38,214 bases of DNA from Dehalococcoidia bacterium (GTDB lineage Bacteria; Chloroflexota; Dehalococcoidia; Bin125): positions 1-38,214 of the forward strand of contig JAJEBU010000128.1 in the NCBI GenBank assembly GCA_022822375.1. Reading direction: 5' to 3'. Shown here piece by piece: positions 1 through 38,214 of the stretch. The translations under genes were made by a program, and so were the position numbers. The notes beneath the pieces were generated by a model. It did no database searches and had not been told where the DNA came from. It was given only the letters and a program-made list of their open reading frames with translations. Position 1 is the first letter of the stretch. Every line of letters begins with the position of its first letter.

Positions 1-89
1 CCCCATTGCAAGAGCTTCACGGTCATCGCCCGGTGCACGCTCGGACGCTCGGAGCGGGGCTCTCTGCACTCAGCAAGAAAGTCAACGAG

Positions 90-107
90 AAGGTTCTCGA
101 TTTTGTC
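90..107 (+). repeat. Direct repeat copy 1 (possible att scar)
   Basis: This 18-base copy reads aaggttctcgattttgtc and matches 1025-1042 at 17 of 18 positions in the same orientation. The copy at 1025-1042 lies 5 bases from the CCA end of the tRNA-Lys gene. Similarity of the intervening pseudogene to conjugative ATPases stops about 10 bases from this copy, at about 118. That is what an element boundary would look like. The pairing as an attachment site is inference. Confidence 0.45.
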
Positions 108-117
108 TTGGGTGGTA

Positions 118-858
118 GGTCAGACGCGTCCGGACAGGCGCCAGCGCCTCGGCCTGATACTCGGTCCGCCAGCCGCTGAAGTCGTGCGCCCACCATTCGA
201 GCAGGCATGGGTCGCGCAGCTTCTTGAACACGTCGCCCCGGAACCCTTTGTGCGTGAGCAGACGCAGCGCGTCGAGGATCGCGTACTGCTCAAGCTCCTC
301 GGTGGAGGGACTAGCGTTTGCTTCATGCAGGGTCTTGACAGTTTCATCAGGATCGACTGCATCCTAGGGCCCACTGCTCCCACAGCCCGCGGGCGACGCG
401 GACGACCGAGTCGGCGCTCCGGTCGCGGTCCGCGAAGATGCACGTGTCGAGCAGGTTGATGCCGACCGCGCCGCGCCCGTCGGCCAGGTCGATCAGGTGG
501 GCCTCCGGGCCAGCGGTTCGAGATCCTGCTCTAGGACGTCGGAGACCAGGTCGGCGTGGAGGTCGACCACGACGATCGCGTCCCCGTCGCGGCCGGCCGG
601 CTAATCCCGCAGCTTGTGCGCGACGATGTGGCGCTTCAGGGTCGATGTGCCCGTCCTCGTGCGGGCGACGTAGAGATGGTGGCGGTGCAGGAGGTCTGAG
701 GGGAAGCGGATCTCGTGCGGCACGTCTCCTGTGGTGTCACCGACCACGGCGCCCTCGGTGAGCGCGTGACCCGGAGGCAGCAGCAGCTTGACGGCCGAAC
801 GCTCCAGCGCGTACGTCTCGCCCGAGGGTCCGGGCGGATGCCAGACCCCGGTCACGCG
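118..858 (-). pseudogene. Decayed conjugative DNA-transfer (TraG/VirD4-like) ATPase
   Basis: Reading the minus strand across several frames recovers one continuous protein of the type IV secretion conjugative DNA transfer (coupling ATPase) type. Pieces in order are an N-terminal segment ending HHLYVARTRTGTSTLKRHI, a Walker-B-like IVVVDLHADL, then HLIDLADGRGAVGINLLDT, LWEQW, GPRMQSIL, and finally LLEWWAHDFSGWRTEYQAEA. The parts are separated by an in-frame TAG (601-603) and about three frameshifts (near 510, 370 and 345). The Walker A lysine is also lost (GTST instead of GKST). The reading frame loses similarity at about 118, just inside the direct repeat at 90-107. It is a dead remnant of a conjugative or integrative element beside tRNA-Lys. 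Family assignment is from recognised motifs and is fairly sure; the exact subfamily is not. Confidence 0.72.
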
Positions 859-1024
859 CGCGGAGTGCACTGAGCCTCGTGCTTGTCTGGGGGCATCCAT
901 GGCAGTCACGCCATTGGATCCAAAGCTCCGACAGCCTGGAGACGGTTCCTGCTCATCGCCGTGGCCACCAAAGACCACACCAAACCAACCAGACCTTCAC
1001 AGCTCCAACGCAAAGCGAATCTCA

Positions 1025-1042
1025 AAGGTTCTTGATTTTGTC
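1025..1042 (+). repeat. Direct repeat copy 2, next to tRNA-Lys 3' end
   Basis: This is the second copy (aaggttcttgattttgtc) of the 18-base direct repeat at 90-107, with one mismatch. It starts a few bases beyond the 3' CCA end of the tRNA-Lys gene, a common place for integrases to act. The two copies bracket the ATPase pseudogene. Confidence 0.45.
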
Positions 1043-1047
1043 CAGTC

Positions 1048-1124
1048 TGGTGGGCCCTCTGGGACTCGAACCCAGGACCTTCGGATTAAAAGTCCGCTGC
1101 TCTGGCCAACTGAGCTAAGGGCCC
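1048..1124 (-). tRNA. tRNA-Lys (anticodon TTT), CCA encoded
   Basis: The minus strand folds as a complete cloverleaf. It has acceptor GGGCCCT with AGGGCCC, D stem GCTC with GAGC, anticodon loop CTTTTAA (anticodon TTT, lysine), T stem CTGGG with CCCAG around TTCGAGT, discriminator A, and an encoded CCA at 1048-1050. The outermost anticodon-stem pair is a G-A mismatch. A TACACT -10-like hexamer sits six bases upstream. A remnant of a mobile element lies immediately downstream, so this gene probably served as an integration site. Confidence 0.96.
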
Positions 1125-1130
1125 GCGTCC

Positions 1131-1136
1131 AGTGTA
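1131..1136 (-). promoter_or_regulatory. -10 element of tRNA-Lys
   Basis: The minus-strand hexamer TACACT (TAnnnT type) ends six bases before the first tRNA base, as expected if transcription begins at or near the mature 5' end. No clear -35 hexamer is visible. The 47-base gap also holds the divergent -10 of the DHFR-like gene. Confidence 0.45.
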
Positions 1137-1159
1137 TGCGGGTCGGGCAGCGGACCGGC

Positions 1160-1165
1160 TAGCCT
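1160..1165 (+). promoter_or_regulatory. -10 element of DHFR-like gene (leaderless)
   Basis: TAGCCT is followed by six bases and then the ATG at 1172. There is no Shine-Dalgarno between them, so the transcript would be leaderless. The same geometry recurs at many first genes in this window (2602, 2641, 3421, 20873, 24139, 25262, 31138, 37592). Confidence 0.5.
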
Positions 1166-1171
1166 GCCCTC

Positions 1172-1759
1172 ATGCGTGAACTGGCCGTGCTGAGCTTTGT
1201 CACCCTCGACGGCGTGATGCAGAGCCCGACCAGTCCTGACGAGGATCCATCGCAGGGCTTCAGCGCTGGCGGCTGGGGTGCGCCCTACTGGGACGGCGTC
1301 ATGCCACACGTCTACGAGCAGGCGATGCGCGAGCCGTACGACCTGCTCTTCGGGCGACGGACATATGAGGCGTTCGCTGCTCACTGGCCGTCCGTTCCGC
1401 AGACTGACCCCGTCGCCGAGCGTCTGAACTGCGGTCACAAGTACGTGGCGACGCGGTCAAGCGCGATGGATCTGTCGTGGGGCCCTGCCTCGATCATCAC
1501 GGACATCGCGGCTGAGGTCGCAGCGCTGAAGTCGGGTGACGGACCGCTGATCCAGGTGCACGGCAGCGCCGATCTGATTCAGTCGTTGCTGGCGCTTGAG
1601 CTGGTCGATGAGTTTCGGCTGTGGACGTTCCCTGTGGTAGTCGGGCTGGGCAAGCGGCTGTTCGAGCATGGAGTGTCGGGAGAGTTGCGCCTGCTGCAAT
1701 CGGAGGCGCTGGTGAACGGCGTCGTGATGAGCGTCTATCGGCCGGCGTCGCGAGGCTGA
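1172..1759 (+). CDS. DHFR-like reductase (RibD C-terminal-like family)
   Basis: A 195-residue cytosolic protein of the dihydrofolate reductase/RibD-C superfamily (YyaP/YwjB-like), predicted to be an NAD(P)H-dependent reductase of unknown substrate. Visible marks are an N-terminal strand ending in TLDGV (11-15), FGRRTYE (60-66, the loop that binds the cofactor in this fold), the glycine-serine turn VHGSADL (129-135) and the C-terminal VDEFRLWTFPVVVGLGKRLF (145-164). Length is normal for the family. The ATG at 1172 has no ribosome binding site but sits six bases after a -10 hexamer, so it is probably read from a leaderless mRNA. The gene converges on the aldolase and overlaps its 3' end by 25 bases. 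It should not be called a true folate enzyme: conserved folate-site residues cannot be verified by eye. Confidence 0.93.
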   Translation: MRELAVLSFVTLDGVMQSPTSPDEDPSQGFSAGGWGAPYWDGVMPHVYEQAMREPYDLLFGRRTYEAFAAHWPSVPQTDPVAERLNCGHKYVATRSSAMDLSWGPASIITDIAAEVAALKSGDGPLIQVHGSADLIQSLLALELVDEFRLWTFPVVVGLGKRLFEHGVSGELRLLQSEALVNGVVMSVYRPASRG

Positions 1760-2595
1760 TGGTCGACGGCCCAGGCTGAGGTGAGCAGCTCGCCGGCAGC
1801 CTCCGCGACGCGCTGTTCGGATTCCAGCAGCGCGGCCCGGAGATTGCCGGGACGCTCCCGCAAGCTGTCGGCCATGCCTGCGGCCGCTGCTCGATGCAGC
1901 GCCGTTCCCACATTGATCTTGGCCACGCCCAGCTCGACGGCAGCCGACAGGTCGTCGCTGCCCAGGCCGCTGGCTCCGTGCAGGACCAAGGGCACGTTGA
2001 CGACGGCGCGGATCGCGTGCAAGCGGTCGGTCTGCAGGCCGCCGACGGCCCTACCGCCGTGCGTGTTGCCGACCGCGACCGCGAGCCAGTCGACGTCGGT
2101 CTCGCGGACGAATCGGGCCGCCTCGTCGGGGTCGGTCCAGCTGGCGGCTCCGATCGTGACGCCGGCCTCGTCGCCGGCGACGTGTCCGAGCTCGGCTTCC
2201 AGCGGCAGACCGGACCACTGCACCAGCGCCTTGGCCTCGCGAACGATGGTCAGATGCTGCTCGAAGGGCAGCGTCGAGCCGTCGATCATGACGGAGTGGA
2301 ACCCGGAGTTGATCGCCAATGCCAGCTCGTCAAGGGTGTCGGCGTGGTCCAGGTGCAGGGCGGCGTCTGTCCGCAGGCCATCGGCGAGCGCTTGGACGAT
2401 CGCCGCGCTGGCGTGGACGCCGCCGATCAGCTCCAGTCCCGAGCGGTTGAATTGAATCAACACGGGACGCGCCGTCGATTCAGCCGCACTCAGGACGCCG
2501 CGCGCCATGTGCAGCGTCGAGACGTTCGCGCCGACCACCGCGCGCCGGCGCTCGTGCGCCTGTGCGATGATGGAACGCGGGTTGACGAGCGGCAT
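1735..2595 (-). CDS. Class II ketose-bisphosphate aldolase family protein
   Basis: A 286-residue zinc-dependent aldolase of the FbaA/GatY/KbaY class. Recognised motifs are HLDHAD (81-86: catalytic Asp and zinc-binding His84), GNTHGG (176-181: second zinc His), LHGASG (205-210: third zinc His) and INVGT (227-231: phosphate binding). These match the class II layout. The family cleaves a ketose phosphate to dihydroxyacetone phosphate and an aldehyde; whether this one takes fructose-1,6-bisphosphate or tagatose-1,6-bisphosphate cannot be told from sequence alone. A longer reading frame reaches 2670, but it overlaps the divergent sigma gene, and the ATG at 2595 starts with the family-typical PLVNPRSII. 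A GACACT hexamer lies six bases before this ATG, pointing to leaderless expression divergent from the sigma factor. Confidence 0.94.
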   Translation of the reverse strand: MPLVNPRSIIAQAHERRRAVVGANVSTLHMARGVLSAAESTARPVLIQFNRSGLELIGGVHASAAIVQALADGLRTDAALHLDHADTLDELALAINSGFHSVMIDGSTLPFEQHLTIVREAKALVQWSGLPLEAELGHVAGDEAGVTIGAASWTDPDEAARFVRETDVDWLAVAVGNTHGGRAVGGLQTDRLHAIRAVVNVPLVLHGASGLGSDDLSAAVELGVAKINVGTALHRAAAAGMADSLRERPGNLRAALLESEQRVAEAAGELLTSAWAVDHQPRDAGR

Positions 2596-2601
2596 GGGCG
2601 C

Positions 2602-2607
2602 AGTGTC
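2602..2607 (-). promoter_or_regulatory. -10-like element of the aldolase gene
   Basis: GACACT on the minus strand is followed by six bases and the ATG. It matches the xAnnnT-N6-start pattern seen at other genes here, with G in place of the first T. The 57-base gap holds two back-to-back promoters. Confidence 0.35.
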
Positions 2608-2640
2608 CCACAACCTGCGTGACCAGCGAGCAGCGCGGGA

Positions 2641-2646
2641 AAGACT
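2641..2646 (+). promoter_or_regulatory. -10-like element of the ECF sigma gene
   Basis: AAGACT is followed by six bases and the GTG start at 2653. It fits the leaderless pattern although the first base departs from TAnnnT. No autoregulatory ECF-type -35 (GGAAC) is seen here. Confidence 0.3.
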
Positions 2647-2652
2647 GGGCAC

Positions 2653-3258
2653 GTGAGTCCTGAGGCCCAACGGCGCGAGTTACAGCACCTCGAGGACGAC
2701 CAACTCGTCGTGTTTGCTCTCGACGGACGGCTGGACGCATTCAACGTGCTGATCGAGCGACATCAGCGGTACATCCGCGGCATCTGCCACAACCGGGTCG
2801 GCATGGCGGAGGGCGACGACGTCGCGCAGAACACGTTCATCAAGGCCTGGAGCTCGCTGGACTCCTACAACCAGGCAGGCAAGTTTCGCGCCTGGCTGAG
2901 CACCATCGCCCGCAACGCCTGCAACGATCTTCTCCGTCAGCGCCAACGCCGCCCGACCTCGTCGCTGGACCAGATGGTCGACGACGTAGGCGACCACTTG
3001 ATGCCGGCCTCGACGGCCCGATCTCCGGAGGAGGTCATCGAGAACATCGAGCTGGGGGTCGAGCTGCAGGCGGCGCTCAAACAGTTGCCTGAGCACCAGC
3101 GCGTGGCGGTGGTCTACCGCGACGTGATGGAATGGTCCTACGAGGAGATCGCCGACGCCACGGGCTGGTCGCTGGGTACGGTCAAGTCGAGGATCAGCCG
3201 CGGTCGCGCGGCGATGCGCGAGCAGATGACACAGATGTACAGCGCGGAGCAGTCATAA
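2653..3258 (+). CDS. ECF-type RNA polymerase sigma factor
   Basis: A 201-residue extracytoplasmic-function sigma-70 factor. Region 2 spans about 24-97 with the core-binding and -10-recognition helices (DDVAQNTFIKAWSSLDSY, then RAWLSTIARNACNDLLR). Region 4 spans about 138-195 with LPEHQRVAVVYRDVMEWSYE and the helix-turn-helix GWSLGTVKSRISRGRAAMRE. There is no region 1 or 3, as expected of the ECF class. Start is GTG at 2653, preceded by a -10-like hexamer and no ribosome binding site. It lies 174 bases upstream of an anti-sigma-like membrane protein, which in turn abuts ribD. It therefore may control the downstream genes; which promoters it recognises is not shown. A GGGAAC-N16-CGTT palindrome at 12358 is a candidate target. 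Confidence 0.95.
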   Translation: MSPEAQRRELQHLEDDQLVVFALDGRLDAFNVLIERHQRYIRGICHNRVGMAEGDDVAQNTFIKAWSSLDSYNQAGKFRAWLSTIARNACNDLLRQRQRRPTSSLDQMVDDVGDHLMPASTARSPEEVIENIELGVELQAALKQLPEHQRVAVVYRDVMEWSYEEIADATGWSLGTVKSRISRGRAAMREQMTQMYSAEQS

Positions 3259-3395
3259 TGCGTCCCCGATCAATCGAATGGCTGACTGTCACAGCAGATG
3301 CACGTCTGGAGTGGAACCAGATCAGCCCGCTCAGCGTCTACATTTGTAGAGAGCGTGCAGAGAGCGCCGTTCGGCGGCGCGGATGGCGAGGCGGG

Positions 3396-3426
3396 TTGAC
3401 ACCTTGGCACCTGAAACTGGGATGAT
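3396..3426 (+). promoter_or_regulatory. Promoter of the anti-sigma/riboflavin operon
   Basis: A perfect TTGACA (3396-3401) is followed, 19 bases on, by GATGAT (3421-3426), which ends six bases before the ATG at 3433. This is the only gene start in the window where I see a perfect -35 with a plausible -10. The mRNA would be leaderless and could run through ribD-ribE-ribBA-ribH. The 19-base spacing is long, so the match is tentative. No FMN riboswitch is seen between here and ribD. Confidence 0.4.
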
Positions 3427-3432
3427 CTTGCG

Positions 3433-4659
3433 ATGATGCGCCGACTGAATCTGCCGACGTCCTGGACCGACCTGATGCTGCGGCGCAGCGGCTGGCGCGA
3501 CGACGTTTCGGCCTACATGGATGACGAGCTGTCGCCTGAAGAGCGCGAACGCGTCGAAGCGCGGCTGGCCGAGTCTGGCGAGATGCAGGAGTACCTGGCC
3601 GATCTGCAGCAGATGCACGCCTCCCTGCGACGTCTTTATGTCGAACCACCGCCGGTGAGCTTCCAGCTGACGCCCGAGATGCTCGACCAACCTCTGCGCG
3701 AGACGGTCGGTGGGCACTTCAGCCCGAGCCGCACGATGGCCTTGGCGTCGGTGGCGGTGATCGCCGCCGCGGCGTTCGCCGCGGCGCTCGTCTTCGACCT
3801 CATAGATGCCCCGTCAGTGCAGTACGCCCAGACCTCCGCGAGCAGCGTGGCGGCTGAGCCCGCCAGCATTCCCACTATGTCGGTGAGGACTCAGCCGGTC
3901 GAGGCGCAGGCATCGCCGTCGGCACAGTCGGCCGGGGCCGCAGAGCCTGAGTCGTCGGTCGCGGCATTCGCAGAACAGGCGCAGGAACAGGCACAGGCAC
4001 AGGTGCAAGCGCAAGCTGAGCAGCAGGCTCAGGAACAGGCCGAAGCACAAGCGATGGCAGAGACTGATCGTGGCGACGACGCGATCGCCCAGCATGCGGC
4101 CGATGAGCCGCTTGTCGCAGCGTCGGATGGGCCAGCGTCATCGGCTGACAACACGGACGAACCGTCGCGGCGCGCCCTGACGGCGGGACGCAGCGACGGC
4201 GAGGCAACCGACGCTCGACCCGTCAGCGCCAGCGCCGTGCTCGCGGCGAGCCCGCAGGCCGAACAGTCAGCGATGTCCGAGGACGCACAAGCGGCGGATG
4301 ACCGTTCGGCGTCTGCGAACGCCACAACTGCAGCGGACGCGGCGGATGACGAGTCGTCGAGCGAACGGTCGGATGCTTCGGCTGAAGGGTCCAGCGCAGC
4401 AGATCCTGGTCGGGCGCAAATCGCCATCACGGACGACGGCGACGCCGTCGATGTCGAGGTCACACGAACGGTGCGGTTGGTGACGGTGACTGAAGCGTCG
4501 GATGTGGAGAGCGCCTGGCCGTTGCAGGAGCGGCCGCGACAGCCGCTGGCTGCTGATCCAGGCTGGGAGCTGCCGTTGCAGTTGGCGCTCGGATCGCTGG
4601 CGGCGGCGGCGGCGATGGCCTGCCTGCTGCTGGGTCTCTGGGACCGCCGCACGGTCTGA
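3433..4659 (+). CDS. Anti-sigma-factor-like membrane protein, cysteine-free
   Basis: A 408-residue protein. The N-terminus has the helix VSAYMDDELSPEERERVEA (about 25-43), the signature seen after the first zinc ligand in ZAS anti-sigma factors, but the HxxxCxxC zinc site is absent. A membrane segment covers about 102-123. A long low-complexity stretch follows (Gln/Ala-rich near 183-212, then Asp/Ser/Ala-rich), and a second membrane segment lies near 382-402 before a short basic tail. Its place directly after an ECF sigma gene supports an anti-sigma role by partner logic. The stop is two bases before ribD, so the two are probably co-transcribed and translationally coupled. Lack of zinc ligands argues against thiol sensing and towards regulation by proteolysis or by the extended linker. 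The call is inference from N-terminal motif plus context. Confidence 0.72.
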   Translation: MMRRLNLPTSWTDLMLRRSGWRDDVSAYMDDELSPEERERVEARLAESGEMQEYLADLQQMHASLRRLYVEPPPVSFQLTPEMLDQPLRETVGGHFSPSRTMALASVAVIAAAAFAAALVFDLIDAPSVQYAQTSASSVAAEPASIPTMSVRTQPVEAQASPSAQSAGAAEPESSVAAFAEQAQEQAQAQVQAQAEQQAQEQAEAQAMAETDRGDDAIAQHAADEPLVAASDGPASSADNTDEPSRRALTAGRSDGEATDARPVSASAVLAASPQAEQSAMSEDAQAADDRSASANATTAADAADDESSSERSDASAEGSSAADPGRAQIAITDDGDAVDVEVTRTVRLVTVTEASDVESAWPLQERPRQPLAADPGWELPLQLALGSLAAAAAMACLLLGLWDRRTV

Positions 4660-4661
4660 CC

Positions 4662-6248
4662 ATGATGCGCTCGCACGGCTCCGGCGCCGGCAGTTCGCGC
4701 ATGATGTCGCGTGCGTTCGAGCTCGCCCGCTCCGTCTTGGGGACGACCAGTCCCAATCCGGCCGTCGGTGCGGTGATCGCACACGGGCCGCGAATCGTCG
4801 GCGAGGGGGCCACGCAGCGGCCGGGCGGTCCGCACGCGGAGGCGATGGCGCTGCGCAACGCGGGAGACCTGGCTCGCGGCGCGACCATCTACGTCACGCT
4901 CGAGCCTTGCAATCACACTGGACGCACGCCGCCCTGCACCGACGCGCTGATTGGGGCCGGCATCGCCGAAGTGGTGGTGGCGGTCGGAGATCCCGATCCA
5001 CGCGTCTCGGGCAGCGGCCTGCAACGGCTGCGCGAGGCGGGCATGGTCGTCTCGCTGGGCGACGGCGCAGCAGAAGGCGCGTCGCACTACGAGGCCTACG
5101 CGCACCACCGACGGAGCGGACGCCCCTTCGTCACGGCCAAGTTCGCCGCCTCGCTGGACGGTCGGATCGCGTCAACGAGCGGCGACTCCCGCTGGATTTC
5201 CGGTCCGCAGACGTTGCGCTGGGCGCATCGGAACCGTCCGCACTTCGACGCCATTTTGGTCGGGGTCGAGACGATTATCGTCGACAACCCGCAGCTCAGC
5301 GCGCGGCCCGAGCGCTGGACCGGCCCGGTCCCCCAGCCGTTGAGGGTCGTACTAGACAGCCGCGGCAGGACTCCGCTGGACGCGCAAGTGCTGGAAGGTC
5401 AGGATGTCAACCCCACACTGATCGCGACGACGGAGGCGTGCGATCCATCCTGGCGTGCTGCCATGGCGGCGCGTGACATCGATCTGGCCGTCGTCGAGGC
5501 AGGAACGGATGGGCGCGTCTCACTGCCCGCACTGCTGACGCGGCTCGGGCAGGATCAAGGTGTCGTCAGTCTGCTCGTCGAGGGCGGCGGCGAGGTGCTC
5601 GGATCGTTCTTCGACCAGCGGCTCGTGAACAAGGTGACCGCCGTCGTGGCGCCGATGTTGATTGGCGGAGACGCCCAACCAGCGGTCAAAGGCCGCGGCG
5701 CCGAGCGCATGCGCGATGTCCTGCGCCTCAACCGGACGTCGGTCGAGACGCTCGGCGTCGACTTGCTGGTCACGGGCTATCCGAGCGATCCAGAGCGTGA
5801 ACTCAACCTGCGGGTGCGTCCGGCGCTGACGGAGGACGCAGATACGATCGCCGAACTGCTCGCGTCGCAGATTCCAGACGGCGCGCGGTTGACCGATCGG
5901 CTCCTGTACGCCACGCGCTCCGCGTCGGCGGTGATCTGGCTCGCGGTCGCGCCGCCATCGTCGGACGCTGATGTCGAGGACATCGTCGGAGTCGGCGCGG
6001 TTGGATTTGGTCCCGACGGCCCGGCGTCGATACGCTGTCTCGCCGCCAGGGTCGACGCGCCCGCGACGACGGGCGAGCGGCTGCGCGAGTCGTGCGAAGC
6101 GTCGGCCGCCGGTCGCGACGCCGAGTGGCTGAGTCTGCCGCGGACGCAGACGCCGGCGCTGTCCGACGAGGCGTGTCGCGAAGCCGGGTTCCGCTACTAT
6201 CGCAGCGCCGAGGACGGGTCGGACATGCTGATCAAACGGCTGACATAG
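4662..6248 (+). CDS. ribD: Bifunctional RibD with C-terminal GNAT-like domain
   Basis: Riboflavin biosynthesis deaminase/reductase, 528 residues. The deaminase domain (about 14-140) carries HAE (58-60) and PCNHTGRTPPC (82-92), the zinc site of the pyrimidine deaminase. The reductase domain (about 154-375) begins FVTAKFAASLDGRIA and has VEGGGEV (306-312). Residues about 382-528 are additional to normal RibD (usually 360-400). They read like a GNAT acyltransferase, beginning RVRPALTEDADTIAEL, with a degenerate acyl-CoA loop near 463-482 and ending EAGFRYY then a final strand. RibD converts the GTP cyclohydrolase II product to 5-amino-6-ribitylamino-uracil phosphate. The start follows the previous stop by two bases. 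The ATG at 4662 is used; internal ATGs 13-14 codons on are possible. The added domain may be non-catalytic. Confidence 0.95.
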   Translation: MMRSHGSGAGSSRMMSRAFELARSVLGTTSPNPAVGAVIAHGPRIVGEGATQRPGGPHAEAMALRNAGDLARGATIYVTLEPCNHTGRTPPCTDALIGAGIAEVVVAVGDPDPRVSGSGLQRLREAGMVVSLGDGAAEGASHYEAYAHHRRSGRPFVTAKFAASLDGRIASTSGDSRWISGPQTLRWAHRNRPHFDAILVGVETIIVDNPQLSARPERWTGPVPQPLRVVLDSRGRTPLDAQVLEGQDVNPTLIATTEACDPSWRAAMAARDIDLAVVEAGTDGRVSLPALLTRLGQDQGVVSLLVEGGGEVLGSFFDQRLVNKVTAVVAPMLIGGDAQPAVKGRGAERMRDVLRLNRTSVETLGVDLLVTGYPSDPERELNLRVRPALTEDADTIAELLASQIPDGARLTDRLLYATRSASAVIWLAVAPPSSDADVEDIVGVGAVGFGPDGPASIRCLAARVDAPATTGERLRESCEASAAGRDAEWLSLPRTQTPALSDEACREAGFRYYRSAEDGSDMLIKRLT

Positions 6249-6314
6249 CGAGGGCCGTTCGGGCGGTGCGGTCGATCAATGCGGGTACCATGAGCCCAAG
6301 GAGAGGTCGGCCAG

Positions 6315-6962
6315 ATGTTCACGGGGATAATCGAGGAAGTCGGCGCGGTCACCGAGGCGGCCGAGGGTCTGCTGCGGATTGCCGCGCCGCTGATCCTGGA
6401 GGACGCCAAGCTGGGCGACAGCATCGCCATCAACGGCGTCGACCTGACCGTGACCTCGATTGAGGATGCCCAGTTCCTCGCCAACTTGATGCCCGAGACG
6501 TACCGCCGCTCCAACCTGGGCGAGCTGGTGGCTGGCGATCGGGTCAACCTGGAGCGCTCGGTGCGTCCGCTCGATCGGCTGTCGGGCCACCTGGTGCGCG
6601 GCGTCGTCGAGGGCCGCGGCGCGTTCCGCTCCACGCGCGAAGAATCGGAGGCCATCGTCGTCTCCTACGACGCGCCGGCGGAGCTGCTCAATCACATGAT
6701 CGTGAAGGGGCCGATCGCCATCGACGGCGTCTCGCTGACGATCATCGACAAGGACGAGGCGGGATTCGCCGTCTCGCTCGTCCAATACACTCAGCAGCAC
6801 ACCAACCTCCTGGATCGGCAGCCCGGCGACGCGGTCAACCTGGAGACCGACATACTTGCCCGCTACGTCGACGAACTGTTGACGGCGCGAATCGATCAGA
6901 TCCTGGACGACCGGCTCGCGGCGCGCGGGCTGTCCGCCGGCATTGAGCGCGGCGTTGACTGA
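6315..6962 (+). CDS. ribE: Riboflavin synthase alpha chain
   Basis: Riboflavin synthase, 215 residues, catalysing dismutation of two 6,7-dimethyl-8-ribityllumazines to riboflavin. The start MFTGIIEEVG is diagnostic. Two lumazine-binding repeats are seen, about 1-88 and 97-190, the second starting GHLVRGVVEG, with GPIAIDGVSLT near 133-143. A strong ribosome binding site AAGGAGAGG lies about 7-8 bases upstream of the ATG. The 66-base gap after ribD has no clear terminator, so it probably belongs to the same operon. The C-terminal 20 or so residues extend slightly past the usual domain end. Confidence 0.97.
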   Translation: MFTGIIEEVGAVTEAAEGLLRIAAPLILEDAKLGDSIAINGVDLTVTSIEDAQFLANLMPETYRRSNLGELVAGDRVNLERSVRPLDRLSGHLVRGVVEGRGAFRSTREESEAIVVSYDAPAELLNHMIVKGPIAIDGVSLTIIDKDEAGFAVSLVQYTQQHTNLLDRQPGDAVNLETDILARYVDELLTARIDQILDDRLAARGLSAGIERGVD

Positions 6963-6979
6963 GACGAAGGTGGTGTCCA

Positions 6980-8359
6980 ATGAGCGACGACCAGACTCCT
7001 GCAGACAGTGGCGCAAGCCGGGCCAAGGGTAAGCGGCGCCCCGCCAAGCGTCCTGGGGGGCGTCCCGGCGGGCGTCCGGCGACCCGGCGCAGGGAGTCGC
7101 CCTTCTGCACGGTCGAGGAAGCGATCGAGGTCTTCGCCAACGGCGAACCGCTGATCATCACCGACGACGAAGACCGCGAGAACGAGGGCGACCTCGCGCT
7201 GCCCGCGCAGTTCACGACGCCTGAGTCGATCAACTTCATGGCCACCCACGGCCGCGGCCTGATCTGCGTCGCGATGGAGGGTCAGCTGCTGGATCGCCTC
7301 GGCTTGCGGTTGATGGTCGACCAGAGCTCCAACACGGCGCCGCTGGGGACCGCGTTCACGGTCTCGGTCGAAGCCCGCTCGGGCGTCACCACGGGCATTT
7401 CCGCCGCCGACCGCGCGCGCACGATTCGCGTGCTGATGGATCCCAACTCAGGTCCCAACGACATCGTCTCGCCCGGCCACATGTTCCCGCTGCGCGCTCG
7501 CGACGGCGGCACGCTCGTCCGCGCGGGGCAGACCGAGGCGTCGGTCGACCTCTGCCGCCTGGCCGGGCTACAGCCGGGCGCGGTGATCTGCGAAATCATG
7601 AAGAAGAACGGCGAGATGGCGCGCTTGCCCGACTTGACCAGATTCTCCAAGCGGCACGGGCTGAAGATGGTCTCGGTCGAGCAGATCATCCAATATCGGT
7701 TGCGCACCGAGCAGTTGGTCGAGCGTGTGACGGAGACCAAACTACCCACGCCGACTGGCACGTGGCGGCTGATCGGCTACCGCACCGCCGACCATCTGGA
7801 GGAGCATGTCGCGCTCGTGATGGGCAACGTGACGGGCGGCGAGCCGGTGCTGGTTCGTGTCCACTCGCAGTGTCTGACGGGGGACGTGTTCGCATCCCAG
7901 CGCTGCGACTGCGGCGAGCAGCTGGAGATCGCGATGCGAATGGTCTCCGAGCAGCGGCGGGGGGTGATCGTCTACATGGCGCAGGAGGGTCGCGGGATTG
8001 GCCTGCACAACAAGCTCGCCGCCTACGCGCTGCAAGATCAGGGCATGGACACCGTGGAAGCCAACCTCGCGCTGGGCTTTGAAGCAGATCGCCGCGATTA
8101 CGGCATTGGAATGCAAATCCTGCGCGACCTGGGCATCCAGCGCATTCGGCTGATGACGAACAACCCGTCCAAGCGTCACGGACTGGCCGGATACGGCCTG
8201 GAGATCGTGGAGCGCGTGTCAGTCGTCGCGCCGCCCAATCCGCACAATGTGCGCTACCTGGCGGTCAAGCAGGAAAAGATGGGTCACATCTTCGACGAGG
8301 ACGGCGATGCAACGACGCCGCCGGGCGACGATCCACCGCGACGCGCGGCGATCGGTTAA
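6980..8359 (+). CDS. ribBA: Bifunctional DHBP synthase/GTP cyclohydrolase II
   Basis: RibBA, 459 residues, supplying both riboflavin precursors. An unusual basic N-terminal tail (1-38, rich in Arg, Lys, Gly and Pro) precedes the DHBP synthase domain, which shows DDEDRENEGDL (62-72) and DQSSNTAPLGTAFTVSV near 114-130. The GTP cyclohydrolase II domain has the zinc cysteines in SQCLTGDVFASQRCDC (Cys298, 309, 311), QEGRGIGL (335-342) and a final TNNPSKRHGL. Both active sites look intact. It starts 17 bases after ribE and ends one base before the ribH GTG, so translation is likely coupled. The basic tail resembles a disordered nucleic-acid-binding extension, not part of the usual family. Confidence 0.97.
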   Translation: MSDDQTPADSGASRAKGKRRPAKRPGGRPGGRPATRRRESPFCTVEEAIEVFANGEPLIITDDEDRENEGDLALPAQFTTPESINFMATHGRGLICVAMEGQLLDRLGLRLMVDQSSNTAPLGTAFTVSVEARSGVTTGISAADRARTIRVLMDPNSGPNDIVSPGHMFPLRARDGGTLVRAGQTEASVDLCRLAGLQPGAVICEIMKKNGEMARLPDLTRFSKRHGLKMVSVEQIIQYRLRTEQLVERVTETKLPTPTGTWRLIGYRTADHLEEHVALVMGNVTGGEPVLVRVHSQCLTGDVFASQRCDCGEQLEIAMRMVSEQRRGVIVYMAQEGRGIGLHNKLAAYALQDQGMDTVEANLALGFEADRRDYGIGMQILRDLGIQRIRLMTNNPSKRHGLAGYGLEIVERVSVVAPPNPHNVRYLAVKQEKMGHIFDEDGDATTPPGDDPPRRAAIG

Positions 8360-8851
8360 GTGATGCCCAACGTCCACGACGGCGCCGCCAATCCCAATCC
8401 TGAGCAAGGCCCGGCCGCCGGGCTGCGCTTCGCAGTGGTCGTCAGCCGCTTCAACGACTTTGTCACGGCCGCGCTGCTCGATGGCTGCATCGACCACCTG
8501 GAGTCGAACGGCGCCGACCCCGACCAGATTGACATCTACTGGGTGCCTGGCGCATTCGAGATACCGCTCGCCGCGCAGAAGTGCGCGCAGACGGGGCGCT
8601 TCGACGCCGTCATCTGCCTCGGCGCGGTAATCGAAGGGGAGACGGATCACTACCGCCTGGTCGTGGACGGGGCGATGCACGGCATCGCCAGGGTCAGCCT
8701 GGACACGGGCGTGCCGGTCATCTTCGAAGTGCTGGCGACGCAGACGACGGCGCTGGCGATGGCCAGAGCCGGCGGCTCGGCGGGCAACAAGGGCGAGGAA
8801 GCGGCGCAAGCGGCCATCGAGATGACGCGCCTACTGGGGACGATTGCGTAA
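8360..8851 (+). CDS. ribH: 6,7-dimethyl-8-ribityllumazine synthase
   Basis: Lumazine synthase, 163 residues, condensing 5-amino-6-ribitylamino-uracil with dihydroxybutanone phosphate. Motifs are VVVSRFNDF near 29-37, WVPGAFEIPLAAQ (61-73), and GAVIEGETDHYRLV (about 90-103) with the catalytic His. The start is GTG at 8360, or the next codon ATG at 8363. Both sit immediately after the ribBA stop, so the two are translationally coupled. It is the last gene of the riboflavin run. Length is in the normal range; the first 24 residues are a variable tail. Confidence 0.97.
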   Translation: MMPNVHDGAANPNPEQGPAAGLRFAVVVSRFNDFVTAALLDGCIDHLESNGADPDQIDIYWVPGAFEIPLAAQKCAQTGRFDAVICLGAVIEGETDHYRLVVDGAMHGIARVSLDTGVPVIFEVLATQTTALAMARAGGSAGNKGEEAAQAAIEMTRLLGTIA

Positions 8852-8916
8852 GTCACGGCCGCCGCTAGTCGGCAGTCACGGCCGCTGCCAGTCGGCAGTC
8901 AGGGCTGCCAGTCGGC
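8851..8916 (+). repeat. Short tandem repeat, 23-bp unit, 2.9 copies
   Basis: Three head-to-tail units of AGTCACGGCCGCYGCYAGTCGGC lie at 8851-8873, 8874-8896 and 8897-8916; the last lacks three bases. The array starts at the last base of the ribH stop codon and fills the gap before the convergent PIN-like gene at 8930. Units are too short and contiguous for CRISPR. It may be a slipped-strand expansion or help to end transcription from both sides. Confidence 0.8.
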
Positions 8917-8929
8917 GCGGCGACTCACG

Positions 8930-9370
8930 TCAGGGACGGCCTCGTTCGATGTCATCGAGCCGGCGCCTCACATCGCCCAGAGACTCCAGCTCAGGCTGGT
9001 CGAGGGCTCTCCTGATGGTTACTCGACGGATCTGGGAAGTTGGCCGTAACGCTTCACGGATGATTTCGATATGATTCCGCAGCCGTTCCCGCTCGGCCTG
9101 CGGACCTCGAGGCTCACGCCTCGGTCGACCCAGCTTGATGATCCGAAGGCCGTCAAGCATCGCGCGGAGGGCATGCGGCTCAACCTCGGACTCGGTATAT
9201 CGATCGTGCGTCACGATGCCGTCGTACTCATTGGCCAGGGCAAACTCAAACAGCTGCACGTCGGAAGAACCCAGCAGGTTCAGGTCGGTCAAATGTGTCG
9301 CCTCGATGCCGAGTGACGTTAACTCTTCAGCAGCCTCAGGTGACGTATCTTCATCAACCAGCAGGCGCAT
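8930..9370 (-). CDS. PIN-like (DUF5615) protein, probable toxin
   Basis: A 146-residue protein. The N-terminal ~100 residues match the PIN-like DUF5615 family: MRLLVDEDTS at the start with acidic residues, ATHLTDLNLLGSSDVQLFEFA (about 25-45), and GIVTHDRY near 52-59. These acids form the metal site in PIN-type RNases. A basic, Arg-rich extension follows the PIN-like core. Its start overlaps the end of the DUF433 gene by 17 bases, the classic arrangement of a type II toxin-antitoxin pair with the toxin second. Activity as an RNase is inference. Whether the C-terminal tail contributes to target choice is unknown. Confidence 0.85.
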   Translation of the reverse strand: MRLLVDEDTSPEAAEELTSLGIEATHLTDLNLLGSSDVQLFEFALANEYDGIVTHDRYTESEVEPHALRAMLDGLRIIKLGRPRREPRGPQAERERLRNHIEIIREALRPTSQIRRVTIRRALDQPELESLGDVRRRLDDIERGRP

Positions 9371-10085
9371 ATGCGAACCCTGGACGACCCAATTCGATCT
9401 CGAAATCCAGGGCGCGGCGGACCTCGTCTCGCTTCAGCCGATAGGCGTCTGCAATCTGCTCGAGCGTCATGCCGCCTTGATGGAGGTCAGCGATCTGCGC
9501 AGTCTCGATCCGTCTGCCTTTGATCGTTGGCGCTCCGCCAACCACGTCGGGATCCATCGTGACCGAGTCTCCAAACGCATGCATCAAGCCGAGCGGGTCC
9601 TCATCGTCGAGATCACGCCAGATCTTCGAGAGCGCGGCCTCATCGAGAATCCCCTGAAGCTGCTCGGTCACGCGCTCCCTGTCAATCGGTCCTGAAGCGA
9701 CGAAATCGAAGAACGCACCTTGAGGTGTCCGCTCAGCGGTCTGCCCGTCCTGACCGTTCGGATTGACGAGCGCACGATTCTCTGTGACGGTCACCGGCCA
9801 GTCGGCGTTCGCGGGCACGACATCGATGAACTGCCGCAGGACACCGCGCAGGTACTGCGGCTTCACGCCGAGCGCGAGCAGTTTCGCGGCAAGTCTTGCT
9901 TGCCGATATCCGTTCCAGTCGTACCTGTGCGAGACACCCCGACGGCCGCGGCGTGCCGCGGGCACCAGCAGGCCGCTGCGGTTCCAGGCGCGCAGCTGAT
10001 CGCGGCTCAGACCTGTGAGACGGGCAATCAACCACGTCGGCAATGCGCCGCCGTGACGATCCAACGCTGCTGAAGTGCGGGACAT
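9354..10085 (-). CDS. MerR-like HTH plus DUF433 protein, probable antitoxin
   Basis: A 243-residue two-domain protein. The N-terminal part (about 14-90) resembles a MerR-type winged helix: WLIARLTGLSRDQLRAWNRS, then HRYDWNGYRQARLAAKLLAL. The C-terminal part (177-231) is DUF433, with VVGGAPTIKGRRI and a helix-turn-helix-like GGMTLEQIADAY. DUF433 alone is usually a small antitoxin of under 100 residues; here it is fused to a second DNA-binding domain and a long middle region. It overlaps the PIN-like gene by 17 bases. The natural reading is an antitoxin that neutralises the PIN-like protein and represses its own operon. It lies 37 bases downstream of the AhpD-like gene pair on the same strand, so read-through is possible. 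Confidence 0.86.
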   Translation of the reverse strand: MSRTSAALDRHGGALPTWLIARLTGLSRDQLRAWNRSGLLVPAARRGRRGVSHRYDWNGYRQARLAAKLLALGVKPQYLRGVLRQFIDVVPANADWPVTVTENRALVNPNGQDGQTAERTPQGAFFDFVASGPIDRERVTEQLQGILDEAALSKIWRDLDDEDPLGLMHAFGDSVTMDPDVVGGAPTIKGRRIETAQIADLHQGGMTLEQIADAYRLKRDEVRRALDFEIELGRPGFAYAPAG

Positions 10086-10122
10086 CGATCCGGTTCGCTC
10101 TCAGACGTATCTGCTGTCAACG

Positions 10123-11205
10123 TTACGCCGTGTTTGCGGCGGAGGCGTATTGGTGCAGGCCGAGCTGGTCGCGCCAGCCTTCTGATGCTTCCTTGGTGCG
10201 ATCGTCGAGCGGGATGCCGCAGCCGTCGGCGATGCGGACCATGCGCTGGAAGTTCGCGATGTTCGCTGCAGCCTCGATGGCGGCGGTGTCGCCGAGTTCG
10301 CGGCGCACCGCAGCGCGGATCTCCGCCAGATTGGCGCGGCGGCCGACAGCGGCGTCGCAGAACTGCAGGAGCAGTCTGCCGTGCGGCACCCCGGAATCGA
10401 CGGCAACATCGACCGCAGCGGAGAGTTCGTACTGATCATCGGACCCACTCCGACCGAGCAGGTTGACGTGCGACACCGTTCAATAGAAGCACTCGTTGAG
10501 GGCAGACACGCGGCCAGCCATGATCTCCAGCTGGGCGCGGGTGAGCGTACGATGCTCGGTTTCGAGATCGCCGATCTCCTCCCAGCTCAGATAGTGGGCG
10601 TGGAACAGGTCGTTCAGCCAGCGGACGCTGTCCGGGTGGAGGCTCATCGCCGCCCAGACATTGGCGGCGCGTGGGAACCCCAGATAGATGTCGGCCTCGG
10701 AGTCGGCCAAGCTCTTCGCGGCCAGCGTCGGCGGCCAGCTACCGTTGTCGGCGAGGCCTGCGGGGCGCCGTTGGGTCGGTTCGCCGGTGATCGGACTGGG
10801 CAGCGGCTCGAGTGGCAGTCCCGCCGCGCGGTGGAACTCGTCGACCGACCAAACGGCAACCAGCACGCCGAGCAGCTCGACATATCGAGCGTCGGACATG
10901 CCGTCGGCGCTCACGGTGGCGTCGTACCAGTCTCGGCTCACATTGGGCAGGTCGCCGATCAGCCGATGGATGGCGAAGACGGCGGCCTCGGGCAGCTCAG
11001 CTGGTCCGGCGCCGGGATCAGGAAGACCGTCGACCAGCGCCGAGGCGCGTCGGCACTCGGCAGCGATGCTGACTCGCTCTGCGCCTGTCCACCAGTCACC
11101 TGCCGCGGAGAGGCGCTCCCAACTGCGGCGGTGGGCGTCGCGGATGCGGCCTGGAATCTGCCAATCTGTGTCGATGTAGCTGAACGGTGCGATGGTGGTC
11201 GTCAT
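10123..11205 (-). CDS. AhpD-like (CMD family) selenoprotein, copy 1
   Basis: Two stacked reading frames (10480-11205 and 10123-10476) are in the same frame and separated only by a TGA at 10480-10482 and one sense codon. Read through as selenocysteine the product is 360 residues with Sec242. The motif is E227-x11-C239-x2-U242-x3-H246 (local text ALNECFY-U-TVSHVNLL), precisely the AhpD alkylhydroperoxidase signature E-x11-C-x2-C-x3-H with the second Cys replaced by Sec. The N-terminal half resembles a cysteine-poor CMD-type domain (DWWTGAERVS near 37). A stem-loop follows the TGA (10446-10470). It lies 13 bases after copy 2 and shares much of its sequence, especially the last 45 residues. Probable role: peroxidase or disulfide reductase. 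TGA acts as an ordinary stop in other genes here, so the code is not reassigned. Confidence 0.85.
10446..10470 (-). promoter_or_regulatory. Candidate bacterial SECIS hairpin, copy 1
   Basis: Starting 10 bases after the TGA, CACGTCAACC pairs with GGTCGGAGTG. This gives eight pairs, one of them G-U, with two mismatches. The five-base apical loop TGCTC has G at its second position. The loop begins about 19 bases from the TGA, inside the range known for bacterial SECIS elements. Folding was done by eye. Confidence 0.5.
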
Positions 11206-11218
11206 CGTGACCTCTCTG

Positions 11219-12274
11219 TCATGCGGTGTTTGCGGCGGAGGCGTATTGGTGGAGGCCGAGCTGGTCTCGCCAGTCTTCCGATGCTTCCTTGGTGAAATCG
11301 TCGAGCGGGATGCCGCAGCCGTCGGCGATGCGGACCATGCGCTGGAAGTTGGCCACGACGCCGGCGCTGTCGACCAGCTCCTGCGGCCCGAGCTCAGCGG
11401 CGATCCGCTCTCTCAGTCCCGGCAATGAGTCGGTGCGACGCACGGCGGCCTCGGCGAATGCGGTCAGCAGGCTGTCGTGCGGGACACCGCTGTCGGAATG
11501 ATCGACGGCGCCTTGCAGATTCAAGCGATCGAGCGTGCCTTGTCGGTCGCTGCTCTCACGGAGCATGCGGACGTGCGAGGTGGTTCAATAGAAGCACTCG
11601 TTCAGCGCGGAGACGCGGGCGGCGATCAGTTCGATCTGCGGACGGGAGATGGCGCGCAACGGGTCGGGCATGCGCATTTCGCGGAACGACAGGTAGTGCG
11701 CCTCTGAGAGGTCGTGTAGCCAGCCTAGATTCTCGGGGATCAGGGAGAGCGCCGAGAGGACGTTGGCGCCCCACTCGAGCGGGCCGTAATGCTGGGCGAG
11801 CTCGGGCGGCAAGCCCGACTTGGGCACAATCGGCGCCCAGGACCACTTCTGTTCGGCGGCGGACGGCCGCTGCCGCGACGGATCGCCCGGCTGCGGATCG
11901 GGCAGCGGCTCCAGCGGGATTCCGAGCGCGCGGTGGAACTCGTCCACCGACAGCGCGTGCACGACGACAGCCACCAGCTCGATGTAGCGGTCTTCGGACA
12001 TGCCAGGCGCGGTGATGGTCTCGTCGTAGAAGCCGCGGTTGAGGTTGGCGTTGTCGACGACGAGCTTCTGGATCGCAAAGACCGCCGCCTCGGGCAGGAT
12101 GCTGCTCTTGGCAGGGTCGAAGTGTCGTGCGGCGCGCTGCAGGCGGGCGATCTCGACGCGTTCAGCGCCCGTCCACCAGCGGCCGGGCCGAGCGATCCGC
12201 TCCCAGCTGTCGCGGTGCGCGTTGATAGTCGTCTCTCGGATGGGCAGGTTCACGTCGGAGTATGCAAAGGCCAT
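11219..12274 (-). CDS. AhpD-like (CMD family) selenoprotein, copy 2
   Basis: As with copy 1, a TGA at 11585-11587 joins two in-frame segments (11585-12274 and 11219-11584, no other stop between them). Readthrough gives 351 residues with Sec230. The motif is E215-x11-C227-x2-U230-x3-H234 (ALNECFY-U-TTSHVRML). The N-terminal domain has RWWTGAERVEI and is clearly homologous to copy 1. The chosen ATG at 12274 aligns with copy 1; the frame stays open upstream to 12475 but that part overlaps the divergent crotonase and lacks similarity. This is the first gene of the pair, expressed from the intergenic palindrome at 12358-12386. Two diverged copies keeping TGA at the same codon argues strongly for selection for Sec and against decay. 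Substrate is unknown. Confidence 0.85.
11553..11579 (-). promoter_or_regulatory. Candidate bacterial SECIS hairpin, copy 2
   Basis: Five bases after the TGA, CTCGCACG pairs with CGTGAGAG at seven of eight positions (one G-A mismatch) around an 11-base loop TCCGCATGCTC that includes G. The CAC/GTG core pairs are the same ones used in copy 1, although the intervening sequence differs. The loop begins about 13 bases after TGA, slightly close for the usual spacing. Confidence 0.45.
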
Positions 12275-12357
12275 GCGGTCATCCGTTTCGAAGCAGGCGC
12301 GTGCTCGGGGTCGTTGGGGCTGAGGGTAGCGTCTGCGCACCAGCGGATCGCGAGCGA

Positions 12358-12386
12358 GGGAACGGAGGGCTGCTAGCCTCGTTCCC
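12358..12386. promoter_or_regulatory. Palindromic bidirectional ECF-type promoter/operator
   Basis: GGGAACG (12358-12364) and CGTTCCC (12380-12386) form an inverted repeat in the 155-base gap between the divergent AhpD-like pair and crotonase gene. Read on either strand the site is GGGAAC-N16-CGTT. That is the -35/-10 layout known for SigR/SigH/SigE-type ECF factors. The plus-strand leader would be about 40 bases and the minus-strand leader about 75 bases. A TAGCCT hexamer (12374-12379) inside it could also be a housekeeping -10 for the plus strand. Alternatively it is an operator for a dimeric repressor. Confidence 0.5.
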
Positions 12387-12429
12387 ATTGGCAACCGATC
12401 GGACCCACGCTGAACGGCGAGCGGAGCGC

Positions 12430-13275
12430 ATGATGTCGTACTACGAGGTGATCTACGAGCCCGGGCCGGTGGCACGGGTAATCATGAACCGTCCCGAGTA
12501 CCGCAACGCGCAGTCTCGCGTGCTGCTGGACGAGATTGATCGCGCGTTTCAGGAGGCGGCCGACGATCCCGAGTGCCGCGTGATCGTGCTCTCGGGCAAC
12601 GGGCCGGATTTCTCAGCCGGCCACGACCTCGGCTCGCCGCCGGAGCTGGCCGACCGTGAGATCAACGGTTGGGCGGACGACTTCGTCGGCGTCTTCGACC
12701 GTCAGCGCGACACGCGCATCTTCAACACGATGCGTTGGCGCAACAACCCCAAGCCAACCATCGCGATGGTGCACGGCAAGTGCATCTTTGGGGGATGGAT
12801 GGTGGCCGCGTCGATGGATCTGCTGTTCGCCTCGGACGATGCGCTGTTTCTGCCCTCGCATACGCAGTACTTTTCAGCGCCGTGGGACCTCGGCGTGCGC
12901 AAGGCGAAGGAGATCCTGTTTCAGAACCGCTTCATCCCGGCTCACGAGGCGATGGAGCTCGGCTTCGTCAACCAGGTCTATCCGTCGGAGGCACTGGAGC
13001 GAAAGACGCTGGAGTACGCCGCCGAAGTGGCCGAACGCTCGCCGATGACGCTGCGCCAAATCAAGCACTCGATCAACAACATGCAGGACGGTCAGGGTTT
13101 CTCGACGCACATCAACGCGAGCTTCATGACCTACGCGGTGGGTGCGCGCTTCGGGCAGCCCGACCCGCGCATGGTTGAGGGCAAGCGCCAACTCTCGCCA
13201 GTCGGCGAGGCGCTGGCCAAGCTGCAGAAGCCCGGCAACTTCGGCAAGCCGTGGCAGCCGTCGATCCATGTCTGA
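12430..13275 (+). CDS. Enoyl-CoA hydratase/isomerase (crotonase) family protein
   Basis: A 281-residue crotonase-fold protein. Oxyanion-hole elements are FSAGHDLGS (61-69) and MVHGKCIFGGW (113-123); the later motif FLPSHTQYFSAPWDLG replaces the classical PE-x-LG-PG-GG loop. The two glutamates used by true hydratases are not in their usual positions. The reaction may therefore be another crotonase chemistry on an acyl-CoA (isomerase, hydrolase or ring cleavage). Start at 12430 (ATGATG) follows an A/G-rich stretch, and is chosen over an upstream frame overlapping the promoter. Its last eight bases overlap the start of the CoA-transferase (ATGTCTGA), so the two form a CoA-thioester catabolic pair: one activates a carboxylate by CoA transfer, the other acts on the thioester. 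Confidence 0.94.
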   Translation: MMSYYEVIYEPGPVARVIMNRPEYRNAQSRVLLDEIDRAFQEAADDPECRVIVLSGNGPDFSAGHDLGSPPELADREINGWADDFVGVFDRQRDTRIFNTMRWRNNPKPTIAMVHGKCIFGGWMVAASMDLLFASDDALFLPSHTQYFSAPWDLGVRKAKEILFQNRFIPAHEAMELGFVNQVYPSEALERKTLEYAAEVAERSPMTLRQIKHSINNMQDGQGFSTHINASFMTYAVGARFGQPDPRMVEGKRQLSPVGEALAKLQKPGNFGKPWQPSIHV

Positions 13276-13855
13276 CGGCAACCTGCTGAGCGGCGTTCGA
13301 GTCGTCGAGCACATTCGAGACGTGCCGGCCGCCGCATGCGGCCGAGAGTTCGCGCGCTGGGGCGCAGACGTGTCGGTGTACGAGCCACCCGATTCGTTGC
13401 TGACGGCTGCGCATCCGCTGTTGCCGCGCGACGGCGAGATGGTCTCGCTGTTGCGGATGTCGCTGCTGCAGGGGACATCCATCGCTCCCCAAGCGGATGA
13501 GTGGCGCGGCGCCCTCGCTGACGCCGATGTGTTCGTCACGGACGCGCCGCTGTCCGAGCTGGAGGGCATCGCATCGGCGCACCCGCGTCTCGTCGTCGTG
13601 CACTGCTCTCCCTTCGGGACGTCGGGGCCGTATGCCGATCATCTGGCCGACGATTTGGTCATCCAGGCGCTGGCCGGCTTTGCCGGGACGAACGGCGATG
13701 CGGAGCGCGAGCCGTTGGCGGCGCCGGCGGCGATCATTCCCCGCGCCGTCGGTGTACTGGGGCGGTGGCGGCGTTCGCCGCTCTGCTGGAACGAATGCAC
13801 TCCGGTCGCGGCGAGTGGATTGAGCTGTCGTCGCACGAAGCGGTGTCGACGCTGA
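13268..13855 (+). pseudogene. Family III CoA-transferase, N-terminal part before frameshift
   Basis: From ATG 13268 the frame encodes the start of a CaiB/BaiF-type CoA-transferase (GVRVVEHIRDVPAAACGREF; then VVVHCSPFGTSGPYADH near 100-116). The recognisable sequence ends at about 13755 (AIIPRAVGVLG), after which the translation becomes nonsense and stops at 13855. The next frame continues the family sequence exactly there (AVAAFAALLERM), so one base is missing near 13751-13760. The span 13268-15615 is 2348 bases, one short of 783 codons. The lesion lies in GGTGTACTGGGGCGG, where a miscounted G run is possible, so this could be a sequencing error as well as a real mutation. Confidence 0.75.
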
Positions 13856-15615
13856 TTATGTCGCTGCGCTCGGAGCTCAGCGGCGTCGCGGTGCCCCGAT
13901 CAGGCGGACCCGAAGGCTGGGCGCAGGTCATGCAGACGTTAGACGGCTACATCACGCTGTCGCCCTGGTCGAAGGAGACGCTGCGCAACACTCCGATCGC
14001 CTTCGGCTGCGACCCGCCGCCCGACGAGCTGCTCTCGGGAGACGCCCGCTTCGCTGAGCGCGAGCCGTCGTTGGCGTACATGCAGCCGATCGTCGAGGCT
14101 CACGACGCAGAGACGATCTGGATGCGTCTGTCGGAGCTGGGCTGCGTGATGGCCAAGCACCGTTCGCCCCGCCAGCTGTTGGCCGATCCGCAGCTCAACG
14201 CGCTCGACTACTTCACGGAGACAGACGGGTTACGGGGGGCGGGACGGACGATGCGCCTGGCCAAGCATGGTCACGACGCGGAGCGATCAGATCGCTTCTC
14301 GCGGCGTCCACGACCGAAGCGCTCGACGGGGCCGCTGGACGGATTGCGCGTGGTCGACTTCACGCATGCGTGGCTCGGGCCGTACGCATCGGAACTCCTC
14401 AACGACCTCGGCGCCGAGGTGATCAAGGTGGAGGGTCCGCAGCGTCCGGACCTGTGGCGCTTCGAGGCAACCGGCAAGCACCGCTCAGCCTCACCGGACG
14501 CGCATCCGCTGAATGTGCGCGCCAACTTCAACATGGCCAATCGCGGCAAGCGCAGCATCTCGCTCGCGCTCGACCGCGAGGCCGGCAGAGCGGCGGCGCT
14601 GCGGCTCATCGCCCGCGCTGATGTCGTACTGGAGAACTTCCGTCCGCGCGTCCTGCACAACCTGCGCCTGACACTCGATGACATGCGGACGGTCAATCCG
14701 CACATCGCGTTGGTCTCGTTCTCGGGCTTCGGTACGGGCGGACCCTACGACAACTTCCGAGCCAACGGCGGCACCACAGAGGGCAACGCCGGCTGGGACC
14801 TGTTGATGGGCTACCCGGGCGAAGCGCCGATGCTGCTAGGCACGATGCAGGCCGACCCGATCGTCGGCGCGCAGATGGCTTCCGCCGCACTCGCCGCGGT
14901 GTTCCAGGCCCAGTCGCAACCGGGCGCCATCCAGATCGAAAGCTCGATGTTCGAATCCGCGGTCGGCTACATCGACGAGTATCTGCTGGCCGCTTCGGCC
15001 GGCCTGCCCGATCACGTACGCAACGGCAATCGCCGGTCTGGCGTCGTGCCGCGAGGCTGCTTCCGTTGCGCGGACGGAGCTGACGGTTCGGATCAGTGGA
15101 TTGCCATCTCGGTACCCGACGACGACTCATGGCAGCGCCTGGCGGAAACAGCGCGCTCGGTCGGTCTGAATCGTCCCGAGTGGCGGACGATCGAGGGTCG
15201 GCAGACTGGCGAGGCTGAGATTGAACAGGCGCTGTCGACATGGATGCGCTCGTGGGATTCGCAGACACTGCAACACCGCTTGCAATCCGTGGGTGTCGCC
15301 GCCGGCGCTGTGCACTCAACGCTCACACACCTGCGCGATCCCCAGCTCGCCGCCCGCAGCTGGTGGCTGCATCTGACGCATCCGGACATGGGCACGCGAC
15401 AGTATCAGGGCGTTCCCTATCGGTTGTCGCGTCGACCGGCGGAATGCGTCCGTCCCGCCCCGCGAATGGGGGAGCACACGGTCGAGGTGCTGCGGGACGA
15501 GCTGGGCTACTCGGATGCGGAAATCGAGGCGTTGATCGCATCCGGTGCGGCCGCAGGTCTGACGGCAGCCAGCGAGCCCGGCGATCCGCCCACGCGGCCC
15601 ATCAGTCCGCGCTGA
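13765..15615 (+). CDS. Family III (CaiB/BaiF) CoA-transferase, main part
   Basis: A 616-residue segment that, together with the upstream frame, makes a double-domain family III CoA-transferase of about 782 residues. Here one sees the rest of the first domain (HSGRGEWIELSSHEA) and a complete second domain. The second domain starts LDGLRVVDFTHAWLGPYASE, continues NMANRGKRSISLAL and VSFSGFGTGGPYDN, and includes MLLGTMQADPIVGAQMA, where the Asp is the likely catalytic residue. These enzymes move CoA between organic acids through an aspartyl-CoA intermediate. The GTG at 13765 is only a nominal start: true translation should begin at 13268 in the intact gene. Fused CaiB pairs are known. The substrate cannot be read; the neighbour is a crotonase, which suggests acid catabolism. 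Confidence 0.85.
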   Translation: MAAFAALLERMHSGRGEWIELSSHEAVSTLIMSLRSELSGVAVPRSGGPEGWAQVMQTLDGYITLSPWSKETLRNTPIAFGCDPPPDELLSGDARFAEREPSLAYMQPIVEAHDAETIWMRLSELGCVMAKHRSPRQLLADPQLNALDYFTETDGLRGAGRTMRLAKHGHDAERSDRFSRRPRPKRSTGPLDGLRVVDFTHAWLGPYASELLNDLGAEVIKVEGPQRPDLWRFEATGKHRSASPDAHPLNVRANFNMANRGKRSISLALDREAGRAAALRLIARADVVLENFRPRVLHNLRLTLDDMRTVNPHIALVSFSGFGTGGPYDNFRANGGTTEGNAGWDLLMGYPGEAPMLLGTMQADPIVGAQMASAALAAVFQAQSQPGAIQIESSMFESAVGYIDEYLLAASAGLPDHVRNGNRRSGVVPRGCFRCADGADGSDQWIAISVPDDDSWQRLAETARSVGLNRPEWRTIEGRQTGEAEIEQALSTWMRSWDSQTLQHRLQSVGVAAGAVHSTLTHLRDPQLAARSWWLHLTHPDMGTRQYQGVPYRLSRRPAECVRPAPRMGEHTVEVLRDELGYSDAEIEALIASGAAAGLTAASEPGDPPTRPISPR

Positions 15616-15634
15616 GGGCAACGCTCGGGCGACG

Positions 15635-15862
15635 TCAGGGTAGGGCCCAGGAGATCAGCGCTTCCGCCGCGCCGGCACCGAGCCCCGCGATGAATGCCGC
15701 GAAAAAGACCAGAATGATCTCCCGTTTGGTCCAGCGAACCGCTTGGCCCGCGCGCTGTTGGAGACCGCCAACGAAGCTGCTGAGGATCCTGCGGGGTGAG
15801 GTTTCGCCGCCAGGCGTGTCGCTTTGGCCATCCGCCGGTAGCTTACTCGGTTGAATCGTCAT
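15635..15862 (-). CDS. Small membrane protein, unknown
   Basis: A 75-residue protein not recognised. Residues 1-45 are polar with Pro/Gly/Ser; about 49-70 form one membrane helix (IILVFFAAFIAGLGAGAAEA), preceded by the basic RWTKRE. It looks like a C-tail-anchored or single-pass protein. It overlaps the upstream 106-residue gene by 20 bases, supporting co-translation, and is the last gene of a minus-strand run. It ends 20 bases from the convergent CoA-transferase stop. Confidence 0.6.
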   Translation of the reverse strand: MTIQPSKLPADGQSDTPGGETSPRRILSSFVGGLQQRAGQAVRWTKREIILVFFAAFIAGLGAGAAEALISWALP

Positions 15863-16163
15863 GCACGGTCCAGGCCAGACGCCACTGTCCTGTTTCCCAA
15901 TCTCCGCGCGTAATCACTCGATTGAACTCCACCGACCCGTCGCGAATGGGCGCTACAAAGACATGTCGATCGAACAAACGCATCAGGTTCTGAAGATTGA
16001 AGACAACGGCCTGCACCGCGACATCCTCAACGTCATTCTCCTTCGCCGACAGGTACTCGATCAACACTGTCGCCGCGTAGTGCAGCGCCCGCTCTTCGAG
16101 CTCTTCCTCGGGCACGTCGCGCGCGAGCGGCAGCGGGTTCGGTACAGCCTGTTTGGTCACCAT
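15843..16163 (-). CDS. Conserved-looking unknown protein
   Basis: A 106-residue soluble protein that I do not recognise. It is predicted mixed alpha/beta: a long acidic helix (VPEEELEERALHYAATVLIE, about 17-36), then a C-terminal strand-rich part with VFVAPIRDGSVEFNRVI and GQWRLAWTVHDD. There is a ribosome binding site (GGGAGGGC) about 9 bases before the ATG and a TAACAT -10-like hexamer further up, so it may have its own promoter. It lies 27 bases after the M23-like gene and overlaps the small membrane protein by 20 bases. Confidence 0.65.
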   Translation of the reverse strand: MVTKQAVPNPLPLARDVPEEELEERALHYAATVLIEYLSAKENDVEDVAVQAVVFNLQNLMRLFDRHVFVAPIRDGSVEFNRVITRGDWETGQWRLAWTVHDDSTE

Positions 16164-16190
16164 CTGCTCGGCCCTCCCGGACTGATCATG

Positions 16191-17039
16191 TTAACCGCCG
16201 CTGTCTGGCGGCGGCGGAGCGAGACCGAAGGCTCGCAGGTAAAGCAAGCGCCCTTCCTGGGGCGCGAGACCCTGCCCCAACCAGCCGTCGCCGATGCGAA
16301 TCTCGAAGTGCAGGTGCAGATCGCTGCCTGGATCGAGGTAGACCTCTTGCTGGCCAGACTCGCCGACGTAGCCGATCGGCTGGCCCTGCTCGACCTCGAC
16401 ACCGACCGCAACGCCCTCGGCGATGGCTGAGAGGTGCGCGTAGCGAGTGACGATGCCGCGGCCGTGGTCGATCCAGACCTGGCGGCCGCGGGCCTCATCG
16501 AGCACACCGGGCGCGTCCCAGTCCTGCTGGAATCTCGCCCAGTCATCGGGCGTGATGTCGACGTAGTCGGTATCGGCGCGAATCACCACGCCCGCCTTGG
16601 CGGCCAACGCCTCGGTGGCGGTGGAGATTGTGACGCACGAGGCCCACTGATAGAAGTCGAGGCCTTCGTGAATCCCGTGGTTGCGATAGGCGCGCGGCGC
16701 GCTGGGCAGATGACCCTCAAACTCCGTGATGCAGGCGCCCGTGATCGGAACGATGAAGCCCAGCAGGGGATCGTCATCGGGCTCGATGACCTGCGTCGGA
16801 GCCGCTGGTCGATCGGCGTCGTCGAGCGGTTGCTCTGCCTCGGCCTGTTGCGCGGACGCACTCTGTTGGGCGACTTGCGACTGCTGTGTCTGTTGGCTGA
16901 CGAGCGCCTGGTCCGCTGGCGGCTGCTCGACGGGCGAGGCCGCGTCCGCCGGATCCGCCTGGTCTGCTCGGTCCGCCTGTTGCGCGGCGACGGGCGGGGT
17001 CTCCGACGCTGGCGCGTCCGATCCAGAGGCCTGGATCAC
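16191..17039 (-). CDS. M23-family (LytM-like) peptidase domain protein
   Basis: At least 282 residues. A Gln/Ala/Pro-rich linker (about 1-90) is followed by an M23-like beta domain. It shows NHGIHEGLDFYQ (first zinc-site region), GRQVWIDHGRGIVTRYAHLS (the HxxxY/H-L-S region) and DLHLHFEIRIG (the HxH region). It lacks the textbook first HxxxD spacing, so activity on peptidoglycan is not certain. The GTG start at 17039 is probably not the real one: in the same frame upstream there is a hydrophobic run (17040-17101, WLYVAAAAVIFAAAAIIAV) preceded by a polar stretch reaching back to the HMA stop. No ATG/GTG/TTG is available there. This suggests a membrane-anchored protein whose start is atypical or damaged. 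Being a cell-wall protein near murT/gatD is suggestive. Confidence 0.8.
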   Translation of the reverse strand: MIQASGSDAPASETPPVAAQQADRADQADPADAASPVEQPPADQALVSQQTQQSQVAQQSASAQQAEAEQPLDDADRPAAPTQVIEPDDDPLLGFIVPITGACITEFEGHLPSAPRAYRNHGIHEGLDFYQWASCVTISTATEALAAKAGVVIRADTDYVDITPDDWARFQQDWDAPGVLDEARGRQVWIDHGRGIVTRYAHLSAIAEGVAVGVEVEQGQPIGYVGESGQQEVYLDPGSDLHLHFEIRIGDGWLGQGLAPQEGRLLYLRAFGLAPPPPDSGG

Positions 17040-17181
17040 TGCGATGATCGCGGCGGCGGCGAAGATGACGGCGGCAGCAGCAACGTAGAGCCAGGGTGGA
17101 CCGGCCAGTCGGCTGTCGTCTCGCGGCCCAGCGGTGCGAGGAGCCTGGTCTCGACCTCCGCCGTCGGCCGGCTGCCAGGGA

Positions 17182-17397
17182 CTATCGGAGCGGCGGATAA
17201 CCTTCCTCCTCCAGCGCGGCGTCGATCTGCTCGGCGCTCGCGGCGGACCCGTCGTACTGCACGTCGACGCGCTTGGCGTCGATGTCGACGCGCACCTCGG
17301 CGACGCCGCTCAGCGCACTCAGCGCTGTGGTGATGGCGTGTGCGCAGTGTTCGCAGGAGATATCCGGCGCCGTGCGAGTCAAAGTGTCGGCGGCCAT
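17182..17397 (-). CDS. Heavy-metal-associated (HMA) domain protein, CopZ/MerP-like
   Basis: A 71-residue metal chaperone-like protein of ferredoxin-like fold. The metal-binding motif is ISCEHCAH (Cys15 and Cys18 form CxxC), with the expected ALSALSGVAEVRVDID and a C-terminal EEEGY. It lacks the usual methionine two before the first Cys (ISC instead of M-x-C). Copper or another soft metal is the likely ligand. ATG 17397 is chosen because it gives the normal length and follows GAGGAA by five bases; a longer frame reaches upstream to 17607 but overlaps gatD. No metal ATPase or regulator lies nearby. Confidence 0.92.
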   Translation of the reverse strand: MAADTLTRTAPDISCEHCAHAITTALSALSGVAEVRVDIDAKRVDVQYDGSAASAEQIDAALEEEGYPPLR

Positions 17398-17440
17398 AGT
17401 GTTCCTCGTCCCAGTCGAAGGGTGATCGTCCACCCCTAGG

Positions 17441-18259
17441 TTATGCGAATCGAGGGCCGAACCGCGACTCGCCCGACGCACGACGAGACCCCGCAGGCGG
17501 CAAGTCAGTAGAGGGGCCAGAGTGGAGGGCCGTGTGGAGGGCGGCCGCATGAGCGCGGCGGGCGCGGCGATCGTCGATCGGCGCCAGCTCGGGCGCATCC
17601 GATCCATCGCGCCGCGCCAGCGCCAACCGCAGGAGGCGATCGGCCAGATGGGGATTCTTGGGCAGCACCGCTCCGTGCAGATAGGTGCCGAAGGCGTTAG
17701 CGACGCGGGCGCCTTCGAGCCCGTCGCCGCCGTTGTTGCCGAACCCGCTGACGACGTCAGCGAGCGGCTCTTGTCCGTCGTTCAGATAGGTGCGTCCCCC
17801 GTGGTTCTCGAAGCCGACCACCGTCTCGCCCTCCCACAGCGCGACCACATTGCCCACGCAGCGGGGAATACTGGGTCCCGGATGGGCCGCTACCGCGTCA
17901 AACACGCCGATGCCTTCCATGATCTCGCCGTCCCAGCCTCGGTAGTGATTGCCGAACAGCTGGAAGCCGCCGCAGACGGCGAGCACGACGCCGTCGTCGT
18001 CCACGTAGTCGTGCAGGGCGTTGCCGCGCCGCTGCAGGTCGGCCTGGACGCGGCGTTGCTCGCGATCCTGTCCGCCGCCGGCCAGGATGATGTCGGCCGA
18101 TTGCGGCGACCAGTCGTCGCCGATCTCAACCGCGGTGACCACGACCTCGATGGCGCGCGCCGCGCAGCGCCGTTCCAGCGCTCGGGCGTTGCCGCGGTCG
18201 CCGTACAGGTTGAGCAGCTCGGGATAGAGCACGGCGATGTTCAGCGCAGCGGACGTCAT
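17441..18259 (-). CDS. gatD: Lipid II isoglutaminyl synthase, glutaminase subunit
   Basis: GatD-type amidotransferase, 272 residues. It makes ammonia from glutamine for MurT, which amidates the D-glutamate of lipid II. The nucleophile is in LAVCGGFQLFG (Cys96), with DIILAGGGQDREQ (56-68) and the catalytic His in FGTYLHGAVLPKNP (His195). The N-terminal IAVLYPELLNLYGDRGN is typical of GatD. The last 45 or so residues are an Arg/Ala/Pro-rich tail. ATG 18259 overlaps the murT stop by four bases (coupled translation); a longer upstream frame is not supported. It shows that cell wall precursors are probably amidated here, as in Gram-positive-related groups. Confidence 0.96.
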   Translation of the reverse strand: MTSAALNIAVLYPELLNLYGDRGNARALERRCAARAIEVVVTAVEIGDDWSPQSADIILAGGGQDREQRRVQADLQRRGNALHDYVDDDGVVLAVCGGFQLFGNHYRGWDGEIMEGIGVFDAVAAHPGPSIPRCVGNVVALWEGETVVGFENHGGRTYLNDGQEPLADVVSGFGNNGGDGLEGARVANAFGTYLHGAVLPKNPHLADRLLRLALARRDGSDAPELAPIDDRRARRAHAAALHTALHSGPSTDLPPAGSRRASGESRFGPRFA

Positions 18260-19680
18260 GCGGCAGCGTCCCAGAGCTTCGTCGCACCCATGCGGCCCAG
18301 CCGCTGGCGCACGTCGAGCATCGCCGTGTAGGTGGGCAGGATGATCAGCTGCTCGTCGGGTTGGACGGCATCGAAGGCCTGTCGCAGGGCACGCCCGACA
18401 TCGACCTGCGGCGGGCCGGACGGCGCGGGTAATCCGGCGTACTCCAGACGCAGCGCCATGTCTGCCGCGCGGCGTCCGCCGACAGTCAGCGAGCGGCAGT
18501 ATGGCGCCTGCGACTCCCAGTCGACGTCCCAAATCCACGAGACATCAGTGCCGTCGGCGATGCCGTCGTTGAGCAGCACCAACAGATGATGCCGCATGCC
18601 CGGGCGTTGCAGCGTGCGCAGCGCCTGGTTCATGCCGGATGGATTCTTGCCCAGCAGCAGCCGTACGCGGCGGCCGTCGATGGACAGATCTTCCTGGCGT
18701 CCGAAGGCGGCTTCGTAGGCCTCGAGTCCGCGCACGATCGGATCAATGGAGATGCCCAGCGCCACGGCGCCGGCCGCCGCCGCGATCGCGTTGTAGACGC
18801 TGTAGAGACCGTCCGCCGACAGCGCGACGTCAGCCTGGCCGGCCGGGACGCTGAGCCGAAAGCTCATGCCGCCCTCGTTTGATGAAATCTGTTCGGCGAA
18901 CACGCCAGGCGTCGGGCGCGAGCGCCCGCTCCGGGTGTGCCAGCGTCCGAGCTGCGCGAAGTAGCGGCGGCTGTACTGAAAGTCGTCCTGGGTCGTCGGG
19001 TCCCAAACGGCGTCGGAGATCTCGCCGTCGGGCGCGGCCGGCACCGCGTCGTCTTCGATGCCGAATCGGACGACGCGGCCGGCCCAGCCGAGTTCCAGCG
19101 ATGCCACCAACGGATCATCGACATTGAGCGCCAGCGCGGCGTCTGGTGGAATGTGGGCGAGCGTCTCGGTCCAGCGCCGGGCGATCGACTCGATTTCGCC
19201 GTAGCGATCGAGCTGATCGCGCATCAGGTTGGTGAAGACCGCGACCGTCGGCGGCGCGGCCTGCGCGATGGAGTGCAGCGCTGCCTCGTCCGCCTCCAGG
19301 ACGGCCGGCACGCGGGCTGGCGGCAGACCGAGCGGCGACGCGGCGTCGACCAGGGCCGCGGTCACGCCGCGCAGCAGATTTGAACCTGAGCGGTTGTGGA
19401 TGACCGGATCGCGGCCGTCGGCGCGGAGGATACTCGCGAGCATTGCGGCGGTCGTGGTCTTGCCGTTGGTGCCGGTGACCAGCGCCGTGTCGCCCAGCCG
19501 GCTCGCCAGCTGGCGAGCGGCGTCCGGGTGGAGACGTTCGACCACCAGTCCCGGCAGCGCGGTGCCGCCAGAGCCGAGCGACCGCATGGCCCAGCGGACC
19601 ATCTTGCCGGTCAGCACGGCTGCGGCGAGCCTGGGACTGGGTCGGACTCGTCGGGTGCTCACCTGATCGACTCTAGCCAT
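18256..19680 (-). CDS. murT: Lipid II isoglutaminyl synthase, Mur-ligase-like subunit
   Basis: MurT, 474 residues, ATP-dependent partner of GatD. It has the Mur ligase P-loop TGTNGKTTT (69-77), TVAVFTNLMRDQLDRYGE (145-162) and the C-terminal DUF1727 signature NDGIADGTDVSWIWD (371-385). The internal zinc ribbon of MurT should lie in 221-256. The flanking YSRRYFAQLGRW survives, but the four cysteines of the usual CPxCG and YCPxCG are gone (DPTTQDD; HTRSGR). So metal binding is lost while the rest looks functional. ATG 19680 gives the longest product. GTG 19662 is an alternative: TAGAGT lies seven bases before it, fitting the leaderless pattern. It overlaps gatD by four bases. Confidence 0.96.
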   Translation of the reverse strand: MARVDQVSTRRVRPSPRLAAAVLTGKMVRWAMRSLGSGGTALPGLVVERLHPDAARQLASRLGDTALVTGTNGKTTTAAMLASILRADGRDPVIHNRSGSNLLRGVTAALVDAASPLGLPPARVPAVLEADEAALHSIAQAAPPTVAVFTNLMRDQLDRYGEIESIARRWTETLAHIPPDAALALNVDDPLVASLELGWAGRVVRFGIEDDAVPAAPDGEISDAVWDPTTQDDFQYSRRYFAQLGRWHTRSGRSRPTPGVFAEQISSNEGGMSFRLSVPAGQADVALSADGLYSVYNAIAAAAGAVALGISIDPIVRGLEAYEAAFGRQEDLSIDGRRVRLLLGKNPSGMNQALRTLQRPGMRHHLLVLLNDGIADGTDVSWIWDVDWESQAPYCRSLTVGGRRAADMALRLEYAGLPAPSGPPQVDVGRALRQAFDAVQPDEQLIILPTYTAMLDVRQRLGRMGATKLWDAAA

Positions 19681-19693
19681 TGGCGGGCGATGG

Positions 19694-20866
19694 TCACGCT
19701 CCCGACGTCGAGTCGAGGCTGGGCGGCTGCTGTCCGAGCGCCTTCAGAATCTGCTCCAGACCGACCACGCCGAGCAGTCGGCCGCGTTCCACCACTGGCA
19801 GGACGAAGGTGCGTTCCTTCTGCAGACGCCGCAGTGCCTCGTCGGCGCCGGCGGACGGCTCCAGCGGCAGGACATCGCCAGCGCCCAGCATGATGTCGCG
19901 CAAGCGATCGTTCAGGTAGTGCTCTTCGTCCAAGAGCAGAATCTGCACCGCCGACGCCACACCGACCGCGGTGCCGGACTCTGCCGCGATGAACACGTCC
20001 TGCTGGTCGAGCTGGGCTCGAGACGGGGCGAGAATCCGGACGGGCAGGTCGGCTTCGGCCGTCCGCGCGTCGGGCGGTGTCAGCATCAGCTCGCCGACGC
20101 GCAGCGCGGCCAGGTCGCGCTCGAGTTCGGACGCCTTGACCCCTTGACCAGCCTGCGTGAGCAGGAGAAATCCGATCAGCGCCACCCAGATCGGGCTGAA
20201 GCCGCTGTTGAAGTACCCCACGTCGGTCAGGACGCCGCCGAGTCCATAGCCGATCATCAGCACGCCGAGCAGCTGGCCGAGGCGGGCCGAGGCGCGAGTC
20301 GCACGGTGGCGCGATCCCGTCACCCGCCAGATCAGGGAGCGCATCACCCGTCCGCCGTCGAGCGGGAAGCCGGGCAGCATGTTGAACGCGGCGAGGAAGA
20401 CGTTGAGCACGCCCAGCGCCAGCGCGACATCGTGCAGCGTTGTCGTCGAGTCGAGCGCCAGCAACGCGATCAGCAGGAATCCCACGCCGATCAGCAGCGA
20501 GGCCAGCGGCCCCACGATGGCGATCCAGAACTCCTGGCCCGGCCGCTGCGAATCCTCGCGGATGAGCGAAACGCCGCCAAAGAAGAACAGTGTGATCGAT
20601 GACACTTCCATGCCATAGCGGCGCGCGGTGAGCGAGTGCGCCAACTCGTGTCCGAGCAGCGAGATGAAGTACACGGCTCCGGCGCCCACGCCCCAGAGCC
20701 AGCGCTCGGCGCCGCCCAACCCATCGAGGCCGTCGGGCAGAATCTGCGTCGCGATCAGGAAGACGACCAGGCCAAAGACGAAGAAGAACGAGATATCGAG
20801 CCGAATCGGGATCCCCAGGATCCGCCCAGCCTTGATTCCGCCGCCGCCAAACATGCCAAAGTTCAT
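19694..20866 (-). CDS. Site-2 protease family zinc metalloprotease with CBS domains
   Basis: A 390-residue intramembrane protease of the S2P/M50 group. It has several membrane helices, HELAH at 73-77 with the zinc ligands and catalytic Glu, and LPGFPLDGGR (164-173) giving the third ligand Asp170. The C-terminal part (about 265-385) contains two CBS-like repeats (VFIAAESGTAVGVAS; RTFVLPVVERGRLLGVVG), the group III arrangement in which CBS domains gate access by nucleotide binding. ATG 20866 begins MNFGMFGGGG and sits six bases after TATGCT, a leaderless start. Such proteases cleave anti-sigma factors and signal peptides. The membrane anti-sigma-like protein at 3433 is a conceivable but unproven substrate. 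Confidence 0.95.
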   Translation of the reverse strand: MNFGMFGGGGIKAGRILGIPIRLDISFFFVFGLVVFLIATQILPDGLDGLGGAERWLWGVGAGAVYFISLLGHELAHSLTARRYGMEVSSITLFFFGGVSLIREDSQRPGQEFWIAIVGPLASLLIGVGFLLIALLALDSTTTLHDVALALGVLNVFLAAFNMLPGFPLDGGRVMRSLIWRVTGSRHRATRASARLGQLLGVLMIGYGLGGVLTDVGYFNSGFSPIWVALIGFLLLTQAGQGVKASELERDLAALRVGELMLTPPDARTAEADLPVRILAPSRAQLDQQDVFIAAESGTAVGVASAVQILLLDEEHYLNDRLRDIMLGAGDVLPLEPSAGADEALRRLQKERTFVLPVVERGRLLGVVGLEQILKALGQQPPSLDSTSGA

Positions 20867-20872
20867 ACTCGC

Positions 20873-20878
20873 AGCATA
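20873..20878 (-). promoter_or_regulatory. -10 element of the S2P gene (leaderless)
   Basis: TATGCT on the minus strand, six bases before the ATG at 20866, with no ribosome binding site between. One of the clearest cases of the TAnnnT-N6-ATG pattern in this window; no -35 is seen. Confidence 0.5.
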
Positions 20879-20940
20879 TGCAGGTGAAATCGGCATCGCC
20901 CATCGGCGACGCTGGCAAGCCATCCACGCTGCAGAGCCAT

Positions 20941-21693
20941 TTACAGCAGATCGGCTGAGACCAGCGCAGCAGTGAGGCCGTCAATGGATGGCAGGGCGAT
21001 CTCAGGCGGCATCGCGCCGTCCTGCTTGTCGCCGACCTGCACGGCAGCCGCGAAGCCTGCCGATTGTGCGCCGAGAATGTCTGCCTCCGGCGTATCGCCG
21101 ACGAACGCGGCTTCGCCGGCGTTGACATTCAACCGCGCGAGCGTCTCAGTGAAGATCGCTCGGCCTGGCTTCCAGCTGCGGACATCGTCTGACCAAATCC
21201 AGTGTTCAATCCAGCGGTCGAGTCCGCGCTCACACAAGGCGCGCTCGACGTAGCGTCCCGGCGCGAGGCCGGTGTTCGAGACCACGGCCAGCTTCAGCCC
21301 GCGCGCGTGCAGCGCTGACAGCTCGGACTCCGCGCCATCGATGATGTCGGGAGGTTCCCAGCTGGCGCTCTCGCAGACAGCGTGTTCGAGCGATCGCAGC
21401 AGCTGGTCATCCTCGACGGTGTTCGGGCACTGCTGCAACATCGATTGTCGGACGGCGCTGAGCCGATCCTCGCCGGACAGGTCGATGTTGGACTGATGCG
21501 CACGGACGAGCGCGTCGATCGCGCTGCGAATGGCGGCGGGCACGGCAGTTGTTGCGCCTGGTCCCGCACCGGCGCGTTGGTAAGCATCGGTCAGGATGCG
21601 TTCGCGCCGACGCATGCGCCGCCGCCCTCCGCCGGGCGCGTCACGGATCAGCGTGCCCCAGAGGTCGAAGGCGATCGCGCGAAGGTGAGCCAC
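20941..21693 (-). CDS. HAD superfamily hydrolase
   Basis: A 250-residue haloacid dehalogenase-like protein. Motif I is AFDLWGTL, with nucleophile Asp10 but Trp in place of the second Asp used by phosphatases. Motif II is in LKLAVVSNTG, motif III is the lysine in DDVRSWKPGRAIF, and motif IV is EAAFVGDTPEADILGAQSAG. A helical cap lies between motifs I and II. The W in motif I resembles the dehalogenase-type FDxYGT pattern, so substrate is open (2-haloacid, phosphate ester or other). The start is GTG at 21693 with weak context. It belongs to the minus-strand run between tatA and the S2P gene. Confidence 0.94.
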   Translation of the reverse strand: MAHLRAIAFDLWGTLIRDAPGGGRRRMRRRERILTDAYQRAGAGPGATTAVPAAIRSAIDALVRAHQSNIDLSGEDRLSAVRQSMLQQCPNTVEDDQLLRSLEHAVCESASWEPPDIIDGAESELSALHARGLKLAVVSNTGLAPGRYVERALCERGLDRWIEHWIWSDDVRSWKPGRAIFTETLARLNVNAGEAAFVGDTPEADILGAQSAGFAAAVQVGDKQDGAMPPEIALPSIDGLTAALVSADLL

Positions 21694-21749
21694 ATGCGTG
21701 CGTTCTGCGGGCGCGGGGCCCGATGCAGGTCATTCGCGGCAGCAGGCGC

Positions 21750-21980
21750 TCAGGACGCGGGCTTGTCCTGGTCGTCGGAGGCCGAGCTGACGCTGACTTC
21801 CTCGCCGCCTTCGCTGTCTTCGCCGTCCGCCGGCTCATTGGTGCGGGCTTCCTCGCGGAACTCGCGCAAGCCGGTACCCAGCGCCTTCCCGACGCCAGCC
21901 AGTCGGCCTGCGCCGAAGACAACGAGCACCACGATGACGACCACAATCGCCTCGACGGGTCCAAATCCAATCAGTGCCAT
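21750..21980 (-). CDS. tatA: Sec-independent protein translocase TatA/E family
   Basis: A 76-residue TatA-like protein. The N-terminal membrane helix (about 8-22) is followed by the hinge FGAGRLAGVGKALGTGLREF, an amphipathic helix, and an acidic Ser/Glu/Asp tail, the usual TatA plan. It forms the pore for folded-protein export with TatC, which is not in this window. AGGAGT lies about six bases before the ATG. A 158-base gap upstream includes a TAAGCT -10-like hexamer (22103-22108). Confidence 0.93.
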   Translation of the reverse strand: MALIGFGPVEAIVVVIVVLVVFGAGRLAGVGKALGTGLREFREEARTNEPADGEDSEGGEEVSVSSASDDQDKPAS

Positions 21981-22138
21981 ACCGCACTCCTGCTGCGCCG
22001 CCAGCGCTCAGCGCGCACCGCTCCCAGAGCACGGCGCGTCGCCTCGGTCTTCCTCCCCGCATCCGAATCGTCGGGAAGGCCCGGTACAGGCGGTTGCGAC
22101 TTAGCTTATCAGCCTCGACGCGCCTTGATGAACGACGC

Positions 22139-22555
22139 TTATGCATCCTGAGTCCGCTCTGCCGGCAAGACCTGCAAGAGCGGCAGCAAGTCGCGGGCAA
22201 CGAGCATCGCCTGGTCAGCGAGTTCGGGCCAGTCGGACACCCTTGCATCAGCGAAGAGGGAGCGGGCTTCTGGATGCTCAGAATCTCGCACGTAATCGGC
22301 GATCTCGCGCATGCGCTTGAGCCGAACGAGCGAATCTTCCGCATCGCGGCCTGCCGCAGTCGCGACGGCATCAATCACGGCCAGGTGTGTTGGGCGGCGC
22401 CGGAGTCGGCTCGCATCCAATCCGAAGAGCTGATCGCGTCCGGCGAGATGGCAGGCATAGTAGACGCGGTTGATTGCGCTTCGACTCGCTGCCTCTCCAC
22501 CTTGAGCTATGAGTCGCTCCGCAACGCTGATGATGTCATCCGGTTCAAGCGCCAT
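22139..22555 (-). CDS. HEPN domain protein
   Basis: A 138-residue all-helical HEPN protein. The signature SAINRVYYACHLAGRDQLF (27-45) contains R30-x5-H36, the R-x4-6-H RNase motif of HEPN toxins. Start ATG 22555 overlaps the end of the upstream gene (22545) by 11 bases. HEPN proteins normally pair with a minimal nucleotidyltransferase (MNT) or another antitoxin. Here the partner is a 124-residue protein that does not resemble MNT (no GSxxxG-DxD). Toxin function is therefore inference; non-toxic HEPN proteins exist. A longer frame to 22657 overlaps the partner and lacks domain similarity. Confidence 0.82.
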   Translation of the reverse strand: MALEPDDIISVAERLIAQGGEAASRSAINRVYYACHLAGRDQLFGLDASRLRRRPTHLAVIDAVATAAGRDAEDSLVRLKRMREIADYVRDSEHPEARSLFADARVSDWPELADQAMLVARDLLPLLQVLPAERTQDA

Positions 22556-22919
22556 TCGAATCGCTCTGCGCGCGCTTGAGTCCCACCACCCACAGCGCCA
22601 ACCGCCGACCGACCTCGCGGTCGGCCGTCGCCATCTGTTCATCCCAACGAGTGACATCCAGGCGCAGCGATCGGTGAAACGCCCACGCTCGCTGGTGCGT
22701 GACCGGGCTGTGGACGGTGAACAAGTATCGGGTCACGTCTTCCATATCGACGTCAACGCGGACCCAGGCCCGCGCGATGGGGAAGCCGACTCGTTCGGCG
22801 TTGCTGCGGACGATCTCCCAGTACTCCTGGGCCAGACGCTGCACAAGCGGCGTCATGCGCGGATCGTCTTCGAACTCGAGACGGATCTCGTCGGCTGGCC
22901 CTGCTGCTGGGGTAGACAT
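22545..22919 (-). CDS. Unknown protein paired with HEPN gene
   Basis: A 124-residue soluble protein, not recognised. It has an acidic N-terminus, a helix MTPLVQRLAQEYWEIVRS (22-39), and beta-rich middle segments (ARAWVRVDVDMED; RYLFTVHSP), followed by a helical C-terminus (DEQMATADREVGRRLALWV). A GAGG element sits before the ATG. It overlaps the HEPN gene by 11 bases, so the two are translated together. An antitoxin-like partner role is a hypothesis from this coupling only. It starts 21 bases after the CoxI-like gene stop. Confidence 0.62.
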   Translation of the reverse strand: MSTPAAGPADEIRLEFEDDPRMTPLVQRLAQEYWEIVRSNAERVGFPIARAWVRVDVDMEDVTRYLFTVHSPVTHQRAWAFHRSLRLDVTRWDEQMATADREVGRRLALWVVGLKRAQSDSNGA

Positions 22920-22940
22920 TGGAACCTCGGACGCTGCCGC

Positions 22941-23258
22941 TCAGGCTTGTAGGCGTTCGACAAAGATGCGCATGACGCCGCCGCAGATCTTGTCTTCGCC
23001 GTCGACCGGCTCGGTCAGGTCGACCGTGACCATGCGCGCGCTGCCGTCGTCGAGGGCGTCCATGGCTTCTTGCCAGACTTCCGCCTCGCCGCAGCCGCCG
23101 CCGATCGTGCCGACGAAGCTGCCGTCCTCGCGCACGAGCATCTTGGCGCCCGTTTTGCGCGGCGTCGAACCCAGGGTCTGCGCGACGGTTGCCAGCGCGA
23201 CCGGCGCGCCCGTCTCGAAGGCGCTAGACATCGCTTCGTAGACCTCGTCGTGCGGCAT
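22941..23258 (-). CDS. XdhC/CoxI-type N-terminal domain protein (stand-alone)
   Basis: A 105-residue protein consisting only of the XdhC_CoxI N-terminal domain. It shows ATVAQTLGSTPRKTGAKMLV (23-42) and GTIGGGCGEAEV (50-61), with the conserved Cys58-region GGGCxE intact. XdhC/CoxI proteins help to insert sulfurated molybdenum cofactor into hydroxylases such as xanthine or CO dehydrogenase. It lies 37 bases after the longer XdhC gene with GAGGAG before its ATG. Because the longer protein lacks this cysteine, the two may act as a split pair. Confidence 0.93.
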   Translation of the reverse strand: MPHDEVYEAMSSAFETGAPVALATVAQTLGSTPRKTGAKMLVREDGSFVGTIGGGCGEAEVWQEAMDALDDGSARMVTVDLTEPVDGEDKICGGVMRIFVERLQA

Positions 23259-23295
23259 GGGACTCCTCGGCTCTGCTCGAGATTCTCTGCTCAGC

Positions 23296-24132
23296 TTAGC
23301 GGCTGGCAGCGGCCAGCGAGCGGCCGTGCTCTGACATCGGCTGGGCGCCGCCGCCGCGACGGACGAGGATGATCTCGCCCAGCACCGAGACGGCGATCTC
23401 TTCGGGCGTTTCAGCGCCGATGTCCAGGCCGATCGGGGTAAACACGCGATCGAGCGACTCGCGGTCGACGCCGTCCTCAGCAAGATGCTGCAGGACGGTG
23501 CGCGTTCGACGCTGAGAGCCGATCATGCCTACGTAGCCGGCGCCGCGCTCGGCGACGGCGCGCAGCGCCAGCTCGTCCACCTTGTGGCCGCGAGAGACCA
23601 GCACGATGTAGGTGTTGGCCGAGATGGGAAAGCGTTGCAGCTCTTCGTCGAAGTCGCCGCAGATCACGTCTGCGGCGTAGGGAAAACGCTCGGGATTCGC
23701 ATAGTCCTCGCGGTCGTCGATGATCGCCACATCCATGCCCAGCATCGCCCCCAGCTGACCCACGGCCAGGCCAACGTGTCCACCGCCGACCACCAGCAGC
23801 GTCGCCGCGGGCTCGACGACTTCGACCAGCACCTCGACGACGGCGTCGGCCGATTCAATCGCGCGCCGACCCTCAATGAGATCGCCCTGGGGAGTGAACA
23901 CGCAGGTTTGGACGAGGTGGTTCGGGATGGCATCGCGAGCGAACTGTGTCACCCGCGCCTGCAGCGGCCCGCCGCCGATTTCGCCGATCTCGTGGTCTGC
24001 ATAGACGAGCAGCTTGGCGCCAAGCGCCACATCGACGCCGGGCGAGGCTGCCATCACCGTGCAGGCGGCCAGTGCCGGCCCCTCGCGGGCGGCTCGCAAC
24101 AGTGCCTGCGCAATCTCAGAGGAGGTCGTCAT
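23296..24132 (-). CDS. XdhC/CoxI family molybdoenzyme maturation protein
   Basis: A 278-residue protein. Residues about 1-70 are an N-terminal XdhC-type domain in which GGGCxE is replaced by GEIGGGPLQARV (50-61), so the Cys is missing. Residues about 110-275 are a Rossmann domain with LLVVGGGHVGLAVGQLG (112-128), the acidic IIDDRE, VSRGHKVDELAL and GYVGMIGSQRR. This is the standard XdhC layout and probably binds a nucleotide-type ligand. ATG 24132 sits six bases after TATCCT, a leaderless start; upstream frame is not supported. No molybdenum hydroxylase gene is present in this window. Confidence 0.95.
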   Translation of the reverse strand: MTTSSEIAQALLRAAREGPALAACTVMAASPGVDVALGAKLLVYADHEIGEIGGGPLQARVTQFARDAIPNHLVQTCVFTPQGDLIEGRRAIESADAVVEVLVEVVEPAATLLVVGGGHVGLAVGQLGAMLGMDVAIIDDREDYANPERFPYAADVICGDFDEELQRFPISANTYIVLVSRGHKVDELALRAVAERGAGYVGMIGSQRRTRTVLQHLAEDGVDRESLDRVFTPIGLDIGAETPEEIAVSVLGEIILVRRGGGAQPMSEHGRSLAAASR

Positions 24133-24138
24133 GCGCTC

Positions 24139-24144
24139 AGGATA
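24139..24144 (-). promoter_or_regulatory. -10 element of xdhC-like gene (leaderless)
   Basis: TATCCT on the minus strand, six bases (GAGCGC) before the ATG. The same GAGCGC-ATG spacer occurs after the -10 of ychF (25256-25261). No ribosome binding site lies between, and the -35 is unclear. Confidence 0.5.
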
Positions 24145-24169
24145 CGCGCCGCCCTGATCGGCCGACGAC

Positions 24170-25255
24170 TCAGACGTTGAAGAGGATGTGCAGGACATCG
24201 CCGTCCTGGACTTCGTAGTCCTTGCCTTCCGTCCTGGATTGGGCCCGCTTCTTGGCTTCCGCTTCTGCTCCTGATGCGCCGACATCGCGGCCGCACTCGA
24301 GCAGGTCGTCCCAGCGCACGACCTCTGCTCGGATGAAGCCGCGCTCCAGATCGGTGTGGATGCGGCCGGCGGCCTGGGGCGCGGTGTCTCCGGCGCGAAT
24401 CGTCCAGGCGCGGACTTCGTCGGGGCCGACGGTGAAGAACGTTCTCAGGCCGAGCAGATTGACGGTGGCCTGGATCGCGGTTTCGACCGCGCCAGCGCCC
24501 GAGTTGAGCTCTGCCCGATAGGCCGCCGCTTCTTCAGCGTCGAACTCGCGCAGGTCTTCCTCCAGCTTGGCCGAGAGCGTGATCTGACCATCGGCCGCCG
24601 GCTGTCCGAGCTGGTCCTCGCCGACGTTGAAGATGGTCAGCATCGGCCGCTCGGTGAGGAAGCGATAGTGGCGGATGTCGAGCCGCTCCGCCTCGGTCAA
24701 TGCGGCGTCTCGCAGCGTCCCGCCGTCGCCGAGATGCGACTGGAGGCGGCGGAGCAGGTCGACCTCGCGATCGGCGGCGACGCGGTCCGCCGCCTTGATG
24801 GATTTCGTCTCATCAGCGATGCGCTCGAGACGCTTTTCGATCAGCGACAGGTCTGCGAAGGTCAGCTCCAGCTGCATGGCCTCGACGTCCGCGAGCGGAT
24901 CGATCCGCTCGGCAGGATGCGGCACGGCGTCGTTGTCGAAGACCCGCACGACGTGGACGAGCGCATCGAGCAGCGAGAGTTGGTTGAGCAGCGCGGTGCT
25001 GGGCGGCTCGCCGCCACCGAGGACTCCGGAGAATCCGGCTCCGGGCAGATCGACGACGTCCAGAACGGCGGGCGTCGTCTTGCGCGGCTCGTAGAGCGCC
25101 GAGAGCTGGACGAGCCGCGCATCGGCGGCGGCGACGACGCCTTCATGCGGATCGAGATGGGCGCTGAAGCCCGTCGGCCGGCCCGCGCCGGTCAGCGCGT
25201 TGAACAGCGTCGTCTTCCCTGATCGTTCGAAGCCCACGAGACCGATGGCAGTCAT
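24170..25255 (-). CDS. ychF: YchF/OLA1-type translation-associated ATPase
   Basis: A 361-residue P-loop NTPase of the Obg/YchF group. G1 is GFERSGKTTLFNALTG (8-23), diverged from the usual GxPNVGKST. G3 is DLPG (69-72), and the G4 position is NVGE (210-213) in place of NKxD, the feature that makes YchF prefer ATP. A coiled region (about 130-185) and a C-terminal TGS domain follow (RTFFTVGPDEVRAWTI; then AEVVRWDDLLECG). It ends QDGDVLHILFNV, typical of YchF. The ATG at 25255 has TAGGCT six bases before, so leaderless. It binds ribosomes and is linked to stress in other bacteria. Divergent from the methyltransferase-like gene. Confidence 0.95.
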   Translation of the reverse strand: MTAIGLVGFERSGKTTLFNALTGAGRPTGFSAHLDPHEGVVAAADARLVQLSALYEPRKTTPAVLDVVDLPGAGFSGVLGGGEPPSTALLNQLSLLDALVHVVRVFDNDAVPHPAERIDPLADVEAMQLELTFADLSLIEKRLERIADETKSIKAADRVAADREVDLLRRLQSHLGDGGTLRDAALTEAERLDIRHYRFLTERPMLTIFNVGEDQLGQPAADGQITLSAKLEEDLREFDAEEAAAYRAELNSGAGAVETAIQATVNLLGLRTFFTVGPDEVRAWTIRAGDTAPQAAGRIHTDLERGFIRAEVVRWDDLLECGRDVGASGAEAEAKKRAQSRTEGKDYEVQDGDVLHILFNV

Positions 25256-25261
25256 GCGCTC

Positions 25262-25267
25262 AGCCTA
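25262..25267 (-). promoter_or_regulatory. -10 element of ychF (leaderless)
   Basis: TAGGCT on the minus strand, six bases before the ATG at 25255. In the same 54-base divergent gap, TACGCT (25294-25299) could be the -10 for the plus-strand methyltransferase-like gene with a leader of a few bases. Confidence 0.5.
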
Positions 25268-25309
25268 TGCGCCAACGGCGTCCGATGCCGCATTACGCTG
25301 GACAGACCG

Positions 25310-25972
25310 ATGCTGATCGAGTCTGGCGACATTGCTCTCCCACCGCGCCTGCGCCAATGGTGGCGCGGACAACCGCGCCTGGCGCTCGAGGACTCGCCGT
25401 CCGCGCAACTGGTCGAGTTGACGGCGATGGCGCCCGTCGAGCGGCTGTTGGTGCTCGGCCCAGACTCGGCGACGCTCGCCGCCCACCTGGCCGACGCGGC
25501 AGCGCTCGTGCCGACGCCCATCGCCGTGCTCACGGACGATCGTCCGGCGGCTGAGTCGACGGAGGTCTGCGTTGTCCGCGCACTGCCACACCGGCTGCCG
25601 CTCGACGACGCCACCGTCGACATCGCGGTGCTGCCACATCTGCTGCGGCGCTGGGACGACGAGGCGGCGCTGCGCGTCTTGCAGGAGCTGTGGCGGGTGC
25701 TGGCGCACAACGGGATCGCCGTGATCTGGGAGGTAGCGCCGTCGCGTTCGGCGACGCTCAACGCGGCCTGGTCAACGCTGCTCTCAGAGGGCGGCCGGCG
25801 GCCGCGGCTGCGGCGCTTTGCGGAGATTGGCGGCCTCGCGTACGACGCGGGATTCGCCTGGATTCAGACGCTGCCGTTGCGGCCGTTTCTGTTCCCGCCT
25901 GGGCCTCGGGTGACCGTCTTGGTGCGCAAGGAGCACTACACGCCGCAGAATCTGCCTCAGACCGGCGGGTAG
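25310..25972 (+). CDS. Class I SAM methyltransferase-like protein
   Basis: A 220-residue Rossmann protein resembling SAM-dependent methyltransferases. It has VERLLVLGPDSATLAAHLAD (motif I, with the glycine loop weakened to GPDSA), RALPHRLPLDDATVDIAVLP (motif II-III region), and ALRVLQELWRVLAHNGIAVI (the strand 5 region). The first glycine loop is poor, so catalysis is unsure. It lies convergent to gyrB with nine bases between stops. Substrate is unknown. ATG 25310 gives family-like length. Confidence 0.75.
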   Translation: MLIESGDIALPPRLRQWWRGQPRLALEDSPSAQLVELTAMAPVERLLVLGPDSATLAAHLADAAALVPTPIAVLTDDRPAAESTEVCVVRALPHRLPLDDATVDIAVLPHLLRRWDDEAALRVLQELWRVLAHNGIAVIWEVAPSRSATLNAAWSTLLSEGGRRPRLRRFAEIGGLAYDAGFAWIQTLPLRPFLFPPGPRVTVLVRKEHYTPQNLPQTGG

Positions 25973-25981
25973 GCGTCGAAC

Positions 25982-28146
<2,165 letters not shown>

Positions 28147-28187
28147 GTAAGGATACCACTGGAAACGTTGAGCTGAAGGGGTGCCTG

Positions 28188-28697
28188 ATGACCAGTTGGC
28201 GCGAGCGTCTGCGGCTCGTCGATCCATCGGTCGCGCGCAATGTTGCGCTGCACGGCCTGCCCGACCGCATTGGCGACCTCTCTCCCGTCGCAGTGGTGCG
28301 CAACGGCATTGACGATACGTCGGGGCGCGTCTGGGCGCAGGTGCGCTCGGAGATCGTGTTCCGCGATGAGTTTGCGCCGGCGCTGGAGGGCTTAGACGGC
28401 TTCTCCCACGTCTTCGTGATCGGCTGGATGGGAGAGGTCAGCGAAGAAGGCCGTGCGCTGCTCCGACTACATCCCTCCGGCGGCGCTGACACACCTGAAG
28501 TCGGCGTCTTCGCCACCCGCACGGCGCACCGCCCGAATCCGATCTCGATCTCGATCTGCCCTCTGGAATCAGTCGACGGCGCGGTGGCCAAGGTCATCGG
28601 GCTCGACCTCGTCAACGGAACGCCAGTGCTCGACGTGAAACCATATGTCACCTTCTACGACTCGTTCGACGCCGATCTTCCGAAGTGGGCGGAGTAG
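28188..28697 (+). CDS. trmO: tRNA m6t6A37 methyltransferase TrmO (TsaA-like)
   Basis: A 169-residue TrmO-type protein, a beta-barrel SAM-dependent enzyme that methylates t6A37 of certain tRNAs. It has PVAVVRNGID near 29-38, GVFATRTAHRPNPISISICP (about 107-126, diagnostic), and GLDLVNGTPVLDVKPYV (about 139-155). The ATG at 28188 is chosen over one 18 codons upstream because AAGGGG precedes it. Divergent from gyrB. It ends six bases before the NUDIX gene, probably one operon. Confidence 0.94.
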   Translation: MTSWRERLRLVDPSVARNVALHGLPDRIGDLSPVAVVRNGIDDTSGRVWAQVRSEIVFRDEFAPALEGLDGFSHVFVIGWMGEVSEEGRALLRLHPSGGADTPEVGVFATRTAHRPNPISISICPLESVDGAVAKVIGLDLVNGTPVLDVKPYVTFYDSFDADLPKWAE

Positions 28698-28703
28698 CCG
28701 GCG

Positions 28704-29201
28704 GTGCCGCGCCTGCGCAGCAACATTGTGGCGGTCTACGTCGTGCGGACGAGCGCGATGGGCATTGAGCTGCTGATGCTGCAGCGGCCGACGGGTCACC
28801 GCTTCGCCGGAGCATGGCAGGCCGTCGGTGGGCACATCGAGGAGCGCGCGGGCGAGACCGCCTGGCAGGCCGCGATCCGAGAGCTGCGCGAAGAGACCGG
28901 CCTTGAAGCCCGGCGCTGGTTCCGACTCGACCGTCCCGAGTCGTTCTACAACCCGGATAACGACACCATCTATCTCGTCCCCGCCTTTGCCGCGCTGGTG
29001 TCCAGCGACGCGCAGGTCACGCTCTCCGACGAGCATCAGGCGTTCCGCTGGCAGACACCCGACGCGGCCACGGCCGGCGTCGATTGGGCGGCAATGCGCG
29101 ACTCTCTGCTGCTCGTGGCCGACGCGTTGGCCGACCCAGCCCGCCCCGGCCTGGGCGTGACCGCGTTCGACCCATCCCAGTTGTCGCCGCCCCAACGCTG
29201 A
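28704..29201 (+). CDS. NUDIX hydrolase
   Basis: A 165-residue NUDIX protein. The box starts GGHIEERAGETAWQAAIREL and ends REETGLEA. E-x7-RE-L-x-EE-x-GL is intact, but the first part has two extra residues (G-x7-E instead of G-x5-E), a variation seen in NudB-like dNTP hydrolases. Together with NIVAVYVV and IELLMLQRP it resembles the NudB/dATP pyrophosphohydrolase type, though substrate is not established. GTG start, six bases after trmO. It converges on nadD with a 25-base gap. Confidence 0.93.
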   Translation: MPRLRSNIVAVYVVRTSAMGIELLMLQRPTGHRFAGAWQAVGGHIEERAGETAWQAAIRELREETGLEARRWFRLDRPESFYNPDNDTIYLVPAFAALVSSDAQVTLSDEHQAFRWQTPDAATAGVDWAAMRDSLLLVADALADPARPGLGVTAFDPSQLSPPQR

Positions 29202-29226
29202 GGAACAGCCGGAGGTCAGCAGCGGC

Positions 29227-29883
29227 CTACGCGTACAAGCCGTGCGCGCGGATGTAGTCGAGCACGGCCGGCGGGAGGTCGGCCGAGACGTCGCCACCGT
29301 GTTGCAGGCGCTGGCGAATCTCGGTGGCTGAGAGGTCGATCGGCTCCATCGGGATCCAGTCGAGCCAACGCCCGAGACCAGGGATCAGGCGGTCGAGCTG
29401 GCGGCGGTCGAGCTCCGCGCCGGGTCTGACGACCGCCGCGATCCGCGCGCAGCTGAGGATCTCATTCGCGCGATGCCAGTGTGGCAGGTCGAGCACAGCG
29501 TCGGCGCCCATAATCCACCAGAGCTGGGTCGCGCCGCGGTCGCGCAGCTCGCGGACGGTGTCGAGCGTGTAGGTGGGGCCCTCGCGACGCACTTCGATAT
29601 CCGAGACTTCGAGCCCGCCGCCGCGGACGGCAGCCGCGACCTGCGTCATCGCCAGACGGTGCTGCGCCGCGGTGATCGCACGGCCGCGTTTGCGCCAGGG
29701 ATCGCCGGCGGGGATCAGGATCAGGCGGTCAAGCTCCAGCGCGGCCGCTGCGGTGTCGGCCAGGTGCAGGTGGGCGCGGTGCAGCGGATCGAACGTACCG
29801 CCCAGCGCGCCCACCCGCTCGTGGGCCTCGAACCTCAGCTCCCCACGTTCCCCAACCGCCACGCTCAGCGCTCCCACTCCCAT
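29227..29883 (-). CDS. nadD: Nicotinate-nucleotide adenylyltransferase
   Basis: NadD, 218 residues, adenylates nicotinate mononucleotide to deamido-NAD. The nucleotidylyltransferase motif GGTFDPLHRAHL (28-39) and the C-terminal SATEIRQRL are present, with WWIMGADAVLDLPHW in the middle. The first 24 residues are extra to the core; a later start is possible but no ribosome binding site helps to choose. Its start overlaps the obgE stop by 19 bases, a common obg-nadD pairing. In many genomes rsfS follows nadD; it does not here. Confidence 0.96.
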   Translation of the reverse strand: MGVGALSVAVGERGELRFEAHERVGALGGTFDPLHRAHLHLADTAAAALELDRLILIPAGDPWRKRGRAITAAQHRLAMTQVAAAVRGGGLEVSDIEVRREGPTYTLDTVRELRDRGATQLWWIMGADAVLDLPHWHRANEILSCARIAAVVRPGAELDRRQLDRLIPGLGRWLDWIPMEPIDLSATEIRQRLQHGGDVSADLPPAVLDYIRAHGLYA

Positions 29884-31130
29884 GTGATCCGCGAACGGCC
29901 GATCTGCACGGCGTCGCCAGGTTGGCAGCCCGCCCGATAGAGCGCCGCCGCGACACCGCGACGGTCCAGCCAGCGGTACGTCTCAGCCAGGGACTCGTCG
30001 TCGTCCAAGTCCATCATCGCCACAAACCGCTCGACCGACGCGCCGTTGACGCGGTAGCGGCTCTCGCCAGCTTGCTCGACATCGAAGCGGCGGCTGTCTT
30101 GCTTGGGCCGCACGATCGGCGCTGCCAGCTCGCGCGCCGGCTCCTGCTCGCGCAGCTCCGCAAGGGCCGACGCGCAGGCCTGGACGACCGCGTCTGTGCC
30201 CTCGCCAGTCGCCGCCGAGCAAAACAGCGGCGGCTGGTCGAGGTCGGCGAAGAGCGCCGCGATCTCGGTCTGCAACAGCGCCACTTCCTCGAGGTCGACC
30301 TTGTTGACGACCACAATCTGCCGCCGCGAGGCCAGGTCGGACGAGTAGCCCGCGAGTTCGCGGTCGACGGTCGCTCGGGCCGCGGCGGGATCGTCCTGCG
30401 ATCCGTCAATCAGGTGCACGAGCAGCCGCGTGCGCGATGTGTGGCGCAGGAAGTCGTGGCCCAGGCCGTGCCCGTCCGCCGCGCCCTCGATCAGACCTGG
30501 CAGGTCAGCCATGACAAACTCGTCCCAACCGACCGAGACGACGCCGAGGTGCGGCTCGAGGGTCGTGAAGGGATAGTTGGCGACGCGTGGCCGCGCGGCA
30601 GAGAGGCAGCTGAGCAGCGACGACTTGCCCGCGTTGGGCAGGCCCACGATGCCGATGTCGGCCAGGACCCGTAGCTCGAAGCGCAGGCGGCGACGCTCGC
30701 CGATCTCGCCCTTCTGGGCCACGCGCGGCGTCTGGTTGGTCGAGCTGCGGAAGTACATGTTGCCGTGCCCGCCACGACCGCCCCAGGCGACGACGAGCGA
30801 CTGGCCATCCGCCTCGAGATCGACCAGCGGCTCCCCGCCGGCCTCCGAGACGACGGTGCCGACGGGTAGCTCCAGGAGCAGCGAGGCGCCGGCCCGGCCG
30901 CGCTTCTGGTTGGTACCGCCGTTGGCGCCCGCTTCCGCGCGGAAGCGCCGCTGCCGTCGGTACCGACGCAGCGTGTTCAGCTGACGGTTGGCGATCACGA
31001 TCACGTCGCCGCCGCGACCGCCGCGACCGCCGTCCGGCCCGCCACGCGGGACGAACTTTTCGCGTCGGAACGAGACGGCGCCGTTGCCGCCGTTACCGCC
31101 TTCGACTTCGATCTCCACCGCGTCAATCAT
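29865..31130 (-). CDS. obgE: GTPase Obg/CgtA with OCT domain
   Basis: A 421-residue ribosome-associated GTPase. The glycine-rich Obg fold (1-155) has GGNGGNGAVSFRREKFVPRG and GGRGGRGGDVI. The G domain has GLPNAGKSSLL (163-173), NYPFTTLEP (185-193), DLPGLIEGA (209-217) and NKVD. The C-terminal OCT domain begins DSRRFDVEQAGESRYRVNG and ends GDAVQIG and FEW-like TWEW, seen in Gram-positive-related bacteria. The long upstream frame to 31433 is not conserved; ATG 31130 starts MIDAVEIEVEGG as the family does. TACACT seven bases before the ATG suggests leaderless translation. Functions in 50S maturation and stress. Confidence 0.97.
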   Translation of the reverse strand: MIDAVEIEVEGGNGGNGAVSFRREKFVPRGGPDGGRGGRGGDVIVIANRQLNTLRRYRRQRRFRAEAGANGGTNQKRGRAGASLLLELPVGTVVSEAGGEPLVDLEADGQSLVVAWGGRGGHGNMYFRSSTNQTPRVAQKGEIGERRRLRFELRVLADIGIVGLPNAGKSSLLSCLSAARPRVANYPFTTLEPHLGVVSVGWDEFVMADLPGLIEGAADGHGLGHDFLRHTSRTRLLVHLIDGSQDDPAAARATVDRELAGYSSDLASRRQIVVVNKVDLEEVALLQTEIAALFADLDQPPLFCSAATGEGTDAVVQACASALAELREQEPARELAAPIVRPKQDSRRFDVEQAGESRYRVNGASVERFVAMMDLDDDESLAETYRWLDRRGVAAALYRAGCQPGDAVQIGRSRITWEWER

Positions 31131-31137
31131 GGAATCG

Positions 31138-31149
31138 AGTGTATCCACA
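31138..31149 (-). promoter_or_regulatory. obgE -10 overlapping a DnaA-box-like site
   Basis: TACACT (31138-31143 on the minus strand) lies seven bases before the obgE ATG. On the plus strand GTATCCACA (31141-31149) is one base from the DnaA box TTATCCACA and overlaps this -10. DnaA could thus occlude the promoter. Confidence 0.4.
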
Positions 31150-31362
31150 CCATCGACAGCAACATCGGAGAGATCAGTTTGAGAGAGATCAGTGGTTGTT
31201 GATCCGCCGGAGTTGTCGTAGTTGGCGTTGAGGGTGAGGACAACCTGCGACAACGCTGTTCTGGCATGGGAAACGAGGCCGTTCGGGCTGTTGGCGGTCG
31301 GTGGACAAGCAGCCGTATCTGGTGGGCGCCTTGTGGATCGCCAGTGGAGCTTGATCTGAAAT

Positions 31363-31389
31363 CTGCGCGGCTGGAGATCAGCCGCGCAG
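31363..31389 (-). terminator. Probable dnaA terminator hairpin
   Basis: CTGCGCGGCT and AGCCGCGCAG pair perfectly (10 bp) around the seven-base loop. On the minus strand it is followed by ATTTCAGAT, a weak U-tract. It lies about 80 bases after the dnaA stop, upstream of obgE. Confidence 0.55.
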
Positions 31390-31470
31390 CGATGACGGGG
31401 ATGACACGGAGGAGTAGGCCGCCGGCCAGTCAAGGTTCCAGACCAGCTGGAGCGACGGACCGGTCAGCTG

Positions 31471-32901
31471 CTATCCAATCAGGCCCAGTCGCGTGCGCAC
31501 TTCGGCGACGGTCTGGCGGAACCAGCGGTCGGCCGGGCTGGGGTTTTCGCGCTGGAGCGCCTCTGCGACCTTTCGGTGCCCGTTGATCACCGTCGAGTGG
31601 TCGCGCCCGCCGACTTCTGCGCCGACCTGTGTGAGCGGCTTGTCGAGGTGTTCCTTGGCGAGGTAGAAGACGACGTGGCGGGGGCGGGTGACATCGCGTG
31701 TCCGGCGTGTGCCGATCAGCTGCTGCGGCGAGACGCCCGTGACGTCTGAGACCGCGGCAATCAGCTCCGCGATCTGCAGCACCTGCGGACGCTGCTGGCG
31801 CGTCTCGTGCTCCGAGAGAGAGCGCTCGACCAGTTCGCGAGAGACCGGTACGCGCTCGATGTCGGCCTGGACGCGGACCGTGTTCCAGCCGCCCAACAGC
31901 GTGCGCACGCTGCCGGCGGAACGATCGACGATCGCCTCCGCGGCGTCCGCGTCCAATGTGACCTGTGCTTCACTGCTGCAGCGCTCGAGCAGTGCGTGGC
32001 AGAGGGCCCGGTCGGCTGCGTCGATCTTGGTCAAGAAGCCGCTCTCGAAGCGCGTCACCAAGCGGTCTGACAGCCCCATCAAGCGGCGTGGGTGCATGTC
32101 CGACGCGATCACGATCTGGCGGCCGTCGCGTTGCAGCTCGTTGAAGACGTTGAAGAACTCTTCCTGCGCCTGCTCGGCCGTGCGAATCTTCTCGATGTCA
32201 TCCACGATCAGGATTTCGGCAGACTCGAAGGCTTCCTGAAAGTCGGGCCGCGAGCCGAGGCGCACGCTAGCGACGAATCCGCGCACGTAATCCTCCGTGT
32301 TGACGTAGACCAGGCGGTAGTCGTGGATCACGCGGTGTGCGATGGCTTCGAGCAGGTGCGTCTTGCCCTGTCCCGAGGGCGCATGGATGAAGAGCGGATT
32401 CATGTCGCCGCCAGGCTTCGCGGCGACGCGCTCGGCGGCGGCATGGGCGATCTGGTTGGAGTTGCCGACGATGAAGCGCTCGAACCTCGTGTGTGGGGAG
32501 AGGACCGGGTAGTGGCGCGCACGGCCCCGTTGCTGCGAGCGAGATCCCATCAGCGGCATGTTGCTGCTGTCCTGATCGGCCGGCGCGAGGTCTGGGCTGA
32601 CCTGCTCCTGCTGCGGCATCGGCGCGACCCGGAAGTCGATATCCAGGGGCCGGCCAGCGGCGTCGCGGACCGCTTGATGGACCTGCTGGTGGTAGCGCTC
32701 GAGCAGCGTCTGGCGGTTGATCGGGTTGGCGACGCCGACGAAGAACGTGCCGCCGCGAATCTCGATCGCGTGGGTGCCCTTGAAGTAGGTCTTGATCACG
32801 TCCGGCTCGAGCGTGTCCTGCAACAGGTGCAGGGCGTGGCGCCAGATCGCGATGTGGTCGGATTGGGGTCGGTCGCGGCGGTTTGGTGCAGGGCTAGCCA
32901 T
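31471..32901 (-). CDS. dnaA: Chromosomal replication initiator DnaA
   Basis: A 476-residue AAA+ initiator. Domain I is about 16-92. The linker (95-135) is Gln/Ser-rich. Domain III has the P-loop HAPSGQGKTHLLEAI (173-187), Walker B LIVDDIEKI (231-239) and the sensor/Arg-finger region LSDRLVTRFESG. Domain IV has RHVVFYLAKE and GGRDHSTVINGHRK, the box-recognition signature (usually GGRDHSTVLHA). The P-loop departs from the common YGGVGLGKTHL and the domain IV VING is unusual, so its DNA-site preference may be shifted. ATG 32901 with GAGAGG about 10 bases before. It is flanked by coaX and obgE; dnaN is absent from the window. Confidence 0.95.
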   Translation of the reverse strand: MASPAPNRRDRPQSDHIAIWRHALHLLQDTLEPDVIKTYFKGTHAIEIRGGTFFVGVANPINRQTLLERYHQQVHQAVRDAAGRPLDIDFRVAPMPQQEQVSPDLAPADQDSSNMPLMGSRSQQRGRARHYPVLSPHTRFERFIVGNSNQIAHAAAERVAAKPGGDMNPLFIHAPSGQGKTHLLEAIAHRVIHDYRLVYVNTEDYVRGFVASVRLGSRPDFQEAFESAEILIVDDIEKIRTAEQAQEEFFNVFNELQRDGRQIVIASDMHPRRLMGLSDRLVTRFESGFLTKIDAADRALCHALLERCSSEAQVTLDADAAEAIVDRSAGSVRTLLGGWNTVRVQADIERVPVSRELVERSLSEHETRQQRPQVLQIAELIAAVSDVTGVSPQQLIGTRRTRDVTRPRHVVFYLAKEHLDKPLTQVGAEVGGRDHSTVINGHRKVAEALQRENPSPADRWFRQTVAEVRTRLGLIG

Positions 32902-33123
32902 TCCGGAAAGCCTCTCGTGATGCGCTCCGCTTGGTCCTGGATTGGTGACCCGTGATCGCGCCCGCGCTCAGAGAGACTAGAGGCGAAATGTGGTCTCTGA
33001 CCAGATACGGTAGGCACGATCCGAAGCAGCCGCAAGCTTCCCCGTCACCCGCCTGTGGACGCTCTGGAAAACCCTCCGAGCGACCCTCCCGCGCACTTGC
33101 TCCGCACACCGTCCCGGCAATCA

Positions 33124-33148
33124 TAGAATAAAGACGGCAGGAGAGGCG
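33124..33148 (+). promoter_or_regulatory. coaX -10 and ribosome binding site
   Basis: TAGAAT (33124-33129, five of six to TATAAT) is followed by a strong GCAGGAGAGG ribosome binding site (33138-33147), eight bases before ATG 33156. This start has a leader, unlike many others here. Confidence 0.5.
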
Positions 33149-33155
33149 GCCGTCC

Positions 33156-33932
33156 ATGCTGATCGGGATCGATATCGGCAACACCACCCTGCAGATCGGC
33201 GTCTTTGACGACCGTAACATCGTGCACACTTGGCGTCTCGCGACCCAACACGACCGTCTGTCCGATGAGTACGGCATCCTCGTCGCCTCGCTGCTGCGCT
33301 CGGAAGGCATCCAGATCGATCAGATCGACGGCGCGATCGTCTCATCGGTCGTGCCGGTGCTCGCGCCGGTCTTCCAGGAGGTCTGCCGCAAGTTCCTGCG
33401 CACCGAGCCGTTGCTCGTCTCGCAGCACATGCGCAAGCCGGTCCGCATCGCCATCGAGCACACCGAGGAGCTGGGCGCTGACCGCATCGTCGACGCCGTC
33501 GCGGCGGTCGCGCGGCACGGGCCGCCTCCGCTGATCGTGGTCGACTTCGGGACGGCGACGGTTTTCGACGCCATCAACGAGGACGGCGTCTACGTCGGCG
33601 GCGCGATTTCGCCGGGCATCGGAATCTCCACCGATGCGCTCTTCAACCGCGCCAGCCGACTCGGCCGCATTGACCTGGAGCGCCCGCCGACGGCGATCGG
33701 CACGCGCACCGAGACGGCGTTGCAGTCGGGCATTCTGTTCGGCTACGTCGGACTGGTCGAAGGCATCATTGGCCGCTTCCGCGAGGAACTCGGCCCCGCG
33801 AGGGTCGTCGCCACTGGCGGCTGGGCGCCGCGCATTGCGGAGGAAACTGACATCCTCGACATCGTTGACGAGGACTTGATCCTCTGGGGTCTGTGCGAGC
33901 TCTACTACTACAACGCCGAAGGCACACCATGA
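33156..33932 (+). CDS. coaX: Type III pantothenate kinase
   Basis: CoaX, 258 residues, ASKHA-fold kinase phosphorylating pantothenate, the first CoA step. It begins MLIGIDIGNTTLQIGVF (phosphate 1), then GADRIVDAVAAVA near 106-118, VVDFGTATVFDAI (128-140), and GGAISPGIGISTDAL. All the usual motifs are present. Its stop overlaps the coaBC ATG (ATGA), so the two CoA genes are coupled. Unaffected by CoA feedback in known CoaX. Confidence 0.96.
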   Translation: MLIGIDIGNTTLQIGVFDDRNIVHTWRLATQHDRLSDEYGILVASLLRSEGIQIDQIDGAIVSSVVPVLAPVFQEVCRKFLRTEPLLVSQHMRKPVRIAIEHTEELGADRIVDAVAAVARHGPPPLIVVDFGTATVFDAINEDGVYVGGAISPGIGISTDALFNRASRLGRIDLERPPTAIGTRTETALQSGILFGYVGLVEGIIGRFREELGPARVVATGGWAPRIAEETDILDIVDEDLILWGLCELYYYNAEGTP

Positions 33933-35185
33933 GCAGTGATGCGAGAGCTGTCGACAGCGCTGAACGGGCGTCGGCGCCGCAACCATTGAGCGGTCGCCGC
34001 GTCTGCCTGGGCGTGACGGGCAGCATCTCGGCCTACAAGAGCGTCGAGGCGGCCCGCCGCCTCGAGGACGCCGGCGCGATCGTCGACGTCGCGATGACGC
34101 CATCGGCGGCGCGCTTCATTCCGCCGCTGACGTACCGATCACTGGTCAAGGGTGAGGTCGCTGCCGACCTCTGGGATCCGGCCGCGCCGGCGGAACAGCA
34201 TGTGGCGATGGGTCGGCGCGCCGACGCCATGCTGGTCGCGCCCGCTTCCGCCACGACGATCGCGAAGCTGGCCCAGGGCATCGGCGACAACCCGGTCACG
34301 CTGACTGCCCTTGCCAGTTCCGCGCCGCTGGTCGTTGCGCCGGCGATGGATGCCGTGATGTTCGCGCAGCCGTCCGTGCAGGCCAACCTCGAGCTGCTCA
34401 AGGCGCGCGGCGCGTTCATCGCGGGACCGGCCATCGGCCGGCTGGCCTCCGGCGGACAGGGGTTGGGCCGTCTGCTCGAGCCGATTGAGCTGGCTGCAGC
34501 GGTGCGGTCCGCGATTGGACGCAGCGTCGGCGACCTGAGGAGCCGCCACATCATCGTCACCGCCGGCGGAACGCGCGAGCCGATTGATCCCGTGCGGTTC
34601 GTGGGCAATCACTCCAGCGGCAAGATGGGCGTCGCCGTCGCCGAGGCAGCGCGTGATCAGGGTGCGGCGGTCACGCTGATCACCACCCAACCGCCGCCGC
34701 AGGGCCGCTACGGGATCGTCGTGCGGGAGGTCCAGACAGCACTTGAGATGCAGGCCGAGATTCAGCAGGCTGCGCGCGGCGCGCATGCGCTCGTGATGGC
34801 GGCTGCAGTCGCCGACTATCGACCCGCCGAGGCCGCCGAGTCGAAGCTGAAGAAGCAGGACGCCGATCAGGACGGGATGACGCTCGAACTGATCGAGAAT
34901 CCCGATGTCGTGGCCTCTATCGACGCGCCCAAGCTGCTCAAAGTGGGATTCGCGGCCGAGACCGACGATCTCATCGCCAACGCACAGTCGAAGATCGCCA
35001 AGAAAGGTCTGGCGTTCATCGTCGCCAACGACGTCTCCCAGTCAGATGCCGGCTTCCAGGTCGACACCAATCGCGTGGTGATCCTCGACGCGGACGGCGG
35101 GATCGAGCGGCTGCCGCTCTTGCACAAGTACGACGTTGGGGCGGCGATCCTCGATCGGTTGCGGCGGCTCCCGAGTTGGGCGTAG
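33929..35185 (+). CDS. coaBC: Bifunctional CoaBC (PPC decarboxylase/PPC synthetase)
   Basis: A 418-residue enzyme making phosphopantothenoylcysteine and then decarboxylating it to 4'-phosphopantetheine. The FMN-binding CoaC part has GVTGSISAYKSVEAARRL, catalytic His91 (EQHVAMG) and PASATT (105-110, instead of PASANT). The PxMNxxMW motif is PAMDAVMF (138-145), and the substrate-clamp Cys is Ser in RLASGGQGLGR (171-181). CoaB from about 206 has TAGGTREPIDPVRFVGNHSS, then KMG and AAAVADYRP. The Asn and Cys changes also occur in the actinobacterial relatives I know of, so they need not mean loss. ATG 33929 overlaps the coaX stop. Confidence 0.95.
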   Translation: MSSDARAVDSAERASAPQPLSGRRVCLGVTGSISAYKSVEAARRLEDAGAIVDVAMTPSAARFIPPLTYRSLVKGEVAADLWDPAAPAEQHVAMGRRADAMLVAPASATTIAKLAQGIGDNPVTLTALASSAPLVVAPAMDAVMFAQPSVQANLELLKARGAFIAGPAIGRLASGGQGLGRLLEPIELAAAVRSAIGRSVGDLRSRHIIVTAGGTREPIDPVRFVGNHSSGKMGVAVAEAARDQGAAVTLITTQPPPQGRYGIVVREVQTALEMQAEIQQAARGAHALVMAAAVADYRPAEAAESKLKKQDADQDGMTLELIENPDVVASIDAPKLLKVGFAAETDDLIANAQSKIAKKGLAFIVANDVSQSDAGFQVDTNRVVILDADGGIERLPLLHKYDVGAAILDRLRRLPSWA

Positions 35186-35230
35186 GATCAGGCGGTCGGT
35201 CCAGGCGGTGCAGCGAAGATCGGAAACGGG

Positions 35231-35267
35231 CGCTGCCCTGACGCTGTGACGCCGAGCAGGGGCAGCG
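35231..35267. repeat. Inverted repeat after coaBC
   Basis: CGCTGCCC (35231-35238) pairs with GGGCAGCG (35260-35267) around 21 bases, in the 107-base gap before the secreted protein. No T-tract follows. It may be a weak terminator for coaBC or a regulatory hairpin. Confidence 0.35.
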
Positions 35268-35307
35268 GGCACGGGGCATGTGAGGGTCAGCGGTGAGGAA
35301 GAGCAGC

Positions 35308-36480
35308 ATGAGACGCACACTCCTTGGCTTGTCGCTGATTGGCGCGATGGCCGTTGCCGCGATCAGCCTGGCCTCCGGCGGCCCACAAGCGCTCGCAGCG
35401 GTCGATGGAGGCGGGCAGAGTTCTGTTCAACTGAACTGTCAACCGGTCACGAACAACCCAAATCTCGTCGGCTGCATCCTGGTGAGCCCGGTCCCGCTGG
35501 ACTTGGCTGCCGGCGAAGGTGTTGAGTTTCAACTCACCGTGGGCGGCGCAACGCAGGATGTGACCACCACGCAGACGGAGAACCCGACGTTCCGTGCGAG
35601 CAGCAGTTGCGGTGCCGGCGCCGGCCACTGCTACCGATTCTCATTCTCCTCGCCGCAGTCCGATAGCGGCGATCTGCAAGTCCGTAACGTGCAGCCGATC
35701 GGCTGGGCGCCGCCGACGACAACACCAGTTGTCGTCGAGCACCCGCTGACGGCCGCCGCGGTGCAGCAGGAAGCGCCGCAAGATGAGGGCGACGAGCAGA
35801 CCGCCGAACAGGGCGATGAACAGGGTGCCGATTCGAGCACGGCCGCGGATGATGAAGCGGCGCAACCTGAGACCGCCGCTACGCAGGTCAGCGGTGTGCA
35901 ACCTGCTGATTGGAGCACGGTGGCATCGACTCCTGTCGCCGTTGAGCAGCCACAAGTGGCCGCCACGGTGCAACAGGACGCCGTTCAGGACCAAGACTCA
36001 ACGGACCAGGACGTCACAGAGGGTGAACCGGCAGACGATGAGGAGACGCCGTCAGACGACAAGCCCCCGGCCGACTCGAGCAACGTGCTTGAGGAAGAGC
36101 CCACCGGGCCAGGCGTCGTCCGCATTCACAACGACGGCCAGACCATCACGTTCGACGAGGGCAACGACGGCGTCGACGAGGATGACGAGCAGCACGAGTA
36201 CGACGCCACAGATCGTGGAGATACGGTTGAAGAAATCGAGCAGACCGACAAAGTGCTGGATAAGGTCGAGAACCGCGACAGCAGCGAGAACGTCGTGATC
36301 ACCGCACCAGACGGCACGCAAACTGACGAGCAACAAGAGAACGCGATCGACATTGAGCGAGCGCTCGCGGAGCGTGGCGAGCCCTACACCGTCTGCTTCG
36401 ACGCCGTCACCTTCACGACCCCCAAGGGTGAGGTCAAGACGTACGAGGCGTACTGCGTCGTGGTCACGCCAGGCCAATAG
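35308..36480 (+). CDS. Secreted acidic protein with internal duplication, unknown
   Basis: A 390-residue protein not recognised. It has a clear signal peptide (MRRTLLGLSLIGAMAVAAIS, cleavage after about A30, ...QALA). A strand-rich domain follows (31-128) with four cysteines (44, 56, 101, 108) likely to form disulfides. Then come two 36-residue repeats, 128-163 and 197-232. They share VQP...W, TPV-VEQP/EHP and VQQ(E/D)A, and are separated by a Glu/Asp/Gln-rich linker. The C-terminal domain (about 268-390) is acidic (DEGNDGVDEDDEQHEYD) and ends with a beta segment containing two Cys (CFDAVTFTT; YCVVVTPGQ). ATG 35308 is preferred over GTG 35293 because GAGGAAGAG precedes it. Exported, function unknown. 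Confidence 0.88.
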   Translation: MRRTLLGLSLIGAMAVAAISLASGGPQALAAVDGGGQSSVQLNCQPVTNNPNLVGCILVSPVPLDLAAGEGVEFQLTVGGATQDVTTTQTENPTFRASSSCGAGAGHCYRFSFSSPQSDSGDLQVRNVQPIGWAPPTTTPVVVEHPLTAAAVQQEAPQDEGDEQTAEQGDEQGADSSTAADDEAAQPETAATQVSGVQPADWSTVASTPVAVEQPQVAATVQQDAVQDQDSTDQDVTEGEPADDEETPSDDKPPADSSNVLEEEPTGPGVVRIHNDGQTITFDEGNDGVDEDDEQHEYDATDRGDTVEEIEQTDKVLDKVENRDSSENVVITAPDGTQTDEQQENAIDIERALAERGEPYTVCFDAVTFTTPKGEVKTYEAYCVVVTPGQ

Positions 36481-36545
36481 CTGGGGACGCGGCCGCTCCG
36501 GTTTGGCTTGGGCGATCCCGCCGGCCCGGCCCGCGCCAAGCAGCG

Positions 36546-36863
36546 TTACCTGAGCTTGACCGCTGTGCCGTACATGTAGACCTCAGCCATGTTCTGGCCC
36601 ACATCCGAGCTCTCCATCTTCATCCCCACGATCGCATCGGCGCCCATCGATTCCGCCGACGCCACGAGCTTCTCCAGCACTTGCTCCCGCGTTTCGGTCA
36701 TCAGCTTCGTGTAGGCGTGGATCTCTCCGCCCATCATGCTCTTGATCCCGGCGAGGATGTCTCGGCCCACGTTGCGGGAACGCACACTGTTGGCGCTGAC
36801 GAGGCCGAGCACGTCCGCGATCTCGTGATTGGGCACTGTGTCCGTCGTGACGATCAGCATCAT
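36546..36863 (-). CDS. YbjQ family (UPF0145) heavy-metal-binding-type protein
   Basis: A 105-residue UPF0145/YbjQ protein: TTDTVPNHEIADVLGLVSAN at the start, then VRSRNVGRDILAGIKSMMGG and ADAIVGMKMESSDVG. These form a barrel-like oligomer; the role is unknown and the heavy-metal label is historical. GAGGAG lies before TTG-ATG-ATG; ATG 36863 or 36860 is used. It starts at the last base of the PAP2 gene, so it is translated with it. Confidence 0.93.
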   Translation of the reverse strand: MMLIVTTDTVPNHEIADVLGLVSANSVRSRNVGRDILAGIKSMMGGEIHAYTKLMTETREQVLEKLVASAESMGADAIVGMKMESSDVGQNMAEVYMYGTAVKLR

Positions 36864-37585
36864 CAACTCCTCTGAATCTGAACCGGGGATCTGAACGTCA
36901 GCCTAGTGAAGAGCACCGCGAGTATCCACGCGATGGCGCAGACGCCCATCCCCGCGAACGCGTCGAGCGTCCAATGGTTGGCCGTCGCCACGACGGCCCA
37001 GCTCTGCGAGAGCGGGATCGCAACGGCGAGCAGCCGCGTCCAGCGGCGCTCCGACATGCGCCACAGCGCCAGTCCGGCGAGCAGCGCCCAACCGACGTGC
37101 AACGACGGCAGCGCCGCATAGGGGTTGACGAATAGCCCGACCTCCTGCGCCTGATAGGCCGGCGCCGCTCGGATCGCGAGTGTGTCGACGTAGCCGAGCT
37201 CCGGCATCAGCCGCGGCGGGGCGGTGGGGAACAGGTAGTAGGAGACCATGCCGATCGCCGCAGACACGAGCAGCGCACTGCGGAATATCCGCCAAGTGGC
37301 ACGGTCGGAGCGCCAGAGCCACAGCGCGACCACGATCAGCAGCGGCATGTGGCCCCAGAAGTACGTCCCGTTGGCGAGGTCGATCAGCGCGTCGGAGTGG
37401 AGGATCGCCTCATGGATGGCGGCTTCCCAATCGAGCCGCAGGCGTTGCTCGAGGTCGAGGATGTCTCGAGCCCGCTGGAACGCTTCCTCCGCCCGGTCGG
37501 AGACGGCGCCGCGCACCAGGTAGTAGACCAGCGCGGCCGCGGCCACCGCCGCGAGCTCCTGCAGAAACGGCCGCCAGCGTGTCAT
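36863..37585 (-). CDS. PAP2 superfamily (Aur1-like) membrane phosphatase/transferase
   Basis: A 240-residue membrane protein with about six helices. The PAP2 site is split as in the family: PTAPPR (120-125), SLHVGW (161-166, His163), and HWTLDAF (204-210, His204 and Asp208). The layout resembles the inositolphosphotransferase Aur1/Ipt1 subgroup more than simple phosphatases; the substrate (lipid phosphate or head-group transfer) is unknown. A TAGCGT -10 lies six bases before the ATG, leaderless. The downstream YbjQ gene overlaps by one base. Confidence 0.93.
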   Translation of the reverse strand: MTRWRPFLQELAAVAAAALVYYLVRGAVSDRAEEAFQRARDILDLEQRLRLDWEAAIHEAILHSDALIDLANGTYFWGHMPLLIVVALWLWRSDRATWRIFRSALLVSAAIGMVSYYLFPTAPPRLMPELGYVDTLAIRAAPAYQAQEVGLFVNPYAALPSLHVGWALLAGLALWRMSERRWTRLLAVAIPLSQSWAVVATANHWTLDAFAGMGVCAIAWILAVLFTRLTFRSPVQIQRS

Positions 37586-37591
37586 CCGTCC

Positions 37592-37597
37592 ACGCTA
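37592..37597 (-). promoter_or_regulatory. -10 element of the PAP2 gene (leaderless)
   Basis: TAGCGT on the minus strand, then six bases, then ATG 37585. It again follows TAnnnT-N6-ATG with no ribosome binding site. The divergent pepA start is 110 bases away. Confidence 0.5.
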
Positions 37598-37694
37598 GAG
37601 CGTGTGCCGACCGCCAGCGGGCACCGCATTCGTGAACAAGATGGGGAGCGTTACGATAGAGCCGACTGCCAGATTCACGGCTAGAGAGACCGAC

Positions 37695-38214
37695 ATGGAC
37701 ATCATTGCCAGCGGCCAGCCCGCGCTGGAGGCTGCCACCGACCACCTGCTGATTTTCGCGACCAAGGACGACGACATCCTCGAAGGCGGCGCGCTGCGCC
37801 AGCTCAACGACGCGCTGGACGGTGGACTCGCGCCGCTGGCCGCTTCGGGCGAGCTCTCGGGCGCTCTCAACGAGGCCGTCGTCGTGCACACCTTCGGCCG
37901 CACTGCCGCGCCGCGCGTCGTGATCGCCGGGCTGGGCCCGGCCAAGCAGCTGGGCGCCGACGAGATTCGCCACGCCGCAGCGACCGGCGCGCGCCAGGCG
38001 CGCTCGCTGGCCTCAGGCGCGCTTGCCGTGGCCGTCGACGGCGAGTCCTGCGGGTTGACAACGGAAGAAATCGCCAGCGCCATCGCCGAAGGCCTCGACC
38101 TCGGCCTCTACCGATTCGACCGCCACCAGTCGCCGAAGAAGACACCCAATGTGCTCGAGCGCGTCTCTCTGCACGCGGACAACGTGAGCGGCGTCGAGGC
38201 GGGCATCGCCGAGG
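37695..38214 (+). CDS. pepA: Leucyl aminopeptidase (M17), N-terminal part, runs off window
   Basis: From ATG 37695 the frame is open to the window end (173 residues). The sequence matches the N-terminal macro-like domain of leucyl aminopeptidase: VVVHTFGRTAAPRVVIAGLG near 56-75, GADEIRHAAATGARQARSL, then IAEGLDLGLYRFDRHQSPKK, the conserved run before the metal domain. The metal-binding catalytic half lies beyond 38214. These enzymes release N-terminal residues in the cytosol and can bind DNA. TACGAT near 37652 could be its -10. The symbol is given by family resemblance. Confidence 0.9.
   Translation, partial: MDIIASGQPALEAATDHLLIFATKDDDILEGGALRQLNDALDGGLAPLAASGELSGALNEAVVVHTFGRTAAPRVVIAGLGPAKQLGADEIRHAAATGARQARSLASGALAVAVDGESCGLTTEEIASAIAEGLDLGLYRFDRHQSPKKTPNVLERVSLHADNVSGVEAGIAE

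Follow-up and report, generated by a model that had tools for sequence, protein, structure and literature searches.

The window, a stretch of 38,214 nucleotides that makes up contig C40 of a 2.72-Mb, 158-contig draft genome, starts at a contig end, the left flank of its first features being absent. Near that end lie a tRNA-Lys(TTT) gene with its CCA included, two copies of a short repeat (90-107 and 1025-1042) and, between them, a broken gene for a VirD4/TraG-like coupling ATPase. Both repeat copies fit AAGGTTCTYGATTTTGTC with 0 mismatches, in agreement with the 17/18 direct repeat described in an earlier sequence-only reading of this DNA, and their ungapped likeness reaches 30 nt at 80%. The repeat is not random: at ≤3 mismatches AAGGTTCTYGATTTTGTC is matched twice in the window, compared with a mean of 0.03 matches in 100 shuffles, none of which gave two or more. 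As that reading had also stated, five bases (1043-1047) intervene between the second copy and the 3' end of the tRNA gene. Farther along the same contig, two adjacent stretches (10127-10995 and 11223-12097) share 67% identity and are probably tandem paralogous genes.

The ATPase gene shows 48% identity over 256 aligned positions to a 693-residue VirD4-like frame on contig C74 of the same genome, a frame that runs open as far as the contig edge. In the window, the gene contains stops and a frame break; set against the copy on contig C1, it has three single-base gaps and one stop in an otherwise matching frame, and it reads GTST where the C1 copy reads GKST, bearing out both the breakage and the loss of the Walker A lysine noticed from the letters alone. 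Similarity had been said to end close to the first repeat, and DNA likeness to the VirD4 genes of C74 and C61 indeed starts at 112. The VirB4, VirD4 and Replic_Relax genes of this genome are located on C74 and C61, and Replic_Relax genes also lie near two of the recombinase pairs described below (L101 and L103). An intact coupling protein with transfer genes was looked for at the window site, and only the broken VirD4 piece between the arms was found.

The repeat belongs to a dispersed sequence family. The pattern AAGGTTCTTGATTTTGTCCAG at ≤3 mismatches gives eight matches in this genome and, across 61 genomes, 65 matches in 19 genomes versus 2 for the reversed pattern, a count that includes some three-mismatch matches from distant genomes (L042-L044 and L055) that have no arm sequence around them and look like chance. 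The sequence-only reading had held that both copies in relatives without the pseudogene would refute it; the motif occurs in 12 of the 14 same-genus genomes, beside other sequences, and so counts against that reading. Two contexts predominate: the motif, here called the "A arm," occurs right after the CCA of a tRNA gene, or a core (TTTGGTGG) comes next and then a second arm (GTACCGAACTGCGAAC...), here called the "B arm." Rfam models at the gathering threshold found only rRNA and tRNA in eight loci, and a scan of IMG/VR for the exact arm plus core gave 0 matches.

The A arms of this genome are located at tRNA-Lys(TTT), tRNA-Ile(GAT), tRNA-Glu(TTC), tRNA-Ala(GGC) and tRNA-Ala(CGC). Two contigs, C50 ending after tRNA-Ala(GGC) and C141 after tRNA-Ala(CGC), have an identical 141-bp suffix consisting of an A arm and island DNA; judged by this identity, a single island end is joined to two tRNA-Ala genes. 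DNA beside the sites on C1 and C75 encodes a type I R fragment, a TacA/GNAT pair, a ThiF/E1-like protein, an IrrE-like protein and a DEAD/ResIII helicase. In one other locus (L014, contig C81, 6605-8448), the A arm follows a tRNA-Ile(GAT) gene situated just downstream of a 16S rRNA gene (6951-8448), and this island end seems to be inside an rRNA operon spacer; Rfam found no 23S rRNA on this 12,967-bp contig.

Features at the left end of the window
Feature	Positions	Strand	Evidence or counterpart
Second island's end, A-arm side, truncated by contig end	1..119	+	Identical to C75:4596-4714 (119 bp)
A arm of tRNA-Glu(CTC) subtype, left repeat copy	90..110	+	Same subtype at tRNA-Glu(CTC), congener locus L068
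Left-site core GGTGGTAGG, joined to VirD4 gene, no tRNA or B arm there	111..119	+	Same core at tRNA-Glu(CTC) in L068; VirD4 similarity from 112
VirD4/TraG-type coupling ATPase pseudogene	112..855	-	One stop, three single-base gaps, Walker A Lys replaced; C61 homologue fits PF10412 and PF12696
Island DNA common to contig C1, up to A arm	856..996	.	Window 283-1059 = 92% identity to C1:2473-3252
Class II (recombinase-less) A arm, tail TFEIRFALEL + stop, holds right repeat copy 1025-1042	997..1047	-	
Core = tRNA-Lys 3' end (CCCACCA), probable crossover region	1048..1054	-	
tRNA-Lys(TTT), integration target	1048..1124	-	

The two repeat copies in the window lie in different surroundings. The right copy is held in an A arm that sits immediately after the CCA of tRNA-Lys, and in the C1 counterpart of the adjoining inward island DNA the arm joins a B arm instead. 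The left copy is part of a stretch that matches C75 exactly; beyond it the two sequences part, C75 leading to a B arm and the window to the VirD4 pseudogene. Position 112, where VirD4 likeness begins, falls inside the core GGTGGTAGG of this second A arm, and the VirD4 homologues read GCGTAGTAG at the same place, which has only partial resemblance to the core. Recombination at a core-like site inside the VirD4 gene is thus likely, albeit not proven. The part in common with the tRNA end, the core, is only about 7-9 bp long.

An insertion at tRNA-Lys is supported by relatives, for which the sequence-only reading had proposed a search for an empty site: among 10 congeners read at tRNA-Lys(TTT), 9 are without either arm downstream, and one (G012) has an A arm. 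The DNA that follows tRNA-Lys in G007 served as query to look in this genome for the far end of the window's island; it gave 46 matches, the best at 71% over ~150 bases and none convincing. In another congener (G006, locus L296), a second, slightly different tRNA-Lys(TTT) adjoins the first (4526-4601 and 4884-4960), possibly from another integration.

Large serine recombinases are found at many of the arm sites in related genomes. A PF00239 search of four genomes gave 19 matches, including three convergent pairs of large serine recombinases, each with a span of 3088 bp. In these pairs the 3' ends of the two genes, designated "Rec1" and "Rec2," overlap antiparallel over the A and B arms; in the pair at L101 the two proteins are 59% identical over 497 residues. 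Resolvase, Recombinase and zinc-ribbon domains (PF00239, PF07508 and PF13408) all score above the Pfam cut-offs in the one Rec1 and one Rec2 scanned. A scan of the named genome collection found 195 relatives, the best 80 of which were kept (79 loci); of these, 75 are titled Chloroflexi/Chloroflexota, Dehalococcoidia or SAR202 and 4 are Acidobacteria or Bryobacterales MAGs; as the loci were fetched by recombinase patterns, they are uninformative on how common the system is.

The ends of the two recombinase genes are distributed quite differently in these 79 loci from the best 80 of 195 relatives. Among 43 Rec2 ends, 20 are in pairs and 17 at a tRNA 3' end, which leaves 5 that are unclassified and 1 at a contig end; among 54 Rec1 ends, 20 are in pairs, none is at a tRNA, 32 are unclassified and 2 are at contig ends. 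Measured from residue 495, the distance from Rec2 to the tRNA is 74 nt in 14 cases, 76 in 2 and 166 in one (L187, where a closer tRNA-Arg is present). The targets of Rec2 are tRNA-Ala(TGC), Ala(GGC), Ile, Met, Val, Gln, Arg(CCG) and Arg(CCT), from scans of recombinase ends and arm sites that covered tRNAs only and would miss tmRNA. All 20 pair junctions share the order A arm, GGCCCACCA-like core, B arm, with a single core direction. Searches of phage and plasmid collections with Rec2 as query gave only matches below 60% identity, the closest proteins listed being about 25-32% identical. On a small contig at L111 (C56, 869-3248), three consecutive Phage_integrase (tyrosine recombinase) matches resemble a recombinase trio.

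How similar the two enzymes are depends on the part of the protein that is compared. In a tree of 97 recombinases built from the part after residue 150, Rec1 and Rec2 are fully split (43/43 versus 0/54, support 1.0), whereas the catalytic part of the same proteins gives no such split, its best branch holding 31/54 versus 2/43. Across 18 pairs, Rec1 and Rec2 of different pairs share 84% catalytic identity, compared with 85% among Rec1 and 88% among Rec2; for the remainder, identity is 43% between types and 63-73% within them. Catalytic identity within a pair is slightly higher still (86.7% in 16 pairs; 12 of 10,000 permutations were as high), and shared ancestry may contribute to this, since the remainder is also marginally more alike within pairs (420 of 10,000 permutations). 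Exchange between the Rec1 and Rec2 genes would account for this, as would a tetramer interface common to both enzymes, and the two may act together. Pairwise gene conversion was rejected as the sole cause of the alike catalytic domains, the partner being the best catalytic match in just 2 of 16 pairs. The need for both enzymes is unproven because in two genomes with Rec2 (G061 and G065) all recombinases that could be typed (2/2 and 4/4) are Rec2.

Comparison of the arm sites reveals two classes that differ in the direction of the core. Of 119 arm matches, 53 were assigned to class I and 43 to class II; the 23 that fit neither core were excluded. In the class II, or solitary, sites the core is inverted between the same arms relative to class I. 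In distinct contexts, Rec1 is found on the A side of 44/44 class I sites versus 0/48 class II sites, a difference in which the first figure is partly by construction, as many loci were fetched by recombinase, and the second is not. The 48 class II A sites adjoin a tRNA in 15 cases, a B arm in 16 and other sequence in 17, the last group including the window's left site and at least one site (L059) whose B arm was missed by the pattern.

Most of the class II arms contain what look like short coding tails. In 36 of 45 distinct class II A arms, the first stop comes right after ten codons in one frame, and in 15 of 18 class II B arms it comes after eight; in the remaining two frames the most frequent stop position accounts for 19/45 and 5/45 A arms and for 1/18 and 5/18 B arms. 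These tails, with peptides such as TFELRFRLDV and TFEWELAL, vary most at the third codon position and least at the second; they were read beyond the part of the arm used for finding them, and the sequences are related and so do not count as independent events. The left A arm of the window is among those without a fixed stop. The residues RT recur in recombinase tails, whether these lie at tRNAs, in pairs or in class II arms, and had at first seemed a sign of protein conservation; because half-site DNA itself can give RT, only codons beyond these residues were used. At three Rec2 ends (C114, C156 and L165), the reading frame crosses the core into a class II B arm and terminates at the B-arm stop; the Rec2 of this genome on C114 ends within that arm with ...DGGPSCTELRTFEWMFAL and the stop. 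The corresponding Rec1-A-core-A2 junction, in which Rec1 is predicted to run through the core into a class II A (A2) tail, was not seen among the reading frames examined. The simpler view of class II arms as the terminus of an integrase gene resident at the site was considered and dropped, in view of the 0/48 class II sites with Rec1.

One locus provides both ends of a class I island. On G071:C49, tRNA-Ile ends at 17,889 with Rec2 pointing at it, Rec1 (67,386-68,933) points away, and the Rec2 gene of a second island lies directly beyond Rec1; GGCCCACCA is present at each end, ~51 kb apart. The 8 of 29 listed ORFs of this island that were scanned include type I restriction-modification M, S and R subunits, an AbiEii toxin-family protein, SIR2, a type ISP restriction enzyme, AAA_5 and nSTAND3.

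Taken together, these arrangements suggest how the islands could be built and moved. Class I islands carry the two paralogous large serine recombinases, and their attP, seen at tandem junctions and presumably also formed on a circle, consists of Rec1, A arm, GGCCCACCA core, B arm and Rec2, with the genes convergent and overlapping. Integration into a tRNA 3' end of the same core would leave Rec2 beside the tRNA, with Rec1 at the opposite end and both genes reading out of the island. Class II islands have the same arms with the core inverted and no recombinase; their A arm lies next to the tRNA, their B arm at the opposite end, and they are probably mobilized in trans. Islands stack in tandem. 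The arms and cores, the layout of the genes, their nearness to tRNAs and the tails can be read in the sequences, whereas catalysis by Rec1 and Rec2, joint action of the two and excision of the islands are predicted from sequence comparisons. In the window, the end of a recombinase-less island probably occupies the 3' end of tRNA-Lys, its sole recognizable gene decayed and severed by the end of another island; the VirD4 gene was presumably cut when its core-like sequence recombined with the A end of an island of the tRNA-Glu(CTC) type.

That the window holds one end of a class II island at tRNA-Lys, within a two-class family of Chloroflexota islands whose attP follows the paired-recombinase model, is considered probable. 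Against it stand the ends that it leaves unaccounted for: 17 of 48 class II A sites beside neither a tRNA nor a recognized B arm, 32 of 54 Rec1 ends and 5 of 43 Rec2 ends next to unclassified sequence, and the 23 excluded arm matches. The sequence-only reading had described the locus as the scar of a conjugative element bracketed by the repeat, and a single element that entered tRNA-Lys with its own flanking direct repeat and then suffered an internal deletion would account for the repeat, the tRNA and the VirD4 remnant, all of which are present, in a genome that has VirD4, VirB4 and Replic_Relax genes elsewhere (C74 and C61). A remnant of mobile DNA with a conjugation-type gene at a tRNA 3' end stands from that reading, but the repeat as the two ends of one element does not. 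The bracketing repeat is a dispersed att-family arm with varied neighbors, its left copy belongs to a different island, whose sequence joins a B arm on C75, and the two cores (GGTGGTAGG versus GGTGGGCCC) differ, each fitting another tRNA, so that a single element is improbable. Much the same distribution makes it exceedingly improbable that the arms are dispersed tRNA-linked repeats, such as regulatory or processing signals, with no role in recombination: 15 of the 48 class II sites are directly at tRNA 3' ends, as such repeats might be, but the same A arm lies within the recombinase overlap at pair junctions, one identical end occurs on two different tRNA-Ala genes, and the arm is not constant at a given tRNA, being absent downstream of tRNA-Lys in nine of the ten congeners.

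A different relationship between the classes is conceivable, in which class II ends are landing sites left behind by excision or decay of class I islands rather than ends of separate mobile islands. The recombinase-tail-like codons in arms that lack a recombinase would fit this, and sites of the tRNA-A or B-A kind could receive class I islands under the same rules; yet the core runs counter to the class I direction, an outcome not expected of simple excision, and one class II end with its island DNA is found on two tRNA-Ala genes, making this account unlikely. Assembly must also be considered, as nearly all source genomes are draft MAGs in which chimeric joins are possible, the first base of the window is a contig end, and the 119- and 141-bp identities look, from their lengths, like assembly k-mer overlaps, for which two copies in one genome and a mixed population are both possible. 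Still, the arrangements recur in many assemblies, in 79 named loci from the best 80 of 195 relatives, with constant spacing to the tRNA, and it is very unlikely that the joins as a whole are artifacts of a fragmented MAG.

Among known systems, the nearest is that of the Dehalococcoides ssrA islands; the layout described here is new. In McMurdie et al. 2011 (PMC3146451), tandem islands with a 20-bp repeat are described at the 3' end of ssrA, the tmRNA gene; the island end nearest that gene carries DsiB, a CcrB-like serine recombinase of 540 residues, and a small second recombinase, DsiA (200 residues), belongs to the same putative operon. A six-gene module of these islands includes DsiA, RecF-like, ParB and Mom. 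According to that paper, the 3' end of dsiB always overlaps attL, with a stop only outside the island, and its authors suggest that a neighboring island might hold the needed 3' fragment; the class II B arms look like such fragments. The two systems are alike in having tandem islands at the 3' end of a tRNA or tRNA-like gene and a gene-proximal recombinase that overlaps the att site without a stop of its own, Rec2 reading into a tRNA 3' end in 17/43 cases (79 loci, best 80 of 195). They are unlike in that the targets identified here, in scans for tRNAs only, are many tRNAs and the target there is the tmRNA, in that the second recombinase is full-length and at the far end here and small there, and in that here the genes converge over attP and some islands lack a recombinase and have an inverted core and coding tails. 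The ccrA and ccrB genes of SCCmec are co-transcribed, as noted in PMC3146451.

Two other families of serine recombinases show more limited similarity. As in SCCmec, two serine recombinases are involved, and CcrB is the best NCBIfam match of both Rec1 and Rec2; however, the scores fall far under the cut-offs (155.7 and 136 bits versus 900 for CcrB, 89.2 and 74.2 versus 700 for CcrA), and neither protein qualifies as a CcrA or CcrB equivalog. The ccrA and ccrB genes are not known to lie at opposite ends of the cassette. In phages and conjugative elements, large serine integrases normally work singly. With members such as A118, TP901-1, SPbeta YokA and TnpX, Rec1 and Rec2 share the Resolvase, Recombinase and zinc-ribbon domains, and PDB chains of these proteins fit the Rec profile, although the closest phage and plasmid proteins listed are only about 25-32% identical. 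No title or abstract start on convergent paired serine recombinases at tRNAs was found in a literature search whose scope lay outside preprints and most subscription journals and which is not proof of absence.

If the proposed scheme is correct, these Chloroflexota would have an island system based on tRNAs, with defense-type genes in tandem arrays in the islands looked at, and it would provide a natural pair of serine integrases with nearly identical catalytic domains and differing DNA-binding parts. A further step, offered tentatively as somewhat less likely to be right than wrong, is a two-tier island economy in which integration parts the convergent recombinase genes and strips their C-terminal codons, and class II arms carry portable 3' gene ends (about 10-20 codons and a stop) that complete the recombinases of a docked neighbor. 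With 3' ends supplied in this way, recombinase activity would depend on the neighbor in the array. The system bears directly on the question raised in 2011 for Dehalococcoides (PMC3146451) of what supplies the absent 3' end of the integrase gene.

The contacts between neighboring islands vary. At L141 and L123, the Rec1 end of one island faces a tRNA held by the Rec2 end of a second, a tRNA-Met ~115 bp off in the former and a tRNA-Ala ~6 kb off in the latter. At L124 (~2665) and L121 (~9512), a class II B half-site comes no more than ~10-20 nt after the core of a Rec1 A arm, two island ends lying back to back with a few bases in common.

Follow-up and report, generated by a model that had tools for sequence, protein, structure and literature searches.

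Two adjacent genes, A and B, in the 38,214-nucleotide stretch of DNA analysed here (the window), which comes from an uncultured Chloroflexota bacterium, each encode an AhpD-related protein in which an in-frame TGA stands at the place of the second Cys of the CxxC motif, and in both genes this codon is almost certainly decoded as selenocysteine (Sec). The reading draws on the agreement of four lines of evidence: the Sec decoding machinery of the genome, a SECIS hairpin downstream of each TGA, purifying selection past the TGA, and fixation of TGA throughout the family to which both genes belong, NF041238. As a joint claim, that the two products are selenoproteins and that they have a thiol/selenol redox role is very likely.

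The genes lie on the same strand, with gene A upstream of gene B (Table 1). Each translates in one frame with a single internal TGA, and both TGAs fall in frame exactly where the preliminary description of this DNA had placed them. The AhpD motif that it had claimed for the two genes was likewise found in both, as E-x11-C-F-Y-[TGA]-T-x2-H (that is, E-x11-C-x-Y-[TGA]-x3-H). Gene A ends at an ordinary TGA (11219-11221) and gene B at a TAA. The 13-base spacer and the AGAGAGGT ahead of the gene B start codon suggest that the two genes share one transcript.

Table 1. Positions in the window of the paired genes and of the elements within and between them.
Feature	Position	Strand	Basis
Gene A, AhpD-related selenoprotein, 351 aa, Sec230	11219..12274	minus	translation; NF041238 353 bits
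Gene B, AhpD-related selenoprotein, 360 aa, Sec at residue 242	10123..11205	minus	translation; NF041238 340 bits
Gene A Sec codon, in-frame TGA at the second-Cys place of CxxC	11585..11587	minus	translation, alignment
Gene B Sec codon, in-frame TGA	10480..10482	minus	translation, alignment
A-B spacer, 13 bases, Shine-Dalgarno-like AGAGAGGT ahead of gene B ATG	11206..11218	minus	sequence
Gene A SECIS hairpin, stem (T)GCTC/GAGC(A), 5-nt loop CGTGA	11551..11565	minus	fold z -3.1 against synonymous resampling
Gene B SECIS hairpin, stem (T)GCTC/GAGT(G), 5-nt loop GGTCG	10446..10460	minus	fold z -2.2 against synonymous resampling
3' end of gene B, ~90% DNA identity to gene A 3' end (11219-11361)	10123..10262	minus	likely gene-conversion tract

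The window corresponds to contig C40 of a genome with a size of 2.72 Mb and a completeness of 95.6%. This genome was found to encode SelA, SelB and SelD together with a tRNA-Sec with anticodon UCA (66.4 bits). The SelD gene (L020, G000:C110:7468-8409) likewise encodes a selenoprotein: it carries an internal TGA of its own in the context LTDLANCGG-U-GSK, a position (GGUGSK) which we take to be the one where SelD proteins with Sec usually have it. Among 20 more distant genomes carrying NF041238 members, 18 contain SelB over its cut-off; in the other two (G102 and G103) no SelB over the cut-off was found, perhaps due to incomplete assemblies. TGA also ends other genes of the window in addition to gene A, in agreement with the earlier statement that TGA is a normal stop here. 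A recoded genome was rejected as an explanation.

Other genes of the window, and gene A at its 3' end, use TGA as a normal stop, and this is also what would be expected if the two internal TGAs were real stops, leaving decayed genes or N-terminal fragments whose second half is translated separately or not at all. This possibility is exceedingly small, given the full Sec machinery of the genome and the behaviour of the family around the TGA. Family searches, in which genomes were translated through stops and the stops counted, covered about 1,050 genomes. All 125 NF041238 members over the cut-off, from several phyla, have TGA at the same codon; each contains a single internal TGA and neither TAA nor TAG, and the claim that the pattern reflects neither decay nor chance is thereby upheld. 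A class-level search of 393 genomes gave 32 matches over the cut-off, 379 genomes from the phylum to which a Myxococcota locus belongs gave 92, spread over 57 genomes, and 274 genomes from the class containing a Pseudomonadales locus gave one; each of these matches has one TGA, as does every match over the cut-off in the home genus. No homologue ends at the TGA codon among the 125 members, and none of them is a Cys form. Similarly, in a scan of GTDB genomes, all copies covering the motif among the top 80 loci carry Sec. Terminal stops served as an internal control: in 26 genes they comprise 11 TGA, 9 TAG and 6 TAA. That the internal TGA is always kept while the terminal stops vary freely supports its reading as a Sec codon.

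Selection past the TGA argues in the same direction. Upstream of the TGA, median dN/dS is 0.14 in A copies and 0.15 in B copies; downstream of it, the values are 0.15 and 0.21, respectively. Since the values after the TGA are close to those before it, the downstream segment is, as judged from substitution patterns, a translated and constrained protein. Two separate proteins were rejected as an explanation, as were decayed genes, the latter in view of the purifying selection after the TGA, the constraint on the SECIS element and the fixation of TGA.

The SECIS constraint resides in a small hairpin. As given in a recent review, the bacterial SECIS model calls for a stem of at least 4 bp, a loop of 3-9 nt with a G in loop positions 1-2, and a loop lying 16-37 nt after the UGA (PMC13188914). 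The hairpins of this family have a stem of 4-5 bp, a 5-nt loop that begins 24 nt after the TGA, and a G at position 29, where numbering starts at the first base of the TGA. The pattern (T)GCTC-[5 nt]-GAGC occurs 3' of the TGA in nearly all family genes, with G29 invariant. Against a null of synonymous codon resampling within each gene, the hairpin was seen in 90 of 94 genes, with 14.3 expected. Codon bias relative to each gene's own usage peaks at the stem-loop (Leu CTC, z 15.3; Arg CGT, z 20.9; Ser AGC, z 12.8) and does not exceed z 9 outside the stem-loop codons, and a compensatory change from C27-G33 to U27-A33 is present in four sequences. In a held-out test, the hairpin was recovered in 15 of 15 genes left out of its definition and in none when the pattern was slid by 3 or 6 bases. 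RNAalifold over 48 columns returned no consensus structure, because only 4-5 bp are common to the sequences, and the synonymous-resampling test was used for this reason. Rfam at gathering thresholds reported no SECIS family in the window. Shorter AhpD-like selenoproteins of about 200 aa, of the same class and with the motif CRYUT and variants, occur at other loci (L037-L041 and L044), where the sequences 3' of the TGA differ from the family hairpin; one of these loci (L038) contains two such genes in tandem.

Both proteins match NF041238 (AhpD_rel_CFYUT) over nearly full length, with scores of 353.1 bits for gene A and 340.3 bits for gene B against a curated cut-off of 175 bits, and both carry its CFYUT motif as CFY-TGA-T. 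Length, motif and Sec position are the same as in this family of alkylhydroperoxidase-related (seleno)proteins. Neither AhpD proper (TIGR00777, ~14 bits against a cut-off of 192) nor the peroxidase-related family (TIGR01926, 29-31 bits against 81.8) reaches its threshold. The CMD domain (PF02627, cut-off 23 bits) is matched by gene A at 31.2 bits and by gene B just under the cut-off at 19.8 bits, and at E<1 by 50 of 50 relatives. The public relatives closest to the genome of the window bear the name Dehalococcoidia or Chloroflexota, including one locus (L053) at 93% identity, and among plasmid records none was found to encode a relative.

The family itself has been catalogued before. A 2026 review includes NF041238 under the description "AhpD-related protein (hypothetical protein 1, Sargasso Sea metagenome)" and gives its motif as CxxU (PMC13188914), and the 2005 Sargasso Sea selenoproteome study lists four Sec sequences of "hypothetical protein 1" with predicted SECIS elements and some Cys homologues (PMC1088965). 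The preliminary description had called a tandem pair of this type with Sec at least rare, a view that must be revised as regards the family: carriers make up 58 of 379 genomes (about 15%) in the Myxococcota-like sample, where the family is often present in multiple copies. What is new comes down to three features: that the tandem is conserved, that Cys forms seem to be lacking, and that the architecture is Sestrin-like. The present case differs from NF041238 as described in that two old paralogues stand in direct tandem, an arrangement conserved within one genus; a literature search found no paper on a tandem of NF041238 members, and a literature text search for CFYUT returned no match. The fold and the Sestrin-like architecture are absent from the passages on this family in the published accounts (PMC1088965; PMC13188914).

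In many selenoprotein families, Cys forms far outnumber Sec forms, and a family such as NF041238, without a Cys form among the members found, could show what Sec is needed for. Within the genus, A and B have each kept the UGA, the SECIS element and the dependence on Sec machinery throughout its history.

A structural model built from 50 diverse relatives reached a pLDDT of 95 and a pTM of 0.94; it supersedes an earlier model from a shallow alignment (pLDDT 80), which had given the same top structural match. For this predicted model, the best solved match by VIA-align is Sestrin2 (Z 17.2, rmsd 3.2, 243 residues, 11% identity, model residues 1-323). Next come single-domain AhpD-like proteins, which align to residues 142-333 with Z of at most 14.2, while unrelated folds lie at Z of 2.5 or less. 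Foldseek places the single-domain AhpD-like proteins first. The model thus indicates that each protein would be a fused pair of AhpD-like halves in a Sestrin-like arrangement. In the C-terminal half, E215, C227, F228, Y229, Sec230, T231 and H234 do not vary across 94 sequences. From the N-terminal half the CxxC motif has been lost, with E99-x11-D111-x2-H114 in its place, and R47, Y97, E99 and D111 are invariant in the same 94 sequences. The shared fold and the parallel between E-x11-D and E-x11-C suggest an internal duplication; when the N-terminal and C-terminal halves were compared by hhalign, no significant match emerged, so the suggestion draws on fold and motif. In most relatives from other genera, the N-terminal half contains an additional CxLCxxRKxALSP segment (seen in the A2 alignment, for example in L066-L132 and L064:5127-6248); this segment is absent from both window copies.

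The C-terminal half has the fold and the E-x11-C-x-Y-[C/U]-x3-H motif of AhpD-like and peroxidase-related proteins (2prr, YP_296737.1; 6k40; TIGR01926), from which it differs in having Sec for the second Cys and an extra N-terminal AhpD-like half without CxxC. Residues E215, C227, Y229, Sec230 and H234 correspond to Glu74, Cys86, Tyr88, Cys89 and His93 of YP_296737.1 (PMC4674687). In human Sestrin2, two AhpD-like domains are arranged with pseudo-twofold symmetry, and Cys125 belongs to the N-terminal domain (PMC4674687). Sestrin2 therefore shares with the present proteins two AhpD-like halves in one chain, but its active site lies in the N-terminal half, whereas here the CxxU motif is in the C-terminal half and D111 and H114 occupy the CxxC places of the N-terminal half; in addition, the present proteins have Sec. 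The Pfam Sestrin family PA26 is not among the matches at E<1 for 50 family members. Similar in layout are the alkyl hydroperoxidases of Corynebacterium and Comamonas, described along with YciW in a 2024 review as fused AhpD-like dimers, in which the two cysteines are kept in the C-terminal domain and lost from the N-terminal one (PMC11429811). Compared by description, these enzymes show the same half swap as here, but with Cys.

In the proposed mechanism, SelB and Sec-tRNA would read the in-frame UGA because of the downstream SECIS hairpin, and the terminal UGA of gene A, which has no such hairpin in its sequence, would act as a stop. The active site would lie in the C-terminal half and comprise E215, C227, Y229, Sec230 and H234. 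In AhpD chemistry, attack on the hydroperoxide is followed by the action of a resolving Cys, and a thiol reductant restores the enzyme. By analogy, the selenolate of Sec230, activated by a Glu/His relay, would most likely reduce an organic hydroperoxide, C227 would resolve Sec230 as a selenenyl sulfide, and a cellular thiol system would then reduce this intermediate. The preliminary description had proposed a CxxU peroxidase or redox enzyme; all decoding tests agree with the CxxU selenoprotein, while the peroxidase part is deduced from fold and motif, and a hydroperoxide is moderately favoured as the substrate.

The proteins could instead be selenoproteins of another activity, namely selenol-dependent reductases acting on a disulfide, sulfoxide or halogenated compound, comparable to the debrominase Bmp8. 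This is a possible but less likely function. Bmp8 has the AhpD fold and is among the structural matches (Z 13.2), there is no peroxiredoxin or AhpC among the neighbouring genes, and lipid/CoA genes recur nearby. However, the Glu, Tyr and His of the proton relay are placed as in peroxidase-related AhpD proteins (PMC4674687), and the top single-domain structural matches are peroxidase-related proteins. A further alternative takes the full-length match to Sestrin2 as a guide to function: the N-terminal half would bind a ligand or partner, the Sec half would read the redox state, and A and B would form a hetero-oligomeric sensor. The retention of invariant E99, D111, Y97 and R47 in a half whose CxxC is gone would fit such a role, as would the persistence of two ancient paralogous clades next to each other. 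Nevertheless, with no Sestrin sequence similarity detected (no PA26 among the matches listed) and with Sestrin-like fused AhpD dimers of other bacteria described without evidence of sensing (PMC11429811), a sensor is improbable. It is also rather unlikely, though less so than a sensor, that A and B form one hetero-oligomeric selenoenzyme in the genus and that NF041238 is a Sec-only, Sestrin-like fused AhpD dimer with its active site in the opposite half. If true, this combination would provide a bacterial counterpart for testing the origin of the Sestrin layout. Irrespective of activity, a confident Sestrin-like model of an uncharacterised selenoprotein family yields a clear biochemical hypothesis.

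Of the 15 genomes of the genus, 11 have A and B as direct neighbours, and so does G017, which belongs to a second genus of the same family. In the tree, A and B form two supported clades within the genus; one G017 copy groups with A, whereas the second branches off basal to both clades. As this placement indicates, the duplication that gave rise to A and B is older than the genus. The two copies had been described as diverged outside the motif, which is true of the proteins as a whole (53% identical) but not of the last ~47 codons, which are ~90% identical in DNA. For two further pairs of the genus, DNA identity over the same 3' stretch is 37-80%, with 0.4-0.6 at its extreme end, and among the copies aligned the C-terminus LGLHQYASAANT is common to A and B only in the window and in G007. 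Because this 3' identity is unlike that in most of the genus, the ends of A and B have likely been homogenised recently by gene conversion. In Myxococcota-like genomes, several family copies per genome are common, and convergent or opposed pairs occur in Myxococcota at L079, L088, G109:C80 and G985:C267.

In the window, the pair is flanked on one side by genes for enoyl-CoA hydratase and class III CoA-transferase, and on the other by a MerR/DUF433-DUF5615 pair and riboflavin genes; these neighbours do not point firmly to a function. Outside the genus, the neighbours are scattered lipid/CoA genes with no clear theme and no gene partner; CoA-transferase III, enoyl-CoA hydratase, AMP ligase and SDR genes recur. 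As these recurring neighbours are few, mixed in orientation and counted without a background control, no pathway is claimed. On the minus strand at 8930-10085, the DUF5615/PIN-like gene overlaps the gene with a MerR-type HTH and DUF433, in a toxin-antitoxin-like arrangement. The CoA-transferase III gene (13142-15615, plus strand) does not stay in one frame: near 13760, in ctggggcggtgg, its first frame terminates and a second takes over, at a point where its relatives continue as PRAVGxLGAV; the split is probably a one-base loss in a run of G, whether genuine or from the assembly.
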